A stretch of DNA of 64,000 nucleotides from Candidatus Azobacteroides sp. (GTDB lineage Bacteria; Bacteroidota; Bacteroidia; Bacteroidales; WRGA01). Each line of letters opens with the position of its first letter. Position 1 is the stretch's first letter. The stretch spans positions 1 to 64,000 of the forward strand of contig JAJQEC010000073.1 in NCBI GenBank assembly GCA_021201815.1, in the 5' to 3' direction. The position numbers and the translations under genes are program-made. Positions 1 to 64,000 of the stretch are shown piece after piece. The notes under the pieces were generated by a model. The model was not told the origin of the DNA. It saw only the letters and a program-made list of their open reading frames with translations, and ran no database searches.

Positions 1-113
1 TGTTTTGAAAACATTCTTTGAGGTTTTTTAAATTTTTCCTTTTTAAAAATTTTGAATCTTTGTACCCGAAATAAATATATATTCTTCTATTATTATTTCA
101 ATACAAGGAGAAT

Positions 114-614
114 ATGAAATATGTGCTTATGGTTAAAAAACTTATTTTATTTTTATTTTTTTTCATAACCTTAATATCCTTAACTCACGCAGAAATTACC
201 GGTCAGGCTTCTTATTATGCTGATCGATTTCATGGAAGAAAAACCGCAAGCGGAGAAATTTTCAATATGTATGAAATGACCGCTGCTCATCGCTCTTTAC
301 CTTTCGGGACATTGTTATATGTAACTAATCTGTCCAATAATAAATCCATTGTCGTACGGGTAACTGATAGAGGTCCATATGCTAAAAAGCGTATTCTGGA
401 TTTATCTTATGCTGCAGCGAATGAGCTTGGTTTTGTGAATAATGGAGTAACAAATGTGAAAATCAGGGAACTTTCTCTGAATGAAGAATATCTGCAACCT
501 ATTGATCCCGGACAGCCCGAATTATTAGCTGTTACAGAAGAAACCGTGATAGACGTAAATATGCTTGTAAGCTTTTGTGTCGATTTCTTAAAAGTACGGG
601 ATAACATCTTATAA
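114..614 (+). CDS. rlpA: RlpA-like septal ring lytic transglycosylase family protein
   Basis: Secreted double-psi beta-barrel protein of the RlpA family, which in characterised members cleaves glycan strands lacking stem peptides at the division site. A hydrophobic signal segment runs to about residue 26 (ending THAEI). The RlpA core follows: [19 protein letters not shown], then [22 protein letters not shown] and a helix [11 protein letters not shown]. The Asp of the DRGP motif is present. The protein is short (166 residues) and has no SPOR domain, so it is the minimal form; the last 40 residues are not recognisable. An AAGGAG just upstream supports ATG 114, though a second ATG at 132 (MVKKLIL) would give an equally good signal peptide. 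It converges on trpA, with a long hairpin between them. Confidence 0.85.
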
Positions 615-623
615 TAAATAACG

Positions 624-686
624 TAAAAGGTAAAAAGTAAAAGGAGGGAAGCGCTAGGCTTTTTACCTTTTACTTTTTACCTTTTA
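624..686. repeat. Intergenic inverted repeat of the AAAAGGTAAAAAGTAAAA family
   Basis: A perfect 21-bp inverted repeat: the arm at 624-644 (TAAAAGGTAAAAAGT...) is complementary to 666-686, with a 21-base loop. It sits between convergent rlpA and trpA, where it could end transcription from both sides. Degenerate copies of the same simple motif occur at about 3080-3110, 32222-32247 and 62185-62198, so it belongs to a repeat family and is not a one-off terminator. Confidence 0.75.
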
Positions 687-687
687 T

Positions 688-1458
688 TTATATTAAAACA
701 TCGGTAAGTTTTTCTACGGCTGAGGATACCGAGGGTTCACTTTCCAATAGCTTTACAAACTTACTTCCTACAATAGCTCCGGCTGCATTCTGTTGTGCCG
801 ATTTCAGCATGTCCCGGTTAGAAATACCAAACCCTATCATTAGCGGATTCTTTAACCCCATTTTCTTAATGCGATGGAAATAGGCAAGGGTATCTTCATC
901 AAAAGAATCTTTTGCTCCGGTAGTTGCAGCGGAAGAAACCATGTAAATAAATCCGTCCGTATTATTGTCTATCTGCCGGATGCGTTCTTCGGAAGTTTCC
1001 GGAGTAATAAGCATAATAATTTTCAGGTCATACTTCTCTGCCACTTCTTTAAAGGATTCCATATAATCTTTAAAAGGAAGATCAGGAATAACCATTCCAT
1101 CTATTCCGTTTTCCTGACACTCTTTACAGAAATTTTCCAGCCCGAACTGCATAATCGGATTGAGATATCCCATCATTAACAAAGGAATAGACACTTCCTT
1201 CCGTATGTCTTTTAATTGTCCGAAAAGGGTTTTCAGATTCATCCCGTTTTTTAATGCAATGGTGCTACTGTCCTGAATTACTTTACCATCTGCCATCGGA
1301 TCGGAAAAAGGAATACCTATTTCAATCATATCAATTCCTTTCGCTTCTAGTTCCTTTATCACATCTACCGTGTCTTCCAGACGCGGATGGCCGGCTGTAA
1401 AGAAGACAGATAAAATATTTTCTTTCTTTTCCTGAAAAAGAGAATTAATTCTGTTCAT
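688..1458 (-). CDS. trpA: Tryptophan synthase alpha chain
   Basis: Alpha subunit of tryptophan synthase, which cleaves indole-3-glycerol phosphate to indole and glyceraldehyde 3-phosphate and passes indole to TrpB. It is a TIM barrel of 256 residues, close to family length. Visible motifs: the catalytic Glu in IEIGIPFSDPMADG, GYLNPIMQFG, the second catalytic Asp in DGMVIPDLPF, and the phosphate-binding segments GFGISN and GAIVGSKFV. It lies 22 bp downstream of trpF on the same strand, so the two are co-transcribed. Its partner trpB is about 58 kb away at the other end of the window, which is unusual because the two chains form one complex. Confidence 0.97.
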   Translation of the reverse strand: MNRINSLFQEKKENILSVFFTAGHPRLEDTVDVIKELEAKGIDMIEIGIPFSDPMADGKVIQDSSTIALKNGMNLKTLFGQLKDIRKEVSIPLLMMGYLNPIMQFGLENFCKECQENGIDGMVIPDLPFKDYMESFKEVAEKYDLKIIMLITPETSEERIRQIDNNTDGFIYMVSSAATTGAKDSFDEDTLAYFHRIKKMGLKNPLMIGFGISNRDMLKSAQQNAAGAIVGSKFVKLLESEPSVSSAVEKLTDVLI

Positions 1459-1480
1459 ACGCTTTATATTAGAAGTAGAT

Positions 1481-2113
1481 TTATTTAGCTGAAATATGTG
1501 TTCGTATCTGTTTAATAAAATCTTCCACCTTAGATATATCCTTTAAAGCAGCTTCTATCTCAAAGCAGCTATTTATATCAAGTCCATAAAGACCCGGATG
1601 GGAAAAAGAAAGGACTTCGGTAACATCTTCTAATCCTATCCCCCCACTTAAAAAAAAAGGTGTATTCCCCTGATAAACATTCAGTACTTCCCAATTGAAT
1701 TTTTTTCCGGAGCCTCCATGCTCAGGTGTTTTAGTATCAAAAAGAAAATAATCACAACAATTTTCATATATGGATGTCCTGTCCAGATCGCTTTTTTCCG
1801 CTACACTGATCACTTTAAGTACCTCAAAGCCTTTTTCTTTCAAAGCAAGGCAATCTTCTACCGATTCTTTTCCATGAAGCTGGATTACATCCAGCCGAAA
1901 GTCCGCAGCTATAGGAAGAATATTCTCCACAGACTCATTTACAAAAACTCCTGTCTTTTTGATATCTTTAGGTAAAGATAAGATTTCTGCCGCAGGTTCG
2001 GAAATATACCGTGGAGATTTCTTATAAAAAATAAATCCCATATAATCGGGATTCAAGGCTGCCAGAGCAGTTATATTACCGGGATGTTTCATCCCGCACA
2101 CTTTTATTTTCAC
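1481..2113 (-). CDS. trpF: Phosphoribosylanthranilate isomerase
   Basis: TrpF converts N-(5-phosphoribosyl)anthranilate to the carboxyphenylamino-deoxyribulose phosphate used by TrpC. It is a TIM barrel of 210 residues. The catalytic Cys is in KIKVCGMKHP at the N-terminus, the catalytic Asp in LFDTKTPEHGGSGKKFNW, and the phosphate site in FFLSGGIGLEDV and GLDINSCFE. It heads a two-gene trpF-trpA unit. It is 83 bp downstream of rpmH on the same strand with no clear promoter or terminator between, so it may be read from the rpmH promoter. Separation from trpBEGDC is discussed in the findings. Confidence 0.96.
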   Translation of the reverse strand: MKIKVCGMKHPGNITALAALNPDYMGFIFYKKSPRYISEPAAEILSLPKDIKKTGVFVNESVENILPIAADFRLDVIQLHGKESVEDCLALKEKGFEVLKVISVAEKSDLDRTSIYENCCDYFLFDTKTPEHGGSGKKFNWEVLNVYQGNTPFFLSGGIGLEDVTEVLSFSHPGLYGLDINSCFEIEAALKDISKVEDFIKQIRTHISAK

Positions 2114-2196
2114 GCTGGGTAAGGATATTAGTAAAACAAAAAAAGTAAAAATCCGGCAAGATTATCACTTTTTATTCGTTTACGTGGAATATATTT

Positions 2197-2349
2197 TTAA
2201 TGACTATATTCATCGGAAACCGATAGTTTTGCACGTCCTTTTGCTCTGCGGGCAGCTAATACTCTGCGTCCGTTAGCAGTAGACATTCTTTCACGGAAAC
2301 CGTGCTTGTTTTTTCTTTTTCTGTTCGATGGTTGAAATGTCCTTTTCAT
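2197..2349 (-). CDS. rpmH: 50S ribosomal protein L34
   Basis: A 50-residue, strongly basic protein that begins [18 protein letters not shown] and continues through [20 protein letters not shown], the universal L34 signature. The C-terminal tail [10 protein letters not shown] is typical of Bacteroidota L34. The start is the ATG complementary to 2347-2349 and the stop is TAA at 2197-2199. The gene is fewer than 60 codons, so length-filtered gene calls would miss it. A good Bacteroidota promoter lies 44 bp upstream. Confidence 0.97.
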
Positions 2350-2392
2350 TGCCTTATATTTTTGCTGTTATTATTTCCTAATTAACGGGTTG

Positions 2393-2423
2393 CAAAATTA
2401 GATGTTTTTTCTGAATATACAAA
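2393..2423 (-). promoter_or_regulatory. Bacteroidota-type promoter of rpmH
   Basis: Read on the minus strand, TTTG (complement of 2420-2423) is followed after 19 bases by TAATTTTG (complement of 2393-2400). This matches the Bacteroidota primary sigma consensus TTTG-N19-TAnnTTTG. The start point would fall roughly 30-35 bases before the rpmH ATG. Confidence 0.7.
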
Positions 2424-2697
2424 TAAATGGAATGAATTATTTTGTTTTTTAATAAAGTCATTTGTGGTATGTTTACCGCTTTCCATTTGCCTTCCTCTCA
2501 AGAGATGAGTATGAATCTAAATAATAGGAAGCCGGTTATAACTCAAAATAAACGGAACTATATTCATATAAAAAATTTAAAATAACCTAGGAAAAAGAAG
2601 GAATATATTGTATATTTGTATGTGCATTGATTTATTATGTAAAATAATAAACGTTGCCTTTCTTCAACTGACTAATTTCTCTTGTAATACATGTTAT

Positions 2698-2779
2698 CGT
2701 TCCACTTTAGTGGTATGATCATACCACTAAAGTGGAACGACCATATCACTGGAGTGGTATGACCGTACCACTCCAGTGG
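2698..2779. repeat. Tandem palindrome array, four units at exactly 22 bp
   Basis: Palindromic cores of the form CCACT-NN-AGTGG start at 2702 (NN=TT), 2724 (AA), 2746 (GG, first base T) and 2768 (CC), each exactly 22 bp after the last. The ten-base spacers are related (TATGATCATA, AACGACCATA, TATGACCGTA). The first two units together form a perfect 42-bp palindrome, 2698-2739. No gene overlaps it. The design resembles the 23-bp array at 55319-55487, though the core sequence differs. Confidence 0.9.
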
Positions 2780-3116
2780 TACGGTTATCTTTTCAGGGTG
2801 TGTGGATCACTTTACCCGTATGAAAAGATAACTTATGCCAAGCGAAAGGATAACTTTTGTAGCTTTTCTTTTATATTGTTTATTCGATTTCTTGTCCATG
2901 CAGAAAAAGCGACGGATACTTATAAGATAAAAAGAAATATCCGAATCCATCGCATCATTGGATAAGAGGTGGGATATAAGTAAACTATGGCAAACAAAAG
3001 ACAAGCATCTCATCCGCGGTGGAAATCAGACATTCATTCAATATATACCTGCCTACTCCGTAAAACCCTCTATTTTTCAGGTTTTACCATTTACTTTTTA
3101 CTTTTTACCTCTTTAG

Positions 3117-3171
3117 TATACTCTTTTGAAAACATATAATACTCCCATTTATTTATTATGCTCTTTATTTG
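3117..3171 (+). promoter_or_regulatory. PUL promoter with candidate HTCS operator (GH130 operon)
   Basis: A direct repeat TATACTC (3117-3123) and AATACTC (3138-3144), 21 bp apart, is followed by a -7-like element TTTATTTG at 3164-3171. The same arrangement with the same spacing occurs at 15132-15186. Half-sites two helical turns apart and just upstream of the promoter fit activation by an AraC-type DNA-binding domain, such as that of the HTCS regulator of this locus. The assignment to that regulator is inference. Confidence 0.55.
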
Positions 3172-3211
3172 CTCTCACTTAATACGAGCACAAAATAAAA
3201 AATAAGAGACC

Positions 3212-4273
3212 ATGATTTATACGGGGAAAATATTCACAAGGTCCGTTCACAATCCAGTGTTGACACCACAAAGTATTCCGGCCAGCCAGGATAAATTGAA
3301 AATAGAATGCCTGTTAAATCCGGGCGTATTCCGATTCAACTGTAAAATCGGTTTATTAGTCCGGGTAGCAGAAAGACCTGTACAAAAAGAAGGTCTTATC
3401 TCCTTTCCTTATCTGGATGCATCCGGACGCATAGAAATTAAAGAAATACAAAAAGATAATCCGGAATTACAGGCGGAAGATCCTCGGGTGATTACTTATA
3501 GAGGGGAAGATTACCTGACGACCATGTCGCATTTATGCCCGGTTTTTAGTGAGGACGGAATCCATTTTAACGAATTACCGGAATATAAAAGAATATATGC
3601 CGATGATTCCTATACTTCTTTCGGCATCGAAGATTGCCGGGTATCACAGATCGGAGAAGAATACCTGCTGACCTATACTGCGGTCTCTCCGAATGGAGTA
3701 GGAGTGGGGCTGAAAACAACCAGAGACTGGAAAACCTTCACAAATTACGGGTTGATATTTCCTCCTCATAATAAAGACTGTGCTATATTCGAAGAAAAAG
3801 TAAATAACCGGTATATGGCCTTCCATCGTCCGAGTAGTCCTGAGATAGGAGGGAATTACCTCTGGCTGGCCGAATCTCCGGACCTGATTCACTGGGGAAA
3901 TCACCGATGCATTGCCCGTACACGGGAAGGTAAGTTCGACAGTGCCCGGTTGGGTGCCGGATGTGCTCCCATTCGTACGGATAAAGGGTGGCTGTCTATT
4001 TACCACGGAGCTACAGAGAAAAACCGGTATTGCCTGGGAGCCTTACTGCTGGATACGGAAACTCCCTCTATTGTACTTGCCCGTTCGGAAACTCCCATTA
4101 TGGAACCTGAATTACCGTATGAAACGACAGGATTCTTCGGAGAAGTAATATTTACGAATGGACACCTTTTAGATGGCGATGAACTTACTATTTATTATGG
4201 CGCTGCCGATGAAGTAATATGCATGGCGAAAGCTTCTGTTACGGATATACTGAATACCTTATCCTTAAAATAA
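3212..4273 (+). CDS. Glycoside hydrolase family 130 phosphorylase
   Basis: Five-bladed beta-propeller enzyme of family GH130, whose members phosphorolyse or hydrolyse beta-mannosides (for example mannosyl-glucose or mannosyl-N-acetylglucosamine). It has 353 residues. Family features are LLNPGVFRFN and LLVRVAERP near the N-terminus, AEDPRVI (about 88-94), the GIEDCR motif (about 138-143, where many members have Pro in place of Cys), and the phosphate/sugar-binding segments RLGAGCAPIRTDKGWLSIYHGA and a late EPELPYETTGFFGEVIFTNG. It has no signal peptide, so it acts in the cytoplasm on an imported disaccharide. First gene of the PUL operon; the MFS gene starts 12 bp after it. The exact substrate cannot be read from the sequence. 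Confidence 0.9.
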   Translation: MIYTGKIFTRSVHNPVLTPQSIPASQDKLKIECLLNPGVFRFNCKIGLLVRVAERPVQKEGLISFPYLDASGRIEIKEIQKDNPELQAEDPRVITYRGEDYLTTMSHLCPVFSEDGIHFNELPEYKRIYADDSYTSFGIEDCRVSQIGEEYLLTYTAVSPNGVGVGLKTTRDWKTFTNYGLIFPPHNKDCAIFEEKVNNRYMAFHRPSSPEIGGNYLWLAESPDLIHWGNHRCIARTREGKFDSARLGAGCAPIRTDKGWLSIYHGATEKNRYCLGALLLDTETPSIVLARSETPIMEPELPYETTGFFGEVIFTNGHLLDGDELTIYYGAADEVICMAKASVTDILNTLSLK

Positions 4274-4285
4274 AATGATTGTACG

Positions 4286-5521
4286 ATGAACGATATAAAA
4301 TTATTTCTCAACCAACCCCGGAATACGAGGATATTATTGCTCACTTCTTTTCTGTATGCTTTTGTATTACCGGTAGTCGATATCTTCGTAGCAGCCTATA
4401 TTATGCGAAACTCTGCAGATGTCGGTCGTGTTATGATTTACCAGTTGACGGTATATACAGGTATTCCGCTTACCTTTCTGGTAAATGGTTTTTTACTGAA
4501 TAAAATAAGTCCGGGGAAATTATACGCTTTTGGTATGTTATTAAGCGGAATCTCTATGCTGGTCATGACTTCCCTGCCTGCCCTTAATTTCCTTGGGATT
4601 AGTATTGCCGGACTTATTATGGGAATGTCATTCGGATTTTTCTGGGCAAACCGGGATTACCTGGTGCTTATCTGTACCAATGATTCCAACCGGAATTATT
4701 ATTACGGGCTGGAAACATTTTTCAATACATTTACGTTTGTGATTGTCCCGGTTACGATCGGTTGGTTTATTCAGTCTTCGGAAGGTTTCGGATGGACAGA
4801 AAGTACGAATGCCGCTTACCGGATGGTCATATTTGCTGTCATAGGAGTGACGATTCTTGCTTCCCTGCTCATTAATAAGGGCACTTATAAAAAACCACAG
4901 AAAAGCCGTTTTGTCTATTTTAAATATGATAAATTATGGTATAAAATGCTGGTCGTGGCAGCGATGAAAGGGCTGGTGCAGGGATTTATCGTCACAGCTC
5001 CGGCCATGCTTATCATGAAGATTGTAGGCGAAGAAGGTGCGCTGGGGACCATACAAAGCATCAGTTCATTGCTTACTGCTTTACTGATGTATCTTATCGG
5101 ACGTTATTCAAAGCCGGAACACCGCTTACGGATTTATGCGGTTGCCGTACTTCTTTTTGTAATAGGAACATTCATTAATTCCGTGTTCTTTAATGTCGCA
5201 TCGGTATTGATCTTCCTGCTTATTATGATTGTAGCCAGGCCGATGTTTGATCTGGCTTATTTTCCCTTGCAAATGCGGATTATCGATTACCTGAAAGAAA
5301 AAGAAAAAAGAAGTGAATACTCTTATATTTTCAATCATGAATTGGGATTATATGTCGGACGGTTTCTTGGATGCGGAACATTCATCCTCATCAATTACTG
5401 TGTTTCGGATAATGTGGCTCTTATTTTTACATTGCCCTTTGTGACGGTTCTTCAGGCATTTTCTTATTTCATTGTAAAAAATATCTCCCATGCCATTGAT
5501 CAGGCAGAAAAAATAAAATAA
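4286..5521 (+). CDS. MFS transporter, probably for the PUL oligosaccharide
   Basis: Inner-membrane protein of 411 residues with about 12 hydrophobic helices, the first being ILLLTSFLYAFVLPVVDIFVAAYIM. The glycine-rich helix GISIAGLIMGMSFGFFWANRDYLVLI and a central polar loop (NKGTYKKPQKSRF) fit the major facilitator fold. It sits between the cytoplasmic GH130 enzyme and periplasmic enzymes, so it probably imports the oligosaccharide that GH130 acts on; the substrate is inference. The SGNH gene starts one base after its stop codon, which indicates translational coupling. Confidence 0.8.
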   Translation: MNDIKLFLNQPRNTRILLLTSFLYAFVLPVVDIFVAAYIMRNSADVGRVMIYQLTVYTGIPLTFLVNGFLLNKISPGKLYAFGMLLSGISMLVMTSLPALNFLGISIAGLIMGMSFGFFWANRDYLVLICTNDSNRNYYYGLETFFNTFTFVIVPVTIGWFIQSSEGFGWTESTNAAYRMVIFAVIGVTILASLLINKGTYKKPQKSRFVYFKYDKLWYKMLVVAAMKGLVQGFIVTAPAMLIMKIVGEEGALGTIQSISSLLTALLMYLIGRYSKPEHRLRIYAVAVLLFVIGTFINSVFFNVASVLIFLLIMIVARPMFDLAYFPLQMRIIDYLKEKEKRSEYSYIFNHELGLYVGRFLGCGTFILINYCVSDNVALIFTLPFVTVLQAFSYFIVKNISHAIDQAEKIK

Positions 5522-5522
5522 A

Positions 5523-6668
5523 ATGGATAAAATAGCTAACATAAAAGTATTCCGGTTGGCAGGGTTATTTTTCCTGTTCTTGTCTGCATGGATGATATCT
5601 TTTTCCGGGTACGCTCAGGTATCTCCTTATGTAAAGGAAAGCTGGTTTGAAAAAAGTATCGCTAATGAAGGGGACTGGTATTTATTAAAGCAGGTATTCA
5701 ATAAAATAGAAAAAGATAAAAAATTGACGATCGGTATTATCGGAGGTTCCATTACTGCCGGAGCGGCTTCTTCCGACTTTGGTAAAACTTCATGGGGGCC
5801 GTTGGTACATCAATGGTTTAAAGAAAAGTATCCGGATGCAACTATTGAGTTCTATAATGCAGGGATCGGAGCCACCAATTCTGTTTTTGGTGTGCACCGT
5901 ATCGACCAGGATTTATTAAGACATAGGCCGGATCTTGTCATGGTCGAATTCAGTGTAAATGATATGCATACACCGGGAACAAAAATGTCCTATGAGGGGC
6001 TTATCCGGAAACTATTGTGCGCAGATCAGCAACCGGCTGTATTGGGATTAGGATTAATGACACATACCGGTGAGAACTGGCAGTCTGTTCACCTGGGTAT
6101 ATGCCGGCACTATCGTGTTCCATATATCAGTTACCGGGATGCTGTATATCCGGAAATTGAAAAGGACAACATTACCTGGGATGAACTCTATCCGGATGAA
6201 GTACACCCGAACGACAAAGGGCATCAAATTATCAGTGATTTGGTTATCCATTTTCTGGAAAAGGTAGAAAAGAGCAGGTACATGTTACCGGAGCCGGTAA
6301 CGGCAAACCGGTATGAGAATTCCTATATCTATGCTTTTCAACCCCAGGATAATCGGGATTGGCACTTAAAAGACCTCGGGTGGGAAACTTCCCGCAAAGG
6401 AAAAGCGCTGGAATTTACGATCACCGCTTCCCGGGTATCTGTGATGTATAACAGGAATCCGGAGAAAGGAAAAGCGCCGGAAATATTCGTAGAAGTAGAT
6501 GGCAGGAAAAAGAAGCTGGATACCTGGTTTGAGAATGGCTGGGGAGAATACATGTATACGGATTTATTGCTGGATGAAGTGGAATCCGGTAAGCATACTA
6601 TTCGGTTTGAATATACGGGCAAGCCCGGAAAGAAATTTATTCTTCATAAAATATTAGTAACACCTTGA
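5523..6668 (+). CDS. Secreted SGNH/GDSL esterase
   Basis: Exported hydrolase with a signal peptide ending near FSGYAQ (residue 31) and an SGNH fold. Catalytic blocks are visible: I, GIIGGSITAG with Ser76; II, YNAGIGATNS with Gly114; III, VEFSVNDMH with Asn146; V, YPDEVHPND with Asp225 and His228. Residues from about 265 to 381 form a beta-rich C-terminal domain (ending KHTIRFEYTGKPGKKFILHKILV) that resembles accessory jelly-roll domains. The likely role is removal of acetyl or other ester groups from the target glycan in the periplasm. It is coupled to its neighbours by one-base gaps on each side. Confidence 0.82.
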   Translation: MDKIANIKVFRLAGLFFLFLSAWMISFSGYAQVSPYVKESWFEKSIANEGDWYLLKQVFNKIEKDKKLTIGIIGGSITAGAASSDFGKTSWGPLVHQWFKEKYPDATIEFYNAGIGATNSVFGVHRIDQDLLRHRPDLVMVEFSVNDMHTPGTKMSYEGLIRKLLCADQQPAVLGLGLMTHTGENWQSVHLGICRHYRVPYISYRDAVYPEIEKDNITWDELYPDEVHPNDKGHQIISDLVIHFLEKVEKSRYMLPEPVTANRYENSYIYAFQPQDNRDWHLKDLGWETSRKGKALEFTITASRVSVMYNRNPEKGKAPEIFVEVDGRKKKLDTWFENGWGEYMYTDLLLDEVESGKHTIRFEYTGKPGKKFILHKILVTP

Positions 6669-6669
6669 T

Positions 6670-8613
6670 ATGAAAAAAATAATTATTCCATATTTGATTT
6701 CGGGGATAACGGCATTTCTCTTATTCTGTCCGCTTGTCATACAGGCACAGCATCCTCCCTTAAGTCGGGAATTACTGGAGGCCGGCGAAGAACAACGCCG
6801 GGATATGAGTATGCCCGGTTCCCGGCTGGTCGTGAATTTTTATGACTTCAATGGAAAACAGACAGCCGTGGAATATAGCAACGGCCCTTCTGTGCCTTTA
6901 CATATTGCTTACTTATCGACAGAAAAGAATGAACCGGGAAAAAGTCCAAAAACCCGGTTCAGCCGTGCCGTAAAAGATTTACTTATGGTTGGGCGCTCTT
7001 TTGAGCCATTCCGACAGGCAATCATGGATGCTCCGGAAAAGGAAGTGAAAACCTTCCATACCCGGTGGATGCCCCACGCCTTGCCTTTTCAGGTAATATA
7101 TAATGATTGTGCGGAGATAGACGGAACAGATTTTTTTTATGATGAAAATACTTTAGTCCGAACATTGACTTTCCGGAGAAATACAAAAGGATATTTTTTT
7201 TTCGGAAATTATCATGGGAAAGCATACTGGCAGGATAGTATAATAAGAATAGAAAACAATCAGTTACAGTATGCCATTCGGTTTTCTCTTCCGGTTTCCG
7301 AATGGGCGATCACAGAAAGTACCTGGCATATAAAGCCGGCAGAAAATATATTATCGGAAAAGAAAGAACTAACGATAACGGTTGCTTTTGTAGGAAAAGA
7401 AGAGCCGGCAGATATGCTTCAGGAAAGAGTGGAGGCACCAGGAAAAAAGAATAACATATCTCAGGTACTTACGGAAAGGGAAGCATACTGGAATGACTTT
7501 TTATCAAAAGTTCCCTGTCCACCTCATTTTGGTTTACATGCTGTAGATACGTATGGCGTAACGGCGGAGGAAATCCGGTCTGCTTATTATAAAGCATGGG
7601 TATTTACTGCCCAGAATCTGTTGCCGGAAGATCCTGTTCGTTTTCCTTATCCTCAGTTCTGTACCGGAAAACCTTCTTTATGGGATGAAGGAGAAGAGCG
7701 GGCTCCTTTCTCTGCTGCCTGGGAAAGTTTTATCGGGATGCAGCTATATGCTTTTATCGATTCGGATATTTCCTGGGAGGCATTCAAAGGATTAATGTCG
7801 CTGGTAGATGAAAACGGCATGCTGGGAGGAGAAAGCCTGCCTTCCAGAAAAGCACAGACTGCTTTATTCCTGTATAGAATGACAAAAGACCGGAATTCGC
7901 TTGCAGAAGTCTATCCTGCATTGGAACGTTACCTGAACTGGCGGATAAAAATTACCCACTGGGTATACATGGATATGTTGCCGGATGAAAATACGAAGGA
8001 TGCGGAATTTGCCTTTTCGGCATTGGTAGATATGGAATATATGGCGGAAATTGCCGGTATCCTGGGACTGGAAGACGATAAGCGGCTATGGAAAGAAAAA
8101 CACCGGGTATTAAGAACTGCCTGCCTGCAATGGTTCTGGGAGACGCCGGATAGTCACCCTGTACAGTATTATAATCTGTCTTCCGGATTCAGGAACAATG
8201 GAAATGCCATTTGGGTAACGACCGGTTTATATGTGGACAGTTTATTGCATGGAAAATATAAAGAAAGCATGCTGGCTCTTTTTAACCGGTTTTATAATCT
8301 GGATCTCCCTTTTGCCGGATTTGATATCCCGAAATACCCGGACGTAAGTTACACGGTATACGGATTAATGAAAAATAACCGGCATAAAGAAGCTACCGGC
8401 TTACTGGAAGCGAATATCCGGGATATTGTAAGGGCCGGTTCCTCTTTTGCGGAACAATACATAGGAGAAGGGTTGGAACCGGACGGAGTACGTCCTTCTT
8501 TATTCGGCTCCAGTACCTTAATTGATTTTGTCCTGCTTATGAACGGGTACCGGTATGATACCGGGCTGCCTGTCACATTCATGGCACCATTTACCCGGCA
8601 AGAAAATAAATAA
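6670..8613 (+). CDS. Secreted (alpha/alpha)6-barrel glycosidase-like protein, copy 1
   Basis: Protein of 647 residues with a signal peptide ending near VIQAQ. An N-terminal beta-rich half (to about 260) is followed by a helical toroid: EIRSAYYKAWVFTAQN, then GKPSLWDEGEERAPFSAAWESFIGMQL, LMSLVDENGMLGGESLPSRKAQ, ALERYLNWRI and FAFSALVDMEYM. This layout, with acidic residues after LWD, resembles the six-hairpin glycosidases of families such as GH63, GH37 and GH78. I cannot assign a family. It is followed by a closely related paralogue, and the shared LWDEG...APFSAAWESF block is the most conserved part. Confidence 0.6.
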   Translation: MKKIIIPYLISGITAFLLFCPLVIQAQHPPLSRELLEAGEEQRRDMSMPGSRLVVNFYDFNGKQTAVEYSNGPSVPLHIAYLSTEKNEPGKSPKTRFSRAVKDLLMVGRSFEPFRQAIMDAPEKEVKTFHTRWMPHALPFQVIYNDCAEIDGTDFFYDENTLVRTLTFRRNTKGYFFFGNYHGKAYWQDSIIRIENNQLQYAIRFSLPVSEWAITESTWHIKPAENILSEKKELTITVAFVGKEEPADMLQERVEAPGKKNNISQVLTEREAYWNDFLSKVPCPPHFGLHAVDTYGVTAEEIRSAYYKAWVFTAQNLLPEDPVRFPYPQFCTGKPSLWDEGEERAPFSAAWESFIGMQLYAFIDSDISWEAFKGLMSLVDENGMLGGESLPSRKAQTALFLYRMTKDRNSLAEVYPALERYLNWRIKITHWVYMDMLPDENTKDAEFAFSALVDMEYMAEIAGILGLEDDKRLWKEKHRVLRTACLQWFWETPDSHPVQYYNLSSGFRNNGNAIWVTTGLYVDSLLHGKYKESMLALFNRFYNLDLPFAGFDIPKYPDVSYTVYGLMKNNRHKEATGLLEANIRDIVRAGSSFAEQYIGEGLEPDGVRPSLFGSSTLIDFVLLMNGYRYDTGLPVTFMAPFTRQENK

Positions 8614-8621
8614 CCTTTTTG

Positions 8622-8653
8622 TCTTGATTCCTGTATCCTGACTCTTGATTCTT
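8622..8653. repeat. TCTTGATTC-type simple repeat
   Basis: Degenerate tandem TCTTGATTCCTGTATCCTGA followed by CTCTTGATTCTT, in the 46-bp gap between the two glycosidase-like genes. The same motif recurs at about 15244-15281 and, as a hairpin, at 26263-26330. Confidence 0.6.
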
Positions 8654-8659
8654 AAAAAA

Positions 8660-10753
8660 ATGAAAAAACGTACCTTTATCACTTGTCTGATTATCAGTCT
8701 GGCTCCTATAGCATCCAGCTCCGGAATACCGGATGTAAAAGAACTTACCGAACATCATGCTACCCAGCGTCGTGACCTTAGCATGATCGGATCCCGTATT
8801 GTATTAAATCCTTACGACTTCAATGCTTCACCGGTAGATACTCCACCGGTAAAATATAGTAACAGTGCGGCTCTTCCATTGAACATCGGATACCTGACGA
8901 CCGGAAATAACTACCGGGAACAGGAAAAACGCTTCGGAAGAGAATTCAAAGAAATATTGGAAATAAGAAGAAAAGATGGAAAAGGAAATTTTTCCGAAGC
9001 TGAGGAATATGCTACCTTCTGGGCACCCCATGCCCTTGGTTTTACAGCAGTATATGGAAATAATACGGCTATTCGGGGAGAAGATTTTTTTTACGATGAG
9101 CATACAATTGTCCGTACTATAAAAACAGATACAAAAGATGCTTTCCTTATTTCCGGCCGTATAAAAGGAGAAGCCATTTTTAACAAAAAAGAACATGTCC
9201 TGCTTGTCCATTCCCTGAATTGTAAGTATGCGGTAACATTCAAAGAAATGACGGCAGGTAATATTTCGTTTTATACTACAAAAGAAAATTTGCTGACTGG
9301 TAAAAAGGAGAGTTCCGTGTCTTCTTCTCCTTCTTTCTGGAGTGTGGAAACAGGGAAATCCGGAAATGTGGATATGGTAGTCACTTTCGGGTTGCTAACA
9401 GAGTCGGACGAATCGCTTATAGAACGTGCAAAACGACCTCTTCGGAAAAATAATATTCAGCAGGCTCTTGCTGCACAGGAATCTTTCTGGAATACTTTTT
9501 TACAGACCCGCATTCCTCATCCGCAACAATTTGATCTTCCTTCTATTGATAATAAAGGAATAACCGGAGAAGAAATAAGAAAAGCTTATTATAAAGCCTG
9601 GGTGTTGCTGGCACAGAATGTTCTTCTGCCGGAATCGAATGAGTTCCCTTACTATCAGATTGTAACCGGAAAAGCGTCTTTATGGGATGAAGGACATGAA
9701 AGTGCTCCTTTCTCCGCGGCCTGGGAGTCTTTTGTGGCCATGCAGTTATTCGGTTACGTGGATACGGAAATTTCATGGAGTTGCCTCAAGGGGTTGTTGT
9801 CACTGGTCGATGAAGATGGAATGTTGGGGGGAGAAAGCCTTCCGTCCCGGAAAGCCCATACGGCATGGGTGCTATACGAACTTTCCGGTGACAAAACGTC
9901 TCTGGAAGAAGTATATCCTGCATTGGAGAGATACCTGAATTGGCGGATAGCAAATCCTCGCTGGATCTATAACGGCATGACCCCGGAAAATGAAAAAGAT
10001 GCGGAATTTGTGGTATCTGCCATTATGGACATGGAATACATGGTGAAAATTGCAGCAGCCCTTTCTTCCCGGAAGGAAGCGGCCGGATGGGAAAACAAAA
10101 GGCAGGAATATATCAACCGGTATAAAAGCTGGTTCTGGAGCCATCCGCAACATTTACCGGTACAGCATCTTAATCATTATAAAGGAAGAGATACGCATCC
10201 TATACAAATTACTACCGGATTATACATTGACGAACTGGATGGCGATTTTTTACACAGTATGCTGGGCTTAGTTTACAAATATTATGATTCCAATGTTTCT
10301 TTTGCTGGCTTTAACGCTCCTAAATATCCGGATATGGACTTAACTATTTATGGTCTGATTAGTAAAAATAAAACCGAATTGGCAAAAGGACTGATCGAAT
10401 CTACTCTGCGGGATATTCTTCTGGCAGAGAGTGTCTTTGCTGAGACCTATACAAATGATCCTGTTCCATTACCCGGTGGAGTAAGGCCTTCTATTTTCGG
10501 AATGGCGGAAATAATAGATTTTACTTTGTTAAGGAATGGATACATGTTTACCAGAGGAGAACCGACGGCAATAAATATTTATCCGGACGAAGAAACCGGA
10601 GTAAAAAATATTTTTTTCAAAGGAGAATATTATCATATACAAAACAAAGGAAAAAATCGGATCGGAATAAATAAAGGAAAGGATAATACGGATATGGGTA
10701 ATATGCTGTTAAGTCCAGGTGAGAGAAAAGCATTTTTTTCTTTTGATAAATAA
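8660..10753 (+). CDS. Secreted (alpha/alpha)6-barrel glycosidase-like protein, copy 2
   Basis: A paralogue of the preceding gene, 697 residues from ATG 8660. An in-frame ATG at 8645 is less likely because MKKRTFITCLIISL gives the better signal peptide and the earlier codons lie in a repeat. Conserved blocks match copy 1: HATQRRDLSMIGSRIV, EIRKAYYKAWVLLAQN, GKASLWDEGHESAPFSAAWESFVAMQL, SLVDEDGMLGGESLPSRKAH and ALERYLNWRI. It has about 60 additional C-terminal residues forming a small beta-rich tail. Duplication inside one operon suggests two related linkages or partner subunits. The activity is unassigned; the fold resembles GH63/GH37-type barrels. Confidence 0.6.
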   Translation: MKKRTFITCLIISLAPIASSSGIPDVKELTEHHATQRRDLSMIGSRIVLNPYDFNASPVDTPPVKYSNSAALPLNIGYLTTGNNYREQEKRFGREFKEILEIRRKDGKGNFSEAEEYATFWAPHALGFTAVYGNNTAIRGEDFFYDEHTIVRTIKTDTKDAFLISGRIKGEAIFNKKEHVLLVHSLNCKYAVTFKEMTAGNISFYTTKENLLTGKKESSVSSSPSFWSVETGKSGNVDMVVTFGLLTESDESLIERAKRPLRKNNIQQALAAQESFWNTFLQTRIPHPQQFDLPSIDNKGITGEEIRKAYYKAWVLLAQNVLLPESNEFPYYQIVTGKASLWDEGHESAPFSAAWESFVAMQLFGYVDTEISWSCLKGLLSLVDEDGMLGGESLPSRKAHTAWVLYELSGDKTSLEEVYPALERYLNWRIANPRWIYNGMTPENEKDAEFVVSAIMDMEYMVKIAAALSSRKEAAGWENKRQEYINRYKSWFWSHPQHLPVQHLNHYKGRDTHPIQITTGLYIDELDGDFLHSMLGLVYKYYDSNVSFAGFNAPKYPDMDLTIYGLISKNKTELAKGLIESTLRDILLAESVFAETYTNDPVPLPGGVRPSIFGMAEIIDFTLLRNGYMFTRGEPTAINIYPDEETGVKNIFFKGEYYHIQNKGKNRIGINKGKDNTDMGNMLLSPGERKAFFSFDK

Positions 10754-10846
10754 GGACAAGCGTCTCAGTATTTTCTTATATCATTTAATCGCAAATTTTT
10801 TTAACTATAACAACAACTTTTATTATCTATTTTAATACGTAATATC

Positions 10847-12085
10847 ATGAAAAAAAACATTGCTACCCTTTTTTCCTGGTTGGTTCTTACCGGGATTAGT
10901 TTCAGTCTCCATGCAAACGGAGATGGAATTGTAAAAGATGAATTTGAGAGTGGATCCCTCTGTGGATGGTATATTCCTTCCGACCATAATACGGGATTTT
11001 TACAGGTGGATGAAAAGGATCAGCTTATCGTGGAATCCTTAGGACAGCAGGACTGGTGTACATTGAACCGGGAAATAACTGTGGATTTCGGAGAAAATCC
11101 CGAATTGGCTATCAAAGTCTCAGAACTTCCCTCTAATATCTCTTTCCATATGAAAGTAGAAAGATTAGCGAATGCAGACGATTTTGTTTTTTTAGAGATT
11201 AATAACGCTTTTTATCCTGGAAATTACAATAATGTGTATGCCTGGGACGTTAAACAATTATTAAACGAAAAATTTATTGAACTAAATCAGGAATTTAAAA
11301 TTCAGGTTGTTTTTCAAGGAATAAACGGTGTTCAGCAAATGGCTATTGACTGGGTTCGTTCGGATCCGTATTTTGTTGAAGATGAATTTAAAAACGCTTT
11401 TGCTTGTAACTGGTATATTCCTTCGGACCATACAACCGGAACCTTAAGCACCAATGAAAATGAAGAACTGGTAATACAGACTTCCGGATTACAGGACTGG
11501 TGTTCTTTGAATAGGGAAATCAAAATTGATTTCGGAAAAAATCCGGAAGTGACAATCAAAATAAACCGATTGCCGGAAAACATATCTTTCCATATGAAGA
11601 TAGAAAATCTGGCCGACCATAATGAATATGTTTTTTTACAACCTTCGGAAGCTGATCATCCTTTCGGAATTGAAAATGTATATACCTGGAATGTAAAAAA
11701 ACTGCTGGAAGAAGAAGCGATTGACCTGGTAAAAGATTTCAAGTTACAACTTGTCTTTGAACATATTTCCGGGGAGCAAACAATTGCCATAGACTGGGTT
11801 CGTTCCTGGCACCGTATACAAAAAGACCCTTCTCCTCCTACTTCCCTGGAAGAAATAGCAGGAACCGGAATCTTCACTGTCATACGGAAAGATGGAAATA
11901 CTCTTTCTATCGTAGGAGGAAACCCGGAGATAACTAAATCGGTATCTGTTTTCGATGTAAATGGAAAAATCACCATGCAGGCACAGATTTTAAATGACCT
12001 GGATATTTCACTATTAAATAAAGGAATATATATTATACATATTGTAACCGCTAATCAGCAACAAATCATAAAATTTATTAAATAA
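10847..12085 (+). CDS. T9SS cargo protein with two copies of a repeated module
   Basis: Secreted protein of 412 residues: signal peptide to about residue 23 (ending SLHANG), two modules of about 150 residues (about 28-172 and 176-326), and a C-terminal T9SS sorting domain (VSVFDVNGKI...LNKGIYIIHIV...KFIK). Each module starts near (C)xWYIPSDHxTG, has a central QDWC(T/S)LNREI, then LPxNISFHMK(V/I)E, a NVY(A/T)W(D/N)VK segment, and ends in AIDWVRS. The module is not one I recognise; the beta-rich pattern suggests a jelly-roll, possibly glycan-binding. The sorting domain implies transport across the outer membrane and anchoring on the cell surface. Confidence 0.75.
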   Translation: MKKNIATLFSWLVLTGISFSLHANGDGIVKDEFESGSLCGWYIPSDHNTGFLQVDEKDQLIVESLGQQDWCTLNREITVDFGENPELAIKVSELPSNISFHMKVERLANADDFVFLEINNAFYPGNYNNVYAWDVKQLLNEKFIELNQEFKIQVVFQGINGVQQMAIDWVRSDPYFVEDEFKNAFACNWYIPSDHTTGTLSTNENEELVIQTSGLQDWCSLNREIKIDFGKNPEVTIKINRLPENISFHMKIENLADHNEYVFLQPSEADHPFGIENVYTWNVKKLLEEEAIDLVKDFKLQLVFEHISGEQTIAIDWVRSWHRIQKDPSPPTSLEEIAGTGIFTVIRKDGNTLSIVGGNPEITKSVSVFDVNGKITMQAQILNDLDISLLNKGIYIIHIVTANQQQIIKFIK

Positions 12086-12526
12086 ATAGAACAACACTCT
12101 TTTAGTTGACAGCATAAGTAAATATCTTTAAGAAATTTCTGTTTTTTACAGCATATAATGGTAAGGAAATTGAAAATTGATAAGCGTTTTACAGGGTTTC
12201 GGTATCCTGTATGAACAGTAACCCGGAACCTTGTAATCCTATCAACAGGCTAAAAAATAAATAAATCATAAAACATCATACCACTTTCAGGAATACTGTT
12301 ACCTTATATCCGGTGACAGAAAAATGCTTTATCTCTTTTATTTATTGAATAGAGTGGAAAGGCACCGGTTTATAATTAAAGAGTAATGTCTTTCTGTATA
12401 AGGACTATCGTTTTATCTGTTGTTTGTTTTTATTCGTAACCGAAAAGTAAATTGTTTACTTACTCCTGTCAGGCACAAGACTTTCACTGAAACATTCACC
12501 CTTATTAGTTTAACACAACGTTTATT
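12086..12526. other. Gene-free gap inside the PUL
   Basis: About 440 bp with no credible frame. I see no clear terminator or TAnnTTTG promoter. A segment at about 12150-12198 (AGCATATAATGG followed by ATTGATAAGCGTTTTACAGGG) resembles 30442-30482 after the HTCS gene. Confidence 0.6.
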
Positions 12527-15115
12527 ATGAGAAAAATAGCTACTATATTTTTCCTGTTGCATCTGACAGGATGTCTCTGCTTTTCTTATGCCACAGAAGG
12601 AGCCTTTATCCGTGACCTATTTGAAAATGCTTCTCTCTATAGTTGGTACATTCCTGCCGATCATGAAACCGGCAAGTTAATCTCCACAGAAAAAGAGGGA
12701 CTTATCATCCGTACCTCCGGTGAAAAAGACTGGTGCACACTGAACCGGGAGATAAGAATGGATTTTAATGCTCATCCTGACCTGGGAATCCGGATTCCAT
12801 ACCTACCCGAAAATGTATCTTTCCACATGAAAGTGGAACGTCTGGCAAATGCCGATGAAGTAGTTTTTCTGGACCCGGCTTCTGTCTCCCATCCCTTGAA
12901 TAGTCCCGATGTATATGTATGGAATGTAAAACAATTATTGACAGAAAAGTCTTATGATCTGTTTCAACAGTTTAAAATTCAACTGGTCTTTGAATATGTT
13001 TGGGGAGAACAAGAAATTAACGTGAAGTGGATATGTTCCGCCCCATATTTTATCGAAGATACTTTTACGGAAGGCTCCGTACATAGTTGGTATATACCGG
13101 AAGATCACGGAACAGGCAGATTGGATTTAACAGAGAATGGCAATCTGAGTATTAAAACGTCGGGAGAAAAAGACTGGTGTACACTGAACCGCGAGATAGA
13201 AGTGGATTTTGAACATTATCCGGATTTACTCTTAAAAATAAGCGAATTGCCCGGAAATATTTCCTTCCATCTAAAAATAGAAAACCTGGCAGATCATACT
13301 GAATTCGTAGTTTTACAACCGGTTGGAAGCAGCGTGGATGAAAATCAGTCCGGCGTTTACCAATGGAATGTGAAAGAATTATTAACGGAAAAAAATATCC
13401 GCTTACATCAGAATTTTAAAATCCAGCTAACACTGGAAAATATTGTAGGAAAACAATCGGTTGTAGTTAATGGGGTAAGGTCGGAAGTTGTTTCTTCTTC
13501 CGGTGAGGATCGTACGGCTGACTATCTTTCTCAGCATGAAAAAATATGGCATCTGATTATGTATGGACAAAGCCTTTCTGAAGGTTCACAATCTTATCCT
13601 GCTTTATCCACAGAGTCCCTTCCGAGAAATTACGTGATCGGTGAACAGGTTTGGATCGGGCGTGGAAATTACAACCTGGACCGGTTAACGCCACTGAAAG
13701 CACAACCATCCCTGGAAGACCGGTATATGAATTTCGAAAAGAACCGGCAGTCCATTGCTAAATGTGAGAATGCATTGATAGGCGCAACCAATCATATCCG
13801 TCAGGTATTGGGGAATGAAACAACAGGAATAATTGCTACCTCTTCCGGAAAAGACGGAAAGACGGTGGAAGAACTCTCAAAAGAATCTCAGCATGCAGAA
13901 TATGTGTATGGAGATTTTCTCCTTTCCTTGCAGGCAATAAAGGAAATAATGAATCGGAATGAAGTCTCCCTTTTCTGTCCGGCTATATTCTGGATGCAGG
14001 GAGAATCCAATTATGACCCATTGCCGGGACTTACACCGGGAAGTATCTATACCAATGAAAAGGAAACCTATCAAAATCTGCTTCTTGCCTTAAAAAATAA
14101 TATGCAGGCTGACATCCGGAACACTTATCAACAAGTAGCAGACCCATTGTTTATCACCTATCAGACCGGTGGAAATTATATTCGGAACGAACAACAGACC
14201 ATTTCTATGGCACAACTGGAAGCATCCAACCGATATGACGATATTATCTGTGCCGGACCGGTGTATCCGGTTCCCGACAGAAACGGACATCTGGATCCGA
14301 ACGGATACCGTTGGTACGGAGAAATGCTGGGAAAAGTGTTTTATAAAAAAGTAGTTTTGCAGGAAGATTTCAAGCCACTGCAACCAAGAAAGATAGTAAA
14401 GGAAAGTGCACAAACGTTATCCGTGGAATTCCTTGTCCCGGAGCCTCCGTTAGTATTTGATACGGAGATAATTCATATGATTCCTGATTATGGTTTCAGC
14501 ATAAAGGACAATGCCGGAAAGAAATCCATTATTTCCCTGGAAATAGAGGGTAATAAAGTCAGGATAACTTGTGATGCTCCTTTTACAGGAGAAATAACCC
14601 TTTCCTATGCCGGGGAAGAATTCCAGGGACATGGTTCTTTGCGTGACAGTGATCCGTATACCGGATACTATGCATACGAAAACCTTGACCGGAAAGATGA
14701 ACAGGGACAATTTATTTTTACCAGGGAAGATTCGGAAAGCACATTGACCCCTGCGCATGATCCTTCTTCTTTATATGGAAAACGCTATCCGCTCTATAAT
14801 TTCTGTGTTAATTTTTACTACCGGATTCCGGAAGGAGAAACCGAATATCATGTTCCTTATCTCTCGTCTCCACCTGTAAATATAAATAAAACGGAAAAAG
14901 TAAATCCTTTATCCGTTACTTATACAAATAACAGGCTTTTTATTACAGGCGGCAGTACCTTGGAAAAGAAGGTAGAAGTATATAACCTATATGGGAAATG
15001 TATCCTAAACACTTTATGTGAAGAGCAACTGGATGTTTCTTTCCTTCCGGCAGGCGGATATATTATACAGGTACGCTCCGGAGAAGAAAAAATAGCTACT
15101 AAAGTGTTAAAATAA
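12527..15115 (+). CDS. T9SS cargo: two repeated modules plus SGNH (sialate-acetylesterase-like) domain
   Basis: Secreted protein of 862 residues. After the signal peptide (to about residue 22) come two copies of the module seen in the preceding gene (about 27-172 and 176-319; DWCTLNREI at 68-76 and 216-224). An esterase domain of the SGNH/acetylesterase type follows: IWHLIMYGQSLSEG with the nucleophile Ser at about 349, FWMQGESN, and DRNGHLDPNGYRWYGE holding the likely catalytic His. It ends with a T9SS sorting domain (VEVYNLYGKC...LPAGGYIIQVRSG...KVLK). Probably a cell-surface esterase held to glycan by its modules. It is a second esterase in this locus, on the outside, while the SGNH protein at 5523 has no sorting domain. 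Confidence 0.78.
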   Translation: MRKIATIFFLLHLTGCLCFSYATEGAFIRDLFENASLYSWYIPADHETGKLISTEKEGLIIRTSGEKDWCTLNREIRMDFNAHPDLGIRIPYLPENVSFHMKVERLANADEVVFLDPASVSHPLNSPDVYVWNVKQLLTEKSYDLFQQFKIQLVFEYVWGEQEINVKWICSAPYFIEDTFTEGSVHSWYIPEDHGTGRLDLTENGNLSIKTSGEKDWCTLNREIEVDFEHYPDLLLKISELPGNISFHLKIENLADHTEFVVLQPVGSSVDENQSGVYQWNVKELLTEKNIRLHQNFKIQLTLENIVGKQSVVVNGVRSEVVSSSGEDRTADYLSQHEKIWHLIMYGQSLSEGSQSYPALSTESLPRNYVIGEQVWIGRGNYNLDRLTPLKAQPSLEDRYMNFEKNRQSIAKCENALIGATNHIRQVLGNETTGIIATSSGKDGKTVEELSKESQHAEYVYGDFLLSLQAIKEIMNRNEVSLFCPAIFWMQGESNYDPLPGLTPGSIYTNEKETYQNLLLALKNNMQADIRNTYQQVADPLFITYQTGGNYIRNEQQTISMAQLEASNRYDDIICAGPVYPVPDRNGHLDPNGYRWYGEMLGKVFYKKVVLQEDFKPLQPRKIVKESAQTLSVEFLVPEPPLVFDTEIIHMIPDYGFSIKDNAGKKSIISLEIEGNKVRITCDAPFTGEITLSYAGEEFQGHGSLRDSDPYTGYYAYENLDRKDEQGQFIFTREDSESTLTPAHDPSSLYGKRYPLYNFCVNFYYRIPEGETEYHVPYLSSPPVNINKTEKVNPLSVTYTNNRLFITGGSTLEKKVEVYNLYGKCILNTLCEEQLDVSFLPAGGYIIQVRSGEEKIATKVLK

Positions 15116-15131
15116 AGTGAATTATTTGCTG

Positions 15132-15186
15132 TATACTCTTTTGAAACTCTGGTATACCCTATTTATAAACAGAGAACTTAAATTTG
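15132..15186 (+). promoter_or_regulatory. Second PUL promoter with candidate HTCS operator
   Basis: TATACTC (15132-15138) and TATACCC (15153-15159) are 21 bp apart, followed by a consensus -7 element TAAATTTG at 15179-15186. The offset of the -7 element from the first half-site is 47 bases, as at 3117-3171, and the 16-base stretch GTATACTCTTTTGAAA is identical at the two sites. The downstream unit starts with the three-module T9SS protein and leads into susC and susD. Confidence 0.6.
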
Positions 15187-15303
15187 CTAGCACACTTATA
15201 ATACGAAACAACATATAAGCTTAAATCAGTATCCAAAAAATCTTACATCTTAATTCTTAATTTTTGACTCTTGACTCTATTTAAATACTTAAATCAAACA
15301 ATT

Positions 15304-16956
15304 ATGAGAAAATTTATTTTTACTTCCTGGATATTACTATTGGTAACAGGTTTTTCATCTTCCCTGTATGCAGGAAAAGCAGATAAAATTAAATATGAAT
15401 TTATGGGATCTACGAATGGGTGGAGTTATCCCGCCGATCATAATCAGGGGGTAATGGAAATTACGCCGGAAAATTATTTACGCATCATCCGTACCGGAAG
15501 TGACGATTGGTTTATGATGCAGAAAACAATAACCGTGGATTTTGATCTTTATCCGGAGTTGGCTGTAAGACTGGTGAAAGAACTCGAACAGGGTCGCTGG
15601 TTCTTTAAAATAGAAAAAGACGATTTCTGGAAAGAGCTGCTGGTAGACAATTCCTATATGGCAGAAATTCCGGGCGCAGATGATGATTACCTGAACTCTA
15701 TTTATGTATGGGACATCCGTAGTATTCTGCGGGAAGAAGGAATTCCGGTAACAGAGCCCGTTACTCTTAATCTGCAATTTACCCTGCAGCAAACAGAACC
15801 GGGGAACTCCATCGAACTGGATTGGATCCGTTCGGATTACAATGATGATAAAATAGATCCGGCGGATGATGTAACAAAAGTGCAGGTAACCGGTACACTA
15901 GTGGATAATATGGAAAGTGCGCAGGGCTGGAGTGTCCTTGCTGGCGGTGAGTTAATAGCGGAAAACGGAACGGTTGGAATCAGAACTACCGGACCGGATG
16001 CATGGTCTATTTTGCATAAAAGCTTCTCGGAAGATGTAACAAAATATCCATTTTTAGCGGCAAAGATTGCAGACTTCAACAGAGGATGGGAACTGAAATT
16101 TTCAAGTGAACAGGTAGAAAAAGTATTGGATGCAGGCAATGCCAGTGAAAGTGGAGCTATGTATGTATGGAATCTGACGGAAATTACAGAACTATCAGGA
16201 AAACAGGATTTCTCTATTCAGATTGTGGCAAAAGATGGTACCGATTCGTATGTAACAGTAGATTGGATTCGTTCCCAGAATTACATTTCTCCTTCTCAGG
16301 CAAAAGCAGAAAAAGGAAATATTAACGATCAGATGGAAAGTGCCGACGGATGGCGCAATATTGATGCCGGGGAAATATTTACCCGGAACGGTACGGTAGG
16401 CGTACGGGCTATGAATGGTAGTACACAGGGATGGTATGTTATCCGCAAGGATTATATGGAAAATGTAGATGAGTATCCTTATTTACGGGTTACTGTGGCT
16501 GACTTTAATGAAGACTGGACCGTAAAAGTCGTTACTTCGGACGGAGAAAAAGAATTGCTGAAAGAAAATGCCATTCAGAACGGAAAGGTATATACCTGGA
16601 ATTTGCAACGGCAGACCGGAACCAACGGAACTAATAACTATGGCGTGCAACTGCTGGCATTGGGGACTTCCGGAAGTACATATTTCACGGTAGATGCTAT
16701 TGAATCTTATAAGTATATAGATGATTCGAATGTGGGAATTAACGATCCGAAAGAACAAACTGTATCGGTATACACACAGAATGGAAAAATCATCGTTAAC
16801 ATGGAAAACAAAACAAATCTTCAGGTGGTGGATTTGTTGGGACGGGTTGTATTCGCTCAGAACCTTGAAACCGGTATGCATGAAATACCAGTGCCGCAGG
16901 CCGGCATTTATGTAGTGGTTGCCGGTACATCGAAAGCGAAAATAGTAGTACAATAA
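15304..16956 (+). CDS. T9SS cargo protein with three copies of the repeated module
   Basis: Secreted protein of 550 residues from ATG 15304 (MRKFIFTSWILLL gives a proper signal peptide; the in-frame ATG at 15271 lies in a simple repeat). Three modules follow, ending at IELDWIRSD, VTVDWIRSQ and TVDAIESYK. They are more divergent than those of the two preceding proteins: the second and third open with DxMESAxGW and have DAWSILHKSF or QGWYVIRKDY where others have DWCTLNREI. A T9SS sorting domain ends it (LQVVDLLGRVVFAQ...AGIYVVVAGTSKAKIVVQ). It has no catalytic domain, so it is probably a surface glycan-binding protein made of modules only. Position just before susC is where surface glycan-binding proteins are often found, though those usually follow susD. 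Confidence 0.75.
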   Translation: MRKFIFTSWILLLVTGFSSSLYAGKADKIKYEFMGSTNGWSYPADHNQGVMEITPENYLRIIRTGSDDWFMMQKTITVDFDLYPELAVRLVKELEQGRWFFKIEKDDFWKELLVDNSYMAEIPGADDDYLNSIYVWDIRSILREEGIPVTEPVTLNLQFTLQQTEPGNSIELDWIRSDYNDDKIDPADDVTKVQVTGTLVDNMESAQGWSVLAGGELIAENGTVGIRTTGPDAWSILHKSFSEDVTKYPFLAAKIADFNRGWELKFSSEQVEKVLDAGNASESGAMYVWNLTEITELSGKQDFSIQIVAKDGTDSYVTVDWIRSQNYISPSQAKAEKGNINDQMESADGWRNIDAGEIFTRNGTVGVRAMNGSTQGWYVIRKDYMENVDEYPYLRVTVADFNEDWTVKVVTSDGEKELLKENAIQNGKVYTWNLQRQTGTNGTNNYGVQLLALGTSGSTYFTVDAIESYKYIDDSNVGINDPKEQTVSVYTQNGKIIVNMENKTNLQVVDLLGRVVFAQNLETGMHEIPVPQAGIYVVVAGTSKAKIVVQ

Positions 16957-16961
16957 GAAAT

Positions 16962-17023
16962 AAAACCGGGGAGGGAAGTTTCAATCAGGGCTTCATTTTG
17001 TTTCTTCCTTCCTCAGGTTTTTC
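16962..17023 (+). terminator. Imperfect hairpin with T tract before susC
   Basis: AAAACCGGGGAGGGAAG (16962-16978) can pair with CTTCCTTCCTCAGGTTTT (17004-17021), allowing G-U pairs and one bulge, followed by a short T run. It could act as a partial terminator between the three-module gene and susC. Confidence 0.4.
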
Positions 17024-17063
17024 TCTCTGAAAAGAGAACCGGTTGATCATTTATTCTAATAAT

Positions 17064-20000
17064 ATGAGAAGTGTAATAAATAAATGCTCTTTTACCTTAT
17101 TCCTATTCCTGATTTGTTCTGCCGGATGGGCACAGGAAAAAATCAGTTTTTCAGGAATCGTAAAAGATAAAGATACAGATGAGACCCTGATCGGGGTAAA
17201 CATCTTTGATAAAACCAGTAAAGCCGGTACCATCACCGATATAGAAGGAGAATTCGTATTGGAAGTCACCTCCGGAACAACCCTGGAAATTAGTTATGTG
17301 GGATATGTAACTCGGGAATGGAAAGTGACTTCTTCTACCAAAGAAACCATTTACCTCTCTCCTGACTCCGGTTTGCTGGATGAAGTGACTGTAGTCGGCT
17401 ACGGTACTCAGAAAAAAGTTTCCCTTACCGGAGCAATCAGTTCGGTAGATAGCCGTGTTTTTGAAGATAAGGCTACTTCCAATACTATTTCGGCTCTTCA
17501 GGGACAGGTGCCGGGACTTAATATCGTAAAAACCCAGGGGAAACCCGGGTATGAAGACTGGATGATTAACATCCGGGGATTATCCTCAAACCGCGATTTG
17601 CAACCGCTTATCGTACTTGATGGGCAAACAATGGCAAACTCACAGGAATTATCAAAAATCAATTCCAACGACATAGAAAATATTACCGTACTGAAAGACG
17701 CGGCTGCTTCTATTTATGGGGCAAGAGCTGCCGGTGGGGTAATCCTGATTACCACAAAAAGAGCGAATACGGTGAAACCCACTATTTCCTATAATGGAAA
17801 TGTGACTTTACAGATACTAGGCAGGAATATTAAACTCATGGATAGGTTCCAATGGTTTACCAACCTGGATAATGCGTATGCCAATGCCGGTCTGGCGGAT
17901 AGCCATCCGTTTTTCCTTCTGAAAGAATATTATATGGGAAAAGAATCCGGATATGCGATTCCACGGGATGATCCCCGCTTTGAGGGAATGGCTTCGTTTC
18001 AGGATGTAACGGATTTTACCTTCTGTGATACGGACTGGCAGGATGTGTTTTACGGTACGGCATTGTCTACTCAGCACAATATGTCTTTAAGTGGTTCTAC
18101 TCCTAAAACCAATTACTATGTTTCATTAGGTTATACCGACCAGAACAGTCCGTTGAAATGGGGTGAACTGCGGGATAAAAGATACAGTGGACGTGCCAAT
18201 GTGGAAATGAAAATTACCGATAACCTTACTTCTATTACGAAATTCTCTTACGAACGGGAAAATTATGTAGAACCTACTTATACCGATCAGGCAGTGGCTA
18301 CACTGATGCAACGCCAGCCGGGTATGGCTTCACAAACAGTAGATGGAAAACCATACGCATGGGGAGCACAGCCGGCAATGAATTGGGCGATGGAACTGGG
18401 TGGAGATACCAAACGAAATTTTTACCGTACCAATATTTCCCAGGCACTGGAATATAAGCCAGTAAAGGATCTGACTATTACCGGAATGGCAGGTTTTAAT
18501 GACTGGACCTACCGGGATAGCCGCCTTATGCAATCTGTGACTTATTACGATTACAGTGGTACCAAAGAAGTGCTGGTTACTCCGACCTTAGCCAATACAA
18601 AATTTGAAAACAGCTGGGATGAACACTTCTACCAGAACTATCAGTTATATGCAAATTATGAACATATATTCGAAAATATCCATGATGTAAAAGTCATGTT
18701 AGGTACTTCTTACGAAAATGATCGTTTTGAGCGTACCTGGAGCGGAAGAAATGAATTATTGATTTCCGATCTGCCTTCTCTGAATGCAGGAAATCCGGAA
18801 CTCGCCACCAACGGGGATGAAGTCTCTCAATGGGCGATTGCTTCTTACTTCGGACGGTTCAATTATGCCTATGATGGAAAATATCTGTTAGAAGCGAACT
18901 TCCGTTATGACGGTTCTTCCCGTTTTATTGCTTCCGAACGCTGGGGGTTATTCGGTGGCGTATCTGCTGCATGGCGTGTTTCGGAAGAAGGCTTCCTGAA
19001 AAATAGCAATGTATTTCAGAATTTGAAATTAAGGGCTTCATACGGAACTGCAGGAAATCAGGAAGGAATCGGAATATATGATTACATTCAGCGGATGGCA
19101 TTGGGATTATACCCGTTCGGTTCCGACCAGTACCGGTATCTGACCATGGGTATGAATGGAATGGTCAGCCTGGACAGAACATGGGAAACCGTGAAAACAG
19201 CGAATGCCGGACTGGATTTTAGTGTGTTGAACGGACGTTTATCCGGGGAAATAGACTATTTCAGAAAGAAAAACGATAATATGCTGATTGCTGTTTCTTA
19301 CCCGGCATTATTAGGTGCAACCCCTCCGGCAACCAATAACGGTTCCATGCGGACTACCGGATTTGAAGTTACATTAACATGGCGGGATAAAATCGGAAAT
19401 GATTTTCATTACTTTATTACTGCTTCTTATTTCGATGCCCGGAACAAAATGCTGGACCTGGGTGGGGAAGGAGATCAGGAAGTCTGGATGATTCCTTATA
19501 AACAGGGACATACAGCTTATTCTTTCTTTGGCTATAAATCCGATGGTATTATTCAAAATGAAGCACAGTTGGAAGAATACAAACAACGATTTTCCAATTT
19601 ACCCTCCAATATAGGCGTAGGAGATGCGATGTTTATTGATAAGAATGACGACGGATTATTAACTGCCGAAGATACCTATGATCTGGGAAGTGCCGATCCG
19701 AGATACGGATTTAGTGCATCTTTCGGTGCGGAATGGAAAGGATTTGACTTGTCTGCTTTCTTTCAGGGATACGGGAAAATATTCGGATACAACTGGACAG
19801 ACCGTCCGTATGACAACTGGTGGCTGAATAACAACTCATATTTTGTGGGTAGAGTCGCAGAATTGATGGACGATCCATCCAATCCGGATGCTAAGATTGT
19901 TGCGAATCCGGATGCAAGCTATCCGAAAGTTTCTTCCAATGAAAGTGTCTCCGGATACAATTACCAGTTATCGGACATTATGCTGCGGAATTACGGATAT

Positions 20001-20219
20001 GTAAGACTTAAAAACCTGACCATCGGTTATACATTGCCTCAACAGGTTGTGAAAAAGATGAAGGTAGAAAAACTCAGGCTTTATTTTACCGGACAGGATA
20101 TCTGGGAATGGGTAAAAACAGATGACGGATGGGATCCGGAAAGGAACTGGAGGGATATGACTTCTTCCTATTTCCCGAGCATGCGTTCATGGAGCTTTGG
20201 GGTCAACCTTGTTTTTTAA
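17064..20219 (+). CDS. susC: SusC/RagA family TonB-linked outer membrane transporter
   Basis: Outer-membrane importer of glycan oligomers, 1051 residues from ATG 17064. The signal peptide ends at CSAGWAQ. A carboxypeptidase-regulatory-like domain follows (SFSGIVKDKDTDETLIGVNIF...ISYVGY), then the TonB box region and plug (DEVTVVGYGTQKKVSLTGAISSVD; ATSNTISALQGQVPGLNI; IENITVLKDAAASIYGARAAGGVILITTK), then the 22-strand barrel with a terminal Phe (SFGVNLVF). It forms a pedal-bin complex with the SusD lipoprotein encoded 20 bp downstream. An in-frame ATG at 17043 would only extend the N-terminus by seven residues. Confidence 0.96.
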   Translation: MRSVINKCSFTLFLFLICSAGWAQEKISFSGIVKDKDTDETLIGVNIFDKTSKAGTITDIEGEFVLEVTSGTTLEISYVGYVTREWKVTSSTKETIYLSPDSGLLDEVTVVGYGTQKKVSLTGAISSVDSRVFEDKATSNTISALQGQVPGLNIVKTQGKPGYEDWMINIRGLSSNRDLQPLIVLDGQTMANSQELSKINSNDIENITVLKDAAASIYGARAAGGVILITTKRANTVKPTISYNGNVTLQILGRNIKLMDRFQWFTNLDNAYANAGLADSHPFFLLKEYYMGKESGYAIPRDDPRFEGMASFQDVTDFTFCDTDWQDVFYGTALSTQHNMSLSGSTPKTNYYVSLGYTDQNSPLKWGELRDKRYSGRANVEMKITDNLTSITKFSYERENYVEPTYTDQAVATLMQRQPGMASQTVDGKPYAWGAQPAMNWAMELGGDTKRNFYRTNISQALEYKPVKDLTITGMAGFNDWTYRDSRLMQSVTYYDYSGTKEVLVTPTLANTKFENSWDEHFYQNYQLYANYEHIFENIHDVKVMLGTSYENDRFERTWSGRNELLISDLPSLNAGNPELATNGDEVSQWAIASYFGRFNYAYDGKYLLEANFRYDGSSRFIASERWGLFGGVSAAWRVSEEGFLKNSNVFQNLKLRASYGTAGNQEGIGIYDYIQRMALGLYPFGSDQYRYLTMGMNGMVSLDRTWETVKTANAGLDFSVLNGRLSGEIDYFRKKNDNMLIAVSYPALLGATPPATNNGSMRTTGFEVTLTWRDKIGNDFHYFITASYFDARNKMLDLGGEGDQEVWMIPYKQGHTAYSFFGYKSDGIIQNEAQLEEYKQRFSNLPSNIGVGDAMFIDKNDDGLLTAEDTYDLGSADPRYGFSASFGAEWKGFDLSAFFQGYGKIFGYNWTDRPYDNWWLNNNSYFVGRVAELMDDPSNPDAKIVANPDASYPKVSSNESVSGYNYQLSDIMLRNYGYVRLKNLTIGYTLPQQVVKKMKVEKLRLYFTGQDIWEWVKTDDGWDPERNWRDMTSSYFPSMRSWSFGVNLVF

Positions 20220-20239
20220 CGGATTAAAATTAAAAGGAA

Positions 20240-21964
20240 ATGAAATACAAAGGATTAAAAATATGGATGGTGCTGGGGGGCCTGTTCCTTGGTTTGCTAG
20301 CATGTAATGATATGCTGGACTTTGATCCGGAATCCGAACCTTCCGAATCTATTACCTGGAAAACGGTGGATGATTTTAAACGGGCGACGGGAGATTTATA
20401 TAATAATTTAGACCATCCGAAATATCAGACGGATTACAAGGCCGATATTCTGGTAGAAGGAAGTCAGGATGTCGTAAATGATGAACAGAAAGGGTATATA
20501 CAGGTATGGGAGAGCGAAGGTACCTGGAACAGTAACTATGCCTATATCCGGGATGTAAATACTATTCTGGAAAAGGCTGCCGCTTTCCGGGATCCGGAAA
20601 GCCTGGCCTCTTGTGTGGCGGAAGCAAAATTCTTCCGGGCTTACTTTTACAGCAAGTTATTTTGTGAATACGGAGGCGTACCTATTATTACGGAAGTTCT
20701 GGATGTTACCTCGGCGGATCTTTACAAACCCCGGGATACAAGGGAAGATACATTTGACTTTATTATAAAGCAACTGGATGAAGCTATTCCCGACCTGCCT
20801 TTACAAAGTGAAATCAGCGATACGGATTATGGACGGGTATCCCGGCAGGCAGCTATGGCATTACGGGCACGGATGTGCCTGCGGGAAGGTACCTGGAGGA
20901 AATATCGCGGACAGGGGAATTGTGAAACACTTATTTCCCGTGCTGCAAAGGATGCGGAAGATATTATAAATATTCCGCAGTATGAAATATTCAATCATCC
21001 GGATGCCTTGGGCGAAGAAAGTTATAAATACCTCTTTATTCTGGAAGATGAAGAATGTAATCCCAGCACATTAAGGAAGAAAGACAACAAGGAATATATA
21101 CTGGCCAGAAAATACAATTCTTCCATCAAGCCGATAGGTGCAGCTAACCGCGGATTTGCTCCGACCCGTAAGCTGATCGATATGTTCGTTTGCAAAAACG
21201 GATTGCCTATCCGGTATAATGGAACAATAAATCCTGAATTCAACGGCTATCTTACCAAAACATCGGAGTTTGAGAACCGGGATTACCGGATGACGACGCT
21301 GGTAAGGCAGGAGGGAAAGGTATATTATGGAATCGGAAGTTATTCCCGATGGGGGAATCCCAATCCTCCCACGGAAGTGTATACTAATAATTTCGGTTCG
21401 GGGAGTAGTACCGGATACTTTTGTGATAAGTTTTCTTCGGAAAGGTATGTGGAAAACGGAGGAGAAGGTTTTGACTATCCCCTTATCCGATATGCCGAAG
21501 TGCTGTTGATATTTGCAGAAGCCACTTACGAGAAAAACGGATTTATTTCGGATAGCGAGCTGGACCGTTCAATAAATCTGCTGAGAAAACGGGGTGGGGT
21601 AGCTCCTCTTTCCAATGCACTGGTAAGTCAGAATGGATTGAATATGCTGGAAGAAATAAGACGGGAACGTACCGTGGAGCTTTATTTTGAAGGATTCCGC
21701 CTGGATGACCTGAAACGCTGGAATACGGTAAAAAAGGAAATGACAGAAGATATCTGTGGTTTCTATCTGGGTTCCGGAACACCCTGGAGTAAATTTTCCA
21801 GAGGAAAGGACATCGACGAAAACGGTTTTTACCGGTTATGCAAAAAAGAAGAACGCGTATGGGAAGATTATTACGAGTTGAAACCTCTTCCTTATGACCA
21901 GTTGCGTCTTTCCAAATGTACCCTTGAACAAAATCCCGGATATGATGCCGGAAGTTGTAAATAA
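20240..21964 (+). CDS. susD: SusD/RagB family nutrient-binding lipoprotein
   Basis: Surface lipoprotein lid of the SusC transporter, 574 residues. The lipobox is GLLAC with Cys22. Family features: DMLDFDPESEPSESITWKTVDDFKRATGDLYN after the lipobox, AEAKFFRAYFYSKLFCEYGGVPIIT, the tetratricopeptide-like helices, YPLIRYAEVLLIFAEATYEKNG, INLLRKRGG, and the C-terminal ERTVELYFEGFRLDDLKRWNT with PLPYDQLRLSKCTLEQNPGY. It is co-transcribed with susC. Confidence 0.96.
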   Translation: MKYKGLKIWMVLGGLFLGLLACNDMLDFDPESEPSESITWKTVDDFKRATGDLYNNLDHPKYQTDYKADILVEGSQDVVNDEQKGYIQVWESEGTWNSNYAYIRDVNTILEKAAAFRDPESLASCVAEAKFFRAYFYSKLFCEYGGVPIITEVLDVTSADLYKPRDTREDTFDFIIKQLDEAIPDLPLQSEISDTDYGRVSRQAAMALRARMCLREGTWRKYRGQGNCETLISRAAKDAEDIINIPQYEIFNHPDALGEESYKYLFILEDEECNPSTLRKKDNKEYILARKYNSSIKPIGAANRGFAPTRKLIDMFVCKNGLPIRYNGTINPEFNGYLTKTSEFENRDYRMTTLVRQEGKVYYGIGSYSRWGNPNPPTEVYTNNFGSGSSTGYFCDKFSSERYVENGGEGFDYPLIRYAEVLLIFAEATYEKNGFISDSELDRSINLLRKRGGVAPLSNALVSQNGLNMLEEIRRERTVELYFEGFRLDDLKRWNTVKKEMTEDICGFYLGSGTPWSKFSRGKDIDENGFYRLCKKEERVWEDYYELKPLPYDQLRLSKCTLEQNPGYDAGSCK

Positions 21965-21976
21965 ATTAAATATGCT

Positions 21977-22171
21977 AATGTGATAATATGCCAATGTGCC
22001 AATGATGAAATTAGCTTCACTAATTTTTGAATAAGTTAATTTAATAATGGAAAGGGAAAGAACGGATTTTTAAGGAGATTCTTTCTTTATTTAAAACCAG
22101 CTATTCAATCAATTCAAAACATTCACGTGTTATATAATTGGCACATTGGCACATTGGCATATTATCACATT
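21977..22171. repeat. Perfect 27-bp inverted repeat flanking the gap after susD
   Basis: The arm 21977-22003 (starting AATGTGATAATATGCC) is perfectly complementary to 22145-22171 (ending TATTATCACATT), with 141 bp between. Each arm is built of degenerate repeats of CCAATGTG/CACATTGG. The right arm runs up to 20 bases before the next ATG, so an mRNA hairpin would end just before that gene. Confidence 0.85.
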
Positions 22172-22191
22172 CTCACATTAAAAGAAAATTT

Positions 22192-24570
22192 ATGAAAAAA
22201 TTAACAATCCTTTTTCTCTGGTTTTTTAGTCTGCTTTTCGGAGCTTATGCCGAAAATAAGCATATGCTAGTGATTGATATTTCTGAAATGGATGAGGCGG
22301 AAATGATGGCTGTCTTATCTTTTCAGGGGTTAGCAAACCGGGAAGAACCGAATATCTTTGTCAAAGCCAGAAATAAAAATATGTGGGGAATGGCTTGGAA
22401 GAACTGGTATAATAATCTGGGTACCGGTGCAATTTCCAATGAAGTATTTGAAAAATATGAAGCTACGGAAGATGTATTTATCGAGTATTATGAGAAAACT
22501 TTCGGGTTTACCTTTGAAGAAGTGACTTTTGAAGAAGCGCTGGCAGCTTTAGAAGATACATTCAAAGGAGTAATTATGTATACCCATACCCGTTCCTCTT
22601 CTCCGGCCGGTATTTCGATAGCCCTTACAGCAGCAGCGGTAGAAGACGCTATTCCGGCTACGCAGGCTGTTCTGGCGAAGTTCCCGCGTTTACATACCTA
22701 TCCGGTAATTAAGAATTTCCATTTGCAGTTCGATGATAAATATGCTGCCTATGACTATGCCATAACAGAATATAAAGATAAGGTAAGCAAAGATTTCCTG
22801 CATTCGTATGACCTGAGTAATGACGGGCATTTTTCCGTGGATTATGCCGTGCAGATGAAAATGTTTACTTCCGACCTTTCTTTTGATTCTCCTGTGGCTG
22901 TATCGGGAGATCCGGATAATGCTCCGGTAAATATGACAGATACGGAAAAACTCAATAAAATATGCGAAGCAGTAGGCTATAATCCAGCTTCTTCTATCTG
23001 GGGATGGGCGCCTCCTACGGAGTATGCCCTTATTCGTCGTGCCGGTGAGTTAGGAATGGTAGTCTTATGTAATAACCAGCCGAATGCTTCTTTTCATGCT
23101 GCCGTAAAAGTGCCGGAAACCTCTTTCAAACAAAAAAGGCAGATTCATTCGGAAGACGTGGTGTTAGAAAATAAAGTTTACATTGCTTTCGAATCCAACG
23201 AAGGAGATACCTATAAATGCCTTGGCGGGCTTATGAATGAAGGAACCTGGATGCAGAAACGTCGGGGAGAAGTAAAAATGAACTGGGGGACTAATCCCCG
23301 TATTTTTCAGTTAATGCCGGCATTGATGAAGTTCTATTACGATAACCTCACAGATCAGGATTACTTTTTCAATGCTACTGCCGGGATCGGATATGTAGAT
23401 GCCGGCTTGATGACAAATGCACAACGGGAAGAAATGGCACGGCAGAATAAACTTACCAGTGAATATTGCGATACTCATCATATCGATATCTGGTGGTATC
23501 GGGAAGCAGACTGGGTAGCACAAATGGGGCTCGTAGGACAGCAAAGCTGGGAAACCTATCAATCCGTTACTTACCCCAAAGTAGAAAACCGGATTCCTGT
23601 TATCAATTATGATATATCGTACGACCTTACCTCGGAAAGCTTTCAGAAGCGCCCTGAAAACCTGGCCTTATATTTGGCTGCGATGGGCAATAATGAGGCC
23701 GTAAAAGATGGTCCCTGGTTTGAAATCGTATATGCGATCGACCCGGAAATGGCATACAATACCATGCAGATTCTCGAAGCTCAATATCCGGGACGCTTTG
23801 AAGCCGTATGCCTTGATGAAATGTTTATACTGGCAGAAAAAGCACAGGAACAGATAGAAGGAAAGACGGTGCGGAGAGATACCAACCTTTATAATCAACT
23901 GATTGAAGATAATAAACGGTATTATTCATTTATTGATTTGGATTTTGATACCCCATCCGGACTCATCGATCGTACCAGCCCACAGAATCTCAATGTAAAT
24001 GAGAAAGACGGAAAACTTATTATCGAAAAAAAGGATAACGGAGTGAACTGGGGTTTTTGTTACCGGATATATAATTATGATTTCGACAAATACCCGGTTT
24101 TATCCCTTCGTATACCGGAAGGTGTACAGAATGCTCCTTTCTTCCTGAAGCTGGCAGAAGTAGAATTACGGTTGGAAAGAGCTACCGTCGATGAAAATGA
24201 TCGTTGTGTATATTCCTGGAATGTAAAAGAAATCGTTAACAGGACCGGGTTTGTAGAAAATATACAATTGCAGGTGCATATGGATAATCCGAAAGCAGGT
24301 GACAGAGTAGAACTGGATTATATAAAATCCATTGCAGGCGAACCCACTTCCCTACCGGAAATTTCACAATCCTCTGTATATATACATTCATCCGGTAAAT
24401 TAGTAACGGTAGAAGGTCTTCCGGAAGGAACCGCGATAGAAATAATAGATATGCTGGGTAAAAGATGCCTGGTAACTTACAGCAAAGTGATTGATATGAA
24501 TTCGTTCCCTACAGGGATATATATCGTAAAAAATTCGAACGGACAATCTGTCAAATTTATGCTGAAATAA
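22192..24570 (+). CDS. GxGYxYP-like secreted protein with repeated module and T9SS domain
   Basis: Secreted protein of 792 residues from ATG 22192 (MKKLTILFLWFFSLLFGAYA is a clear signal peptide; the longer in-frame start lies in the inverted repeat). The N-terminal part (HMLVIDISEMDEAEMMAVLSFQGLANREEPNIFVKA) and the body (SSIWGWAPPTEYALIRRAGELGM, ATAGIGYVDAGLM, IDIWWYREADW) resemble the GxGYxYP putative glycoside hydrolase family, although the name motif is degenerate here (GIGYVDA). Residues about 610-760 hold a copy of the locus-specific module (DNGVNWGFCYRI...VYSWNVKEIV...VELDYIKSI). A T9SS sorting domain ends it (IEIIDMLGKRC...FPTGIYIVKNSN...KFMLK). Role in glycan breakdown is inferred from family and context. 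Confidence 0.68.
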   Translation: MKKLTILFLWFFSLLFGAYAENKHMLVIDISEMDEAEMMAVLSFQGLANREEPNIFVKARNKNMWGMAWKNWYNNLGTGAISNEVFEKYEATEDVFIEYYEKTFGFTFEEVTFEEALAALEDTFKGVIMYTHTRSSSPAGISIALTAAAVEDAIPATQAVLAKFPRLHTYPVIKNFHLQFDDKYAAYDYAITEYKDKVSKDFLHSYDLSNDGHFSVDYAVQMKMFTSDLSFDSPVAVSGDPDNAPVNMTDTEKLNKICEAVGYNPASSIWGWAPPTEYALIRRAGELGMVVLCNNQPNASFHAAVKVPETSFKQKRQIHSEDVVLENKVYIAFESNEGDTYKCLGGLMNEGTWMQKRRGEVKMNWGTNPRIFQLMPALMKFYYDNLTDQDYFFNATAGIGYVDAGLMTNAQREEMARQNKLTSEYCDTHHIDIWWYREADWVAQMGLVGQQSWETYQSVTYPKVENRIPVINYDISYDLTSESFQKRPENLALYLAAMGNNEAVKDGPWFEIVYAIDPEMAYNTMQILEAQYPGRFEAVCLDEMFILAEKAQEQIEGKTVRRDTNLYNQLIEDNKRYYSFIDLDFDTPSGLIDRTSPQNLNVNEKDGKLIIEKKDNGVNWGFCYRIYNYDFDKYPVLSLRIPEGVQNAPFFLKLAEVELRLERATVDENDRCVYSWNVKEIVNRTGFVENIQLQVHMDNPKAGDRVELDYIKSIAGEPTSLPEISQSSVYIHSSGKLVTVEGLPEGTAIEIIDMLGKRCLVTYSKVIDMNSFPTGIYIVKNSNGQSVKFMLK

Positions 24571-24699
24571 AAACAAAGGGAGGGAAAAGTAAAAAATAGG
24601 ACAATAAATGAATCAGAGATACGGAATGCCCTCCTATCTTATTTTTATCGATTCCCTCTTTTTTGTTTTTTACTAAAGAATACTAAAAGAAAAAGTAAT

Positions 24700-26121
24700 A
24701 TGAAAAAAATACAATCTTTAAAAAATGTCGGAATTCTGGTTCTGCTTTCGGTACTGCTCGGATGTAGCCATTCTTCTAAAAACAATCAGACAGAGACCGT
24801 TTCGGAACACGATGAAAACGGAACACTGGTCATGTGCTTTGCCTCTAAAGGCGAATTTTATCCTCTGGAAAGAACAACCGAAGGCCTCCATGGAATTACA
24901 GAACTGGCTCATAAATATGGAATTCCCGTTACCTATTATATAAAACCCTTTACTGCAGAAAAATACAAAGATGACCTGAAAAAGTGGCACGAGGAAAATG
25001 GGGATGAAATCGGTTGGTTCAGTGAAAATGTAAATATAAAAGATGCCCCGGAAGAACTCCGGCAATTGCAGGATATTGTTTCATGGCAGGCTATCCGGAG
25101 TACCGGAAATATTAAATATGGCCCGGAATGGATAAAGATGTATCTGAAAAACGGTATTGAATCCGTATGGGGAAGATGTTACGAACAAACCTATACGGAT
25201 GATATTACGGACCGGGGATGTCCCTTCGGGTTTTATTATGCGAATCCGGCCTGTTTTAAAGTCCCCAATACGGAAAAAGGCGGATTAATTACTGTTCCCT
25301 GGTTATCGAATGACCTGAACCTGATTTTCCGTACGGCACAGCAATCTACTTTTACGTTTGATGTGAATGATCCACAGGATATCGGAGTCGCTACTCCCGA
25401 AGATGATTCTTTCTGGGTAGCGGAAATTAATGAATACAAAAAACAAACAAAATACAATAAAGTCGTTCCATTGGTAATACTACAGGAACTGGAAGAGTTT
25501 GCCCTTTCCGAACCGGGTTTTGAAGAACGGCGGAAAAGTGCGTATGCTATTTTGGAAAATCTGTTCAAAGTATTGCAGAAAGAAGGGATAAAAGTCGTAA
25601 CTGTTTCGGAAGCAGTGGACATGTATAAAGCGGCTTATCCGGAAAAAACGCCACCCACATACGGATTGTATGATAATATCGGGAATATTCCTATTATCCG
25701 GAACAATACCAGCCTGGAACTTACCGATAAAAAGTTCGATACGGGAAAAGGCCCTTCCTACAACGGATATTATGCCACCAACCGGGAAGACCGTACCTGG
25801 TATTATTATCATCCGGAAGGAAAACCTTTTTATGAAACCGGAAAGCTTTTTACTTATTATGATGTAAACGGGTTACTGATCTTTGAAGAGAATAATCCGA
25901 ATCCGATCCGGATTACGCCATATACCAATCTTCCGGAAAACCTTTTTGGCGAAGCCATTCTGCCGGAAATGTCCTATTGGTTCGATACAGATAAATTTAT
26001 TCCGCAGGCATCCATTGACATATTAGAATCTCCGGACAGACTTTCCGTAAAAATAAAAGCTTCTGCAGAAAATAATATTGTTTTTACCGGAACATATCTT
26101 CCTTTCGGTGTTATGTTATGA
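24700..26121 (+). CDS. PUL lipoprotein with possible NodB-like fold, ended by an in-frame TGA
   Basis: Lipoprotein of 473 residues with lipobox SVLLGC (Cys22). The segment LVMCFASKGEFYPLERTTEGLHGITELAHKYGIPVTYYIKP...EENGDEIGWFSENVN recalls the start of NodB-type polysaccharide deacetylase barrels, and KVLQKEGIKVVTVSEAVDMYK resembles their last strand, but the usual metal-binding His pair is not evident. A beta-rich C-terminal part follows. The frame stops at TGA 26119-26121, yet the next 44 codons in the same frame are clearly protein-like and run to TAG 26254-26256. The intact gene therefore probably ended at 26256, and this copy has a nonsense change, most simply TGG (Trp) to TGA. Confidence 0.5.
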   Translation: MKKIQSLKNVGILVLLSVLLGCSHSSKNNQTETVSEHDENGTLVMCFASKGEFYPLERTTEGLHGITELAHKYGIPVTYYIKPFTAEKYKDDLKKWHEENGDEIGWFSENVNIKDAPEELRQLQDIVSWQAIRSTGNIKYGPEWIKMYLKNGIESVWGRCYEQTYTDDITDRGCPFGFYYANPACFKVPNTEKGGLITVPWLSNDLNLIFRTAQQSTFTFDVNDPQDIGVATPEDDSFWVAEINEYKKQTKYNKVVPLVILQELEEFALSEPGFEERRKSAYAILENLFKVLQKEGIKVVTVSEAVDMYKAAYPEKTPPTYGLYDNIGNIPIIRNNTSLELTDKKFDTGKGPSYNGYYATNREDRTWYYYHPEGKPFYETGKLFTYYDVNGLLIFEENNPNPIRITPYTNLPENLFGEAILPEMSYWFDTDKFIPQASIDILESPDRLSVKIKASAENNIVFTGTYLPFGVML

Positions 26122-26256
26122 GGTGATTATAGTACATATAAAGTTCCGGCAGACGCTCCGGCCGGTACAAAAATACTGGATAAAGAAGGCTTATACATTC
26201 CTATGCTTCTAAACATAGGAGAAAATGAACTGAGCCTGACATTTACAAGGAGCTAG
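26119..26256 (+). other. In-frame continuation of the preceding gene after TGA
   Basis: After TGA the frame reads GDYSTYKVPADAPAGTKIL, then DKEGLYIPMLLNIGENELS and LTFTRS, ending at TAG. This is ordinary codon use with an amphipathic beta pattern. The 44 residues would complete the last beta-sheet of the upstream protein. Confidence 0.7.
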
Positions 26257-26262
26257 GAAAAC

Positions 26263-26330
26263 AGAGTCAAGAATCAAGAACCAAGAGTCAGGACTTCGGG
26301 CAAATAACCAGGTTCTTGACTCTTGACTCT
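26263..26330. repeat. Hairpin of TCTTGACTC-type repeats
   Basis: AGAGTCAAGAATCAAGAACC (26263-26282) pairs with GGTTCTTGACTCTTGACTCT (26311-26330) with one G-T mismatch. It lies just after the extended lipoprotein frame and 17 bp before the HTCS start codon. It may end transcription or cap mRNA ends. Confidence 0.7.
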
Positions 26331-26347
26331 ATTAAATCTTTTTTGTT

Positions 26348-29300
26348 ATGGTTATAAACAAATCCATATATATAGGTAAGGTAATAAAAGGGATGATTTG
26401 TTTCTTTTTATTATTTACCGGAATGAATTATGTGGCCGGAAATGAAATGGAATACCGGCAACTCACTAATTCCATCGGCTTATCCAATAGCGCTTTGACA
26501 TCCATCCTTCAGGATTCTGCCAGCATCATGTGGTTCGGAACCTGGGATGGCTTAAATGCGTTTAACGGAAAAGACTTTACCGTATATAAACCGGAACCCG
26601 GAAATAAAAAAGCAATCAGCAATAACATTATCCGTATCCTTCTGGAAGAAAAAAAAGGAATCCTTTGGATTGCTACAGATCATGGGGTTAACCGGATGGA
26701 TACCGAAAAAGAAGAATTTACTCCCTTTTATTTCGGGTATGAAAAGTCCTATCCGGCTATTCCCGGTATTTATACCATCGCAAAGACTTCTGACAATACT
26801 GTTTTCTGTTCTGCCCTCGAATGGGGGCTATCCTGGTATGATGAAAAAGCAGGTGATTTCAGATTGTTAAACTCTCCATTTGTCAATACCTTAGATATCC
26901 GGGATATCAAAATAGACAGAAAAGATCATATCTGGCTTTTACACCGGGACGGTCGTATGGAAATTCTGCATCTCGAAAAAGATAAAAGCGGACATTTCTT
27001 TATCTCCTGGACCCATACGCTGGATTTCCCGTATATCAGGAATGTATATTCCTACGACAGATACATGGTGTTAGTCGATGACAACAAGAACATCTATGTA
27101 TACAATGCGGACGCAAGAAAAATATTCGAATACAATGTGTCTTCCCTTATTCCCAATGCGGATATTCTGCATGTTACCCTGATAGAAGAATCGTTATATG
27201 TTACCTCTACTGCAGGAGGATATTATAAAATATCCATGAAACTCAATATCCCGCCGGTATTTGATGCCAGAGTTGGCAATATGCGTATTCCGGTACTTTA
27301 TCAGGGGGATCAGGATATCCTTTGGGCCGGTACGGATGGATACGGAGTCTATATGATATACGATGCCAATAAATCCTTTAAAACCATTTCCCTGAAACGA
27401 GAGGCCGGCATGATACGAGCTTTTTGTGAAGACAACCAGAAAAGACTGTGGATCGGAACCAAAGGTGGAGGCATTACCGTGCTCAATAACTACACTAACC
27501 AGCCCAATCTCATCGCGGAATATACTACCCGGAATGGATTGTTGAACGATGCGGTGTATGCTATTGTCAAAGGATTCGGAGGAGATTTATTTATCGGGTC
27601 CGACGGGAAAGGACTGAATATATATACCAATCAGCAAATGACAACGCTGGATACCTCCGGAATGCCATTTGATTTTTTTGGTGTCTATAGCATTTATTGT
27701 TCCGAAAAAGATTCTATGCTTTGGGTCGGAACCAGTGAATACGGCTTTATCGGCATGAAGATCCGGAAAAATAAAAAAGGGTATGAAGTCATTGATTACA
27801 AGCGCTTCCTGCATAACCGGAATCATCCCGGTTCCCTGACGAATAACGTAATATATGCTGTGGTTCCGGAAGATGAACATTCCTTATGGATTGGAACACG
27901 GGGAGGCGGGTTGAATAAATTCAGCATCTCCGGTAAAGAATTTGAAGCTTACCAGCATGATCCTGAAAATCCCGGGTCGTTAAGTAATAATGATGTTCTT
28001 TCTTTATATAAAGACAATACAGGAACCTTGTGGGTAGGTACCAGTGTGGGATTGAATGTCCTGAAAAAAGATGAAAAAGGAAATGTCTTTTTTAAAAAAT
28101 ACAGCCAGACAAATGGTTTGCCGAATAATACGGTACATGGCATCAGTGAAGACTGGGAAGGAAATATATGGATCAGTACCAACCGGGGACTGGCGAAAAT
28201 AGAAAAAGAAACAGACCGGGTCACATCCTATTACGAAACGGACGGATTGCAGAATAATGAGTTTTCCGATGGAGCCTATTATAAAAGCCAATCCGGAAAT
28301 TATTTGTTTTTTGGCGGTATTTCCGGTTTTAACGTTTTTAATCCGGATCATATCCTTCAACGAAAATATATCCCTGCTTTTCAGCTTTCCTCTTTCCGTA
28401 TTTTCAATAAAGAAGAAAATATCTATACTAAAATAAAAGAAAATAAAAAAGGGAAAGAACAATTAATCCTTACGTATAAAGAAAACTTTTTTAGTTTTCA
28501 TTTTCAGGCAGTAGATTATATTCAGAATCAGAACTGTGAATACAAGTATCGGCTGGAAGGATTTGATAAGGACTGGATTCTTGCCGGAAATACAGGAATC
28601 GCTATCTATACCAACATTGCTCCCGGGAAATATACCTTACAGGTTGCCTATACTAACGGAGATAAAGTTTGGGTGGAAAAACCCTATACACTGGATATTG
28701 TTATTACGCCTCCTTTCTGGAAAACCTGGATAGCTTATTTTGTATACTTTTTGTTCATATTAGGCATCGCGTATGTCATCTATTTTCTGATCCGGAAAAG
28801 ACTGGATGAAAACCGGAAAATCCTCATTGAAAGACTGGAACGGAAAGAAACGGAGAATATTCATGAAGCCAAATTGCGTTTCTTTACCAATATTGCCCAT
28901 GAGTTTTATACGCCTATTACGTTGATATATGGGCCTTGTGAGAAAATACTGGAAAAAAGCACCGGCGATGAATACATTACCCGGTACGTAAAAGTCATCC
29001 TCTCCAATGCCAAGCGGATGAAACACCTCATCAGTGAACTGATGGAGTTCCGGAAAATAGATACCGGACATATGAAACTTCACCCACAGGTAATAGAAAT
29101 CCCGGAACTTCTGGAAGAAATGGAACATCATTTTTCTGAAATAACAGAACAAAACCGAATTGACTATTCTGTTCGGGCAGTGGAATCCCCATTCTCATGG
29201 ATTACAGATATGGATGCCTTGGAGAAAATCTTGTTCAATATTCTGTCCAATGCCTTTAAATATACGCCGGAAGGGGGGTATATCCGGTTGGAATACGGAA

Positions 29301-30424
29301 AAAAAGAAAATAATCTGGTCATTAAAATTATGAATTCCGGGAAAGGCATTGATCCGGAACATATTCATGAAATCTTTAATCGCTTCCGTATCCTCGAGCA
29401 CTTTGAGAACCAAATCGAAAAAGGAGACGTCGGACGGAATGGAATAGGCCTTGCCCTTACCCAATCTCTTGTTACCCTCCTGAATGGAGAAATAAAAGTG
29501 GAAAGTGTAGTCAATGAAAGTACTACTTTTATTATTACGTTGCCTCCTATGGAGCTGCCGGAAAATCAGTTAATCACACAGGAAACAGAAAAAGAACCGG
29601 TGAAAACAACTCCGACAAGTATACCCGTGCAATTACCATCCGGTGAAAATGGCTCTCCGCTGATTCTTATTGTAGATGACGAGCCGGAAATCAGAGCATT
29701 GCTTCGCGATACATTAAACCCACAGTTTCCCAATATCATGGAAGCCTCCCATGGCTTAGAAGCCCTGCAACTTATGAAAACCAAGAGGCCTAACCTGATT
29801 ATTTGCGATGTAATGATGCCGGAGATGGATGGTCTTACTTTTGTAAAAGAATTAAAGAACAATGTATTTACCAACCATTTGCCGATAATATTCCTATCTG
29901 CCAAAGATTCAGTAGAAGACCAGATATTGGCGGCTCAAAGCGGTTCGGATGTCTATATTACCAAACCTTTTCATCCGAAGCATGTTCTGGCTACGGTAGA
30001 AAGCATCCTTATCAAGCATAAACTGATCCAGGATTATTACAATTCATCCGTCGGATCTTATGACATGCTGGAAAACGGCAGGATGATCCATGCGGAAGAC
30101 AAGGAGTTCCTGATAAAAATCATCCGGTTCCTCGAAGAAAACCTCGAAGACGAAGATATGTCCGCAGACCTTATTTGTGAAGAACTGGGAATAAGTAAAA
30201 TGTCCCTTTACCGGAAAATAAAAGCTACTCTAGACCAGACGCCGGGAGAGTTTATTAAATCCGTAAAGTTAAATCGCAGCGTCCATTATCTACTAACGAC
30301 TACCATGACTGTGCAGGAAATAATTTACCGGTGTGGTTTTAATAATAAATCCTATTTCTACCGGGAATTTGCTAAAAGGTATCATCTGACACCTAAAGAG
30401 TACCGGGAAAAACATCAGGGTTAA
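26348..30424 (+). CDS. Hybrid two-component system regulator (HTCS) of the PUL
   Basis: One-protein sensor and transcription factor of 1358 residues. In order: signal/first membrane segment; two seven-bladed propellers of Reg_prop repeats (about 35-690; for example IMWFGTWDGLNAFNG, LWIGTKGGGITVLNN, LWIGTRGGGLNKFS); a Y_Y_Y domain (about 700-775); a membrane helix (WIAYFVYFLFILGIAYVIYFLI); a HisKA domain with phospho-acceptor His851 in FFTNIAHEFYTPITL; an HATPase (ILFNILSNAFKYTPEGG; GIGLALTQSLV); a receiver with Asp1154 in LIICDVMMPEMDG; and a C-terminal AraC-type HTH (SKMSLYRKIKATLDQTPGEFI; CGFNNKSYFYREFAKRYHLTPKEYRE). It senses a periplasmic glycan fragment and activates the PUL. Confidence 0.95.
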   Translation: MVINKSIYIGKVIKGMICFFLLFTGMNYVAGNEMEYRQLTNSIGLSNSALTSILQDSASIMWFGTWDGLNAFNGKDFTVYKPEPGNKKAISNNIIRILLEEKKGILWIATDHGVNRMDTEKEEFTPFYFGYEKSYPAIPGIYTIAKTSDNTVFCSALEWGLSWYDEKAGDFRLLNSPFVNTLDIRDIKIDRKDHIWLLHRDGRMEILHLEKDKSGHFFISWTHTLDFPYIRNVYSYDRYMVLVDDNKNIYVYNADARKIFEYNVSSLIPNADILHVTLIEESLYVTSTAGGYYKISMKLNIPPVFDARVGNMRIPVLYQGDQDILWAGTDGYGVYMIYDANKSFKTISLKREAGMIRAFCEDNQKRLWIGTKGGGITVLNNYTNQPNLIAEYTTRNGLLNDAVYAIVKGFGGDLFIGSDGKGLNIYTNQQMTTLDTSGMPFDFFGVYSIYCSEKDSMLWVGTSEYGFIGMKIRKNKKGYEVIDYKRFLHNRNHPGSLTNNVIYAVVPEDEHSLWIGTRGGGLNKFSISGKEFEAYQHDPENPGSLSNNDVLSLYKDNTGTLWVGTSVGLNVLKKDEKGNVFFKKYSQTNGLPNNTVHGISEDWEGNIWISTNRGLAKIEKETDRVTSYYETDGLQNNEFSDGAYYKSQSGNYLFFGGISGFNVFNPDHILQRKYIPAFQLSSFRIFNKEENIYTKIKENKKGKEQLILTYKENFFSFHFQAVDYIQNQNCEYKYRLEGFDKDWILAGNTGIAIYTNIAPGKYTLQVAYTNGDKVWVEKPYTLDIVITPPFWKTWIAYFVYFLFILGIAYVIYFLIRKRLDENRKILIERLERKETENIHEAKLRFFTNIAHEFYTPITLIYGPCEKILEKSTGDEYITRYVKVILSNAKRMKHLISELMEFRKIDTGHMKLHPQVIEIPELLEEMEHHFSEITEQNRIDYSVRAVESPFSWITDMDALEKILFNILSNAFKYTPEGGYIRLEYGKKENNLVIKIMNSGKGIDPEHIHEIFNRFRILEHFENQIEKGDVGRNGIGLALTQSLVTLLNGEIKVESVVNESTTFIITLPPMELPENQLITQETEKEPVKTTPTSIPVQLPSGENGSPLILIVDDEPEIRALLRDTLNPQFPNIMEASHGLEALQLMKTKRPNLIICDVMMPEMDGLTFVKELKNNVFTNHLPIIFLSAKDSVEDQILAAQSGSDVYITKPFHPKHVLATVESILIKHKLIQDYYNSSVGSYDMLENGRMIHAEDKEFLIKIIRFLEENLEDEDMSADLICEELGISKMSLYRKIKATLDQTPGEFIKSVKLNRSVHYLLTTTMTVQEIIYRCGFNNKSYFYREFAKRYHLTPKEYREKHQG

Positions 30425-30793
30425 CCTGGTAAAATAAGAAAGCATATATGGGGTTTTACAATTGATAAGTGTTTTTTAGCGAGTTAACTAATAAGTTAAA
30501 GTTAGCTATCCATCGTAAAAATATTATTGATTGGTTGAAGAAGAAATAGTAGGACTTTGCATAAACTGTAAGAGAGCATATAAAGTCTTTTGAAAATAAA
30601 AGAAAAGGTTTAAAGAGATAATGATAGCTGTTTCTCAAAGATATGTTAACTTTGCGGATATAAGGAAATCAGGATACATTGAATAGAATCCATGGTGTCC
30701 TGAAACAGTAAAAAAAGTGCTCTTATTGAGAATTAATATATTAATTAAAAGATTGCAGAGCAAAGTTTATGGAAACGTATAACCAAAAAACAG
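30425..30793. other. Gene-free gap after the PUL
   Basis: About 370 AT-rich bases. AGCATATATGGGG with ATTGATAAGTGTTTTTTAGCG (30442-30482) resembles a segment at 12150-12198. A promoter-like TAACTTTG at 30647-30654 is the likely -7 box for the next gene. No gene or clear terminator is seen. Confidence 0.6.
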
Positions 30794-31372
30794 ATGAAGA
30801 AAAAAATACTTATATTCCTTTTTGATGGATTTTCTGATTGGGAAATAGCATATCTAACTCCTGAAATAAAGAAAAGTGAAAAGTTCGAATTGATTTATTT
30901 CTCACGTAATGGAGAATCTGTTGAATCCATGGGAGGAGTGCATGTCTTGCCTGATACTTCATTAAATGCAATTCATACTGATGAAGTTGAAATGCTTATT
31001 CTTCCTGGTGGAACAGCCTGGGAAAAAGGGGAAAATAGTTTTATTGACTTTTTTTTAAGTGACTTATTTATGAAAAAGAAACCAATTGCTGCTATTTGTG
31101 GGGCAACAATTTATCTTGGACAAAAAGGTTTATTAAATGATTTGAAACATACAAGTAATGATTTACATTATTTAAAAGGAGTTGCACCGGAGTATTCAGG
31201 AGAAAAGAATTATATAAATTCATTAGCGATTACAGATAAAAATCTTATAACAGCGAATGGTATTGCCCCTATTGAGTTTGCACGGGAAATATTTACAAAA
31301 TTGCAATTACATAGCGATAAGGAAATAGAGAAGTGGTTTCAACTTTTTAAGAATGGTATTTGGAGCGAATAA
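30794..31372 (+). CDS. DJ-1/PfpI family protein
   Basis: Cytoplasmic protein of 192 residues with the class I glutamine-amidotransferase-like fold. It starts KKILIFLFDGFSDWEIAYLTPEI (the conserved Glu is in DWEIAY) and has MLILPGGTAWEKG and the nucleophile elbow PIAAICGATIYLGQKGLL with the Cys at about 102. Close relatives are often annotated as putative glutamine amidotransferases or protease/glyoxalase-like proteins; no specific activity can be assigned. This gene and the next are visibly more AT-rich than the PUL. Confidence 0.8.
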   Translation: MKKKILIFLFDGFSDWEIAYLTPEIKKSEKFELIYFSRNGESVESMGGVHVLPDTSLNAIHTDEVEMLILPGGTAWEKGENSFIDFFLSDLFMKKKPIAAICGATIYLGQKGLLNDLKHTSNDLHYLKGVAPEYSGEKNYINSLAITDKNLITANGIAPIEFAREIFTKLQLHSDKEIEKWFQLFKNGIWSE

Positions 31373-31463
31373 AAAATAAATACAAAACCGGAAATCCGAA
31401 ATGCAGATTTATTTCCTACTCAGGTGTGATTGGTAAGTTTCGTAATAAATACCATAAAAGTAA

Positions 31464-32039
31464 ATGAGAGAAATAGAAAATTTAAAAACACAGTATTTTA
31501 CGAATCGGAATGATTGGAGAAAATGGCTTGAGAATAATTTCGAATCCGAGAAAGAAATCTGGCTTATTTTTCCCCATAAATCGGCAGGACAACCTTGTAT
31601 CTCATACAATGATGCTGTTGAAGAAGCATTGTGTTTTGGCTGGATTGATAGTACCTTAAAAAAACTTGATGATAAACATAGTATTCAGTGGTTTTTGCCA
31701 CGAAAAAATAAAACATATTATTCTCAACCGAATAAAGAGCGGTTAAAATGGCTCTGGGAGCGCGATATGATTCATCCAAAAATAAAAAACGATGTAGTAA
31801 GAATTATACAAGAAGAATTTGTTTTTCCTCAAGACATTATAAACAGAATCAAGCAGGACGAAATAGCATGGAATAATTATCAAAAATATTCAGAATCATA
31901 CAAAAGAATTCGAATCGGATATATTGAGGCCGCAAGAGCACGTCACGAGGAGTTTGAAAAAAGACTTTTAAACTTTTTGGCCAGGACTCGAGAAAATAAA
32001 ATGATTGCAGGATATGGTGGTATTGATAAGTATTATTAA
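31464..32039 (+). CDS. YdeI/OmpD-associated family protein
   Basis: Cytoplasmic protein of 191 residues. The family pattern is present: a start with WRKWLENNFESEKEIWLIF, EEALCFGWIDSTLKKLD, then FLPRKNKTYYSQPNKERLKWLWERDMIHPKI, a linker, and AWNNYQKYSESYKRIRIGYIEAARARHEEFEKRL. Members are annotated as bacteriocin-protection or YdeI proteins; the biochemical role is not established. It lies 91 bp after the DJ-1-like gene on the same strand, with similar AT-rich composition. Confidence 0.78.
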   Translation: MREIENLKTQYFTNRNDWRKWLENNFESEKEIWLIFPHKSAGQPCISYNDAVEEALCFGWIDSTLKKLDDKHSIQWFLPRKNKTYYSQPNKERLKWLWERDMIHPKIKNDVVRIIQEEFVFPQDIINRIKQDEIAWNNYQKYSESYKRIRIGYIEAARARHEEFEKRLLNFLARTRENKMIAGYGGIDKYY

Positions 32040-32354
32040 ACTGTTTACCCGTAACAAGGGATTTGGCGTCTGAGTTGTTGAACGTATACGGTTGTTACAT
32101 CGTTCCTTCTGTTCTTAAACTCTCATAAGAGTTGATTTTTCAGTCTGTTAAATTTAAGCGATGAAAATCTGAAATAATCAGTCATCCTTTTCTTTTTACC
32201 TATCCGATCCTAATGTTCAATTTTTACTTCTTACCTTTTAGTTTTTAGGTATTAATTTTTATTTTTATACGATTTATTTTACTTTTGCAGGCCAAAGGAT
32301 TGATTCGGATTCTTTGAGAGGTAGCTTATTATAAATCACATAAATAAAAAATAT
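32040..32354. other. Gene-free gap with the efp promoter
   Basis: About 315 bp. A degenerate copy of the TTTTTACTTCTTACCTTTTAG repeat family is at about 32222-32247. A consensus -7 element TACTTTTG is at 32280-32287, giving efp a leader of about 60 bases. Nothing else is recognisable. Confidence 0.6.
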
Positions 32355-32918
32355 ATGGCAACTACGGCAGATTTCAGAAACGGAATGTGTATCGAATACA
32401 ATAACGGATTTTATATGATTGTTGAATTCCTGCACGTAAAACCGGGTAAAGGAGCAGCTTTTGTACGTACAAAATTAAGAAATGTACAGACAGGACGTGT
32501 GCTTGAAAATACATTTAACTCAGGTGTAAAAGTAAATGAAGTAAGAATCGAAAGACGTCCTTATCAGTTCCTTTATAAGGATGATATGGGATATAATTTT
32601 ATGCATGTAGAAACGTATGAGCAAATTTCCATTCCGGAAGAGAGCATTAGTGGAGTTGCTTTCCTGAAAGAAGGGGATAATATTGAAGTGGTGGTACATG
32701 CAGAAACAGAAACCGTATTATATGCAGAGTTACCTGCTCATGTAATATTGGAGATCACCTATACAGAGCCCGGAGTAAAAGGCGATACGGCTACTAATAC
32801 TTTGAAACCTGCTACGGTGGAAACCGGTGCAGAAGTTCGGGTACCTTTATTTATTAACACGGGAGAAAAAATAAAGGTAGATACCCGTGACGGTTCTTAT
32901 GTAGAACGAGTAAGATAA
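32355..32918 (+). CDS. efp: Elongation factor P
   Basis: EF-P relieves ribosome stalling at polyproline stretches. The protein is 187 residues, the family length, with three beta-barrel domains: N-terminal KOW-like with the tip loop [15 protein letters not shown], whose Lys32 is the position modified in other bacteria; the central domain [29 protein letters not shown]; and the C-terminal domain ([48 protein letters not shown]), which matches the EF-P signature. A strong terminator follows. Confidence 0.97.
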
Positions 32919-32936
32919 TTTTTATGTAATACAAGA

Positions 32937-32990
32937 AAACGGACATGTTCACTCTGAAAGAGTAGGAGGGAAGATGTCCGTTTATTTTTT
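32937..32990 (+). terminator. Rho-independent terminator of efp
   Basis: The stem AAACGGACAT (32937-32946) pairs with ATGTCCGTTT (32974-32983), followed by a run of T. The long loop is purine-rich. It argues that the next gene begins after it, at ATG 33007. Confidence 0.8.
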
Positions 32991-33006
32991 AGTGACTTTA
33001 TTTCGT

Positions 33007-33996
33007 ATGTTTTATTCTGTTATCATTCCTGTTTTTAATCGCCCGGAAGAGACTGATGAGTTATTGGTCAGTCTTTCGGAAATGTCGTTTAAAAACTTTG
33101 AAGTGATAATTGCAGAAGATGGTTCTACGAATTCCAGTAGAGAAATTGTAGAGAAGTACCGGGATAAGCTGGAGATAGCGTATTTCTATAAGGAGAACTC
33201 TGGACCGGGAAATACCCGGAATGCAGGAGCCGCAAAGAGTAAAGGGGATTACCTTATTTTCTTGGATTCCGATTGCATAGTGCCTGTCCGGTATCTCGAT
33301 GAAGTAGAAAAAGAATTAACTTCTTTTCCGTGTGATGCATTCGGTGGTCCCGATAGGGCTATGGATTCCTTTACTCCTGTTCAGAAAGCTATTAATTATG
33401 CCATGACATCTTTTTTTATTACGGGGGGAATACGGGGTGGAAATAAAAGGATGGATAAGTTTTATCCCCGTAGCTTTAACATGGGTATTAAAAAAACGGT
33501 TTTTGACGAACTGGGCGGATTTGCTCCTATGCGTTTCGGGGAAGATATTGACTTCAGCATCCGGCTTTTCAATTATTCTTTCCGAGTACGGCTTTTCCCG
33601 AAAGCTTATGTATTTCATAAGCGCAGGACTGACTTCCGGAAATTTTTCAGGCAGGTTTACAATTCGGGAATTGCCAGAATAAACCTATACAAGAAGTATC
33701 CCTCCTCCCTGAAAACAGTACATTTTCTTCCGTTGGCTTTTACCCTGCTTATGTTATTTTTTCTGACAGGAAGTCTATTTTGTTTATATTTTTTATTACC
33801 TATTCTTCTTTTTACAGGAATTATTTTTATAGATTCCGGTATAAGAAATAAAAGCATTTATATCGGTGTTTTATCTGTAGCCGCTTCTTTTATTCAATTA
33901 ATAGGATATGGGTTAGGTTTTCTTCATGGATGGTGGAGCCGGTGTATATTAAAAAAAAATGAAGCATCTGCTTTTGAGAAAACATTTTATAAATAA
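33007..33996 (+). CDS. Family 2 glycosyltransferase with C-terminal membrane helices
   Basis: Protein of 329 residues from ATG 33007; the in-frame ATG at 32974 lies inside the efp terminator. The GT-A fold starts FYSVIIPVFNRPEETDELL, has the nucleotide-binding IIAEDGSTNSS, SGPGNTRNAGA and the metal-binding DSD motif in LIFLDSDC, then a GGFAPMRFGEDIDFSIR acceptor motif. Two or more C-terminal helices (VHFLPLAFTLLMLFFLTG; GVLSVAASFIQLIGYGLGFL) anchor it in the inner membrane. It transfers a sugar to an unknown envelope acceptor. The rhamnose-pathway gene rfbC follows 19 bp later. Confidence 0.85.
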   Translation: MFYSVIIPVFNRPEETDELLVSLSEMSFKNFEVIIAEDGSTNSSREIVEKYRDKLEIAYFYKENSGPGNTRNAGAAKSKGDYLIFLDSDCIVPVRYLDEVEKELTSFPCDAFGGPDRAMDSFTPVQKAINYAMTSFFITGGIRGGNKRMDKFYPRSFNMGIKKTVFDELGGFAPMRFGEDIDFSIRLFNYSFRVRLFPKAYVFHKRRTDFRKFFRQVYNSGIARINLYKKYPSSLKTVHFLPLAFTLLMLFFLTGSLFCLYFLLPILLFTGIIFIDSGIRNKSIYIGVLSVAASFIQLIGYGLGFLHGWWSRCILKKNEASAFEKTFYK

Positions 33997-34015
33997 ATCT
34001 ATTTTATCTAAGAAT

Positions 34016-34564
34016 ATGAATTTTACAGAAACAACTCTTCCCGGTGTATGGATTATCGAACCAAAAGTCTTTGGTGATGAACGTGGATATTTTATGGAAA
34101 CGTACAAACAAGATTTGTTTGAAAAATACATTGGTAAAATCAATTTTATTCAGGATAATGAATCTTGTTCTTCCAGAGGAGTATTACGAGGATTACATTA
34201 TCAAATGAACGAGTTTTCTCAGGCGAAGCTTGTGCGTGTCATACAAGGCAAAGTAATTGATGTGGCCGTGGATATCAGAAAATCTTCTCCTCATTTCGGA
34301 AAGCATGTAGCTGTAGAGCTATCGGCAGAAAACAAAAAACAATTATTTGTTCCGAGAGGATTTGCTCATGGATTTGTCGTATTGGAAGATTATACCGTCT
34401 TTTCCTATAAAGTAGATAATATATATGCACCACAGGCAGAAAAGACAATCGCATATAATGATCCTGATATAGGTATAGACTGGCAGATTGGAAAAGAAGA
34501 AATTATTTTATCTGAAAAAGACAAAGAAGGATCATTATTAAAAAATGCAATTGTATTTTGTTAA
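34016..34564 (+). CDS. rfbC: dTDP-4-dehydrorhamnose 3,5-epimerase
   Basis: RmlC/RfbC epimerase of dTDP-L-rhamnose synthesis, a cupin of 182 residues. Motifs: FGDERGYFMETYK, FIQDNESCSSRGVLRGLHYQ with the catalytic His, VIDVAVDIRKSSPHFGK, and LFVPRGFAHGFVVLEDYTVFSYKVDN. ATG 34016 gives the usual N-terminus MNFTETTLPGVWIIEPKVF; a longer frame back to 33959 overlaps the glycosyltransferase. rfbA, rfbB and rfbD are not in the window. Confidence 0.95.
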   Translation: MNFTETTLPGVWIIEPKVFGDERGYFMETYKQDLFEKYIGKINFIQDNESCSSRGVLRGLHYQMNEFSQAKLVRVIQGKVIDVAVDIRKSSPHFGKHVAVELSAENKKQLFVPRGFAHGFVVLEDYTVFSYKVDNIYAPQAEKTIAYNDPDIGIDWQIGKEEIILSEKDKEGSLLKNAIVFC

Positions 34565-34588
34565 GTTTGTATTAAAAAATACAAACTT
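34563..34588 (+). terminator. Terminator after rfbC
   Basis: AAGTTTGTATT (34563-34573) and AATACAAACTT (34578-34588) form an 11-bp stem with a four-A loop, followed by TATT. The stop codon of rfbC overlaps the first arm. The stem is AT-rich, so termination may be partial. Confidence 0.6.
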
Positions 34589-34654
34589 TATTCAATTGTA
34601 ACTTTTTTAGCGTTAAATTTGCCATCATTTTAACTTATAAAAACAATTGTGTGT

Positions 34655-35431
34655 ATGAGAAAGTTGACTTTATTAGTATCCTTTTTGGTGTGTGTAAGTG
34701 TAGCAAATGCACAGTTTAAAATTAATGACAAATCAGTAGGTGCTGCAGTAAAAGCCGGAAAAGCATTGACCGTGAGTGATGCTGAAATTCTTGCTTATAC
34801 CAAAGAATATATTGACTGGATGGATGAGCATAATCCCGTATGTGTGGACGACGAATATGCGACACGTCTGGCCAATCTGACTGCAGGTCTGGAAAATCAT
34901 GACGGATTGAATCTGAATATCAAGGCATACCGTGTGGTAGATGTAAATGCATTTGCCTGTGCCGATGGTAGTATTCGTGTATTTGCCGGATTGATGGATG
35001 TGATGACTGATGAGGAAATATTAGGTATTATTGGTCATGAAATCGGCCATGTAAAAAATTCGGATATTAAAAATGCATTCAAAACAGCACTCCTTACCTC
35101 TGCATTAAAAGATGGAATTGCTTCTCAGGGGGGAACTGCTGCTACGTTGACCGAATCTCAGTTCGGTGACCTGGCGGAAGCATTGACTAATGCAACTTAT
35201 TCACAGAAGCAGGAAAATGCCGCGGATGATTATGGGTACAAATTCCTAAAAGAATGTGGCAAAAACCCATGGGCCATGGCGCTTTCTTTTGAAAAATTGA
35301 ATGAAATGTTCCAATCTAATGCCGGAACCATGGACAGATTATTGTCTACTCACCCGGATACGGAGAAAAGAGCAAAAAGAATGGCCGAAAAAGCAACCAA
35401 AGACGGATTTGAACGCCCGGCTAATAATTGA
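34655..35431 (+). CDS. Secreted M48 family zinc metallopeptidase
   Basis: Protein of 258 residues with a signal peptide ending VSVANAQF. The zinc motif HEIGH is in EEILGIIGHEIGHVKNSD, and the third ligand Glu is in QENAADDYGYKFL, as in M48/Oma1-like peptidases. The C-terminal LLSTHPDTEKRAKRM is also a family hallmark. It probably acts in periplasmic protein quality control. A possible TAAATTTG promoter element is at 34614-34621. An upstream GTG in the same frame adds only two residues. Confidence 0.88.
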   Translation: MRKLTLLVSFLVCVSVANAQFKINDKSVGAAVKAGKALTVSDAEILAYTKEYIDWMDEHNPVCVDDEYATRLANLTAGLENHDGLNLNIKAYRVVDVNAFACADGSIRVFAGLMDVMTDEEILGIIGHEIGHVKNSDIKNAFKTALLTSALKDGIASQGGTAATLTESQFGDLAEALTNATYSQKQENAADDYGYKFLKECGKNPWAMALSFEKLNEMFQSNAGTMDRLLSTHPDTEKRAKRMAEKATKDGFERPANN

Positions 35432-35449
35432 TAGAAGAGATATAATATA

Positions 35450-35488
35450 AAATAAAAACTCACTAAATTTTTTAGTGAGTTTTTATTT
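35450..35488. terminator. Bidirectional terminator between M48 peptidase and murG
   Basis: A perfect 18-bp stem (35450-35467 with 35471-35488; core ACTCACTAAA/TTTAGTGAGT) with a three-base loop. It is flanked by A and T runs on either side, so it can end transcription from both convergent genes. Confidence 0.85.
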
Positions 35489-35514
35489 TATTAGGTAATG
35501 GTAAGAATAACGAG

Positions 35515-36624
35515 TTATTTATTCAGATTTATTATTTCCAATACTTTCTCTGCGATTCTTTTTGCCGAATCACGTTGAGCCAATTTTAGTATATTATTTC
35601 CTAATACCCTTAATCGATCATTATCATGAATGATAGTCAATGCGGTTTCTATCAGTTTTTCTTCCGCTTCACCGTCTTTAATTAATACCGCAGCATCTTT
35701 TTTCACTAAGGCCAAGGCATTTTTAGTCTGGTGGTCTTCTGCTACATTCGGAGAAGGAACCAGAATAACAGGCTTTCCTACTAAGCAGAATTCCGAAATA
35801 GATCCGGCACCCGCCCGGGAAATAATCAAATCGGCCACAGAATAAGCTAAGTCCATCCGGGATATAAAATCCATCATTTTTACGGAAGAAACCGCGTTTT
35901 TATCAAGGGCATCTTTCAAATTCCCATAATAATATTTTCCTGTTTGCCATATCACCTGAATATCAGCATCTTTTAATAAATTCAGAGATTTCAATACACT
36001 TTGATTAATTGTTCTTGCTCCAAGACTACCACCCACGATAAGAATTGTTTTTTTTGAAGGATCTAAACCAAAATGCGCATATCCTGTTTGTTGTTTTTCT
36101 TCAGATACAACCAGACCTTGCCTCACCGGGTTGCCAGTCAGAATAATCTTTTCGGCAGGAAAGAATTTTTCCATATTTTCATAAGCAACACAAATTGCTG
36201 TTGCTTTCTGTGCCAATAGCTTATTAGTAACTCCGGCATAGGAGTTCTGTTCCTGGAGTAAGGTAGGAATGCCAAGTTTGTTTGCCTCTTTAAGGGTCGG
36301 ACCACTAGCATATCCTCCAACACCAATCGCAATGTCCGGCTTGTATTCTTTTATGATTTTTCTGGCTTTTTGCATGCTTTTCCACAAATCAAAGAGGACA
36401 GAAATATTTTTTAATATATTTTTTCTGTTGAACCCCTTTACCGGCAAACCGACAATGGAATAACCCGCTTCGGGAACTCTGGTCATTTCCATTCTGCCTT
36501 CAGCTCCTACGAATAAAATCTTGCTTTCAGGTACTATTTCTTTTATGGCATTGGCAATGGAAATAGCAGGAAATATATGGCCGCCAGTTCCTCCTCCGCT
36601 GATTATTATATTAGGTGGATTCAT
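35515..36624 (-). CDS. murG: UDP-N-acetylglucosamine transferase MurG
   Basis: Adds GlcNAc to lipid I to make lipid II at the cytoplasmic face of the membrane. It is a GT-B enzyme of 369 residues: the N-terminal ISGGGTGGHIFPAISIANAI, GVGGYASGPTLKEANKLGIPTLLQEQNSYAG, ILIVGGSLGARTIN, and the donor site ISRAGAGSISEFCLVGKPVILVPSPNVAEDHQ. It follows gldH by 43 bp. murG usually sits in the division and cell wall cluster with ftsW and murC; here none of those is adjacent. Confidence 0.96.
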   Translation of the reverse strand: MNPPNIIISGGGTGGHIFPAISIANAIKEIVPESKILFVGAEGRMEMTRVPEAGYSIVGLPVKGFNRKNILKNISVLFDLWKSMQKARKIIKEYKPDIAIGVGGYASGPTLKEANKLGIPTLLQEQNSYAGVTNKLLAQKATAICVAYENMEKFFPAEKIILTGNPVRQGLVVSEEKQQTGYAHFGLDPSKKTILIVGGSLGARTINQSVLKSLNLLKDADIQVIWQTGKYYYGNLKDALDKNAVSSVKMMDFISRMDLAYSVADLIISRAGAGSISEFCLVGKPVILVPSPNVAEDHQTKNALALVKKDAAVLIKDGEAEEKLIETALTIIHDNDRLRVLGNNILKLAQRDSAKRIAEKVLEIINLNK

Positions 36625-36667
36625 TTCTATTTATTCTCAGAAAACAATGCTTGTTTTAATTTTTTTA

Positions 36668-37144
36668 TTAATTAGTTTCAATATGTAAACCAATATCTTC
36701 TATTCCGATTAGGATGTTATCCCTCATGGCATGTTCAATGCGAATGGTATATTTTCCGGTATCCGGAAAAATAAAATTATCTTTATATATTAATGACTGT
36801 TGATACAATGTATTATAGCCTTTTCCGTACCATTCTCCGAAATCATCTGCTAGTAAGTATTGAATGGTATCATTTCTTAATAAACTATCCTGATAATACA
36901 GAGTAGAAAAGAGCCAGATATTTTGATAAGGATAATCATTCGTATGCCTTAATTCTATCTTTAAATTATAAGACAAATTTTTATCTTTTATGATGGGAGA
37001 AAAAGTTGCCTCCAAATCCTTACTCCAGCCTTCTTCCGGGATATGGACATATTCGAAGTAAACATTCCTGTCCTGGTTACAGCCTACCAGAAAAAGTCCG
37101 GAAAGAGAAAAAAGAATAATCAAATAATTAAGATTTATTTTCAT
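36668..37144 (-). CDS. gldH: Gliding-motility-associated lipoprotein GldH
   Basis: Lipoprotein of 158 residues from ATG 37144, with lipobox GLFLVGC (Cys22). Family features are RNVYFEYVHIPEEGWSKDLEATF, LRHTNDYPYQNIWLFSTLYYQ, DTIQYLLADDFGEWYGKGYNTLYQQ and the ending GKYTIRIEHAMRDNILIGIEDIGLHIE. GldH is needed for gliding in Flavobacterium and is also found in non-gliding Bacteroidales, where its role is unclear. Its start overlaps the end of ricT by 17 bp; a longer frame to 37243 would overlap much more and lose the lipobox position. Confidence 0.88.
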   Translation of the reverse strand: MKINLNYLIILFSLSGLFLVGCNQDRNVYFEYVHIPEEGWSKDLEATFSPIIKDKNLSYNLKIELRHTNDYPYQNIWLFSTLYYQDSLLRNDTIQYLLADDFGEWYGKGYNTLYQQSLIYKDNFIFPDTGKYTIRIEHAMRDNILIGIEDIGLHIETN

Positions 37145-38315
37145 CCTTTCTTCTTGGATTGTTATTCTTTTTATTGAAATTTCTTCTTGTATTATCTCTT
37201 TTCCTTCCATTCGCATTCTTTTTTCTGTTGTTTTCTTTATCAAAGCGTGTTAAACTATCCTGACCAACTACATTTTGGAATTCTTTATTTCTGTCTGCTG
37301 TGTTTTTATCTTTTTTTCCGGCAGATTCTTCCTCTGCTAAATTAGTAGGTTTCAGACCTCTTTTATTCATATTGATAATGTCAAATGCTCTTTGTGCAGA
37401 AATGACAACTAAGTTTGCTGCAAAGTTTTTGTCTGTGGAATAAGTTAGAAGTCTTTTCAGGATATCTGTTTTAAAGTGATAATAGGTGCTATCCTGCGTT
37501 TCTAACGGAATTTCTTTTGAAGGAAGTTTCTTTTGGGATTCCACATAGGTTTCCACTTCGTAATTCAGACAACATTTTAATTTCGCACATTGTCCGGCAA
37601 GTTTTTGAGGATTTAAAGAAATATCCTGATACCTTGCTGCTCCTGTAGTTACGGATACGAAATTCGTCATCCATGTAGAGCAGCATAATGGTCTCCCGCA
37701 AGGTCCAAGTCCGCCAATACGTCCGGCTTCCTGACGAGCTCCGATTTGTTTCATTTCAATACGGACATGGAATGTATCCGCAAGGATTTTTATAAGTTGC
37801 CGGAAATCGACTCTGTCGTTTGCAATATAATAAAAAATAGCTTTATTACCGTCCCCCTGATATTCCACATCCCCGATTTTCATTTCTAACTTCAAATCTT
37901 CGGCAATTTTCCGGGCTTTTAGCATGGTTTCATGTTCTTTATTTTTATATTCATGGTATTTTTCCATGTCTGCAGGACGTACTTTCCGATATATTCGCTT
38001 GATATTTTGTCCGTCAGGTTTAAACCCTGTTTTTTTCATCTGCCATAAGACTAATTCACCGGTCAAGGTAATTTCTCCGATATCATGACCGGGGGAAGCT
38101 TCTACTGCTACCATATCCCCTTTCGCTAATTCCAGTCCGTTGCTATTGAGAAAATATCCTTTTCTGGTGTTTTTGAATTGTACTTCTACATAATTCGTGA
38201 GTTTTTCAGCATCCGGCAGAGCAGATAGCCAGTTGTATACATTAAGCTGATTTTTTCCGGCACAACAACAGCCATTTTTTGTCAGCCATTTTTTATCATT
38301 TGATTCAAAGTCCAT
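37128..38315 (-). CDS. ricT: PSP1-domain protein of the RicT/YaaT family
   Basis: Cytoplasmic protein of 395 residues with a PSP1 C-terminal domain. The cysteine-rich core is present: GPCGRPLCCSTWM and AGQCAKLKCCLNYE, as in RicT of Bacillus, where such cysteines bind an iron-sulfur cluster. It has extra N-terminal Cys residues (NGCCCAGKNQ) and a Lys/Arg/Asn-rich tail after about residue 330 that looks disordered and may bind RNA. In Bacteroidota this gene commonly precedes gldH, as here. The specific function in this phylum is unknown. Confidence 0.88.
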   Translation of the reverse strand: MDFESNDKKWLTKNGCCCAGKNQLNVYNWLSALPDAEKLTNYVEVQFKNTRKGYFLNSNGLELAKGDMVAVEASPGHDIGEITLTGELVLWQMKKTGFKPDGQNIKRIYRKVRPADMEKYHEYKNKEHETMLKARKIAEDLKLEMKIGDVEYQGDGNKAIFYYIANDRVDFRQLIKILADTFHVRIEMKQIGARQEAGRIGGLGPCGRPLCCSTWMTNFVSVTTGAARYQDISLNPQKLAGQCAKLKCCLNYEVETYVESQKKLPSKEIPLETQDSTYYHFKTDILKRLLTYSTDKNFAANLVVISAQRAFDIINMNKRGLKPTNLAEEESAGKKDKNTADRNKEFQNVVGQDSLTRFDKENNRKKNANGRKRDNTRRNFNKKNNNPRRKDENKS

Positions 38316-38400
38316 AATTCATATATATTTCCTGTTATTTAATTAATACAACAGGCCTGTGTGATTAAACTTTATGAAAATAAGATTATTATTCTGCTTT

Positions 38401-39864
38401 TTAATTATTGGCAGGTAAACTTTTTAATATTTCCAACAAAAATCTCCAGAATTTATCCACTGACGGAATGTACATTTTTTCATCCGGAGAATGTACATCT
38501 CTTAGCGTGGGGCCAAAGGATATCATTTCCAGCTCCGGGTATTTGTTTAAAAATAATCCACACTCTAAACCTGCATGGATTGCCGTAATTTTGGGATTGA
38601 TACCAAATAGTTTCTGATAAGAAACTGCTGCTATCTTTACTATATTACTGTCCGGATTTGGTTTCCAGCCAGGATATCCTTCTCCATGAGTAATCGTGTT
38701 TGCTTCAGCAAGCATAAATACACTTTCTACCATTTGTAAAATATCTTTTTTTGCAGATTCTAAGGAGCTTCTCTGGCTGGTTCCTATTACAATTTTATTA
38801 TCTTTTTGCATTTTAATATTAGCCAGGTTAGTGGATGTTTCTACTAATCCCGGGATCTCTTTACTCATAGCCATTACTCCATGAGGACAGGCATACAGAG
38901 CGTTTAATAATTTAATACCGGTTTTTTTATCAATTACCATAGGTTCACAGTCTGCAGACTCTAATGTAATAATTCTTTCGGGTTCTATTTTTCCGAATTC
39001 CTCTTCTACTTCTTGCAGGAAAATATTAAAATCAATTCGTATATTTTCTTTTTCTGTAAATGGAACTGCAGCTATGCAGGCAGCTTCTCTTGGAATTGCA
39101 TTCCGCAGATTCCCTCCATCGATCCGGGATATCCGCAGATCATATTTTTTATTTATTTCCCATATAAAACGTGTCAATAATTTATTAGCATTGGCTCTTC
39201 CTAAATGTATATCGCCTCCGGAATGTCCACCTTTTAATCCTGTAATATTAATTTTGAAAAAGAAATAATTCTCAGGAGAAGATTCCGGCTGGTAATTAAA
39301 AGTTGCTACTGTATCCATACCCCCTGCACAACCTATAAAAATTTCTCCTTCGTCTTCTGAATCCAGATTCAATAATATCTTTCCGGTAAAAAAATCCGGT
39401 TCTATTCCTACTGCTCCGTTTAATCCGGTTTCTTCATCTACTGTAAATAAGCATTCGATTTTTCCATGTTGAATATTGTCGGATGCTAAAATGGCTAATT
39501 CTGCAGCCATTCCAATGCCATTGTCCGCCCCTAAGGTGGTGCCGTTCGCTTTTATCCAGTCACCTTCTATTACTGTTTCAATCGGGTCATTTTCAAAATC
39601 ATGGTTAACACCCTGATTTTTTTCCGCCACCATATCCATGTGAGATTGTAAAACAATCGTTGGAAGTTTTTCAAAACCTGGTGTAGCCGGTTTAGTAATA
39701 ATTATATTTCCCAGCTGATCTTTTTTTGTTTCCAAACCAAGCGCTTGTCCGAAATTCATAAGGTAAGAAATGATTTTTTCTTCTTTTTTAGAAGGACGAG
39801 GTATTTGGGTGACTTCATCGAAATATTTCCAAATCGCAGAAGGATGTAAGTCTTTTATAGTCAT
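38401..39864 (-). CDS. pepD: Aminoacyl-histidine dipeptidase PepD (M20 family)
   Basis: Cytoplasmic zinc dipeptidase of 487 residues that cleaves Xaa-His and other dipeptides. Metal-binding and catalytic motifs: VLQSHMDMVAEK, TLGADNGIGMA, LFTVDEETGLNGA, LNLDSEDEGE, GLKGGHSGGDIHLGRANA and the C-terminal AIHAGLECGLF with SFGPTLRDVHSPDEKMYI. Its length and the tail match PepD/M20C. A TAATTTTG -7 element on the minus strand (39894-39901) serves as its promoter. Confidence 0.94.
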   Translation of the reverse strand: MTIKDLHPSAIWKYFDEVTQIPRPSKKEEKIISYLMNFGQALGLETKKDQLGNIIITKPATPGFEKLPTIVLQSHMDMVAEKNQGVNHDFENDPIETVIEGDWIKANGTTLGADNGIGMAAELAILASDNIQHGKIECLFTVDEETGLNGAVGIEPDFFTGKILLNLDSEDEGEIFIGCAGGMDTVATFNYQPESSPENYFFFKINITGLKGGHSGGDIHLGRANANKLLTRFIWEINKKYDLRISRIDGGNLRNAIPREAACIAAVPFTEKENIRIDFNIFLQEVEEEFGKIEPERIITLESADCEPMVIDKKTGIKLLNALYACPHGVMAMSKEIPGLVETSTNLANIKMQKDNKIVIGTSQRSSLESAKKDILQMVESVFMLAEANTITHGEGYPGWKPNPDSNIVKIAAVSYQKLFGINPKITAIHAGLECGLFLNKYPELEMISFGPTLRDVHSPDEKMYIPSVDKFWRFLLEILKSLPANN

Positions 39865-39893
39865 ATTTATAAATTTAATAAGTGGTAATCATG

Positions 39894-39901
39894 CAAAATT
39901 A
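39894..39901 (-). promoter_or_regulatory. -7 promoter element of pepD
   Basis: TAATTTTG on the minus strand, about 30 bases before the pepD start codon. It matches TAnnTTTG; the -33 box is not clear. Confidence 0.45.
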
Positions 39902-39928
39902 CAATTTTTGAAGCAATAAAGCATTTAG

Positions 39929-40558
39929 TTAAAGCTTTGTTTTTTCTTCTCTTTCCTTGTTCAGATAGGTCTCATATTCATTCGGATCTATTGAAACATC
40001 TTTACTATTAAGGACTTGAAGGATGGTTTTACCTATTATGTATAGATCGGAAATAAATGAAATGTTTTTAACATATTTAACATCCAATGCCAATCTTTGA
40101 TTCCAGTCCAGCTTATTTCTTCCAGAAATCTGGGCCAATCCTGTAAGGCCCGGTCTAACTGAATGCCTTATTTTTTCAGTTTTGGAATAAAAGGGTAAGT
40201 ATTCCGGTAACAAAGGGCGTGGTCCTACAAAACTCATTTCCCCTTTCAGGATATTATATAGTTCCGGTAATTCATCAATAGAATATTTGCGCAGTATCTT
40301 CCCGGTTGTAGTTAACCTGTCTTTGTCCGGAAGCAGTAACCCTTTTTCATCATATATTTCCTTCATGGTTTTAAACTTTACAATTCTGAAAATTTTTTCT
40401 TTTTTGCCTGGTCTTTTCTGATAAAAAAAAGGATTTTCCTGAATGTCTAGAGTAATAATTATGATTAAGACCAGAAAAAGTGGAAAAAACAGAATTAGAA
40501 AAATGGAACTGAAAACAATATCCATTAAGCGTTTAAAAAAGATTTTATACATACTCAA
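39929..40558 (-). CDS. Undecaprenyl-phosphate sugar phosphotransferase (PglC-like)
   Basis: Monotopic initiating sugar transferase of 209 residues. It opens with KRLMDIVFSSIFLILFFPLFLVLIIII (re-entrant membrane helix), then FFYQKRPGKKEKIFRIVKFKTM, RKYSIDELPELYNILKGEMSFVGPRPLLPEY and the ending RPGLTGLAQISGRN with DVKYVKNISFISDLYIIGKT. The catalytic Asp-Glu pair is in SIDELPEL. It loads the first sugar phosphate on undecaprenyl phosphate. The small, single-helix form resembles PglC. Its start overlaps the stop of the upstream FemAB-like gene (ATGA). Confidence 0.92.
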   Translation of the reverse strand: MSMYKIFFKRLMDIVFSSIFLILFFPLFLVLIIIITLDIQENPFFYQKRPGKKEKIFRIVKFKTMKEIYDEKGLLLPDKDRLTTTGKILRKYSIDELPELYNILKGEMSFVGPRPLLPEYLPFYSKTEKIRHSVRPGLTGLAQISGRNKLDWNQRLALDVKYVKNISFISDLYIIGKTILQVLNSKDVSIDPNEYETYLNKEREEKTKL

Positions 40559-41583
40559 TCATTTAATCGGTAAAGAGGAAAAAAATTATTTTCCGGAATA
40601 TGGTTCCCAAATTTATTTTTTACCATTTCGTGGTAAATATTTTCATTTACAATCCATTTCCAGACTTTAAACGAGGCTCTTTCTTTTGAGAAACGAGATT
40701 TGAATTCAAATAATCCTCCGTCATTTCCATGATATCCTCCTCCTAAATGCAGATACTTTAATTTTTTTTCAGAACCTATTTTTCTTGCCATATCTATTAT
40801 TCCTTTCAAAGGAGAAAAAGGAAGAAAAGACTGTGGTACAGCTCCTAGATGATATTGCATAAATTGATTGCAACAGGTAAATAGACCGCTTCCTATAATA
40901 GTCTGTTCATTTTCAGCAAAAATAATAAGTGATTCGAAATCCGTTGCAAAAATTAATTTTTCAAAATATTTTTCAGAAAAGTAATAATCCGGGTCTGCAT
41001 TTAATCGATCCATTGTTTTATAATATAAAGATATAAAGCTTTTATATTCAGATTTTTCCCCAATACGGAATGTAATATTCGAATGGGATATTTTTTTTAA
41101 TTGTCTTCTTAATGAAGCACTATATTGAGCTGTTTGTAAATTTGGAGGTAAACTTAAATCTATGTAAACTGTTTTATTAATATATTCAGTGCGCCCCATT
41201 TTTTCTGGGAAATTGTCACTGGAAGGTATTAAAGGATGTAATCTTGAAAAAGCACAAATAATATTGTTTTTTTTGAAATAATTGAATGTGCATTTTCTGA
41301 AATTATTTTTTATTTCATCCGGAATGTATTTTTTATTTGTTAACAAACCAGCATAACCATATACAGAAGTAGCATCCTTATAAGGGGTGTCTTTAATATT
41401 TCTGATAAGGAGAGGAAGAGCGATTTTATAAGAATCCTGCTGAAAAAAAAATAAAACAGATTTTTCATCTCTTGTGAACAAATTATTATATTCGGATGTT
41501 TGATACATATCATAACTTAAAACTAAGCGTAATATATTTTGCCAGTTTGATAGTTCTGAAGATGGTATTACTGAAAAATTCAT
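40555..41583 (-). CDS. FemAB/GNAT-like acyl or aminoacyl transferase
   Basis: Cytoplasmic protein of 342 residues with two weak GNAT-like halves: YQTSEYNNLFTRDEKSVLFFFQQDSYKIALPLLIR, and later LIIFAENEQTIIGSGLFTCCNQFMQYHLGAV with FSPLKGIIDMARKIGSEKKLKYLHLGGG. This is the Acetyltransf_6/FemAB pattern. It is translationally coupled to the initiating sugar transferase, so it may modify the sugar or a lipid-linked intermediate. The substrate is unknown. Confidence 0.65.
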   Translation of the reverse strand: MNFSVIPSSELSNWQNILRLVLSYDMYQTSEYNNLFTRDEKSVLFFFQQDSYKIALPLLIRNIKDTPYKDATSVYGYAGLLTNKKYIPDEIKNNFRKCTFNYFKKNNIICAFSRLHPLIPSSDNFPEKMGRTEYINKTVYIDLSLPPNLQTAQYSASLRRQLKKISHSNITFRIGEKSEYKSFISLYYKTMDRLNADPDYYFSEKYFEKLIFATDFESLIIFAENEQTIIGSGLFTCCNQFMQYHLGAVPQSFLPFSPLKGIIDMARKIGSEKKLKYLHLGGGYHGNDGGLFEFKSRFSKERASFKVWKWIVNENIYHEMVKNKFGNHIPENNFFPLYRLND

Positions 41584-41737
41584 TATTTTAATTTATTAAA
41601 ATTAATGCTTTGTAAAGTTACTCTTATAATATATAATATAAAAAAATTCACAAGGAATTATGGAAGTGAAAAAGTGTTAAATCTGGTTGAAAAAGGATCA
41701 ATTGATGCAAAAACAATACAAATATAAATATTTTTTA

Positions 41738-41745
41738 TATCTTTG
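41738..41745 (+). promoter_or_regulatory. -7 promoter element of the OmpA-family gene
   Basis: TATCTTTG matches TAnnTTTG. It implies a 5' leader of about 110 bases before ATG 41862. Confidence 0.55.
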
Positions 41746-41861
41746 CAACGGGATTAATAGGCTTAATTAGTAACAGTAAAGATATTTTTATTGCGATAAA
41801 TTTTACAAGTATTTAAAATAATTTATTAATAACTAATTTTTTAATTTAAAAAAGAGGAGAA

Positions 41862-43037
41862 ATGAAAACACGTAAACATTTACTTACTTTATTATTAGTG
41901 ATAGCTCCACTTTTGGCTTTTTCTCAATCTGATGAGCAAAATGGGCCTTTAAACATCAACAAGTTTTGGGATAACTGGTTTATCTCTGCTGGTGGTGGTA
42001 TTCAAACTTTAATCGGAGACGGATATCATCGGAATTTAGGACATGACTTCACAAACAGTGACTATTATACTCCTTTTGTTTCTGTCTCTGTTGGAAAATG
42101 GTTAACTCCAGTATTCGCTTTACGTTTGCAGGGCATGGGATACGAACTTTATGACAGATACCATTATGGAAATCATAAAGTAAGTTATATCAATGCGCAC
42201 GGAGATGTTATGGTTAGTCTTTTTAATCTTTTCGGAAGACAGGATAAAGACAGACGTTTTGATATCATTCCATTTTTAGGTGCTGGTTATGCATACACTT
42301 TCAAAAACGATGATATTACACATCGTGAGAATCCGGTGGAAGAGCCATTTCATTATGGACATGCAAATAGTTTTACATTAAATGGTGGTATTCTTTTCCG
42401 TTTTGGACTTTCCAATGCTGTTGACCTGAACCTAGAAGCTAACGCTGCTCTTTTACAGAAGAAATTTAATCATTCTGAAGGAGAAGGCGATCATTATCCC
42501 TATAATGGATTAGCTGCTGTTTCTTTAGGTCTTACTTACAAATTCAAAAAACGTGGATTTGACGTATGTCAGCCGGATCAGGATGAAATCAATCGTCTGA
42601 ATGCAAGAATTAACTCATTGCAGAGTGATTTGAATGCATGTCTGGCAAGAACTTGTCCTCCATGTCCTGCTTGTCCGGAACCACAACCTCAAGTTGTACA
42701 ACAGGCTGCTCCTGCTGCAATCGGAGTTGTTAGATTCTCTATCGGAAGTGCTGTCATTAAACCAGAACAACAAATCAATGTTTACAATGCTGCTGATTAC
42801 CTGAAAAACAATCCGGGTGTTAACCTGAAAGTTGTTGGTTATGCAGATAAGAAAACAGGTAATGCAAACATTAACATGAGATTATCTGAAAAACGTGCTA
42901 AAGCTGTTACTAAGATGTTAGTTGACAAATATGGTATCTCTGAAAACCGTATTGAAACTTCTTGGGATGGTGATACAGTACAACCTTATTCAGTTAACGA
43001 ATGGAACCGTGTAGTAATCTTTGTTCCAAGAAACTAG
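41862..43037 (+). CDS. OmpA-family outer membrane porin
   Basis: Protein of 391 residues: signal peptide ending LLAFSQS, an eight-stranded barrel (about 30-230; for example WFISAGGGIQTLIGDGYHRNLG, TPFVSVSVGKWLTPVFALRLQGMGY, AVSLGLTYKFKKRGF), a short coiled coil (EINRLNARINSLQSDLNACL), a Cys/Pro linker (ARTCPPCPACPEPQPQ), and an OmpA C-terminal peptidoglycan-binding domain (VVRFSIGSAVIKPEQQINVYNAADYL...VVGYADKKTGNANINMRLSEKRAKAV). It tethers the outer membrane to peptidoglycan. It has its own promoter and terminator. Confidence 0.93.
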   Translation: MKTRKHLLTLLLVIAPLLAFSQSDEQNGPLNINKFWDNWFISAGGGIQTLIGDGYHRNLGHDFTNSDYYTPFVSVSVGKWLTPVFALRLQGMGYELYDRYHYGNHKVSYINAHGDVMVSLFNLFGRQDKDRRFDIIPFLGAGYAYTFKNDDITHRENPVEEPFHYGHANSFTLNGGILFRFGLSNAVDLNLEANAALLQKKFNHSEGEGDHYPYNGLAAVSLGLTYKFKKRGFDVCQPDQDEINRLNARINSLQSDLNACLARTCPPCPACPEPQPQVVQQAAPAAIGVVRFSIGSAVIKPEQQINVYNAADYLKNNPGVNLKVVGYADKKTGNANINMRLSEKRAKAVTKMLVDKYGISENRIETSWDGDTVQPYSVNEWNRVVIFVPRN

Positions 43038-43073
43038 AAATAAGTATCTGAAAAGATATTCTGAAATAAGTAA

Positions 43074-43103
43074 AAAGCAACCTCAGTCTAGAGGTTGCTT
43101 TTT
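43074..43103 (+). terminator. Terminator of the OmpA-family gene
   Basis: The stem AAAAGCAACCTC (43074-43085) pairs with GAGGTTGCTTTT (43092-43103), with a six-base loop and a T run. Confidence 0.88.
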
Positions 43104-43151
43104 TGTTTATAAATAGTTGCGTTGATTTTATAAAAATCATGTCGTGTTTTG

Positions 43152-43159
43152 TACCTTTG
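43152..43159 (+). promoter_or_regulatory. -7 promoter element of rimO
   Basis: TACCTTTG matches TAnnTTTG and lies 52 bases before ATG 43212. Confidence 0.5.
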
Positions 43160-43211
43160 TTGCTCCTTTTATAGTAACTCAACTGCTATGAGGAATTTAA
43201 TAAAGGTATAA

Positions 43212-44516
43212 ATGAAAAAAAACAGAATAGATATTATCACATTAGGCTGTTCTAAAAATTTAGTAGATTCGGAAAAACTTATCCGGCAGTTTACAGCAAA
43301 TGGATATATTGTAAAACACGAAGCTCCACAGGTAGAAGGGGAAATTGTGATTATTAATACATGTGGCTTTATTGGCGATGCAAAAGAAGAATCAGTAAAT
43401 ACGATTTTACAGTTCATGGATGCCAAGAAAAAAAGAAAAATAAATAAATTATTTGTAATGGGATGCCTGTCTGAAAGGTATCTAAATGAATTGCAGCAGG
43501 AAATACCGGAAGTTGATAAATTTTATGGTAAATTTGACTGGAATAATTTAATTACGGATTTAGGTAAATCTTATAATTCAAATCTTGCTTTAGAGAGAGA
43601 AATAACTACTCCTTCTCATTATGCTTATTTGAAAATTTCCGAAGGATGTAGTAGAACATGCTCTTATTGCGCGATTCCTATTATCACAGGGAAGCATATT
43701 TCTCGTCCCATAGAGGAAATTGTAACGGAAACAAAAAAACTTGTTCAACAAGGCGTGAAAGAAGTACAACTGATAGCACAAGATCTAACATTTTATGGAT
43801 TGGATATTTACAGAAAAAATAAACTTGCAGAATTGCTAAAGCGCCTATCGGATATCAAGGAGTTGGAATGGATACGGCTTCATTATGCTTATCCGGCTCT
43901 CTTTCCTTATGAAATTCTGAGTGTCATCAAGGAGAGAGAAAATATTTGTAATTACCTAGATCTGGCTTTGCAGCATGTGAGCGATAACATGCTTACACTG
44001 ATGCGGCGGAATATATCTAAAAACGATACTTATAATTTAATAAAGAGAATCAGGGCGGAAGTTCCGGGTATTCACATACGAACAACCCTTATGGTTGGAC
44101 ATCCGGGAGAAACAGAAAGCGATTTTAATGAATTGAAAGAATTTGTTGCAGAAATGCGTTTTGAAAGATTAGGGGGATTTGCCTATTCCCATGAAGAAAA
44201 TACCTACTCTGCAACTCATTATCAGGATACTATTCCATCAGAAGTAAAACAAAAGCGCTTGGATGAAATTATGTTTTTACAGGAAAAAATTGCTCAGGAA
44301 ATATCGGATAATAAGATTGGAAAAAACTTTCGTGTCATTATTGATAAGGAAGAATCAGATTATTATATAGGAAGAACCCAATTCGACTCTCCGGAAATTG
44401 ATCCGGAAGTATTGATAGAGAAAAACGGTATTCTGAAAATCGGAGAATTTTATCAGGTAGAAATATTCGATACACAAGGATTTGATCTTTTCGGAAGAAT
44501 CATTAAGGGAATTTAA
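43212..44516 (+). CDS. rimO: Ribosomal protein S12 methylthiotransferase RimO
   Basis: Radical-SAM methylthiotransferase that modifies an Asp of ribosomal protein S12. It has 434 residues. The N-terminal cluster ligands are in ITLGCSKNLVDSE, NTCGFIGDA and VMGCLSERY; the radical SAM CxxxCxxC is in SEGCSRTCSYCAIPIITG; and a C-terminal TRAM domain begins near DNKIGKNFRVIID. RimO and not MiaB is supported by KNLVDSE and by HEENTYSATHYQDTIP. Confidence 0.95.
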   Translation: MKKNRIDIITLGCSKNLVDSEKLIRQFTANGYIVKHEAPQVEGEIVIINTCGFIGDAKEESVNTILQFMDAKKKRKINKLFVMGCLSERYLNELQQEIPEVDKFYGKFDWNNLITDLGKSYNSNLALEREITTPSHYAYLKISEGCSRTCSYCAIPIITGKHISRPIEEIVTETKKLVQQGVKEVQLIAQDLTFYGLDIYRKNKLAELLKRLSDIKELEWIRLHYAYPALFPYEILSVIKERENICNYLDLALQHVSDNMLTLMRRNISKNDTYNLIKRIRAEVPGIHIRTTLMVGHPGETESDFNELKEFVAEMRFERLGGFAYSHEENTYSATHYQDTIPSEVKQKRLDEIMFLQEKIAQEISDNKIGKNFRVIIDKEESDYYIGRTQFDSPEIDPEVLIEKNGILKIGEFYQVEIFDTQGFDLFGRIIKGI

Positions 44517-44561
44517 AGGAGGGTAATTGCATCTTAAAATAATAAAACAAAAATCAATTGA

Positions 44562-46826
44562 ATGAAACAACTTGTTTCTTATTTAGCAATGAATCTGAAT
44601 ATCTCTGAACGAAATGCGTCAGAGATAATAAAGGCAACTGTTTCTGTTTTAAAGCAAAGATTGCGTTTACATGAATGGGTAATATTAAATAATACGATAT
44701 TATTCAGGATCAGAAAAAAAAATGAAAAAATATTAATTGACCCGGTTAATTTAAAAAAAGCTCTTATTCCTCCGGGTCTGACAGTAAATCTGGATTTGTC
44801 TCCTGTGAATTTGAAAAATATAAATTCACATGTCATAGTAAGAGATTTAAACACGTTGGTTACTATTCAGGCTAATCTGGATGATAATCAGGCAGCCTTA
44901 TTTCTTAATACATTAGTAGAAGGAATATCTTTCCTGATAAAAAAGGAAAAAAAGGTAAGAATCCCGGAATTAGGTACTTTTAAAAGAATTTTACTTCCTT
45001 CGGTTTCTTTCCGGAAGGGAGGTAATAATTTGAAAAAATACTCCGGAATATTGTTTTTCCCGGAAGCCTCTCTTTTAAAGGAAGTAAATAAACCATTTGC
45101 TTTTTTTGAATCCTCTGTACTGTCGATTCGGGAATTACCCGTAAACAAACAACCTTTAATTATTTCTATTGATAGAGAAAAAGAAAAAGTAGATTTGAAA
45201 GAAGTATCCATAGAGGAAAAAATATTACAGCAAACTCCTCCTTTGAAAAAAGAAAAAGAATTATTAAAAGAAGTCGAAGCAGAATCTATTATCTCATCAG
45301 AAGAAACCGGGAAAGTAAAAGGACAAGAAGTAAAACCGATACCTCAGATAAATATTGCAGGATTTGTTGAGAAACTGATTGATTCCTCGGAAGCCCAAAG
45401 AAAAAGGAAGATTATAAATCAGGTTCCTTTTCCTTCTCTAGTATCAGAGAAGGAAGCTGAGGTTCAGGAACCAAACAAGAATAGAGATAGTAGGAAAGAA
45501 AATATTGCTCCGGAGAATACCCCTGTCTCTAGTATAGAAGAGACAACCTTTATTAAAGAATATAATATACCTGATTCTTTGAACGAAGAGGAAAAGAAGA
45601 TTCCAAAAGAAGACCTGTATGAGGTCTCAGAATCTGTAGAGAAAGTGAAACCTGTGAAAAGTACAGAAAAGGATACTCCTTCTTCCATAAGTGCTTTATT
45701 GGAAGATGCAAAACAAGATGTAAAGAAAATACTGGAAATAGCAGGAGTAGAAGAGGACGGAAATATTGAGGAATTATCAGCATACTATGTAAGAGAAGAA
45801 ATAGGAGTTTCTCCGGAAAAAATAGAAGTAAAAGAAGATCAGGAAAAAGATTCCTTTGAAACAGAAAGGGAAGCTTTGATAAGAAAACGTTTTGAAAATA
45901 ATAATATATCGGCTGTTGAATCTGTAAATAATAATTATCTCAACTTTGTGGATATAGAAGGAATTATGAATATCCTTCAAAAAGAGGAAAGTAAATCCTC
46001 TGGCTTTGCTATGGATTCATCAGAAAAAAAAGAAAATACAAAACTCTCTCCTGATAAAAAACGGGAAGAAAACAGTATGGTTTCTGCATCCGATTCTTTT
46101 AATATTGAAGAAATAATGGCAGATTTTTCAGCAATGGATGCTGAAAAAGAAGAAAGAGAAATAATTGGAATTCCGGATAAACCAGATACTTCACAAAAGG
46201 AAATGCCAGAAAATAATCTGTTAGAGAGTACTACCGCACAAATTCCGGAAAATAAACAAGTTGTTTCTAGTATACCTGCTACAACAAATAAAACAGAGAT
46301 AGAAAAAAATAAGGAAGAAACAGAAACGTCAGTATCAGAGGATAAAGAAGATGAAAAAGTATCTGATTTACCTTACCGACATTATGAAGTAGATGAAAAT
46401 GCGTTAGACATAAAAAAGTATACACTTACTCATTATTTAATGTTAGCGGGAATGTTTGCTGTTATTTTTATTACCTTAGGTTATTTTATTTCTTCTTATA
46501 TGAAAATAAAGGAAAAAAACGCTGGTATTATTCATATTATGTCAGGTACTGAAGAAGAATCCTGGGAAGAACCATTACAAATAATAGGTAGTGAAACAGT
46601 AACGGAGGAGAGTGATCTGCGTATGATTGCAGAAAAGTATTATGGTAATCAGGTTTTTTGGGTTTATCTTTATGAGGCAAATAAAGATATAATTCCCGAT
46701 GTAAATAATATAGAACCGGGAATTGAAGTCATTATTCCTAATCCGGAAGCATACGGCTTCGATATTGTTAGTGATGATGCTATTCAGTTGGCTGAAAGAA
46801 AAGGAAAAGCCTTGTCCGGACAATAA
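44562..46826 (+). CDS. HU-like DNA-binding domains fused to a membrane-anchored LysM-like tail
   Basis: An unusual 754-residue protein. Residues 1-85 and about 90-195 look like two HU/IHF-type domains (VSYLAMNLNISERNASEIIKATVSVLKQRL; FLNTLVEGISFLIKKEKKVRIPELGTFKR). A long acidic, Lys/Glu-rich and probably disordered region follows (about 200-615). One membrane helix comes next (HYLMLAGMFAVIFITLGYFISSYM, about 623-647), and a C-terminal LysM-like segment (DLRMIAEKYYGNQVFWVYLYEAN...IEPGIEVIIPNPEA). The layout could link the nucleoid or a cytoplasmic partner to the cell wall, but that is inference. It lies 45 bp after rimO on the same strand. Confidence 0.7.
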   Translation: MKQLVSYLAMNLNISERNASEIIKATVSVLKQRLRLHEWVILNNTILFRIRKKNEKILIDPVNLKKALIPPGLTVNLDLSPVNLKNINSHVIVRDLNTLVTIQANLDDNQAALFLNTLVEGISFLIKKEKKVRIPELGTFKRILLPSVSFRKGGNNLKKYSGILFFPEASLLKEVNKPFAFFESSVLSIRELPVNKQPLIISIDREKEKVDLKEVSIEEKILQQTPPLKKEKELLKEVEAESIISSEETGKVKGQEVKPIPQINIAGFVEKLIDSSEAQRKRKIINQVPFPSLVSEKEAEVQEPNKNRDSRKENIAPENTPVSSIEETTFIKEYNIPDSLNEEEKKIPKEDLYEVSESVEKVKPVKSTEKDTPSSISALLEDAKQDVKKILEIAGVEEDGNIEELSAYYVREEIGVSPEKIEVKEDQEKDSFETEREALIRKRFENNNISAVESVNNNYLNFVDIEGIMNILQKEESKSSGFAMDSSEKKENTKLSPDKKREENSMVSASDSFNIEEIMADFSAMDAEKEEREIIGIPDKPDTSQKEMPENNLLESTTAQIPENKQVVSSIPATTNKTEIEKNKEETETSVSEDKEDEKVSDLPYRHYEVDENALDIKKYTLTHYLMLAGMFAVIFITLGYFISSYMKIKEKNAGIIHIMSGTEEESWEEPLQIIGSETVTEESDLRMIAEKYYGNQVFWVYLYEANKDIIPDVNNIEPGIEVIIPNPEAYGFDIVSDDAIQLAERKGKALSGQ

Positions 46827-46968
46827 AAAAACAAAAAAGGACAATCCTTAATATTTTTTCGTAATTTATTAACAAAAATTAGACAAGACTTTAGGATATA
46901 AAATCTTATCCTCCTTATTTTTGTATCCCATTTTATCTTGACTTCTTATATAATTTAATTAATACAAT

Positions 46969-47964
46969 ATGAGTGAAACGGTTGATCTTCGCGAATTAAC
47001 ACAACGAATTGAGGAGAAGAGTGCTTTTCTTAATTTAATTACTATGGGGATGAATCAGGTAATTGTCGGACAGAAACATCTGGTTGATTCTCTTTTAATC
47101 GGGTTACTTTCTGATGGACATATTCTACTGGAAGGTGTACCTGGATTAGCAAAAACATTAGCTATAAAAACACTGGCTTCTTTGATAGATGCTAAATACA
47201 GCCGGATACAGTTTACTCCGGACTTATTACCTGCTGACGTAGTCGGTACGATGATTTATAGTCAGAAGACAGAAGAATTCTTGGTGAAGAAAGGTCCTGT
47301 TTTTGCCAATTTTGTATTGGCGGATGAAATAAACCGTGCTCCGGCAAAAGTGCAAAGTGCGCTACTGGAGGGAATGCAGGAACGTCAGGTTACAATCGGC
47401 GATAATACTTATAAGCTGGAAGATCCTTTTCTGGTATTAGCTACCCAGAATCCTATAGAACAGGAAGGAACTTATCCGTTGCCGGAAGCACAGGTAGACC
47501 GTTTCATGTTGAAGGTGATTATCGGTTATCCTAAAAAAGAAGAAGAAAAGCAGATTATCCGGCAAAATATAACAGGGGAAAAGAAAGAAATTCTTCCTGT
47601 ACTGAAAGCCGAAGAAATTCTGGAAGCCCGTCAGGTTGTGCGGGAAGTATATATTGATGAAAAGATAGAGCAATACATTGTAGATATTGTTTTTGCTACT
47701 CGTTATCCTCAGGATCATGGACTTGACCATTTGAAAAGTATGATTTCCTTCGGAGCATCGCCTCGTGCTTCTATCAACTTGGCGCTGGCTGCAAGAGCGT
47801 ATGCTTTTATTAAGCGCAGAGGATATGTAATTCCCGAAGATGTACGCGCTGTTAGTTATGATGTAATGCGTCACAGGATTGGGCTGAGTTATGATGCGGA
47901 AGCAAATGAAATGACTTCCGAAGAAATTATCAGTGAAATATTAAATAAAGTAGAAGTTCCCTGA
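46969..47964 (+). CDS. moxR: MoxR-family AAA+ ATPase
   Basis: Cytoplasmic AAA+ ATPase of 331 residues: Walker A in LLEGVPGLAKT, Walker B in FVLADEINRAPAKVQSALLEGMQERQVTI, sensor I LVLATQNPIEQEGTYPLPEAQVDRFM, and arginine-finger/sensor 2 segments near GASPRASINLALAARAYA. MoxR proteins act as chaperones with VWA-domain partners, two of which follow directly. First gene of a four-gene Bat-type cluster. Confidence 0.94.
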   Translation: MSETVDLRELTQRIEEKSAFLNLITMGMNQVIVGQKHLVDSLLIGLLSDGHILLEGVPGLAKTLAIKTLASLIDAKYSRIQFTPDLLPADVVGTMIYSQKTEEFLVKKGPVFANFVLADEINRAPAKVQSALLEGMQERQVTIGDNTYKLEDPFLVLATQNPIEQEGTYPLPEAQVDRFMLKVIIGYPKKEEEKQIIRQNITGEKKEILPVLKAEEILEARQVVREVYIDEKIEQYIVDIVFATRYPQDHGLDHLKSMISFGASPRASINLALAARAYAFIKRRGYVIPEDVRAVSYDVMRHRIGLSYDAEANEMTSEEIISEILNKVEVP

Positions 47965-47984
47965 TCTTTAATTTTCATTATTAA

Positions 47985-48860
47985 ATGGCAGCAACGACCA
48001 GTGAGTTATTAAAACGGGTACGACAGATTGAAATTAAAACCAGGGGATTATCGAAGAATATCTTTGCCGGGCAATATCATTCTGCTTTCAAAGGAAGGGG
48101 AATGGCATTCTCAGAAGTCCGGGAATATCAGTTCGGTGATGACGTCCGGGATATTGACTGGAACGTAACCGCCCATTATAATCGTCCGTACATTAAAACC
48201 TTTGAAGAAGAAAGAGAATTAACGGTTATGCTTTTAATTGATGTTTCCGGAAGCCGTGAATTTGGCTCTGTCAGAATGAAAAAGCAGGATATGATTACGG
48301 AAATAGCTGCTACTTTAGCATTCTCTGCGATATTAAATAATGATAAAATAGGAGTGATCTTTTTTTCAGATATTATTGAAAAGTTTATTCCTCCTCTAAA
48401 GGGAAGAAAGCATATTTTATATATTATCCGTGAATTAATTGACTTTAAGCCACAGCATAGAGCTACTAATATTTCTCAGGCCTTGAAATACCTGACGCAT
48501 GCAATAAAAAAACATTGTACCGCATTTATAATCTCGGATTTTATTGATACGGAAAGTTTTAAAGAGCCTCTGAAAATTGCAAACAAAAAGCACGATGTGG
48601 TAGCCGTTCAGGTATATGATGAAAGAGATACCAGCCTTCCCTCTATCGGTTTGATAAAAATGAAAGATGCGGAATCCGGAACCGAAAAATGGATTGATAC
48701 ATCTTCCCGGCAGGAAAGAACTTTATTTCAGGAAGAGTGGAAAAAGAGACGTGAGACTATAAATGAGACGTTTATTAAGAGTAAAGTCGATACTGTTTCC
48801 ATTCGTACAAATGAAGATTATGTAAAAGCATTAATTGCTTTATTTCATAAACGGGCCTAA
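47985..48860 (+). CDS. DUF58 domain protein of the Bat cluster
   Basis: Protein of 291 residues with the DUF58 signature FKGRGMAFSEVREYQFGDDVRDIDWNVTAHYNRPYIKTFEEERELTVMLLIDVSGSREFGS and a VWA-like fold after it. It lies 20 bp after moxR. The usual pairing with MoxR suggests it receives the ATPase's activity at the membrane. Confidence 0.9.
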   Translation: MAATTSELLKRVRQIEIKTRGLSKNIFAGQYHSAFKGRGMAFSEVREYQFGDDVRDIDWNVTAHYNRPYIKTFEEERELTVMLLIDVSGSREFGSVRMKKQDMITEIAATLAFSAILNNDKIGVIFFSDIIEKFIPPLKGRKHILYIIRELIDFKPQHRATNISQALKYLTHAIKKHCTAFIISDFIDTESFKEPLKIANKKHDVVAVQVYDERDTSLPSIGLIKMKDAESGTEKWIDTSSRQERTLFQEEWKKRRETINETFIKSKVDTVSIRTNEDYVKALIALFHKRA

Positions 48861-48874
48861 CAATTATTTTGTAA

Positions 48875-49834
48875 ATGAGGAAGTTTTTATATACGACTAT
48901 TATTTGTTTTTTACTTACTTCTGTATATATTCAGGCACAGTCTCCTGTTGTAAAAGCCAGTCTGGATTCTATCGGTATTCTTGTCGGGGAACAGACTAAT
49001 ATTCATCTGGAAGTGACTGGCCCAATAGGAAGTCTGATTAATTTTCCGGTATTCAGTGATACCATTATATCAGGAATAGAATTGGTAGAAACAGGAAAAC
49101 CGGATACTATAAAAGCAGATAATAGTCAGGAACAAATTACTCTGGATTATAAAATAACCGGTTTTGATGAAGGGCTGTATTATATTCCTCCGTTCTCTGT
49201 TGTTGTGAATGGGGACAGTATTTTTTCAAACTCTCTTTCGCTAAAGATTTCCGCTTTTGAAGTAGATACCATTTCAAAACAATTTTACGATATAAAACCG
49301 GTAATGAAACCGGATTTTGTCTGGAGCGATTACCTGTGGATTCTCATTACTGTTTGGATCGGCTTAATCCTATTGGGAGTTCTTCTTTATTATATCTTCT
49401 TTAAAAAGAAAAAGATAAAGCAATTAATAAAGAAACCGGAAAAAATTATTCCTCCTCATTTGAAAGCACTTTCCGATCTAGATGAACTTAAAAAACAACG
49501 TTTATGTGAGAATGAAAGATATAAGGAATATTATACGGGACTTACCGATATATTAAGAATATATTTGACCGGACGATTCGGAATAAATGCAATGGGAATG
49601 ACGTCCGATGAAATTTTGCAAGCATTCAGTATACATAACGAAGATGATTCAGGCGGAGAAAATTTGAAACAGATTCTTTATCTGGCAGATTTGGTTAAGT
49701 TTGCAAAACTCCATCCTCTACCGGATGAAAATGAATTGAGTTATATGAATGCCCGTTTATTTATAAGCCAGACACAACCGGACGAAGTCAGGAAAGAAGA
49801 GAAAATAGAAGAGCAGCCAGAAGAGTCGCTCTAA
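48875..49834 (+). CDS. BatD-like membrane protein
   Basis: Protein of 319 residues: signal peptide to about residue 22 (ending VYIQAQS), a periplasmic beta-sandwich domain (about 25-130), a membrane helix (YLWILITVWIGLILLGVLLYYIFF), then a basic cytoplasmic tail with a helical domain (ERYKEYYTGLTDILRIYLTGRFGINAMGMTSDEILQAF). It corresponds to the BatD-like partner found between DUF58 and BatA genes in Bacteroidota. Specific function is unknown. Confidence 0.72.
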   Translation: MRKFLYTTIICFLLTSVYIQAQSPVVKASLDSIGILVGEQTNIHLEVTGPIGSLINFPVFSDTIISGIELVETGKPDTIKADNSQEQITLDYKITGFDEGLYYIPPFSVVVNGDSIFSNSLSLKISAFEVDTISKQFYDIKPVMKPDFVWSDYLWILITVWIGLILLGVLLYYIFFKKKKIKQLIKKPEKIIPPHLKALSDLDELKKQRLCENERYKEYYTGLTDILRIYLTGRFGINAMGMTSDEILQAFSIHNEDDSGGENLKQILYLADLVKFAKLHPLPDENELSYMNARLFISQTQPDEVRKEEKIEEQPEESL

Positions 49835-49873
49835 GTATCCTTTAGTTGTTAACAGAAAAATTAGTAAGGCAAA

Positions 49874-50857
49874 ATGACCTTTGCACATCCGACATATTTT
49901 TATTTATTATTGCTTCTTATACCTTTAATACTCTGGTATATTTTCAAGCAGAGTAAATCGCAGCCATCTTTACAGGTTTCTTCTCTGGAAGCTTTTAACC
50001 GGAAGCCTTATACATGGAAAGTATATCTGAGGCATTTTCCCTTCATTTTGAGAGTGGCAGCATTTGCTTTATTAATCACAGCTTTGGCCCGGCCTCAATC
50101 TTCCGATCATTGGCAACAATCCACGACAGAAGGAATTGATATAATGCTGGTAATGGATATTTCTACCAGTATGCTGGCGCAGGATCTAACACCGAATCGT
50201 CTGGAAGCATCCAAAAATGTAGCCGGAACTTTTATAAACAGTCGTCCGAATGATAACATAGGGCTGGTTATATTTGCAGGAGAAAGTTTTACCCAATGTC
50301 CTCTGACCATAGATCATGCAGTCTTACTTAATCTGTTGAGAGATGTTCAATGCGGAATGATTGAAGACGGTACAGCTATCGGATTAGGGTTGGCAAATGC
50401 TGTTACCTGCTTAAAAGATAGCCAGGCTGCTTCTAAAGTGATCATATTACTTACCGACGGCTCGAATAACCGGGGTGATATTGCTCCTGTTACGGCTGCA
50501 GAAATAGCCGGATCGTTTGATATCAGAGTTTATACGATTGGTGCCGGTACGAGAGGTACTGCCCGTGTTCCGGTAAGGATGGCCTACGGCGTAGATTATA
50601 TTAATGTGCCTGTGGATATTGATGAAAGTACTTTAGAAAAAATCGCAGCCATAACCGGTGGGCAATATTTCCGGGCAACGAATACCGAATCCCTGAAAGA
50701 TATCTATTCGGAAATTGATGAAATGGAAAAATCAAAAATCAGTACTCAGCAATACAGTAAAAAGTATGAACGGTATTTACCTTTTGTCCTTATTGCTTTT
50801 TTACTTTTGTGTACTGAATTCGTATTGAGAAGAACAATATTAAAAACAATTCCCTAA
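49874..50857 (+). CDS. batA: BatA-like VWA-domain membrane protein
   Basis: Protein of 327 residues with an N-terminal membrane helix (FYLLLLLIPLILWYIF), a second helix near FILRVAAFALLITALA, a VWA domain with an intact metal site (MLVMDISTSMLAQD; later LTDGSNNRGD), and a C-terminal helix (YLPFVLIAFLLLCTEFVL). It is the last gene of the cluster; BatB, BatC and BatE do not follow, as an oppositely oriented gene begins 28 bp later. Confidence 0.88.
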   Translation: MTFAHPTYFYLLLLLIPLILWYIFKQSKSQPSLQVSSLEAFNRKPYTWKVYLRHFPFILRVAAFALLITALARPQSSDHWQQSTTEGIDIMLVMDISTSMLAQDLTPNRLEASKNVAGTFINSRPNDNIGLVIFAGESFTQCPLTIDHAVLLNLLRDVQCGMIEDGTAIGLGLANAVTCLKDSQAASKVIILLTDGSNNRGDIAPVTAAEIAGSFDIRVYTIGAGTRGTARVPVRMAYGVDYINVPVDIDESTLEKIAAITGGQYFRATNTESLKDIYSEIDEMEKSKISTQQYSKKYERYLPFVLIAFLLLCTEFVLRRTILKTIP

Positions 50858-50885
50858 AAGGTAAGAGCAAATATGTGTTCTCTTG

Positions 50886-52031
50886 TTATCTTTTCCTTTC
50901 TTCTTCAATTGTTTCTTTTAACACGCTGACAATATACTTAAGTTCCTTTTTCTCCAGTCCACTTCCGGAAGGGAGACATATTCCCCGGGCAAATAGCTGG
51001 TCGGAAATACCTGTTCCATAATAAGGAGCATCCCGGAAGATGGGTTGAAGATGCATCGGATTCCATACCGGACGGCATTCAATTTGCTTTTTGTTCATTA
51101 TTTCACAGATTTCCAGATTGGAAAGAGAGAGTTTTTCAGGATCCACTAAAATGGCAGTTAACCAGAAATTAGAAAAGAAGTCTTTATTCGGTTCTACGTG
51201 AAAACAGATTCCTTCTGTTTCTTTTAACGCTTCTCTATAGTAGGCATTTATTTTTCTTCGTTCCTCAATTCGTTGGGACAATACTTCCATCTGTCCACGG
51301 CCAATCCCTGCCAGAATATTACTTAACTGGTAATTATAACCTATCTTAGAATGTTTATAAAAAGGTGCAGGGTCTTTGGACTGTCCGGCATAAAACTTAG
51401 CTTGTTGAATATAATCCGCATTTTTTGATACAATGGCACCTCCGGAAGAACTTGTAATTATTTTATTACCATTAAAAGAAAGAATACCCATTTCTCCGAA
51501 TGTTCCACAGGATTTTCCTTTATAAACAGAGCCCAGAGCTTCGGCTGCATCTTCAATGACGGGAATCTCATATTTCCGTGCAATTCCAAGCAATTCATCC
51601 ATTTTACATGGCATGCCATACAAGTCAACCAGTATGATTGCTTTTGGTTTTTTCCCTTTTCTGATCCTGTCCTTTATAGCATGTTCCAGTTGTTCCGGAC
51701 ACATATTCCAGGTATCTTTTTCACTATCTACCAATACTGGGACAGCTTTCTGATAAAGAATAGGATTAACGGACGCGGAGAAAGTAAAACTTTGGCAGAT
51801 AACTTCATCATTACTTTCCACTCCCAACATAATCAGGGCAAGATGAATCGCTGCCGTACCGGAACTTAAAACAGTCACCTCTGCTCCATTTCCAAGAAAG
51901 TCCGCCAATTGTTGCTGGAAAATCTGAATGTTTTCTCCTACAGGTGCAATCCAGTTCGAATCAAAAGCTTCCCGGATATATTTTATTTCATGTCCACCCA
52001 TGTGAGGAGGAGAGAGGAATATCTGCTTCAT
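50886..52031 (-). CDS. DegT/DnrJ/EryC1 family sugar aminotransferase (PglE-like)
   Basis: PLP-dependent aminotransferase of 381 residues that aminates a nucleotide keto-sugar. Motifs: IFLSPPHMGGHEIKYIREAFDSNWIAPVGEN, VLSSGTAAIHLAL, the Asp in VIEDAAEALGSVYKGKSCGTFGEMGILSFNGNKIIT with the PLP Lys at its end, SKIGYNYQLSNILAGIGRGQ, and CRPVWNPMHLQP. It is closest to PglE/WecE-type enzymes. It lies 11 bp after hisA in the same direction, occupying the place where hisF is usually found. Confidence 0.9.
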   Translation of the reverse strand: MKQIFLSPPHMGGHEIKYIREAFDSNWIAPVGENIQIFQQQLADFLGNGAEVTVLSSGTAAIHLALIMLGVESNDEVICQSFTFSASVNPILYQKAVPVLVDSEKDTWNMCPEQLEHAIKDRIRKGKKPKAIILVDLYGMPCKMDELLGIARKYEIPVIEDAAEALGSVYKGKSCGTFGEMGILSFNGNKIITSSSGGAIVSKNADYIQQAKFYAGQSKDPAPFYKHSKIGYNYQLSNILAGIGRGQMEVLSQRIEERRKINAYYREALKETEGICFHVEPNKDFFSNFWLTAILVDPEKLSLSNLEICEIMNKKQIECRPVWNPMHLQPIFRDAPYYGTGISDQLFARGICLPSGSGLEKKELKYIVSVLKETIEEERKR

Positions 52032-52042
52032 AGAAAGATATA

Positions 52043-52765
52043 TTATTTAATAAAATTTTCAATTTCCTTCAGGGATATTTTCCCTTCATAAATAGCTTTC
52101 CCGAAGATAACAGCCGGAATCTTTGCTTCATTCAGTGAATCAATATCCTGCATTGAACTTATTCCCCCACTGGCAATAAGAAATAAAGAAGGAAAAGCTT
52201 CCAGTATTTCTTTATATAACTCTGTGGAAGGACCTTCCAACATTCCGTCCTTACTTATATCAGTACAAATTACTTTTGAAATACCTTTCTGAATATACTC
52301 TTTTAGGAACGGAAATAATTCTTTATCTGTATTTTCTTTCCAACCGCTTACTGCAATTTTTTTATCCTTCACATCTGCGCCAAGAATAATTTTCTCATTT
52401 CCGTATTTTATGATCCAGCGCTCGAATATCTCTGGATTCTTTACTGCAATACTACCTCCGGTAATCATTTCAGCTCCGCATTCGAAAGCAATCTCCAGGT
52501 CTTTGGCTGTTTTTAATCCACCTCCGAAATCAACAGTAAGGGATGTCTGATGAGTAATCTTTTCCAGAATATTATAATTTACAATATGCTGCGCTTTTGC
52601 TCCGTCAAGATCTACTACATGCAATCTTTTAACACCATGCGCTTCAAATTGTTTAGCCACTTCGACCGGATTTTCATTATATACTTTTTTCTGGTCATAG
52701 TCTCCCTGTGTTAACCGTACACATTTTCCTTCGATAATATCGATAGCCGGAATTAATTCTATCAT
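52043..52765 (-). CDS. hisA: Phosphoribosylformimino-5-aminoimidazole carboxamide ribotide isomerase
   Basis: HisA, a TIM barrel of 240 residues in histidine synthesis. Motifs: [25 protein letters not shown] with the first catalytic Asp, [54 protein letters not shown] with the second Asp, and [13 protein letters not shown]. It follows hisH by 18 bp. hisF and hisIE, usually the next genes, are absent here. Confidence 0.96.
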
Positions 52766-52783
52766 ATATTTAGGAGTTAAAAA

Positions 52784-53374
52784 TTATAACGTTAAAAAAT
52801 TATTCAAAATCTTTTCACCGATCTTTCCACTTTTTTCAGGATGGAACTGTGTTGCGTAGAAATTATCTTTATTCAGCGCCGAACTAAAAGGCTGAATATA
52901 ATTCGTAACAGCCACTGTATGGTCACTGAGGGGAACATAATAACTATGTACAAAATATACAAATTCATTTGCCAGATCGGAAGTAATCAGGTTTCCTTTT
53001 ACATTTTCCAGCGTGTTCCATCCCATGTGAGGAATTTTATCTTCTCTTTCTTTAGCAATAAACTTTTTTACGGTAGAATCAAATATTCCCAGACAAGGAG
53101 TGTTATTTTCTTCGGAGTGGGTGCACATAAGCTGCATGCCAATACATATACCCAATACCGGTTGTTTTAGATTACAAATGACTTCATCCAGACGATGCTT
53201 TTTCAGGTAATTCATTGTTGAATTAGCTTCTCCCTGACCAGGGAAAATTACTTTATCAGCAGCTTGTATTTTTTCTTTATCATCCGTAATAACAGGAGTA
53301 ATTCCTAATCTTTTCAGACCATAATCTACCGAATAAATGTTTCCGGCATTATATTTTACAATAACAATATTCAT
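52784..53374 (-). CDS. hisH: Imidazole glycerol phosphate synthase subunit HisH
   Basis: Glutaminase subunit of 196 residues that feeds ammonia to HisF. The triad is visible: the Cys in PVLGICIGMQLMCTHSEE, and the His and Glu in YATQFHPEKSGKIGEKIL. It starts with MNIVIVKYNAGNIYSVDYGLKRLG (the usual form is DYGxGN; here KYNAGN). It begins only 15 bp after the SMR pair, so it is probably co-transcribed with it. Confidence 0.96.
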   Translation of the reverse strand: MNIVIVKYNAGNIYSVDYGLKRLGITPVITDDKEKIQAADKVIFPGQGEANSTMNYLKKHRLDEVICNLKQPVLGICIGMQLMCTHSEENNTPCLGIFDSTVKKFIAKEREDKIPHMGWNTLENVKGNLITSDLANEFVYFVHSYYVPLSDHTVAVTNYIQPFSSALNKDNFYATQFHPEKSGKIGEKILNNFLTL

Positions 53375-53389
53375 ATTTTAATTTTATAT

Positions 53390-53710
53390 TCACGTACCTG
53401 CACTTAATTTTAATCCGATGATACCGGCGATAATCATACCAATAAAAATCGTTTTTGCAGTGCTCTTTTTTTCTTTGAAGAGGATCATGCCTGCTATTAC
53501 ACTTCCAAGTGCGCCTATACCTGTCCATATTGCATACGCTGTACCCAGAGGGATTGTTTTCAGTGCAAGAGAAAGCAGGAAGAAACTCGCAGTCATAATA
53601 ATAATTGTTAAGATTGAATAGGATAATACCTTAAACCCATTGGATAATTTCATGGTGATAACAAATCCCATTTCGCATAATCCGGCAATAATTAAAAATA
53701 ACCAACTCAT
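53390..53710 (-). CDS. Small multidrug resistance family exporter, second subunit
   Basis: Four-helix SMR protein of 106 residues: WLFLIIAGLCEMGFVITMKLSNGFKVL with the essential Glu14, then LALKTIPLGTAYAIWTGIGALGSVIAGMILF and a final helix. It is very close to the Gdx/SugE guanidinium exporters but has Phe where they usually have Trp after the Glu, so it is probably one half of a heterodimer. It overlaps the upstream SMR gene by four bases (ATGA). Confidence 0.9.
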   Translation of the reverse strand: MSWLFLIIAGLCEMGFVITMKLSNGFKVLSYSILTIIIMTASFFLLSLALKTIPLGTAYAIWTGIGALGSVIAGMILFKEKKSTAKTIFIGMIIAGIIGLKLSAGT

Positions 53711-54057
53711 TTTTTTCCCTCCTTTCTATCCTCCGGTGTCTTATTATCTACCAGCTTTAGCCCGATAATTCCTGTGATGAGAACCAGTAATGAAATAATT
53801 TTCCAACCATCTGCGCTTTCATTCAGAAACATCATTGCAATAATTGCAGTACCCACAGCACCTATTCCCGTGAAGACAGCATAAGAAGTTCCAATCGGTA
53901 TCTGCCGGATTGCACGTCCCAGCAAATAAAAACTGACCAGCATAAAAGTAACCGTAATAATGCTCCAGTTTAAAACGGTAAATCCATGAGAAGCTTTAAG
54001 ACCGTAAGCCCAGATAATTTCTGATAAACCGGCAAGAACCAAATATAACCATGCCAT
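53707..54057 (-). CDS. Small multidrug resistance family exporter, first subunit (Gdx-like)
   Basis: SMR protein of 116 residues with WLYLVLAGLSEIIWAYGLKASHGFTVL (Glu13, Trp16 and the SHGFT loop of the Gdx/SugE subtype) and RQIPIGTSYAVFTGIGAVGTAIIAMMFLNES. It pairs with the following gene as an antiparallel dimer. A guanidine-II-type riboswitch lies just before the start, which supports guanidinium as the exported cation. Confidence 0.9.
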   Translation of the reverse strand: MAWLYLVLAGLSEIIWAYGLKASHGFTVLNWSIITVTFMLVSFYLLGRAIRQIPIGTSYAVFTGIGAVGTAIIAMMFLNESADGWKIISLLVLITGIIGLKLVDNKTPEDRKEGKK

Positions 54058-54073
54058 GATTTTTTAGATTAGT

Positions 54074-54116
54074 GGGTCGTCCCGTTTATAGGCAGGAATG
54101 AATAAGGTCGTCCTTA
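54074..54116 (-). promoter_or_regulatory. Guanidine-II (mini-ykkC) riboswitch
   Basis: On the minus strand two hairpins carry the diagnostic ACGR loop. P1 is TAAGG-ACGA-CCTTA (complement of 54103-54116) and P2 is GGG-ACGA-CCC (complement of 54074-54083), with a 19-base linker. P2 ends 16 bases before the start codon of the first SMR gene. This matches the known mini-ykkC architecture, in which two guanidinium-bound loops dock together. The gene content downstream (Gdx-like SMR) is the known partner for this RNA. Confidence 0.82.
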
Positions 54117-54131
54117 AACTCCTTTTATCTA

Positions 54132-55007
54132 TTAACTGAAAATGACAGTTTTATTTTTATATGTCAGTATTTTTCGTTCAATATGTTTTTCAATCGCCCG
54201 GGAAAGGACAATTTTTTCCAAATCCTGTCCTTTATGCACAAGATCTTCCACCGAATCTTTGTGCGTAATGCGGGTAATGTCCTGTTCAATAATAGGACCT
54301 GCATCCAGATCTGTCGTTACATAGTGACTGGTTGCTCCGATTAATTTCACACCCCTTTCATAAGCCGCATGATATGGCTTTGCACCTACAAAAGCCGGTA
54401 GAAAAGAATGGTGAATATTAATAATCTTGTCCGGATAGTGAGAAATGAAGTTCTCCGAGATAATTTGCATATAACGTGCCAGTACAATAAAATCAACTTT
54501 ATGTTCAGCCAGCAAAGCCAACTCTTTCGCTTCCTGTTTCGCTTTATTTTCTTTATTGACCGGAATAGTATGAAATTCAATTCCGAAACGTTCGGACACA
54601 CCTTTTAATTCATCGTGATTACTAATAATCAAAGGGATTTCCACATTCCATTCATTTGCCGTATAACGTGCTAAAATATCAAATAAACAGTGTGACATTT
54701 TAGAAACAAACAATGCCATTTTTGGCTTATAATCGTTGAAATATAACCGGAAATACATGTTATATTTTTGGGCATATAATGTTCGGAAATATTCTTCAAT
54801 TTTATCTTCCGGAATGATGAAATCGTTCAGAGACCATTCAATACGCATGAAGAAAACCTTTTCTACACTATCTACATGTTGGTCCAGATATAAAATATTA
54901 CCTTTATTAACAGTGATAAAGCTTGTTACAGCTGATACAATCCCTGGCAGATCCGGGCAGTGCATCAGCAGAATAGCAGTTTTCTGAGTGATTGCTTTTT
55001 TAGCCAT
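54132..55007 (-). CDS. purU: Formyltetrahydrofolate deformylase
   Basis: PurU hydrolyses 10-formyltetrahydrofolate to formate and tetrahydrofolate. It has 291 residues: an N-terminal ACT domain (AILLMHCPDLPGIVSAVTSFITVNKGNILYLDQHVD) and a formyltransferase-like domain with the PLIISNHDELK segment, the active site IINIHHSFLPAFVGAKPYHAAYERGVKLIGATSHYVTTDLDAGPIIEQD, and the conserved HKDSVEDLVHKGQDLEK. Promoter TATCTTTG on the minus strand is at 55028-55035. Confidence 0.96.
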   Translation of the reverse strand: MAKKAITQKTAILLMHCPDLPGIVSAVTSFITVNKGNILYLDQHVDSVEKVFFMRIEWSLNDFIIPEDKIEEYFRTLYAQKYNMYFRLYFNDYKPKMALFVSKMSHCLFDILARYTANEWNVEIPLIISNHDELKGVSERFGIEFHTIPVNKENKAKQEAKELALLAEHKVDFIVLARYMQIISENFISHYPDKIINIHHSFLPAFVGAKPYHAAYERGVKLIGATSHYVTTDLDAGPIIEQDITRITHKDSVEDLVHKGQDLEKIVLSRAIEKHIERKILTYKNKTVIFS

Positions 55008-55027
55008 TGACGCTTTTTTTGAAGGGG

Positions 55028-55035
55028 CAAAGATA
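55028..55035 (-). promoter_or_regulatory. -7 promoter element of purU
   Basis: TATCTTTG on the minus strand, 20 bases before the purU ATG, leaving a very short leader. Confidence 0.6.
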
Positions 55036-55318
55036 CTAATTTTATATAATATGGAAGAAGTTTACCTATTATCTCTTTGCAAAATAGTGGTTTTGAAATT
55101 CAGACGGATTTCTTCCGGAGGTAAATATTTAATAGAATTAAAATATGGCATGGATAAAGATTGAGGTTAATAAATTTTTATCTTTTTAATTAAAACCCGG
55201 TACTTTTTTATTATTCTTGTTTTTTATTGGTCGGGGCTGAGGTGTTCTATTCCTAAGGGATCAAAAAGAATCGGGCTAATTGATAGGTTATCAGTCTTTT
55301 ATCCGTATCCTCGCCATA

Positions 55319-55487
55319 ATACGTATCACACCCCTGTGGTGATACGTATTTCACAGGTGTAGAAATACGTATTTCGATGAGGTACAAATACGTACTTCTA
55401 AGGCATAGAAATACGTATTTCTATGGGTGCGTAATACGTATTTCAACGGCACCCTAATACGTATTGCATAAGCACTGTGATACGTAT
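55319..55487. repeat. Tandem palindrome array, eight units at exactly 23 bp
   Basis: The octamer palindrome ATACGTAT starts at 55319, 55342, 55365, 55388 (last base C), 55411, 55434, 55457 and 55480, each exactly 23 bp after the last. The 15-base spacers vary, but their edges are often complementary (TTC...GAA, CAC...GTG), which extends several palindromes to 14-18 bp, for example TAGAAATACGTATTTCTA. It lies in a gene-free stretch with no associated cas or mobile genes. Confidence 0.92.
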
Positions 55488-55686
55488 CACGGCAGGGAGT
55501 TGAAAAGACTTATTTTATCTTCTTATAAGTCAACCTTTTATTCCGTTTTATTTCCATACTGTGAAATAAGAATAGAACCTGGCTGTTTCTTCTATGGGTA
55601 TGCATCCATAAAAGAAAGCATATGAAGGATAATAAAGTTTTAAAAGACGCAAGGGTAGGAAAATGTCGGAAGCTTTGTACCTTTTT

Positions 55687-56862
55687 CTATTTTAATGATA
55701 TAATCTCTTCCGCAAATTTCGTCAATGTTTCAATCCCATTTTCCGTAACCACATAGGAGTTTTCAATCCCTACTGCTCCTATTTCCGGCAGTACGAATTT
55801 TGGTTCCAGTGCAAACACCATATTTTCTTGCAAAGGTGTTTTAAATCTGGGGGCCAGTACCGGAAGTTCATTGATTTCAATCCCAATCCCATGTCCGATA
55901 AATTTTGCCTGTTGAGAAGTACCCATAAATTTATCCGAAAGATTATGTCTGGCAACGATCTCCATTCCAAGGTTGTAGATATCTTCGCATATTACGCCCG
56001 GTTTGGCGATATTCCTTACGGCATCATGTATTTCAATAGATACCTGATGGGCTTTGTAAGCTTCCTCCGTTAATTTCCCCACGCTGTAAGTACGGGTCAT
56101 ATCCGTAATATATCCCGTAAAAGTACCGCCTATATCTACCATCACAGCCATCCCTTCCTTTAGCCGTGTGTTATTGCCTCCGATCGGAATGGCCGGGTGT
56201 ATACCCTGCCCCCCCAGTGCAAAATCAAAAGGAGAAGGAGCTCCTGCGTTTTCTCCTGCCAGTACGCTACCTACAAAGATTTCCATACTCTGCCCGAAAG
56301 CACGGAAAACACCTATGGAACCTTCTTTCCGCATTTCATATTCAATTTCAATTGACAGGTCTATTTCTGTCATACCTGGTTTATAAAGAGAAGGGATTTT
56401 TGCATATACTTCTGCATGTTTCTTTGCGGATAAACGAAATTGTTCAATTTCATAAACTGTTTTAATGCTTCTTACTTTTCTTGCTAACATCGTAGCATCA
56501 CCGATTTGTTTCGGATTGAAGATTTTCTGCAGACGCATAATATCATTATAAGGGAGGTCACTGGTTTCCAGCATGATATTTTCCGGAATTTTTAATCCTT
56601 TTTTACTTAGAATCTCTTTAATCTGCTCTGGCTTTCTGATATAAAATATATTTTCACCTTCTATCCCTACAGGACGTTTGATAAAAAGTAACGGAGTTCC
56701 CTGTGAAGGGATATATAAATATCCGCTGATTATTTGTCCGCACAGATAGAAAAGGTTTACATTGGTAGAGAATAAAGAGGCTTCATAACCTTCTTTTATC
56801 ATTTCTTGCCTGATATTATTTCTGCGAAATTCCAGTTCTGAGGAAAGAATGTATTTATTCAT
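55687..56862 (-). CDS. M24 family Xaa-Pro aminopeptidase-like protein
   Basis: Creatinase-fold metallopeptidase of 391 residues. The N-terminal domain runs to about 140; the pita-bread catalytic domain has the metal ligands in AVMVDIGGTFTGYITDMTRTYSVG (two Asp), GHGIGIEINELPVLAPR (His, Glu) and NMVFALEPKFVLPEIGAVGIENSYVVTENG (Glu, Glu). It is probably a cytoplasmic prolidase-type enzyme; substrate specificity is not evident. Confidence 0.92.
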   Translation of the reverse strand: MNKYILSSELEFRRNNIRQEMIKEGYEASLFSTNVNLFYLCGQIISGYLYIPSQGTPLLFIKRPVGIEGENIFYIRKPEQIKEILSKKGLKIPENIMLETSDLPYNDIMRLQKIFNPKQIGDATMLARKVRSIKTVYEIEQFRLSAKKHAEVYAKIPSLYKPGMTEIDLSIEIEYEMRKEGSIGVFRAFGQSMEIFVGSVLAGENAGAPSPFDFALGGQGIHPAIPIGGNNTRLKEGMAVMVDIGGTFTGYITDMTRTYSVGKLTEEAYKAHQVSIEIHDAVRNIAKPGVICEDIYNLGMEIVARHNLSDKFMGTSQQAKFIGHGIGIEINELPVLAPRFKTPLQENMVFALEPKFVLPEIGAVGIENSYVVTENGIETLTKFAEEIISLK

Positions 56863-56922
56863 TATGATTTATTTTTGTAATTTTCCGGAATAAGAGATTA
56901 CGTAAAATACTTTTTTAATATG

Positions 56923-56930
56923 CAAAAATA
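56923..56930 (-). promoter_or_regulatory. -7 promoter element of the M24 peptidase gene
   Basis: TATTTTTG on the minus strand, about 60 bases before the start codon, matches TAnnTTTG. Confidence 0.45.
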
Positions 56931-57011
56931 TAAATCTTATCCGGAACCTGTCTGGTTTTGTGTATTAAATAAAATTTTTATGTGTGGAGTTTTATTTTTT
57001 CTAAAACTTCT

Positions 57012-57068
57012 TATCTTTGCCCGTGAAACGGTGTTACCCGAAAAACCGAATAGTAAAAAGAGTAGGGG
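57012..57068 (+). promoter_or_regulatory. Promoter and conserved leader motif of the first PorT-like gene
   Basis: The -7 element TATCTTTG (57012-57019) is followed in the leader by ACCCGAAAAACC (57036-57047) and AGAGTAGGG (57059-57067). The same pair of blocks occurs before the third PorT-like gene (58716-58745). Both end 16-17 bases before the start codon. The CCC and GGG blocks could pair. Confidence 0.5.
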
Positions 57069-57084
57069 AGAAAAATAAGAGGTT

Positions 57085-57651
57085 ATGATAAAATTGAAAT
57101 CTTTATTACTTACTGTATTTCTTTTAGGAGCCTTTACGGCTAGTGCCCAACTATCATTCGGCCTTAAAGCCGGATTGAATTTATCGGATATGTCAGACTA
57201 CGACAATACAAAAATGAAGATCGGATATAAAGTGGGTCCTACTGTAAATCTTTCTCTGGGAGATATCGGATTTCAGGGAGCAATATTGCTTTCTTCGAAA
57301 GGAGTAAAAGGCGATGGTGTTGATGGAAAAATCGATGCAAATTATTTGGAGATTCCGGTTTCTTTTGTTTACAAGCGTCCGGTTGCCTTTGATACGAACC
57401 TATATATAAACGCTGGTCCGTACTTTGCTTATGGTCTTTTCGGGAAAACCGACCTGGGACTAGCAGGAGAAATTGATACATTCAGTGATGAAATGCTTAA
57501 TCGGTTCGATATGGGATTAACATTCGGAGTGGGTATTGAAGTGTTGATGTTCAATTTCGGCGTTAATTACGATCTGGGATTGACGAAAATAGACGATTTT
57601 TCCAATGCTAAAAACAGAAATCTATGGATAAGTGTAGGATATAATTTCTAA
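57085..57651 (+). CDS. PorT-family outer membrane beta-barrel protein, copy 1
   Basis: Secreted protein of 188 residues: signal peptide ending AFTASAQ, then a small barrel with the outer-membrane beta-barrel (PorT) pattern LSFGLKAGLNLSDMSDYDNTKMKIGYKVGPTVNL, LYINAGPYFAYGLFGKTDLG and the terminal strand NLWISVGYNF ending in Phe. Strongly related to the gene at 58762 and less closely to the one at 57771. The role of these small barrels is unknown. Confidence 0.85.
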   Translation: MIKLKSLLLTVFLLGAFTASAQLSFGLKAGLNLSDMSDYDNTKMKIGYKVGPTVNLSLGDIGFQGAILLSSKGVKGDGVDGKIDANYLEIPVSFVYKRPVAFDTNLYINAGPYFAYGLFGKTDLGLAGEIDTFSDEMLNRFDMGLTFGVGIEVLMFNFGVNYDLGLTKIDDFSNAKNRNLWISVGYNF

Positions 57652-57671
57652 TAGGAATAAAATAGTAATTG

Positions 57672-57708
57672 AAAAGCCATTGGGGAAAATTAAGCACCAA
57701 TGGCTTTT
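57672..57708 (+). terminator. Terminator after PorT-like copy 1
   Basis: AAAAGCCATTGG (57672-57683) pairs with CCAATGGCTTTT (57697-57708), followed by a T run. It lies over the first ATG of the frame that continues into copy 2 and so supports ATG 57771 for that gene. Confidence 0.85.
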
Positions 57709-57733
57709 TTAGGAAAGTTTTAAAATATAACTT

Positions 57734-57741
57734 TATCTTTG
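57734..57741 (+). promoter_or_regulatory. -7 promoter element of PorT-like copy 2
   Basis: TATCTTTG, 29 bases before ATG 57771. The leader lacks the ACCCG/AGTAGGG blocks of copies 1 and 3. Confidence 0.55.
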
Positions 57742-57770
57742 CCTCCGTTTTAATAAAGAGCGATTTTCTT

Positions 57771-58397
57771 ATGGGCAGAATTATATCTTTTCTTATTTGT
57801 TTATTTTTTCTTCCGGCATTTACCTATAGCCAGCTTTCTATCAAATTAACGGCTGGCTGGAACATATCTTCTATTACGGAAATTAATGGTTCAAAAAGTA
57901 AGCTTGGATATACTATTGGTCCGGCGATCAGCTATGAGTTTAAAGAAAACTTTGGTCTGGAGACCGGTCTGTTTATTTCTACAAAAGGAGTAAAAGTACC
58001 TTTTTCATTTGTAGAATCGTTAGAAAATACCGGATCTGAAAAGGAGATAACCGTAAATGCCAACTATCTGGAAATTTCGTTAATGGTGAAATCCTATTTT
58101 TATAATAACGGTGTGATTGCTTTTTATTTAGGGGTCGGTCCATATTTTTCCTATGGATTCGGAGGAAAAACCTCTTTTGAAGATGACTTATTTGAAAGCC
58201 TGGACACTTTCGATTCACCTTCCGTATTAAAGCGTTTTGATGTCGGTGCACTTCTTGCTTTCGGGTGGGACATTGACCGTATGAGTTTTGATTTGAGTTA
58301 TCAACAGGGATTATCGAGTGTCAAAGGAGATCTGTATTATGTAAATGATAACAGTAAAACAAGAAGCTTTTGGTTTAATGTTGGATATAAGCTATAA
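57771..58397 (+). CDS. PorT-family outer membrane beta-barrel protein, copy 2
   Basis: Protein of 208 residues from ATG 57771 (MGRIISFLICLFFLPAFTYSQ is the signal peptide). Barrel pattern: LSIKLTAGWNISSITEINGSKSKLGYTIGPAISYEF, FGLETGLFISTKGVKVPF, YLGVGPYFSYGFGGKTSF and the terminal SFWFNVGYKL. It is the most divergent of the three neighbouring barrels. It has its own promoter and terminator, so it is expressed separately. Confidence 0.82.
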   Translation: MGRIISFLICLFFLPAFTYSQLSIKLTAGWNISSITEINGSKSKLGYTIGPAISYEFKENFGLETGLFISTKGVKVPFSFVESLENTGSEKEITVNANYLEISLMVKSYFYNNGVIAFYLGVGPYFSYGFGGKTSFEDDLFESLDTFDSPSVLKRFDVGALLAFGWDIDRMSFDLSYQQGLSSVKGDLYYVNDNSKTRSFWFNVGYKL

Positions 58398-58761
58398 TTA
58401 GTTCCTATAATTGATATTAAAAAGACGCAAAATTATTTTTGCGTCTTTTTTATTTATCCTATCCGAGAAAATAGATAATCAAACAGGTTTGATACTATTT
58501 TAATTATTGCGGGAATTTTATATTATTTTACCGACTTTAAATATTTTAATATTCTCTCAGACGCTTGCTGTAAAATTGATAAAAAGAAGATATAAGCCAA
58601 TATCTTACTTCCTTATTTCTTTTTCCTTATAAACTTTATTCGGGTTATTTTGTTTTTACTATAATTCCTTAAGAGGGAATTGTGTCTTAAAATTAAATCA
58701 ATTAACATAGGAGGTACCCGAAAAGCCTTATTAAATAGAGTAGGGATTAATAGTAGAGATT
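58398..58761 (+). other. Gap with a terminator and the leader of PorT-like copy 3
   Basis: About 360 bp. It contains the copy 2 terminator (58419-58450), an AT-rich stretch, and a leader motif ACCCGAAAAGCC (58716-58727) followed by AGAGTAGGG (58737-58745) shared with copy 1. I do not see a good TAnnTTTG element before it. Confidence 0.6.
58419..58450 (+). terminator. Terminator after PorT-like copy 2
   Basis: AAAAAGACGCAAAA (58419-58432) pairs with TTTTGCGTCTTTTT (58437-58450) over a four-base loop, followed by more T. Confidence 0.88.
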
Positions 58762-59340
58762 ATGTTAAAATTAAAAGCATTTTTATTCAGCGGATTATTT
58801 TTAATAGCTTTGACAGCCGGAGCACAGGTTTCTTTTGGTGTGAAAGCAGGATTAAATTTATCCAATATCACTAATTTTGATGATTCACAGGTGAAAGTAG
58901 GATATAAAGTCGGACCAAGCATGCAATATTCTTTTCAGGATAACATGGCTATACAGACAGCATTGCTCCTTTCTTCAAAAGGAGTAAAATTCGATCATCT
59001 GGATGGAAAGATTGATGCCAATTATTTGGAATTACCTATTAGTTTTGCTTATAAATTCCCGATTTCTTATGATACAAATGTATATGTGAATGCCGGTCCG
59101 TATTTTGCATTAGGTATTTTTGGAAAAACAAGTGCCAGTGTATTAGATACGGAACATCATGAGGATACTTTCGGAAGTGACCGGGCAAAAGAATTCGATT
59201 TTGGTTTTACGTTTGGTGTTGGTATGGAAGTTTCTCAATTTAATTTTGGGGTAAACTATGATCTGGGTGTAACTGAAGTGTATGATCACGGAAGTCATCG
59301 TAACGGCAACTTCTGGGTAAGTGTAGGGTATCAGTTCTGA
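58762..59340 (+). CDS. PorT-family outer membrane beta-barrel protein, copy 3
   Basis: Protein of 192 residues: signal peptide ending ALTAGAQ, then VSFGVKAGLNLSNITNFDDSQVKVGYKVGPSMQY, LLSSKGVKFDHLDGKIDANYLELPISFAYKF, VYVNAGPYFALGIFGKTS and the terminal FWVSVGYQF. Very similar to copy 1, including its leader, so the two likely arose by duplication of gene plus regulatory region and are co-regulated. Confidence 0.85.
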   Translation: MLKLKAFLFSGLFLIALTAGAQVSFGVKAGLNLSNITNFDDSQVKVGYKVGPSMQYSFQDNMAIQTALLLSSKGVKFDHLDGKIDANYLELPISFAYKFPISYDTNVYVNAGPYFALGIFGKTSASVLDTEHHEDTFGSDRAKEFDFGFTFGVGMEVSQFNFGVNYDLGVTEVYDHGSHRNGNFWVSVGYQF

Positions 59341-59396
59341 TAATATTTATTTTTATAAAAAAATACGGCTATTGCTTGTATATTTAAAAAATTATC

Positions 59397-59404
59397 TATC
59401 TTTG
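59397..59404 (+). promoter_or_regulatory. -7 promoter element of the trp operon
   Basis: TATCTTTG, with a CTTG at 59375-59378 about 18 bases upstream as the possible -33 box. Transcription would start near 59411, just ahead of the leader peptide ATG at 59425. Confidence 0.65.
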
Positions 59405-59424
59405 CACAGTCTAAAAGCAAAAAA

Positions 59425-59493
59425 ATGAGTAAACAATTGGTAAATACATTCTGGTGGTGGTGCTTACAACTTAAACAAGTCGTGAGGAGCTAA
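59425..59493 (+). CDS. trpL: trp operon leader peptide
   Basis: A 22-codon frame from ATG 59425 to TAA 59493 that begins MSKQLVNTFWWWC, with three consecutive Trp codons (59452-59460). It precedes a strong terminator and trpB. A short frame with a Trp run immediately before a Trp-synthesis operon is the hallmark of ribosome-mediated attenuation. It is too short to be found by length-filtered gene calling. Confidence 0.88.
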   Translation: MSKQLVNTFWWWCLQLKQVVRS

Positions 59494-59563
59494 GCCTGTG
59501 CTGTTATTTACCGGATAAATATATTGAAAGGCCTGTCGTACTCACGACAGGCCTTTCTTTTTT
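59479..59563 (+). terminator. trp operon attenuator with competing antiterminator
   Basis: The terminator is a perfect 14-bp stem (59526-59539, GAAAGGCCTGTCGT, with 59544-59557) and six T. An alternative pairing joins GTCGTGAG (59479-59486, inside the trpL frame) to CTCACGAC (59541-59548), which would break the terminator. A ribosome stalled at the Trp codons leaves 59479-59486 free, while one that reaches the stop codon covers it. The geometry therefore gives read-through on Trp starvation and termination otherwise. Confidence 0.82.
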
Positions 59564-59596
59564 AGATGAATTTTAAATTCAAAAAATAATACTAAA

Positions 59597-60778
59597 ATGA
59601 GTTTTACTGTAGACAAAGATGGCTATTACGGGAGTTTCGGAGGAGCTTATATCCCCGAAATTCTATATGCTAACGTAGAAGCGTTGAAGGAAAATTACTT
59701 GAAACTAATGAATGAAGCTAGCTTTCAGGAAGAGTTTAATACCTTATTGAAAGATTATGCCGGCAGACCTACCGCCTTGTTTTACGCAAAGAGGTTATCG
59801 GAAAAGTATAGTACGAAAATCTATTTGAAAAGAGAAGATTTGAATCATACAGGAGCACATAAGATTACGAATGCACTTGGTCAGGTTTTACTGGCGCGCC
59901 GAATGGGTAAAACCCGTATTATAGCTGAAACCGGAGCTGGTCAGCATGGAGTGGCTACTGCTACTGTATGTGCGTTGTTTGGAATGAAGTGTCTCGTTTA
60001 TATGGGAAAAACCGATATAGAACGCCAGCAGTTAAATGTACAGAAAATGCGGATGTTGGGTGCAGAGGTGGTTCCTGTTACTTGTGGTAACATGACCCTG
60101 AAAGATGCGACCAATGATGCAATCCGTGATTGGTGCTGTAATCCGAAAGATACTTTTTATGTAATTGGCTCTACGATTGGCCCACATCCCTATCCGGATA
60201 TGGTAGCCCGTTTTCAGTCAGTAATCAGTGAAGAAATAAAAAAACAATTACAGGAAAAGGAAGGACGGGATTATCCGGATTACCTGATTGCATGTGTGGG
60301 TGGAGGAAGCAATGCGGCAGGAGCTTTTTATCACTATTTGGATAATGAAAGTGTGAAATTCTTGGTTGCGGAAGCAGCAGGAAAAGGAATCGATACCGGC
60401 ATGTCTGCGGCAACTATTCATTTAGGAAAAGAAGGGATTATTCACGGTTGTAGAACGCTGATTATGCAGACAGAAGACGGGCAGATTGAAGAACCTTACT
60501 CTATTTCTGCAGGTCTGGATTACCCTGGTATCGGCCCGATCCATGCTTATATAGCAAAAGAAGGAAGATCTCAAGTATTTGCAATTACAGATGAAGATAC
60601 GCTCAAAGCGGCTTTTGAACTGACAGAGCTGGAAGGCATTATCCCTGCACTGGAAAGTTCCCATGCATTGGCAATCCTGCAAAAACAGAGTTTTAAACCG
60701 GAGGATATTGTTGTCATCAATGTTTCCGGAAGAGGAGATAAAGATATGGAAACATATATTCAACATTTTTTTAATTAA
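59597..60778 (+). CDS. trpB: Tryptophan synthase beta chain
   Basis: PLP enzyme of 393 residues that joins indole and serine to make tryptophan. Motifs: [28 protein letters not shown], the PLP Lys in [43 protein letters not shown], the phosphate loop [12 protein letters not shown], and [16 protein letters not shown]. It is the first structural gene after the attenuator. Its partner gene trpA is at the other end of the window. Confidence 0.97.
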
Positions 60779-60784
60779 TTTATT

Positions 60785-62185
60785 ATGAAACTGAAAACTG
60801 TATCCAGAAAAATGCTTGCGGATTTACAGACTCCGGTAAGCATATATTTAAAAATAAGAGATTTGTATCCCGAGTCAGTATTGCTGGAAAGTTCCGACTA
60901 CCATGGAGGAGAATCCAGTTACTCCTTTATCGGAGTACAACCTATGGCTCGTTTTATAGTAAGGAATGGTGTTATCACCGAGAAATTTCCTGACGGACAG
61001 GAAAAATCCTATGAGATAACTCCTGAAAATGATTTAGCTGTTTTATTCAGTGAATTTTTATCCCAATTTTCCCTGGATAAAAAAGAAGACATGGCTTTTA
61101 ATGGTTTCTTTGGCTATACGGCTTATGACGCAGTAAAGTATTTTGAAGAAGTAGATCTGAAAAAAAGGGTTGACGATGGTTCGGATATTCCGGAAATGTA
61201 CTATATCCTCTACCGGTATACAATTATTGTGAATCATTTTAAAAATGAACTGACTATTGTGGAAAATGTTCCGGAGGAAAAAGAAAGTGAGATAGAAGTC
61301 ATTGAAAGTTTATTGCAAAATTGTAATTTTGCTTCGTATGAATTTATGACAAAAGGAGAAGAAACTTCTCCTATTTCCGATGAAGATTACCGGCAGATGG
61401 TAGCAAAAGGAATCCAGCGCTGCAAAAGAGGGGATACTTTTCAGATTGTTCTTTCCCGTCGTTTCATAAGAGCCTTTGTGGGAGATGATTTTAAAGTCTA
61501 TCGGGCTCTGCGTTCCATAAATCCTTCTCCTTATCTGTTTTATTTTGATTTTGGTTCTTTCCGTATATTCGGTTCTTCTCCTGAAACCCATCTTAAAACC
61601 AGTAATGGCCGTGCTTATATTGATCCTATTGCAGGCACTTTCCGGCGTACGGGAGATGATGAAAAAGATCAGTTGCTGGCGGAAAAATTATTGAAAGATC
61701 CGAAAGAAAATGCAGAACATGTAATGTTGGTCGACCTGGCAAGAAATGACCTGAGCCGTAATACATCTGATGTAAAAGTAGATGTATATAAAAAAATTCA
61801 GTTCTATTCTCATGTGATTCATATGGTTTCTACCGTAAGTGGTAAAATTCGGCCAGGAACTAATCCGATCAAATTGTATGGTGATACTTTCCCGGCAGGA
61901 ACATTATCCGGAGCTCCGAAAATAAGGGCAATGCAATTGATTGATGAAATCGAATCACATAGCCGTGGCTTTTATGGTGGCTGTATCGGTTATATCGGAC
62001 TGGATGGGGATTTGAATCAGGCTATTACAATACGTGCTTTCCTGAGTAAGAACAATAATTTGTATTATCAGGCAGGTGCCGGAATTGTATCCAAATCAGT
62101 ACCGGAAAATGAATTACAGGAAGTAAATAATAAGCTAGGAGCATTAACCAAGGCAATTGAACTAGCGGAACAATTAAAAGACTAA
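60785..62185 (+). CDS. trpE: Anthranilate synthase component I
   Basis: Converts chorismate to anthranilate together with TrpG; 466 residues. The N-terminus has the feedback site LLESSDYHGGESSYSFIG (LLES motif of Trp-sensitive enzymes). Catalytic core: FQIVLSRRFIRAF, SINPSPYLFYFDFGSFRIFGSSPETHLKT, IDPIAGTFRRTGDDEKDQLLAEKLLKDPKENAEHVMLVDLARNDLSR, and GTLSGAPKIRAMQLIDEIE. It lies six bases after trpB. Confidence 0.97.
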   Translation: MKLKTVSRKMLADLQTPVSIYLKIRDLYPESVLLESSDYHGGESSYSFIGVQPMARFIVRNGVITEKFPDGQEKSYEITPENDLAVLFSEFLSQFSLDKKEDMAFNGFFGYTAYDAVKYFEEVDLKKRVDDGSDIPEMYYILYRYTIIVNHFKNELTIVENVPEEKESEIEVIESLLQNCNFASYEFMTKGEETSPISDEDYRQMVAKGIQRCKRGDTFQIVLSRRFIRAFVGDDFKVYRALRSINPSPYLFYFDFGSFRIFGSSPETHLKTSNGRAYIDPIAGTFRRTGDDEKDQLLAEKLLKDPKENAEHVMLVDLARNDLSRNTSDVKVDVYKKIQFYSHVIHMVSTVSGKIRPGTNPIKLYGDTFPAGTLSGAPKIRAMQLIDEIESHSRGFYGGCIGYIGLDGDLNQAITIRAFLSKNNNLYYQAGAGIVSKSVPENELQEVNNKLGALTKAIELAEQLKD

Positions 62186-62239
62186 AGTAAAAGGTAAAAA
62201 CGGTTTTCCTTTTCTTTTCAGTAAATAAAAGAGAAACAA

Positions 62240-62806
62240 ATGAAAAAAATATTGATTTTTGATAATTACGATTCTTTCACCTATAATCTGCTACATCTGG
62301 TGCGGGAATTAGGATTTGAAGCGGAAGTGCACCGCAATGACCAGATTGCGCTGGAAGCAATAAATGACTATGATAAGATAATTCTTTCTCCCGGCCCGGG
62401 TATTCCATCCGAAGCCGGATTGATGCTTCCTCTTGTAGAAAAATATGCACCGACAAAAAGTATTCTGGGTGTTTGTCTGGGACATCAGGGAATTGCTCAA
62501 AGCTTCGGTGGTCAGCTTGATAATCTGGATCAGGTGTACCACGGAGTTGCTATGCCTGTAAAGGTGATTGATAAAGATTATATTTTCAATGATCTTCCGG
62601 CTTCTTTTGACGTAGGACGTTATCATTCGTGGATTGTGAAAAATACATTATTGCCGGATGATCTGGTCGTAACAGCTTTGTCAGAAGAAGGATATATTAT
62701 GGCACTAAAACACCGGGAATATGATATCCATGGTGTACAATTTCATCCGGAATCTGTTCTTACTTCTGTAGGTGCAACCATCATGAAAAACTTTTTAACT
62801 CATTAA
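62240..62806 (+). CDS. trpG: Anthranilate synthase component II (glutaminase)
   Basis: Class I glutamine amidotransferase of 188 residues that supplies ammonia to TrpE. It starts KILIFDNYDSFTYNLLHLVRELG, has ILSPGPGIPSEAGLM, the nucleophile Cys in ILGVCLGHQGIAQ, and His/Glu in GVQFHPESVLTSVG. It is a separate gene, not fused to trpD. A short AAAGGTAAAAACGG repeat of the simple family lies in the 54-bp gap before it. Confidence 0.96.
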   Translation: MKKILIFDNYDSFTYNLLHLVRELGFEAEVHRNDQIALEAINDYDKIILSPGPGIPSEAGLMLPLVEKYAPTKSILGVCLGHQGIAQSFGGQLDNLDQVYHGVAMPVKVIDKDYIFNDLPASFDVGRYHSWIVKNTLLPDDLVVTALSEEGYIMALKHREYDIHGVQFHPESVLTSVGATIMKNFLTH

Positions 62807-62820
62807 TCGTACTATTATAT

Positions 62821-63822
62821 ATGAAAGAATTACTATACCGGTTATTTGACCATGAATATTTAAATAAAGAAGAAGCAAAAGAAGTGCTGAAAAATATGGC
62901 AGCCGGAAAGTATAATGATGTACAGATTGCTGCTTTTATTTCGGTGTATCTCATGCGTAATATAACCCTGGATGAATTAATAGGTTTCCGGGAAGCATTG
63001 CTGGATATGTGTATTCCGGTAGACCTGTCAGAATATAATCCGATTGATATTGTAGGGACAGGGGGTGATAATAAAAATACCTTCAATATCTCTACAGCCA
63101 GTTGTTTTACTGTTGCTGGTGCCGGTTATAAAGTGGTTAAGCATGGGAATTATGGAGCTACTTCTATCAGTGGAGCTTCAAATGTGATGGAAGCACATGG
63201 TGTGAAATTTACAACGGATATTCATCAATTAAGAAAATCCATAGAAGAAAGTAATATTGCCTATTTGCATGCTCCTTTATTTAATCCGGCATTGAAGACG
63301 GTAGCCGGAGTTAGAAAAGATCTCTCTGTAAGGACTTTTTTCAATGTGCTGGGGCCTCTTGTGAATCCGGTGGCTCCCAAAAATAACATGCTGGGTGTTT
63401 TTAATTTGCGGATGGGGCGTTTGTATTACTATATGTATCAGCGATTGGGAGGAAATTTTTCTGTTGTACATAGTCTGGATGGTTACGATGAAATCTCATT
63501 GACAGATGAGTTTAAGGTCATTACTAAATTCGGAGAGCAATTATATGTTCCGGAAGAAGTCGGATTCAAAAGAGCAAAACAAGAAGATCTTTCAGGAGGA
63601 AATACCATTGAAGATGCTGCGGTCATTTTTGATAACGTATTGAATAATAAAGCTACCGAAGCTCAGAAAAATGCAGTATTAGTTAATAGTGCATTTGCAA
63701 TAAATACGATAGACCCTTTAGTTTCTATTGAAGAAGCAATAGAAAAAGCCAGTGTTTCCTTAGAAAGCGGAGCGGCAAAAGAAAAATTCCGGAAATTTCT
63801 GGAAATTAATGCAAATAAATAA
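62821..63822 (+). CDS. trpD: Anthranilate phosphoribosyltransferase
   Basis: Transfers the phosphoribosyl group from PRPP to anthranilate; 333 residues. Motifs: the PRPP site DIVGTGGDNKNTFNISTASCFTVAGAG, KHGNYGATSISGASNVMEAHGVKF, FLHAP-type segment (AYLHAPLFNPALKTVAGVRKDL), and TFFNVLGPLVNPV. It follows trpG by 14 bp. Confidence 0.97.
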   Translation: MKELLYRLFDHEYLNKEEAKEVLKNMAAGKYNDVQIAAFISVYLMRNITLDELIGFREALLDMCIPVDLSEYNPIDIVGTGGDNKNTFNISTASCFTVAGAGYKVVKHGNYGATSISGASNVMEAHGVKFTTDIHQLRKSIEESNIAYLHAPLFNPALKTVAGVRKDLSVRTFFNVLGPLVNPVAPKNNMLGVFNLRMGRLYYYMYQRLGGNFSVVHSLDGYDEISLTDEFKVITKFGEQLYVPEEVGFKRAKQEDLSGGNTIEDAAVIFDNVLNNKATEAQKNAVLVNSAFAINTIDPLVSIEEAIEKASVSLESGAAKEKFRKFLEINANK

Positions 63823-63826
63823 AGAA

Positions 63827-64000
63827 ATGGATATTCTGGATAAAATAATAGCACAGAAAAGAATAGAGTTGCAGACACGGAAAGAAGCCGTAAGTTTGGA
63901 AGTACTCGAAAGTCAGATTTTTGAAAATACCTCAAAACGTTCCTTGAAAAAATCTCTTTTGGCTGCGGAAGTACCTATTATTTCCGAGTTCAAAAGAAAA
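63827..64000 (+). CDS. trpC: Indole-3-glycerol phosphate synthase (5' part)
   Basis: The window ends inside this gene; 58 codons are present. MDILDKIIAQKRIELQTRK and the ending PIISEFKRK (the SEFKRKSPS-type motif with the active-site Lys) identify TrpC. It starts four bases after the trpD stop. The next expected gene, trpF, cannot be seen here; a trpF is present at 1481-2113. Confidence 0.93.
   Translation, partial: MDILDKIIAQKRIELQTRKEAVSLEVLESQIFENTSKRSLKKSLLAAEVPIISEFKRK

Follow-up and report, generated by a model that had tools for sequence, protein, structure and literature searches.

A phased palindrome array between two minus-strand genes

The window analysed here is a 64,000-nucleotide stretch of DNA, in which a 679-bp gap between two minus-strand genes holds an array of short palindromes. 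The left-hand gene (54132..55007, minus strand), which we take from its protein sequence to be a formyltetrahydrofolate deformylase (purU-like) gene, has the array upstream of its start. The right-hand gene (55687..56862, minus strand), presumably encoding an M24 family (Xaa-Pro) peptidase, has it downstream of its end. The first-pass annotation had placed the array in gene-free DNA at an exact 23-bp interval, and both descriptions hold: the purU / M24 peptidase gap is intergenic, and the step is exactly 23 bp for all eight cores. The array spans 55319..55487 (plus strand), with 9-nt spacers between 14-bp dyads. The eight cores stand where they had been reported, but they are not identical as had been thought: seven are exact ATACGTAT (starting at 55319, 55342, 55365, 55411, 55434, 55457 and 55480) and the one at 55388 is a 1-base variant, ATACGTAC. 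Exact ATACGTAT occurs eight times in the whole window, the eighth match being at 7547, whereas 100 dinucleotide shuffles of the window averaged 0.88 matches and never exceeded 4. Thus, the phased cluster is far beyond chance.

The anatomy of the unit was derived from 69 distinct units, which have a dyad of 14 bp. Within it, TACGTA is nearly invariant, and the bases at +/-4, 5 and 6 show complementary covariation far above column-shuffled expectation, with A-T, G-C and C-G pairs all seen at position +/-4. This covariation may stem from quasi-palindrome correction, from a need to form hairpins or from selection for symmetry, and it does not decide between a DNA and an RNA function. The rest of the 23-bp unit is a 9-nt non-palindromic spacer. 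Spacers had been described as variable, and they do differ; they are not random, however. Most focal spacers are versions of a single 9-nt motif with A-N-GG in it. In most copies, spacers 1 and 2 are reverse complements of each other (ACCCCTGT / ACAGGGGT), so that a longer hairpin can form with core 2 at its centre.

A MITE-like element with the array as its minisatellite

A search of the window's own genome (4.22 Mb, 151 contigs) with a 200-bp query returned six further near-complete copies at 80-87% identity, plus fragments. Counting the window copy, the genome therefore carries seven near-full copies, each between unrelated genes. Aligned copies have a common leader, array and tail over about 430-450 bp, and the four whose full length was determined come to 449-452 bp. 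In the window, alignment with the six other copies places the leader at 55211..55318 (plus strand), where BLAST-level homology begins at about 55232, and the tail lies at 55488..55662 (plus strand). The element ends in terminal inverted repeats (TIRs) of ~20 bp with the consensus CAGGGTTGATGYATTAAAAT, which are found at both ends in C96, C85, C34 and C6 and also at the left end in C67. In the window copy, the outer TIRs of leader and tail are both degenerate (the tail TIR reads ATTTTAATGC...CTCTA in C6). Allowing at most 3 mismatches, the TIR motif has 14 matches in the genome and its reversed control pattern has 0. Most copies have 8 cores; C122 has 9, C114 has 2 and C91 has 1. Cores 3-5 and their spacers are almost invariant among copies, the flanks of which differ by ~20%.

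The element is thus short, multicopy and intergenic, has no conserved ORF, and is bounded by TIRs, in keeping with the size, copy number and ends of a MITE. We conclude that the focal array is the internal minisatellite of a TIR-bounded, non-autonomous, BrickBuilt-like MITE. No clear direct repeat that could be a target site duplication was present at the four best copies, the genome has no DDE_Tnp_1 (PF01609) gene, and the TIR-bearing loci examined showed no obvious transposase. In the same-genus genomes G001 and G002, purU is present in a different neighbourhood without synteny at the focal site, so these genomes offer no empty site for the focal element. Where the neighbours of focal-family copies were read, the copies lie in convergent or tandem gaps and none is in a divergent promoter region, which makes an operator role for the dispersed copies doubtful.

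TACGTA cores at a 23-bp period had been predicted elsewhere in the order. They were found in G387 and in a Prevotellaceae MAG locus (L062, see below), and they are rare. In G387, which belongs to another family of the order, five ACATACGTATGT-like units with an exact 23-bp period (L065, 1494-1610, on contig C22) lie in an integrative conjugative element between genes that we take from their proteins to be traJ- and traK-like; no HU-HIG gene was seen in this 3-kb locus. Two phage contigs each carry three RTACGTAY repeats at 23-bp spacing (L063, 264-317; L064, 524-577). They were rejected as relatives of the array, their sequence being otherwise unrelated, and these repeats are possibly operator or origin repeats.

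Arrays of the same kind adjoin HU-HIG genes

Bare arrays of the focal 23-bp unit type adjoin genes of the HU-HIG family (PF18291) at C92 (AAGTACGTACTTCTAAG) and C10 (GAACTACGTAGTTC), and a third bare 23-bp array, that of L062, also borders a HU-HIG gene. The leader and tail of the MITE were looked for at the C10 and C92 HU-HIG loci and neither was found, indicating that the arrays there are not simply MITE copies. None of the ORFs flanking the focal copy is a HU-HIG gene.

A gene was scored as linked if a tandem array with a period of 19-25 lay no more than 500 bp away, and canonical HU genes were scanned identically. C92 had prompted the HU-HIG hypothesis and L062 had been found via its array, while G025 and G031, each with several HU-HIG genes, were among 25 genomes drawn evenly from the same order. 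A nearby array accompanies 15/18 HU-HIG genes in the own genome, 7/15 in G025, 3/4 in G031 and 13/19 in a set that joins L062 with C10 protein relatives encoded in further genomes of the order. In total, 38 of 56 HU-HIG genes from 17 genomes have an array, compared with 2 of 26 canonical HU genes (Fisher p=2e-7); with the own genome left out, the count is 23/38 (p=1.8e-5). Against the measured genomic array density, binomial p was 2e-16 for the own genome and 2e-8 for G025, and when array density near genes was assumed to be 5-fold higher these values became 2e-6 and 6e-4, respectively.

Periods near HU-HIG genes cluster at 21, 22 and 23 and their doubles. Most linked arrays have a core of their own (CCACTNNAGTGG, CCACATATGTGG, TGACCGGTCGTT, CTACCTTAAGGTAG, AAAAGATGTACATCTTTT and others), and taken together they exceed shuffles in palindromy, with a dyad score of at least 5 of 6 in 59% vs 24%. 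Arrays 3' of short HU-HIG genes often consist of AAAAGC-NNNN-GCTTTT units (L100, L103, L226, L233, L196 and L225), which look like tandem intrinsic terminators. We also observed that two broken-looking HU-HIG genes, with a frameshift-like end and stop codons, keep their arrays (L107 and L109, on C149 and C8 of the own genome).

About a third of the HU-HIG genes have no detected array, in a survey where TRF misses arrays below ~70% unit identity, contigs are fragmentary and several HU-HIG genes lie close to contig ends. Five of the G025 genes (L184-L188) are near-identical and have no detectable array; they represent a recent amplification at odds with gene-array pairing. To our knowledge, HU-HIG proteins have no known DNA target. 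The same kind of array beside HU-HIG genes in many relatives suggests an unreported pairing of a protein with an array that it would bind. In the papers searched on HU and HU-HIG genes, outside Burroughs et al. 2017, no description of adjacent tandem palindrome arrays was found.

Dispersed arrays match specific HU-HIG-linked types

Sixteen dispersed arrays from 755 kb of the own genome were compared with the HU-HIG-linked arrays, and 9 of them each match a specific linked array far above a period-preserving null. The focal array scores 72 against the C92 array and 64 against the C10 array (null maximum 25). A second dispersed array in the window (2690..2790, no strand assigned; CCACTNNAGTGG, 22-bp period, four units) lies between trpF and GH130-type genes and is of the type found 5' of the C136 HU-HIG gene; its units have alternating complementary centres (TT/AA, GG/CC), and the stretch 2702-2781 scores 106 against the C136 array (null maximum 26). 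The array at C93:159582 scores 160 against the C147 array. In G025, the dispersed array L207:16399 has, by eye, the unit of the L194/L195-linked array. Another dispersed repeat, GCCACGGAGTGGC ... AGCCGTG..., was seen beside several arrays of both kinds (L047, 4840-5040; L048, 5040-5105; L121, 5340-5640).

The comparison of C10 with the focal array separates cores from spacers. The spacers match at 7.4 of 9 positions (null 4.7), whereas the C10 cores are CTACGTAG (one is CCACGTAG), which end in GTAG rather than in GTAT as in ATACGTAT. The cores have therefore changed together while the spacers stayed individual. Amplification of one unit would have homogenised the spacers too, and a concerted change of the cores thus fits a shift in protein specificity, of which it is a suggestive trace rather than proof. 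The spacers of the C18 array showed no match to the focal spacers above chance; as a whole, this array matches that of C10.

HU-HIG phylogeny and protein architecture

Mapped onto a HU-HIG domain tree, array side requires 3 changes (null mean 12, minimum 7) and array period requires 7 (null mean 12, minimum 9). Where winged-helix HU-HIG genes have a detected array, it is always 5'. C10, L222 (54% identical to C10) and L062 form one tree group, all with 23-bp arrays. Common inheritance of gene and array accounts for part of this pattern, which is not by itself proof of binding.

The C92, C10, C136 and L062 proteins are clear members of PF18291. An AF2 model of C92 built from an alignment (pLDDT 91.8; a single sequence gave 41) consists of an HU-type domain followed by a C-terminal winged helix. 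HU proteins favour bent, nicked and cruciform DNA, a preference that would suit palindrome arrays. The solved structures closest to the model are B. vulgatus BVU_2165 (4fmr) and HU proteins.

A proposed captured binding array and its alternatives

The first-pass annotation had offered a protein-bound array, a structured RNA or selfish growth as explanations. Two of the three are supported, selfish growth by MITE-like dispersal with 1, 2, 8 or 9 units and protein binding by the linkage to HU-HIG genes. Since array units recur beside HU-HIG genes, protein binding is the leading mechanism. What has to be explained is the array itself, the ~450-bp TIR family with its varying unit number, the HU-HIG linkage in 17 genomes, the match of dispersed to linked types, and the clade-structured side and period. 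On balance, we favour the explanation that the focal minisatellite is a copy of a HU-HIG-linked dyad array, presumably bound by HU-HIG protein, that was captured in a BrickBuilt-like MITE.

HU-HIG paralogs in this order tend to have an array of ~21-23-bp units immediately 5' or 3', usually with a palindromic and paralog-specific core; in this model, it is the "home" array of the gene. The HU-HIG protein would bind the repeated dyads cooperatively, and at the home locus this binding would be autoregulatory or would organise nucleoprotein. MITEs would then have captured home arrays and spread extra binding sites. A C10- or C92-type HU-HIG protein may be the partner of the focal array. The dispersed copies may be passengers, or may take effect as decoy or anchoring sites.

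Several observations count against this explanation: not all linked units are clean palindromes, dispersed copies lie outside divergent promoter regions, about a third of HU-HIG genes are without a detected array, and a dyad could covary to several symmetric states without fixed sequence recognition. Nor did the searches above bring to light a parent transposase or a target duplication.

The alternative that survives best, although we think it unlikely, is an ordinary MITE that trapped a minisatellite and has no partner protein, in which units were gained by slippage or recombination and closeness to HU-HIG genes is incidental. A TIR-bounded ~450-bp family with a varying unit number is what such an element would leave, and BrickBuilt, described as a MITE that has trapped a 23-nt repeat, is a precedent (PMC4596501). 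Incidental closeness is at odds with the excess of arrays at HU-HIG genes over canonical HU controls, with the bare arrays that have neither leader nor tail, and with a concerted core change in which spacers were preserved.

We regard as still less probable an element acting at the RNA level, that is, a transcribed array whose hairpins serve as terminators, mRNA stabilisers or a small RNA. Complementary covariation and the terminator-like arrays 3' of short HU-HIG genes would fit such a role, as would the strong predicted folds of the 436 nt around the focal array, with z-scores of -6.4 (plus strand) and -8.6 (minus strand). A fold that is strong on both strands is, however, expected of any palindrome array. 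A search of Rfam gave chance microRNA-type matches only, all below gathering scores, the 5' arrays of the winged-helix clade are not terminator-like, and phased sets of 3-8 are not how ordinary terminators occur.

That a HU-HIG gene and its array are the relic of a segregation or replication module of mobile elements, the array being a partition-, centromere- or iteron-like site, seems quite improbable. Tandem phased arrays beside the gene of a DNA-binding protein do have the layout of such a module, and the array of G387 lies in the tra region of an integrative element, but the HU-HIG genes examined stand alone among chromosomal genes, with no ATPase, Rep or relaxase gene recognised beside them. 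REP/BIME-like palindromes moved by a Y1 (TnpA-REP/RAYT) transposase would also be dispersed and intergenic, and the C147 HU-HIG array has a Y1 gene close by. This explanation is largely refuted: the genome has only two further Y1 genes, both without such arrays in their vicinity, none of the three adjoins a focal-type array, and the common leader, tail and TIRs of the element are unlike REPs.

Beyond this probable capture of a HU-HIG-linked array, we propose more tentatively that HU-HIG genes and ~22-bp palindrome arrays are widespread paired modules in Bacteroidales-type bacteria. The many paralogs of one genome would each have an array code of their own, cores would move in concert whenever specificity shifts, and MITEs, by copying arrays around the chromosome, would rewire the positions of the proteins, with BrickBuilt as one instance. 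Some of these bacteria have many HU-HIG proteins, and a candidate target nearby makes the function of many paralogs directly testable. The pairing would give a possible meaning to BrickBuilt-type minisatellite MITEs, so far described without a protein partner. It would also provide a natural series of protein-site pairs in which to ask how DNA-binding specificity changes when many sites must shift together.

Comparison with known systems

REP/BIME elements with RAYT resemble the focal element as dispersed intergenic palindromes in head-to-tail or inverted groups; the focal element differs in its fixed 23-bp phase, its leader, tail and TIRs, and in having no consistent association with a Y1 gene, on which ground a TnpA-REP assignment was rejected. 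Plasmid iterons and parS/parC arrays share with the HU-HIG arrays the arrangement of phased tandem sites beside the gene of a DNA-binding protein. The HU-HIG arrays differ from them in being chromosomal, with many paralogous pairs per genome, and no gene of the Rep, Par or relaxase kind was recognised.

Among named elements, BrickBuilt of Porphyromonas gingivalis comes closest, with 23-nt tandem units between a leader and a tail, and with TIRs (PMC4596501). The earlier statement that no named element has such a design is therefore incorrect. In the parts of that report that describe the family, one genome holds 19 intergenic copies that vary in unit number and are predicted to form long stem-loops; the element is reported there from P. 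gingivalis and P. gulae only, and no link to HU genes is drawn in those parts (PMC4596501). The shortest copy, BrickBuilt_14 (84 nt), has no TIR listed, adjoins PGN_0872, a PF00216 DNA-binding protein gene, and keeps the same two flanking genes in the strains compared (PMC4596501, Table 1). HU-HIG family PF18291, to which the C92, C10, C136 and L062 proteins belong, is related to HU family PF00216. A PF00216 neighbour fits the predicted home array, and as one neighbour among 38 it is weak evidence alone. The focal element has the leader, 23-nt tandem units and tail of a BrickBuilt, while the BrickBuilt unit AGAYCATARTATCCTCTCRTRTG and its IS5-type TIR GAGACCTTTGCA are unrelated to the focal units and TIR. 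Thus, the focal element works like BrickBuilt but is a distinct element with a unit and ends of its own.
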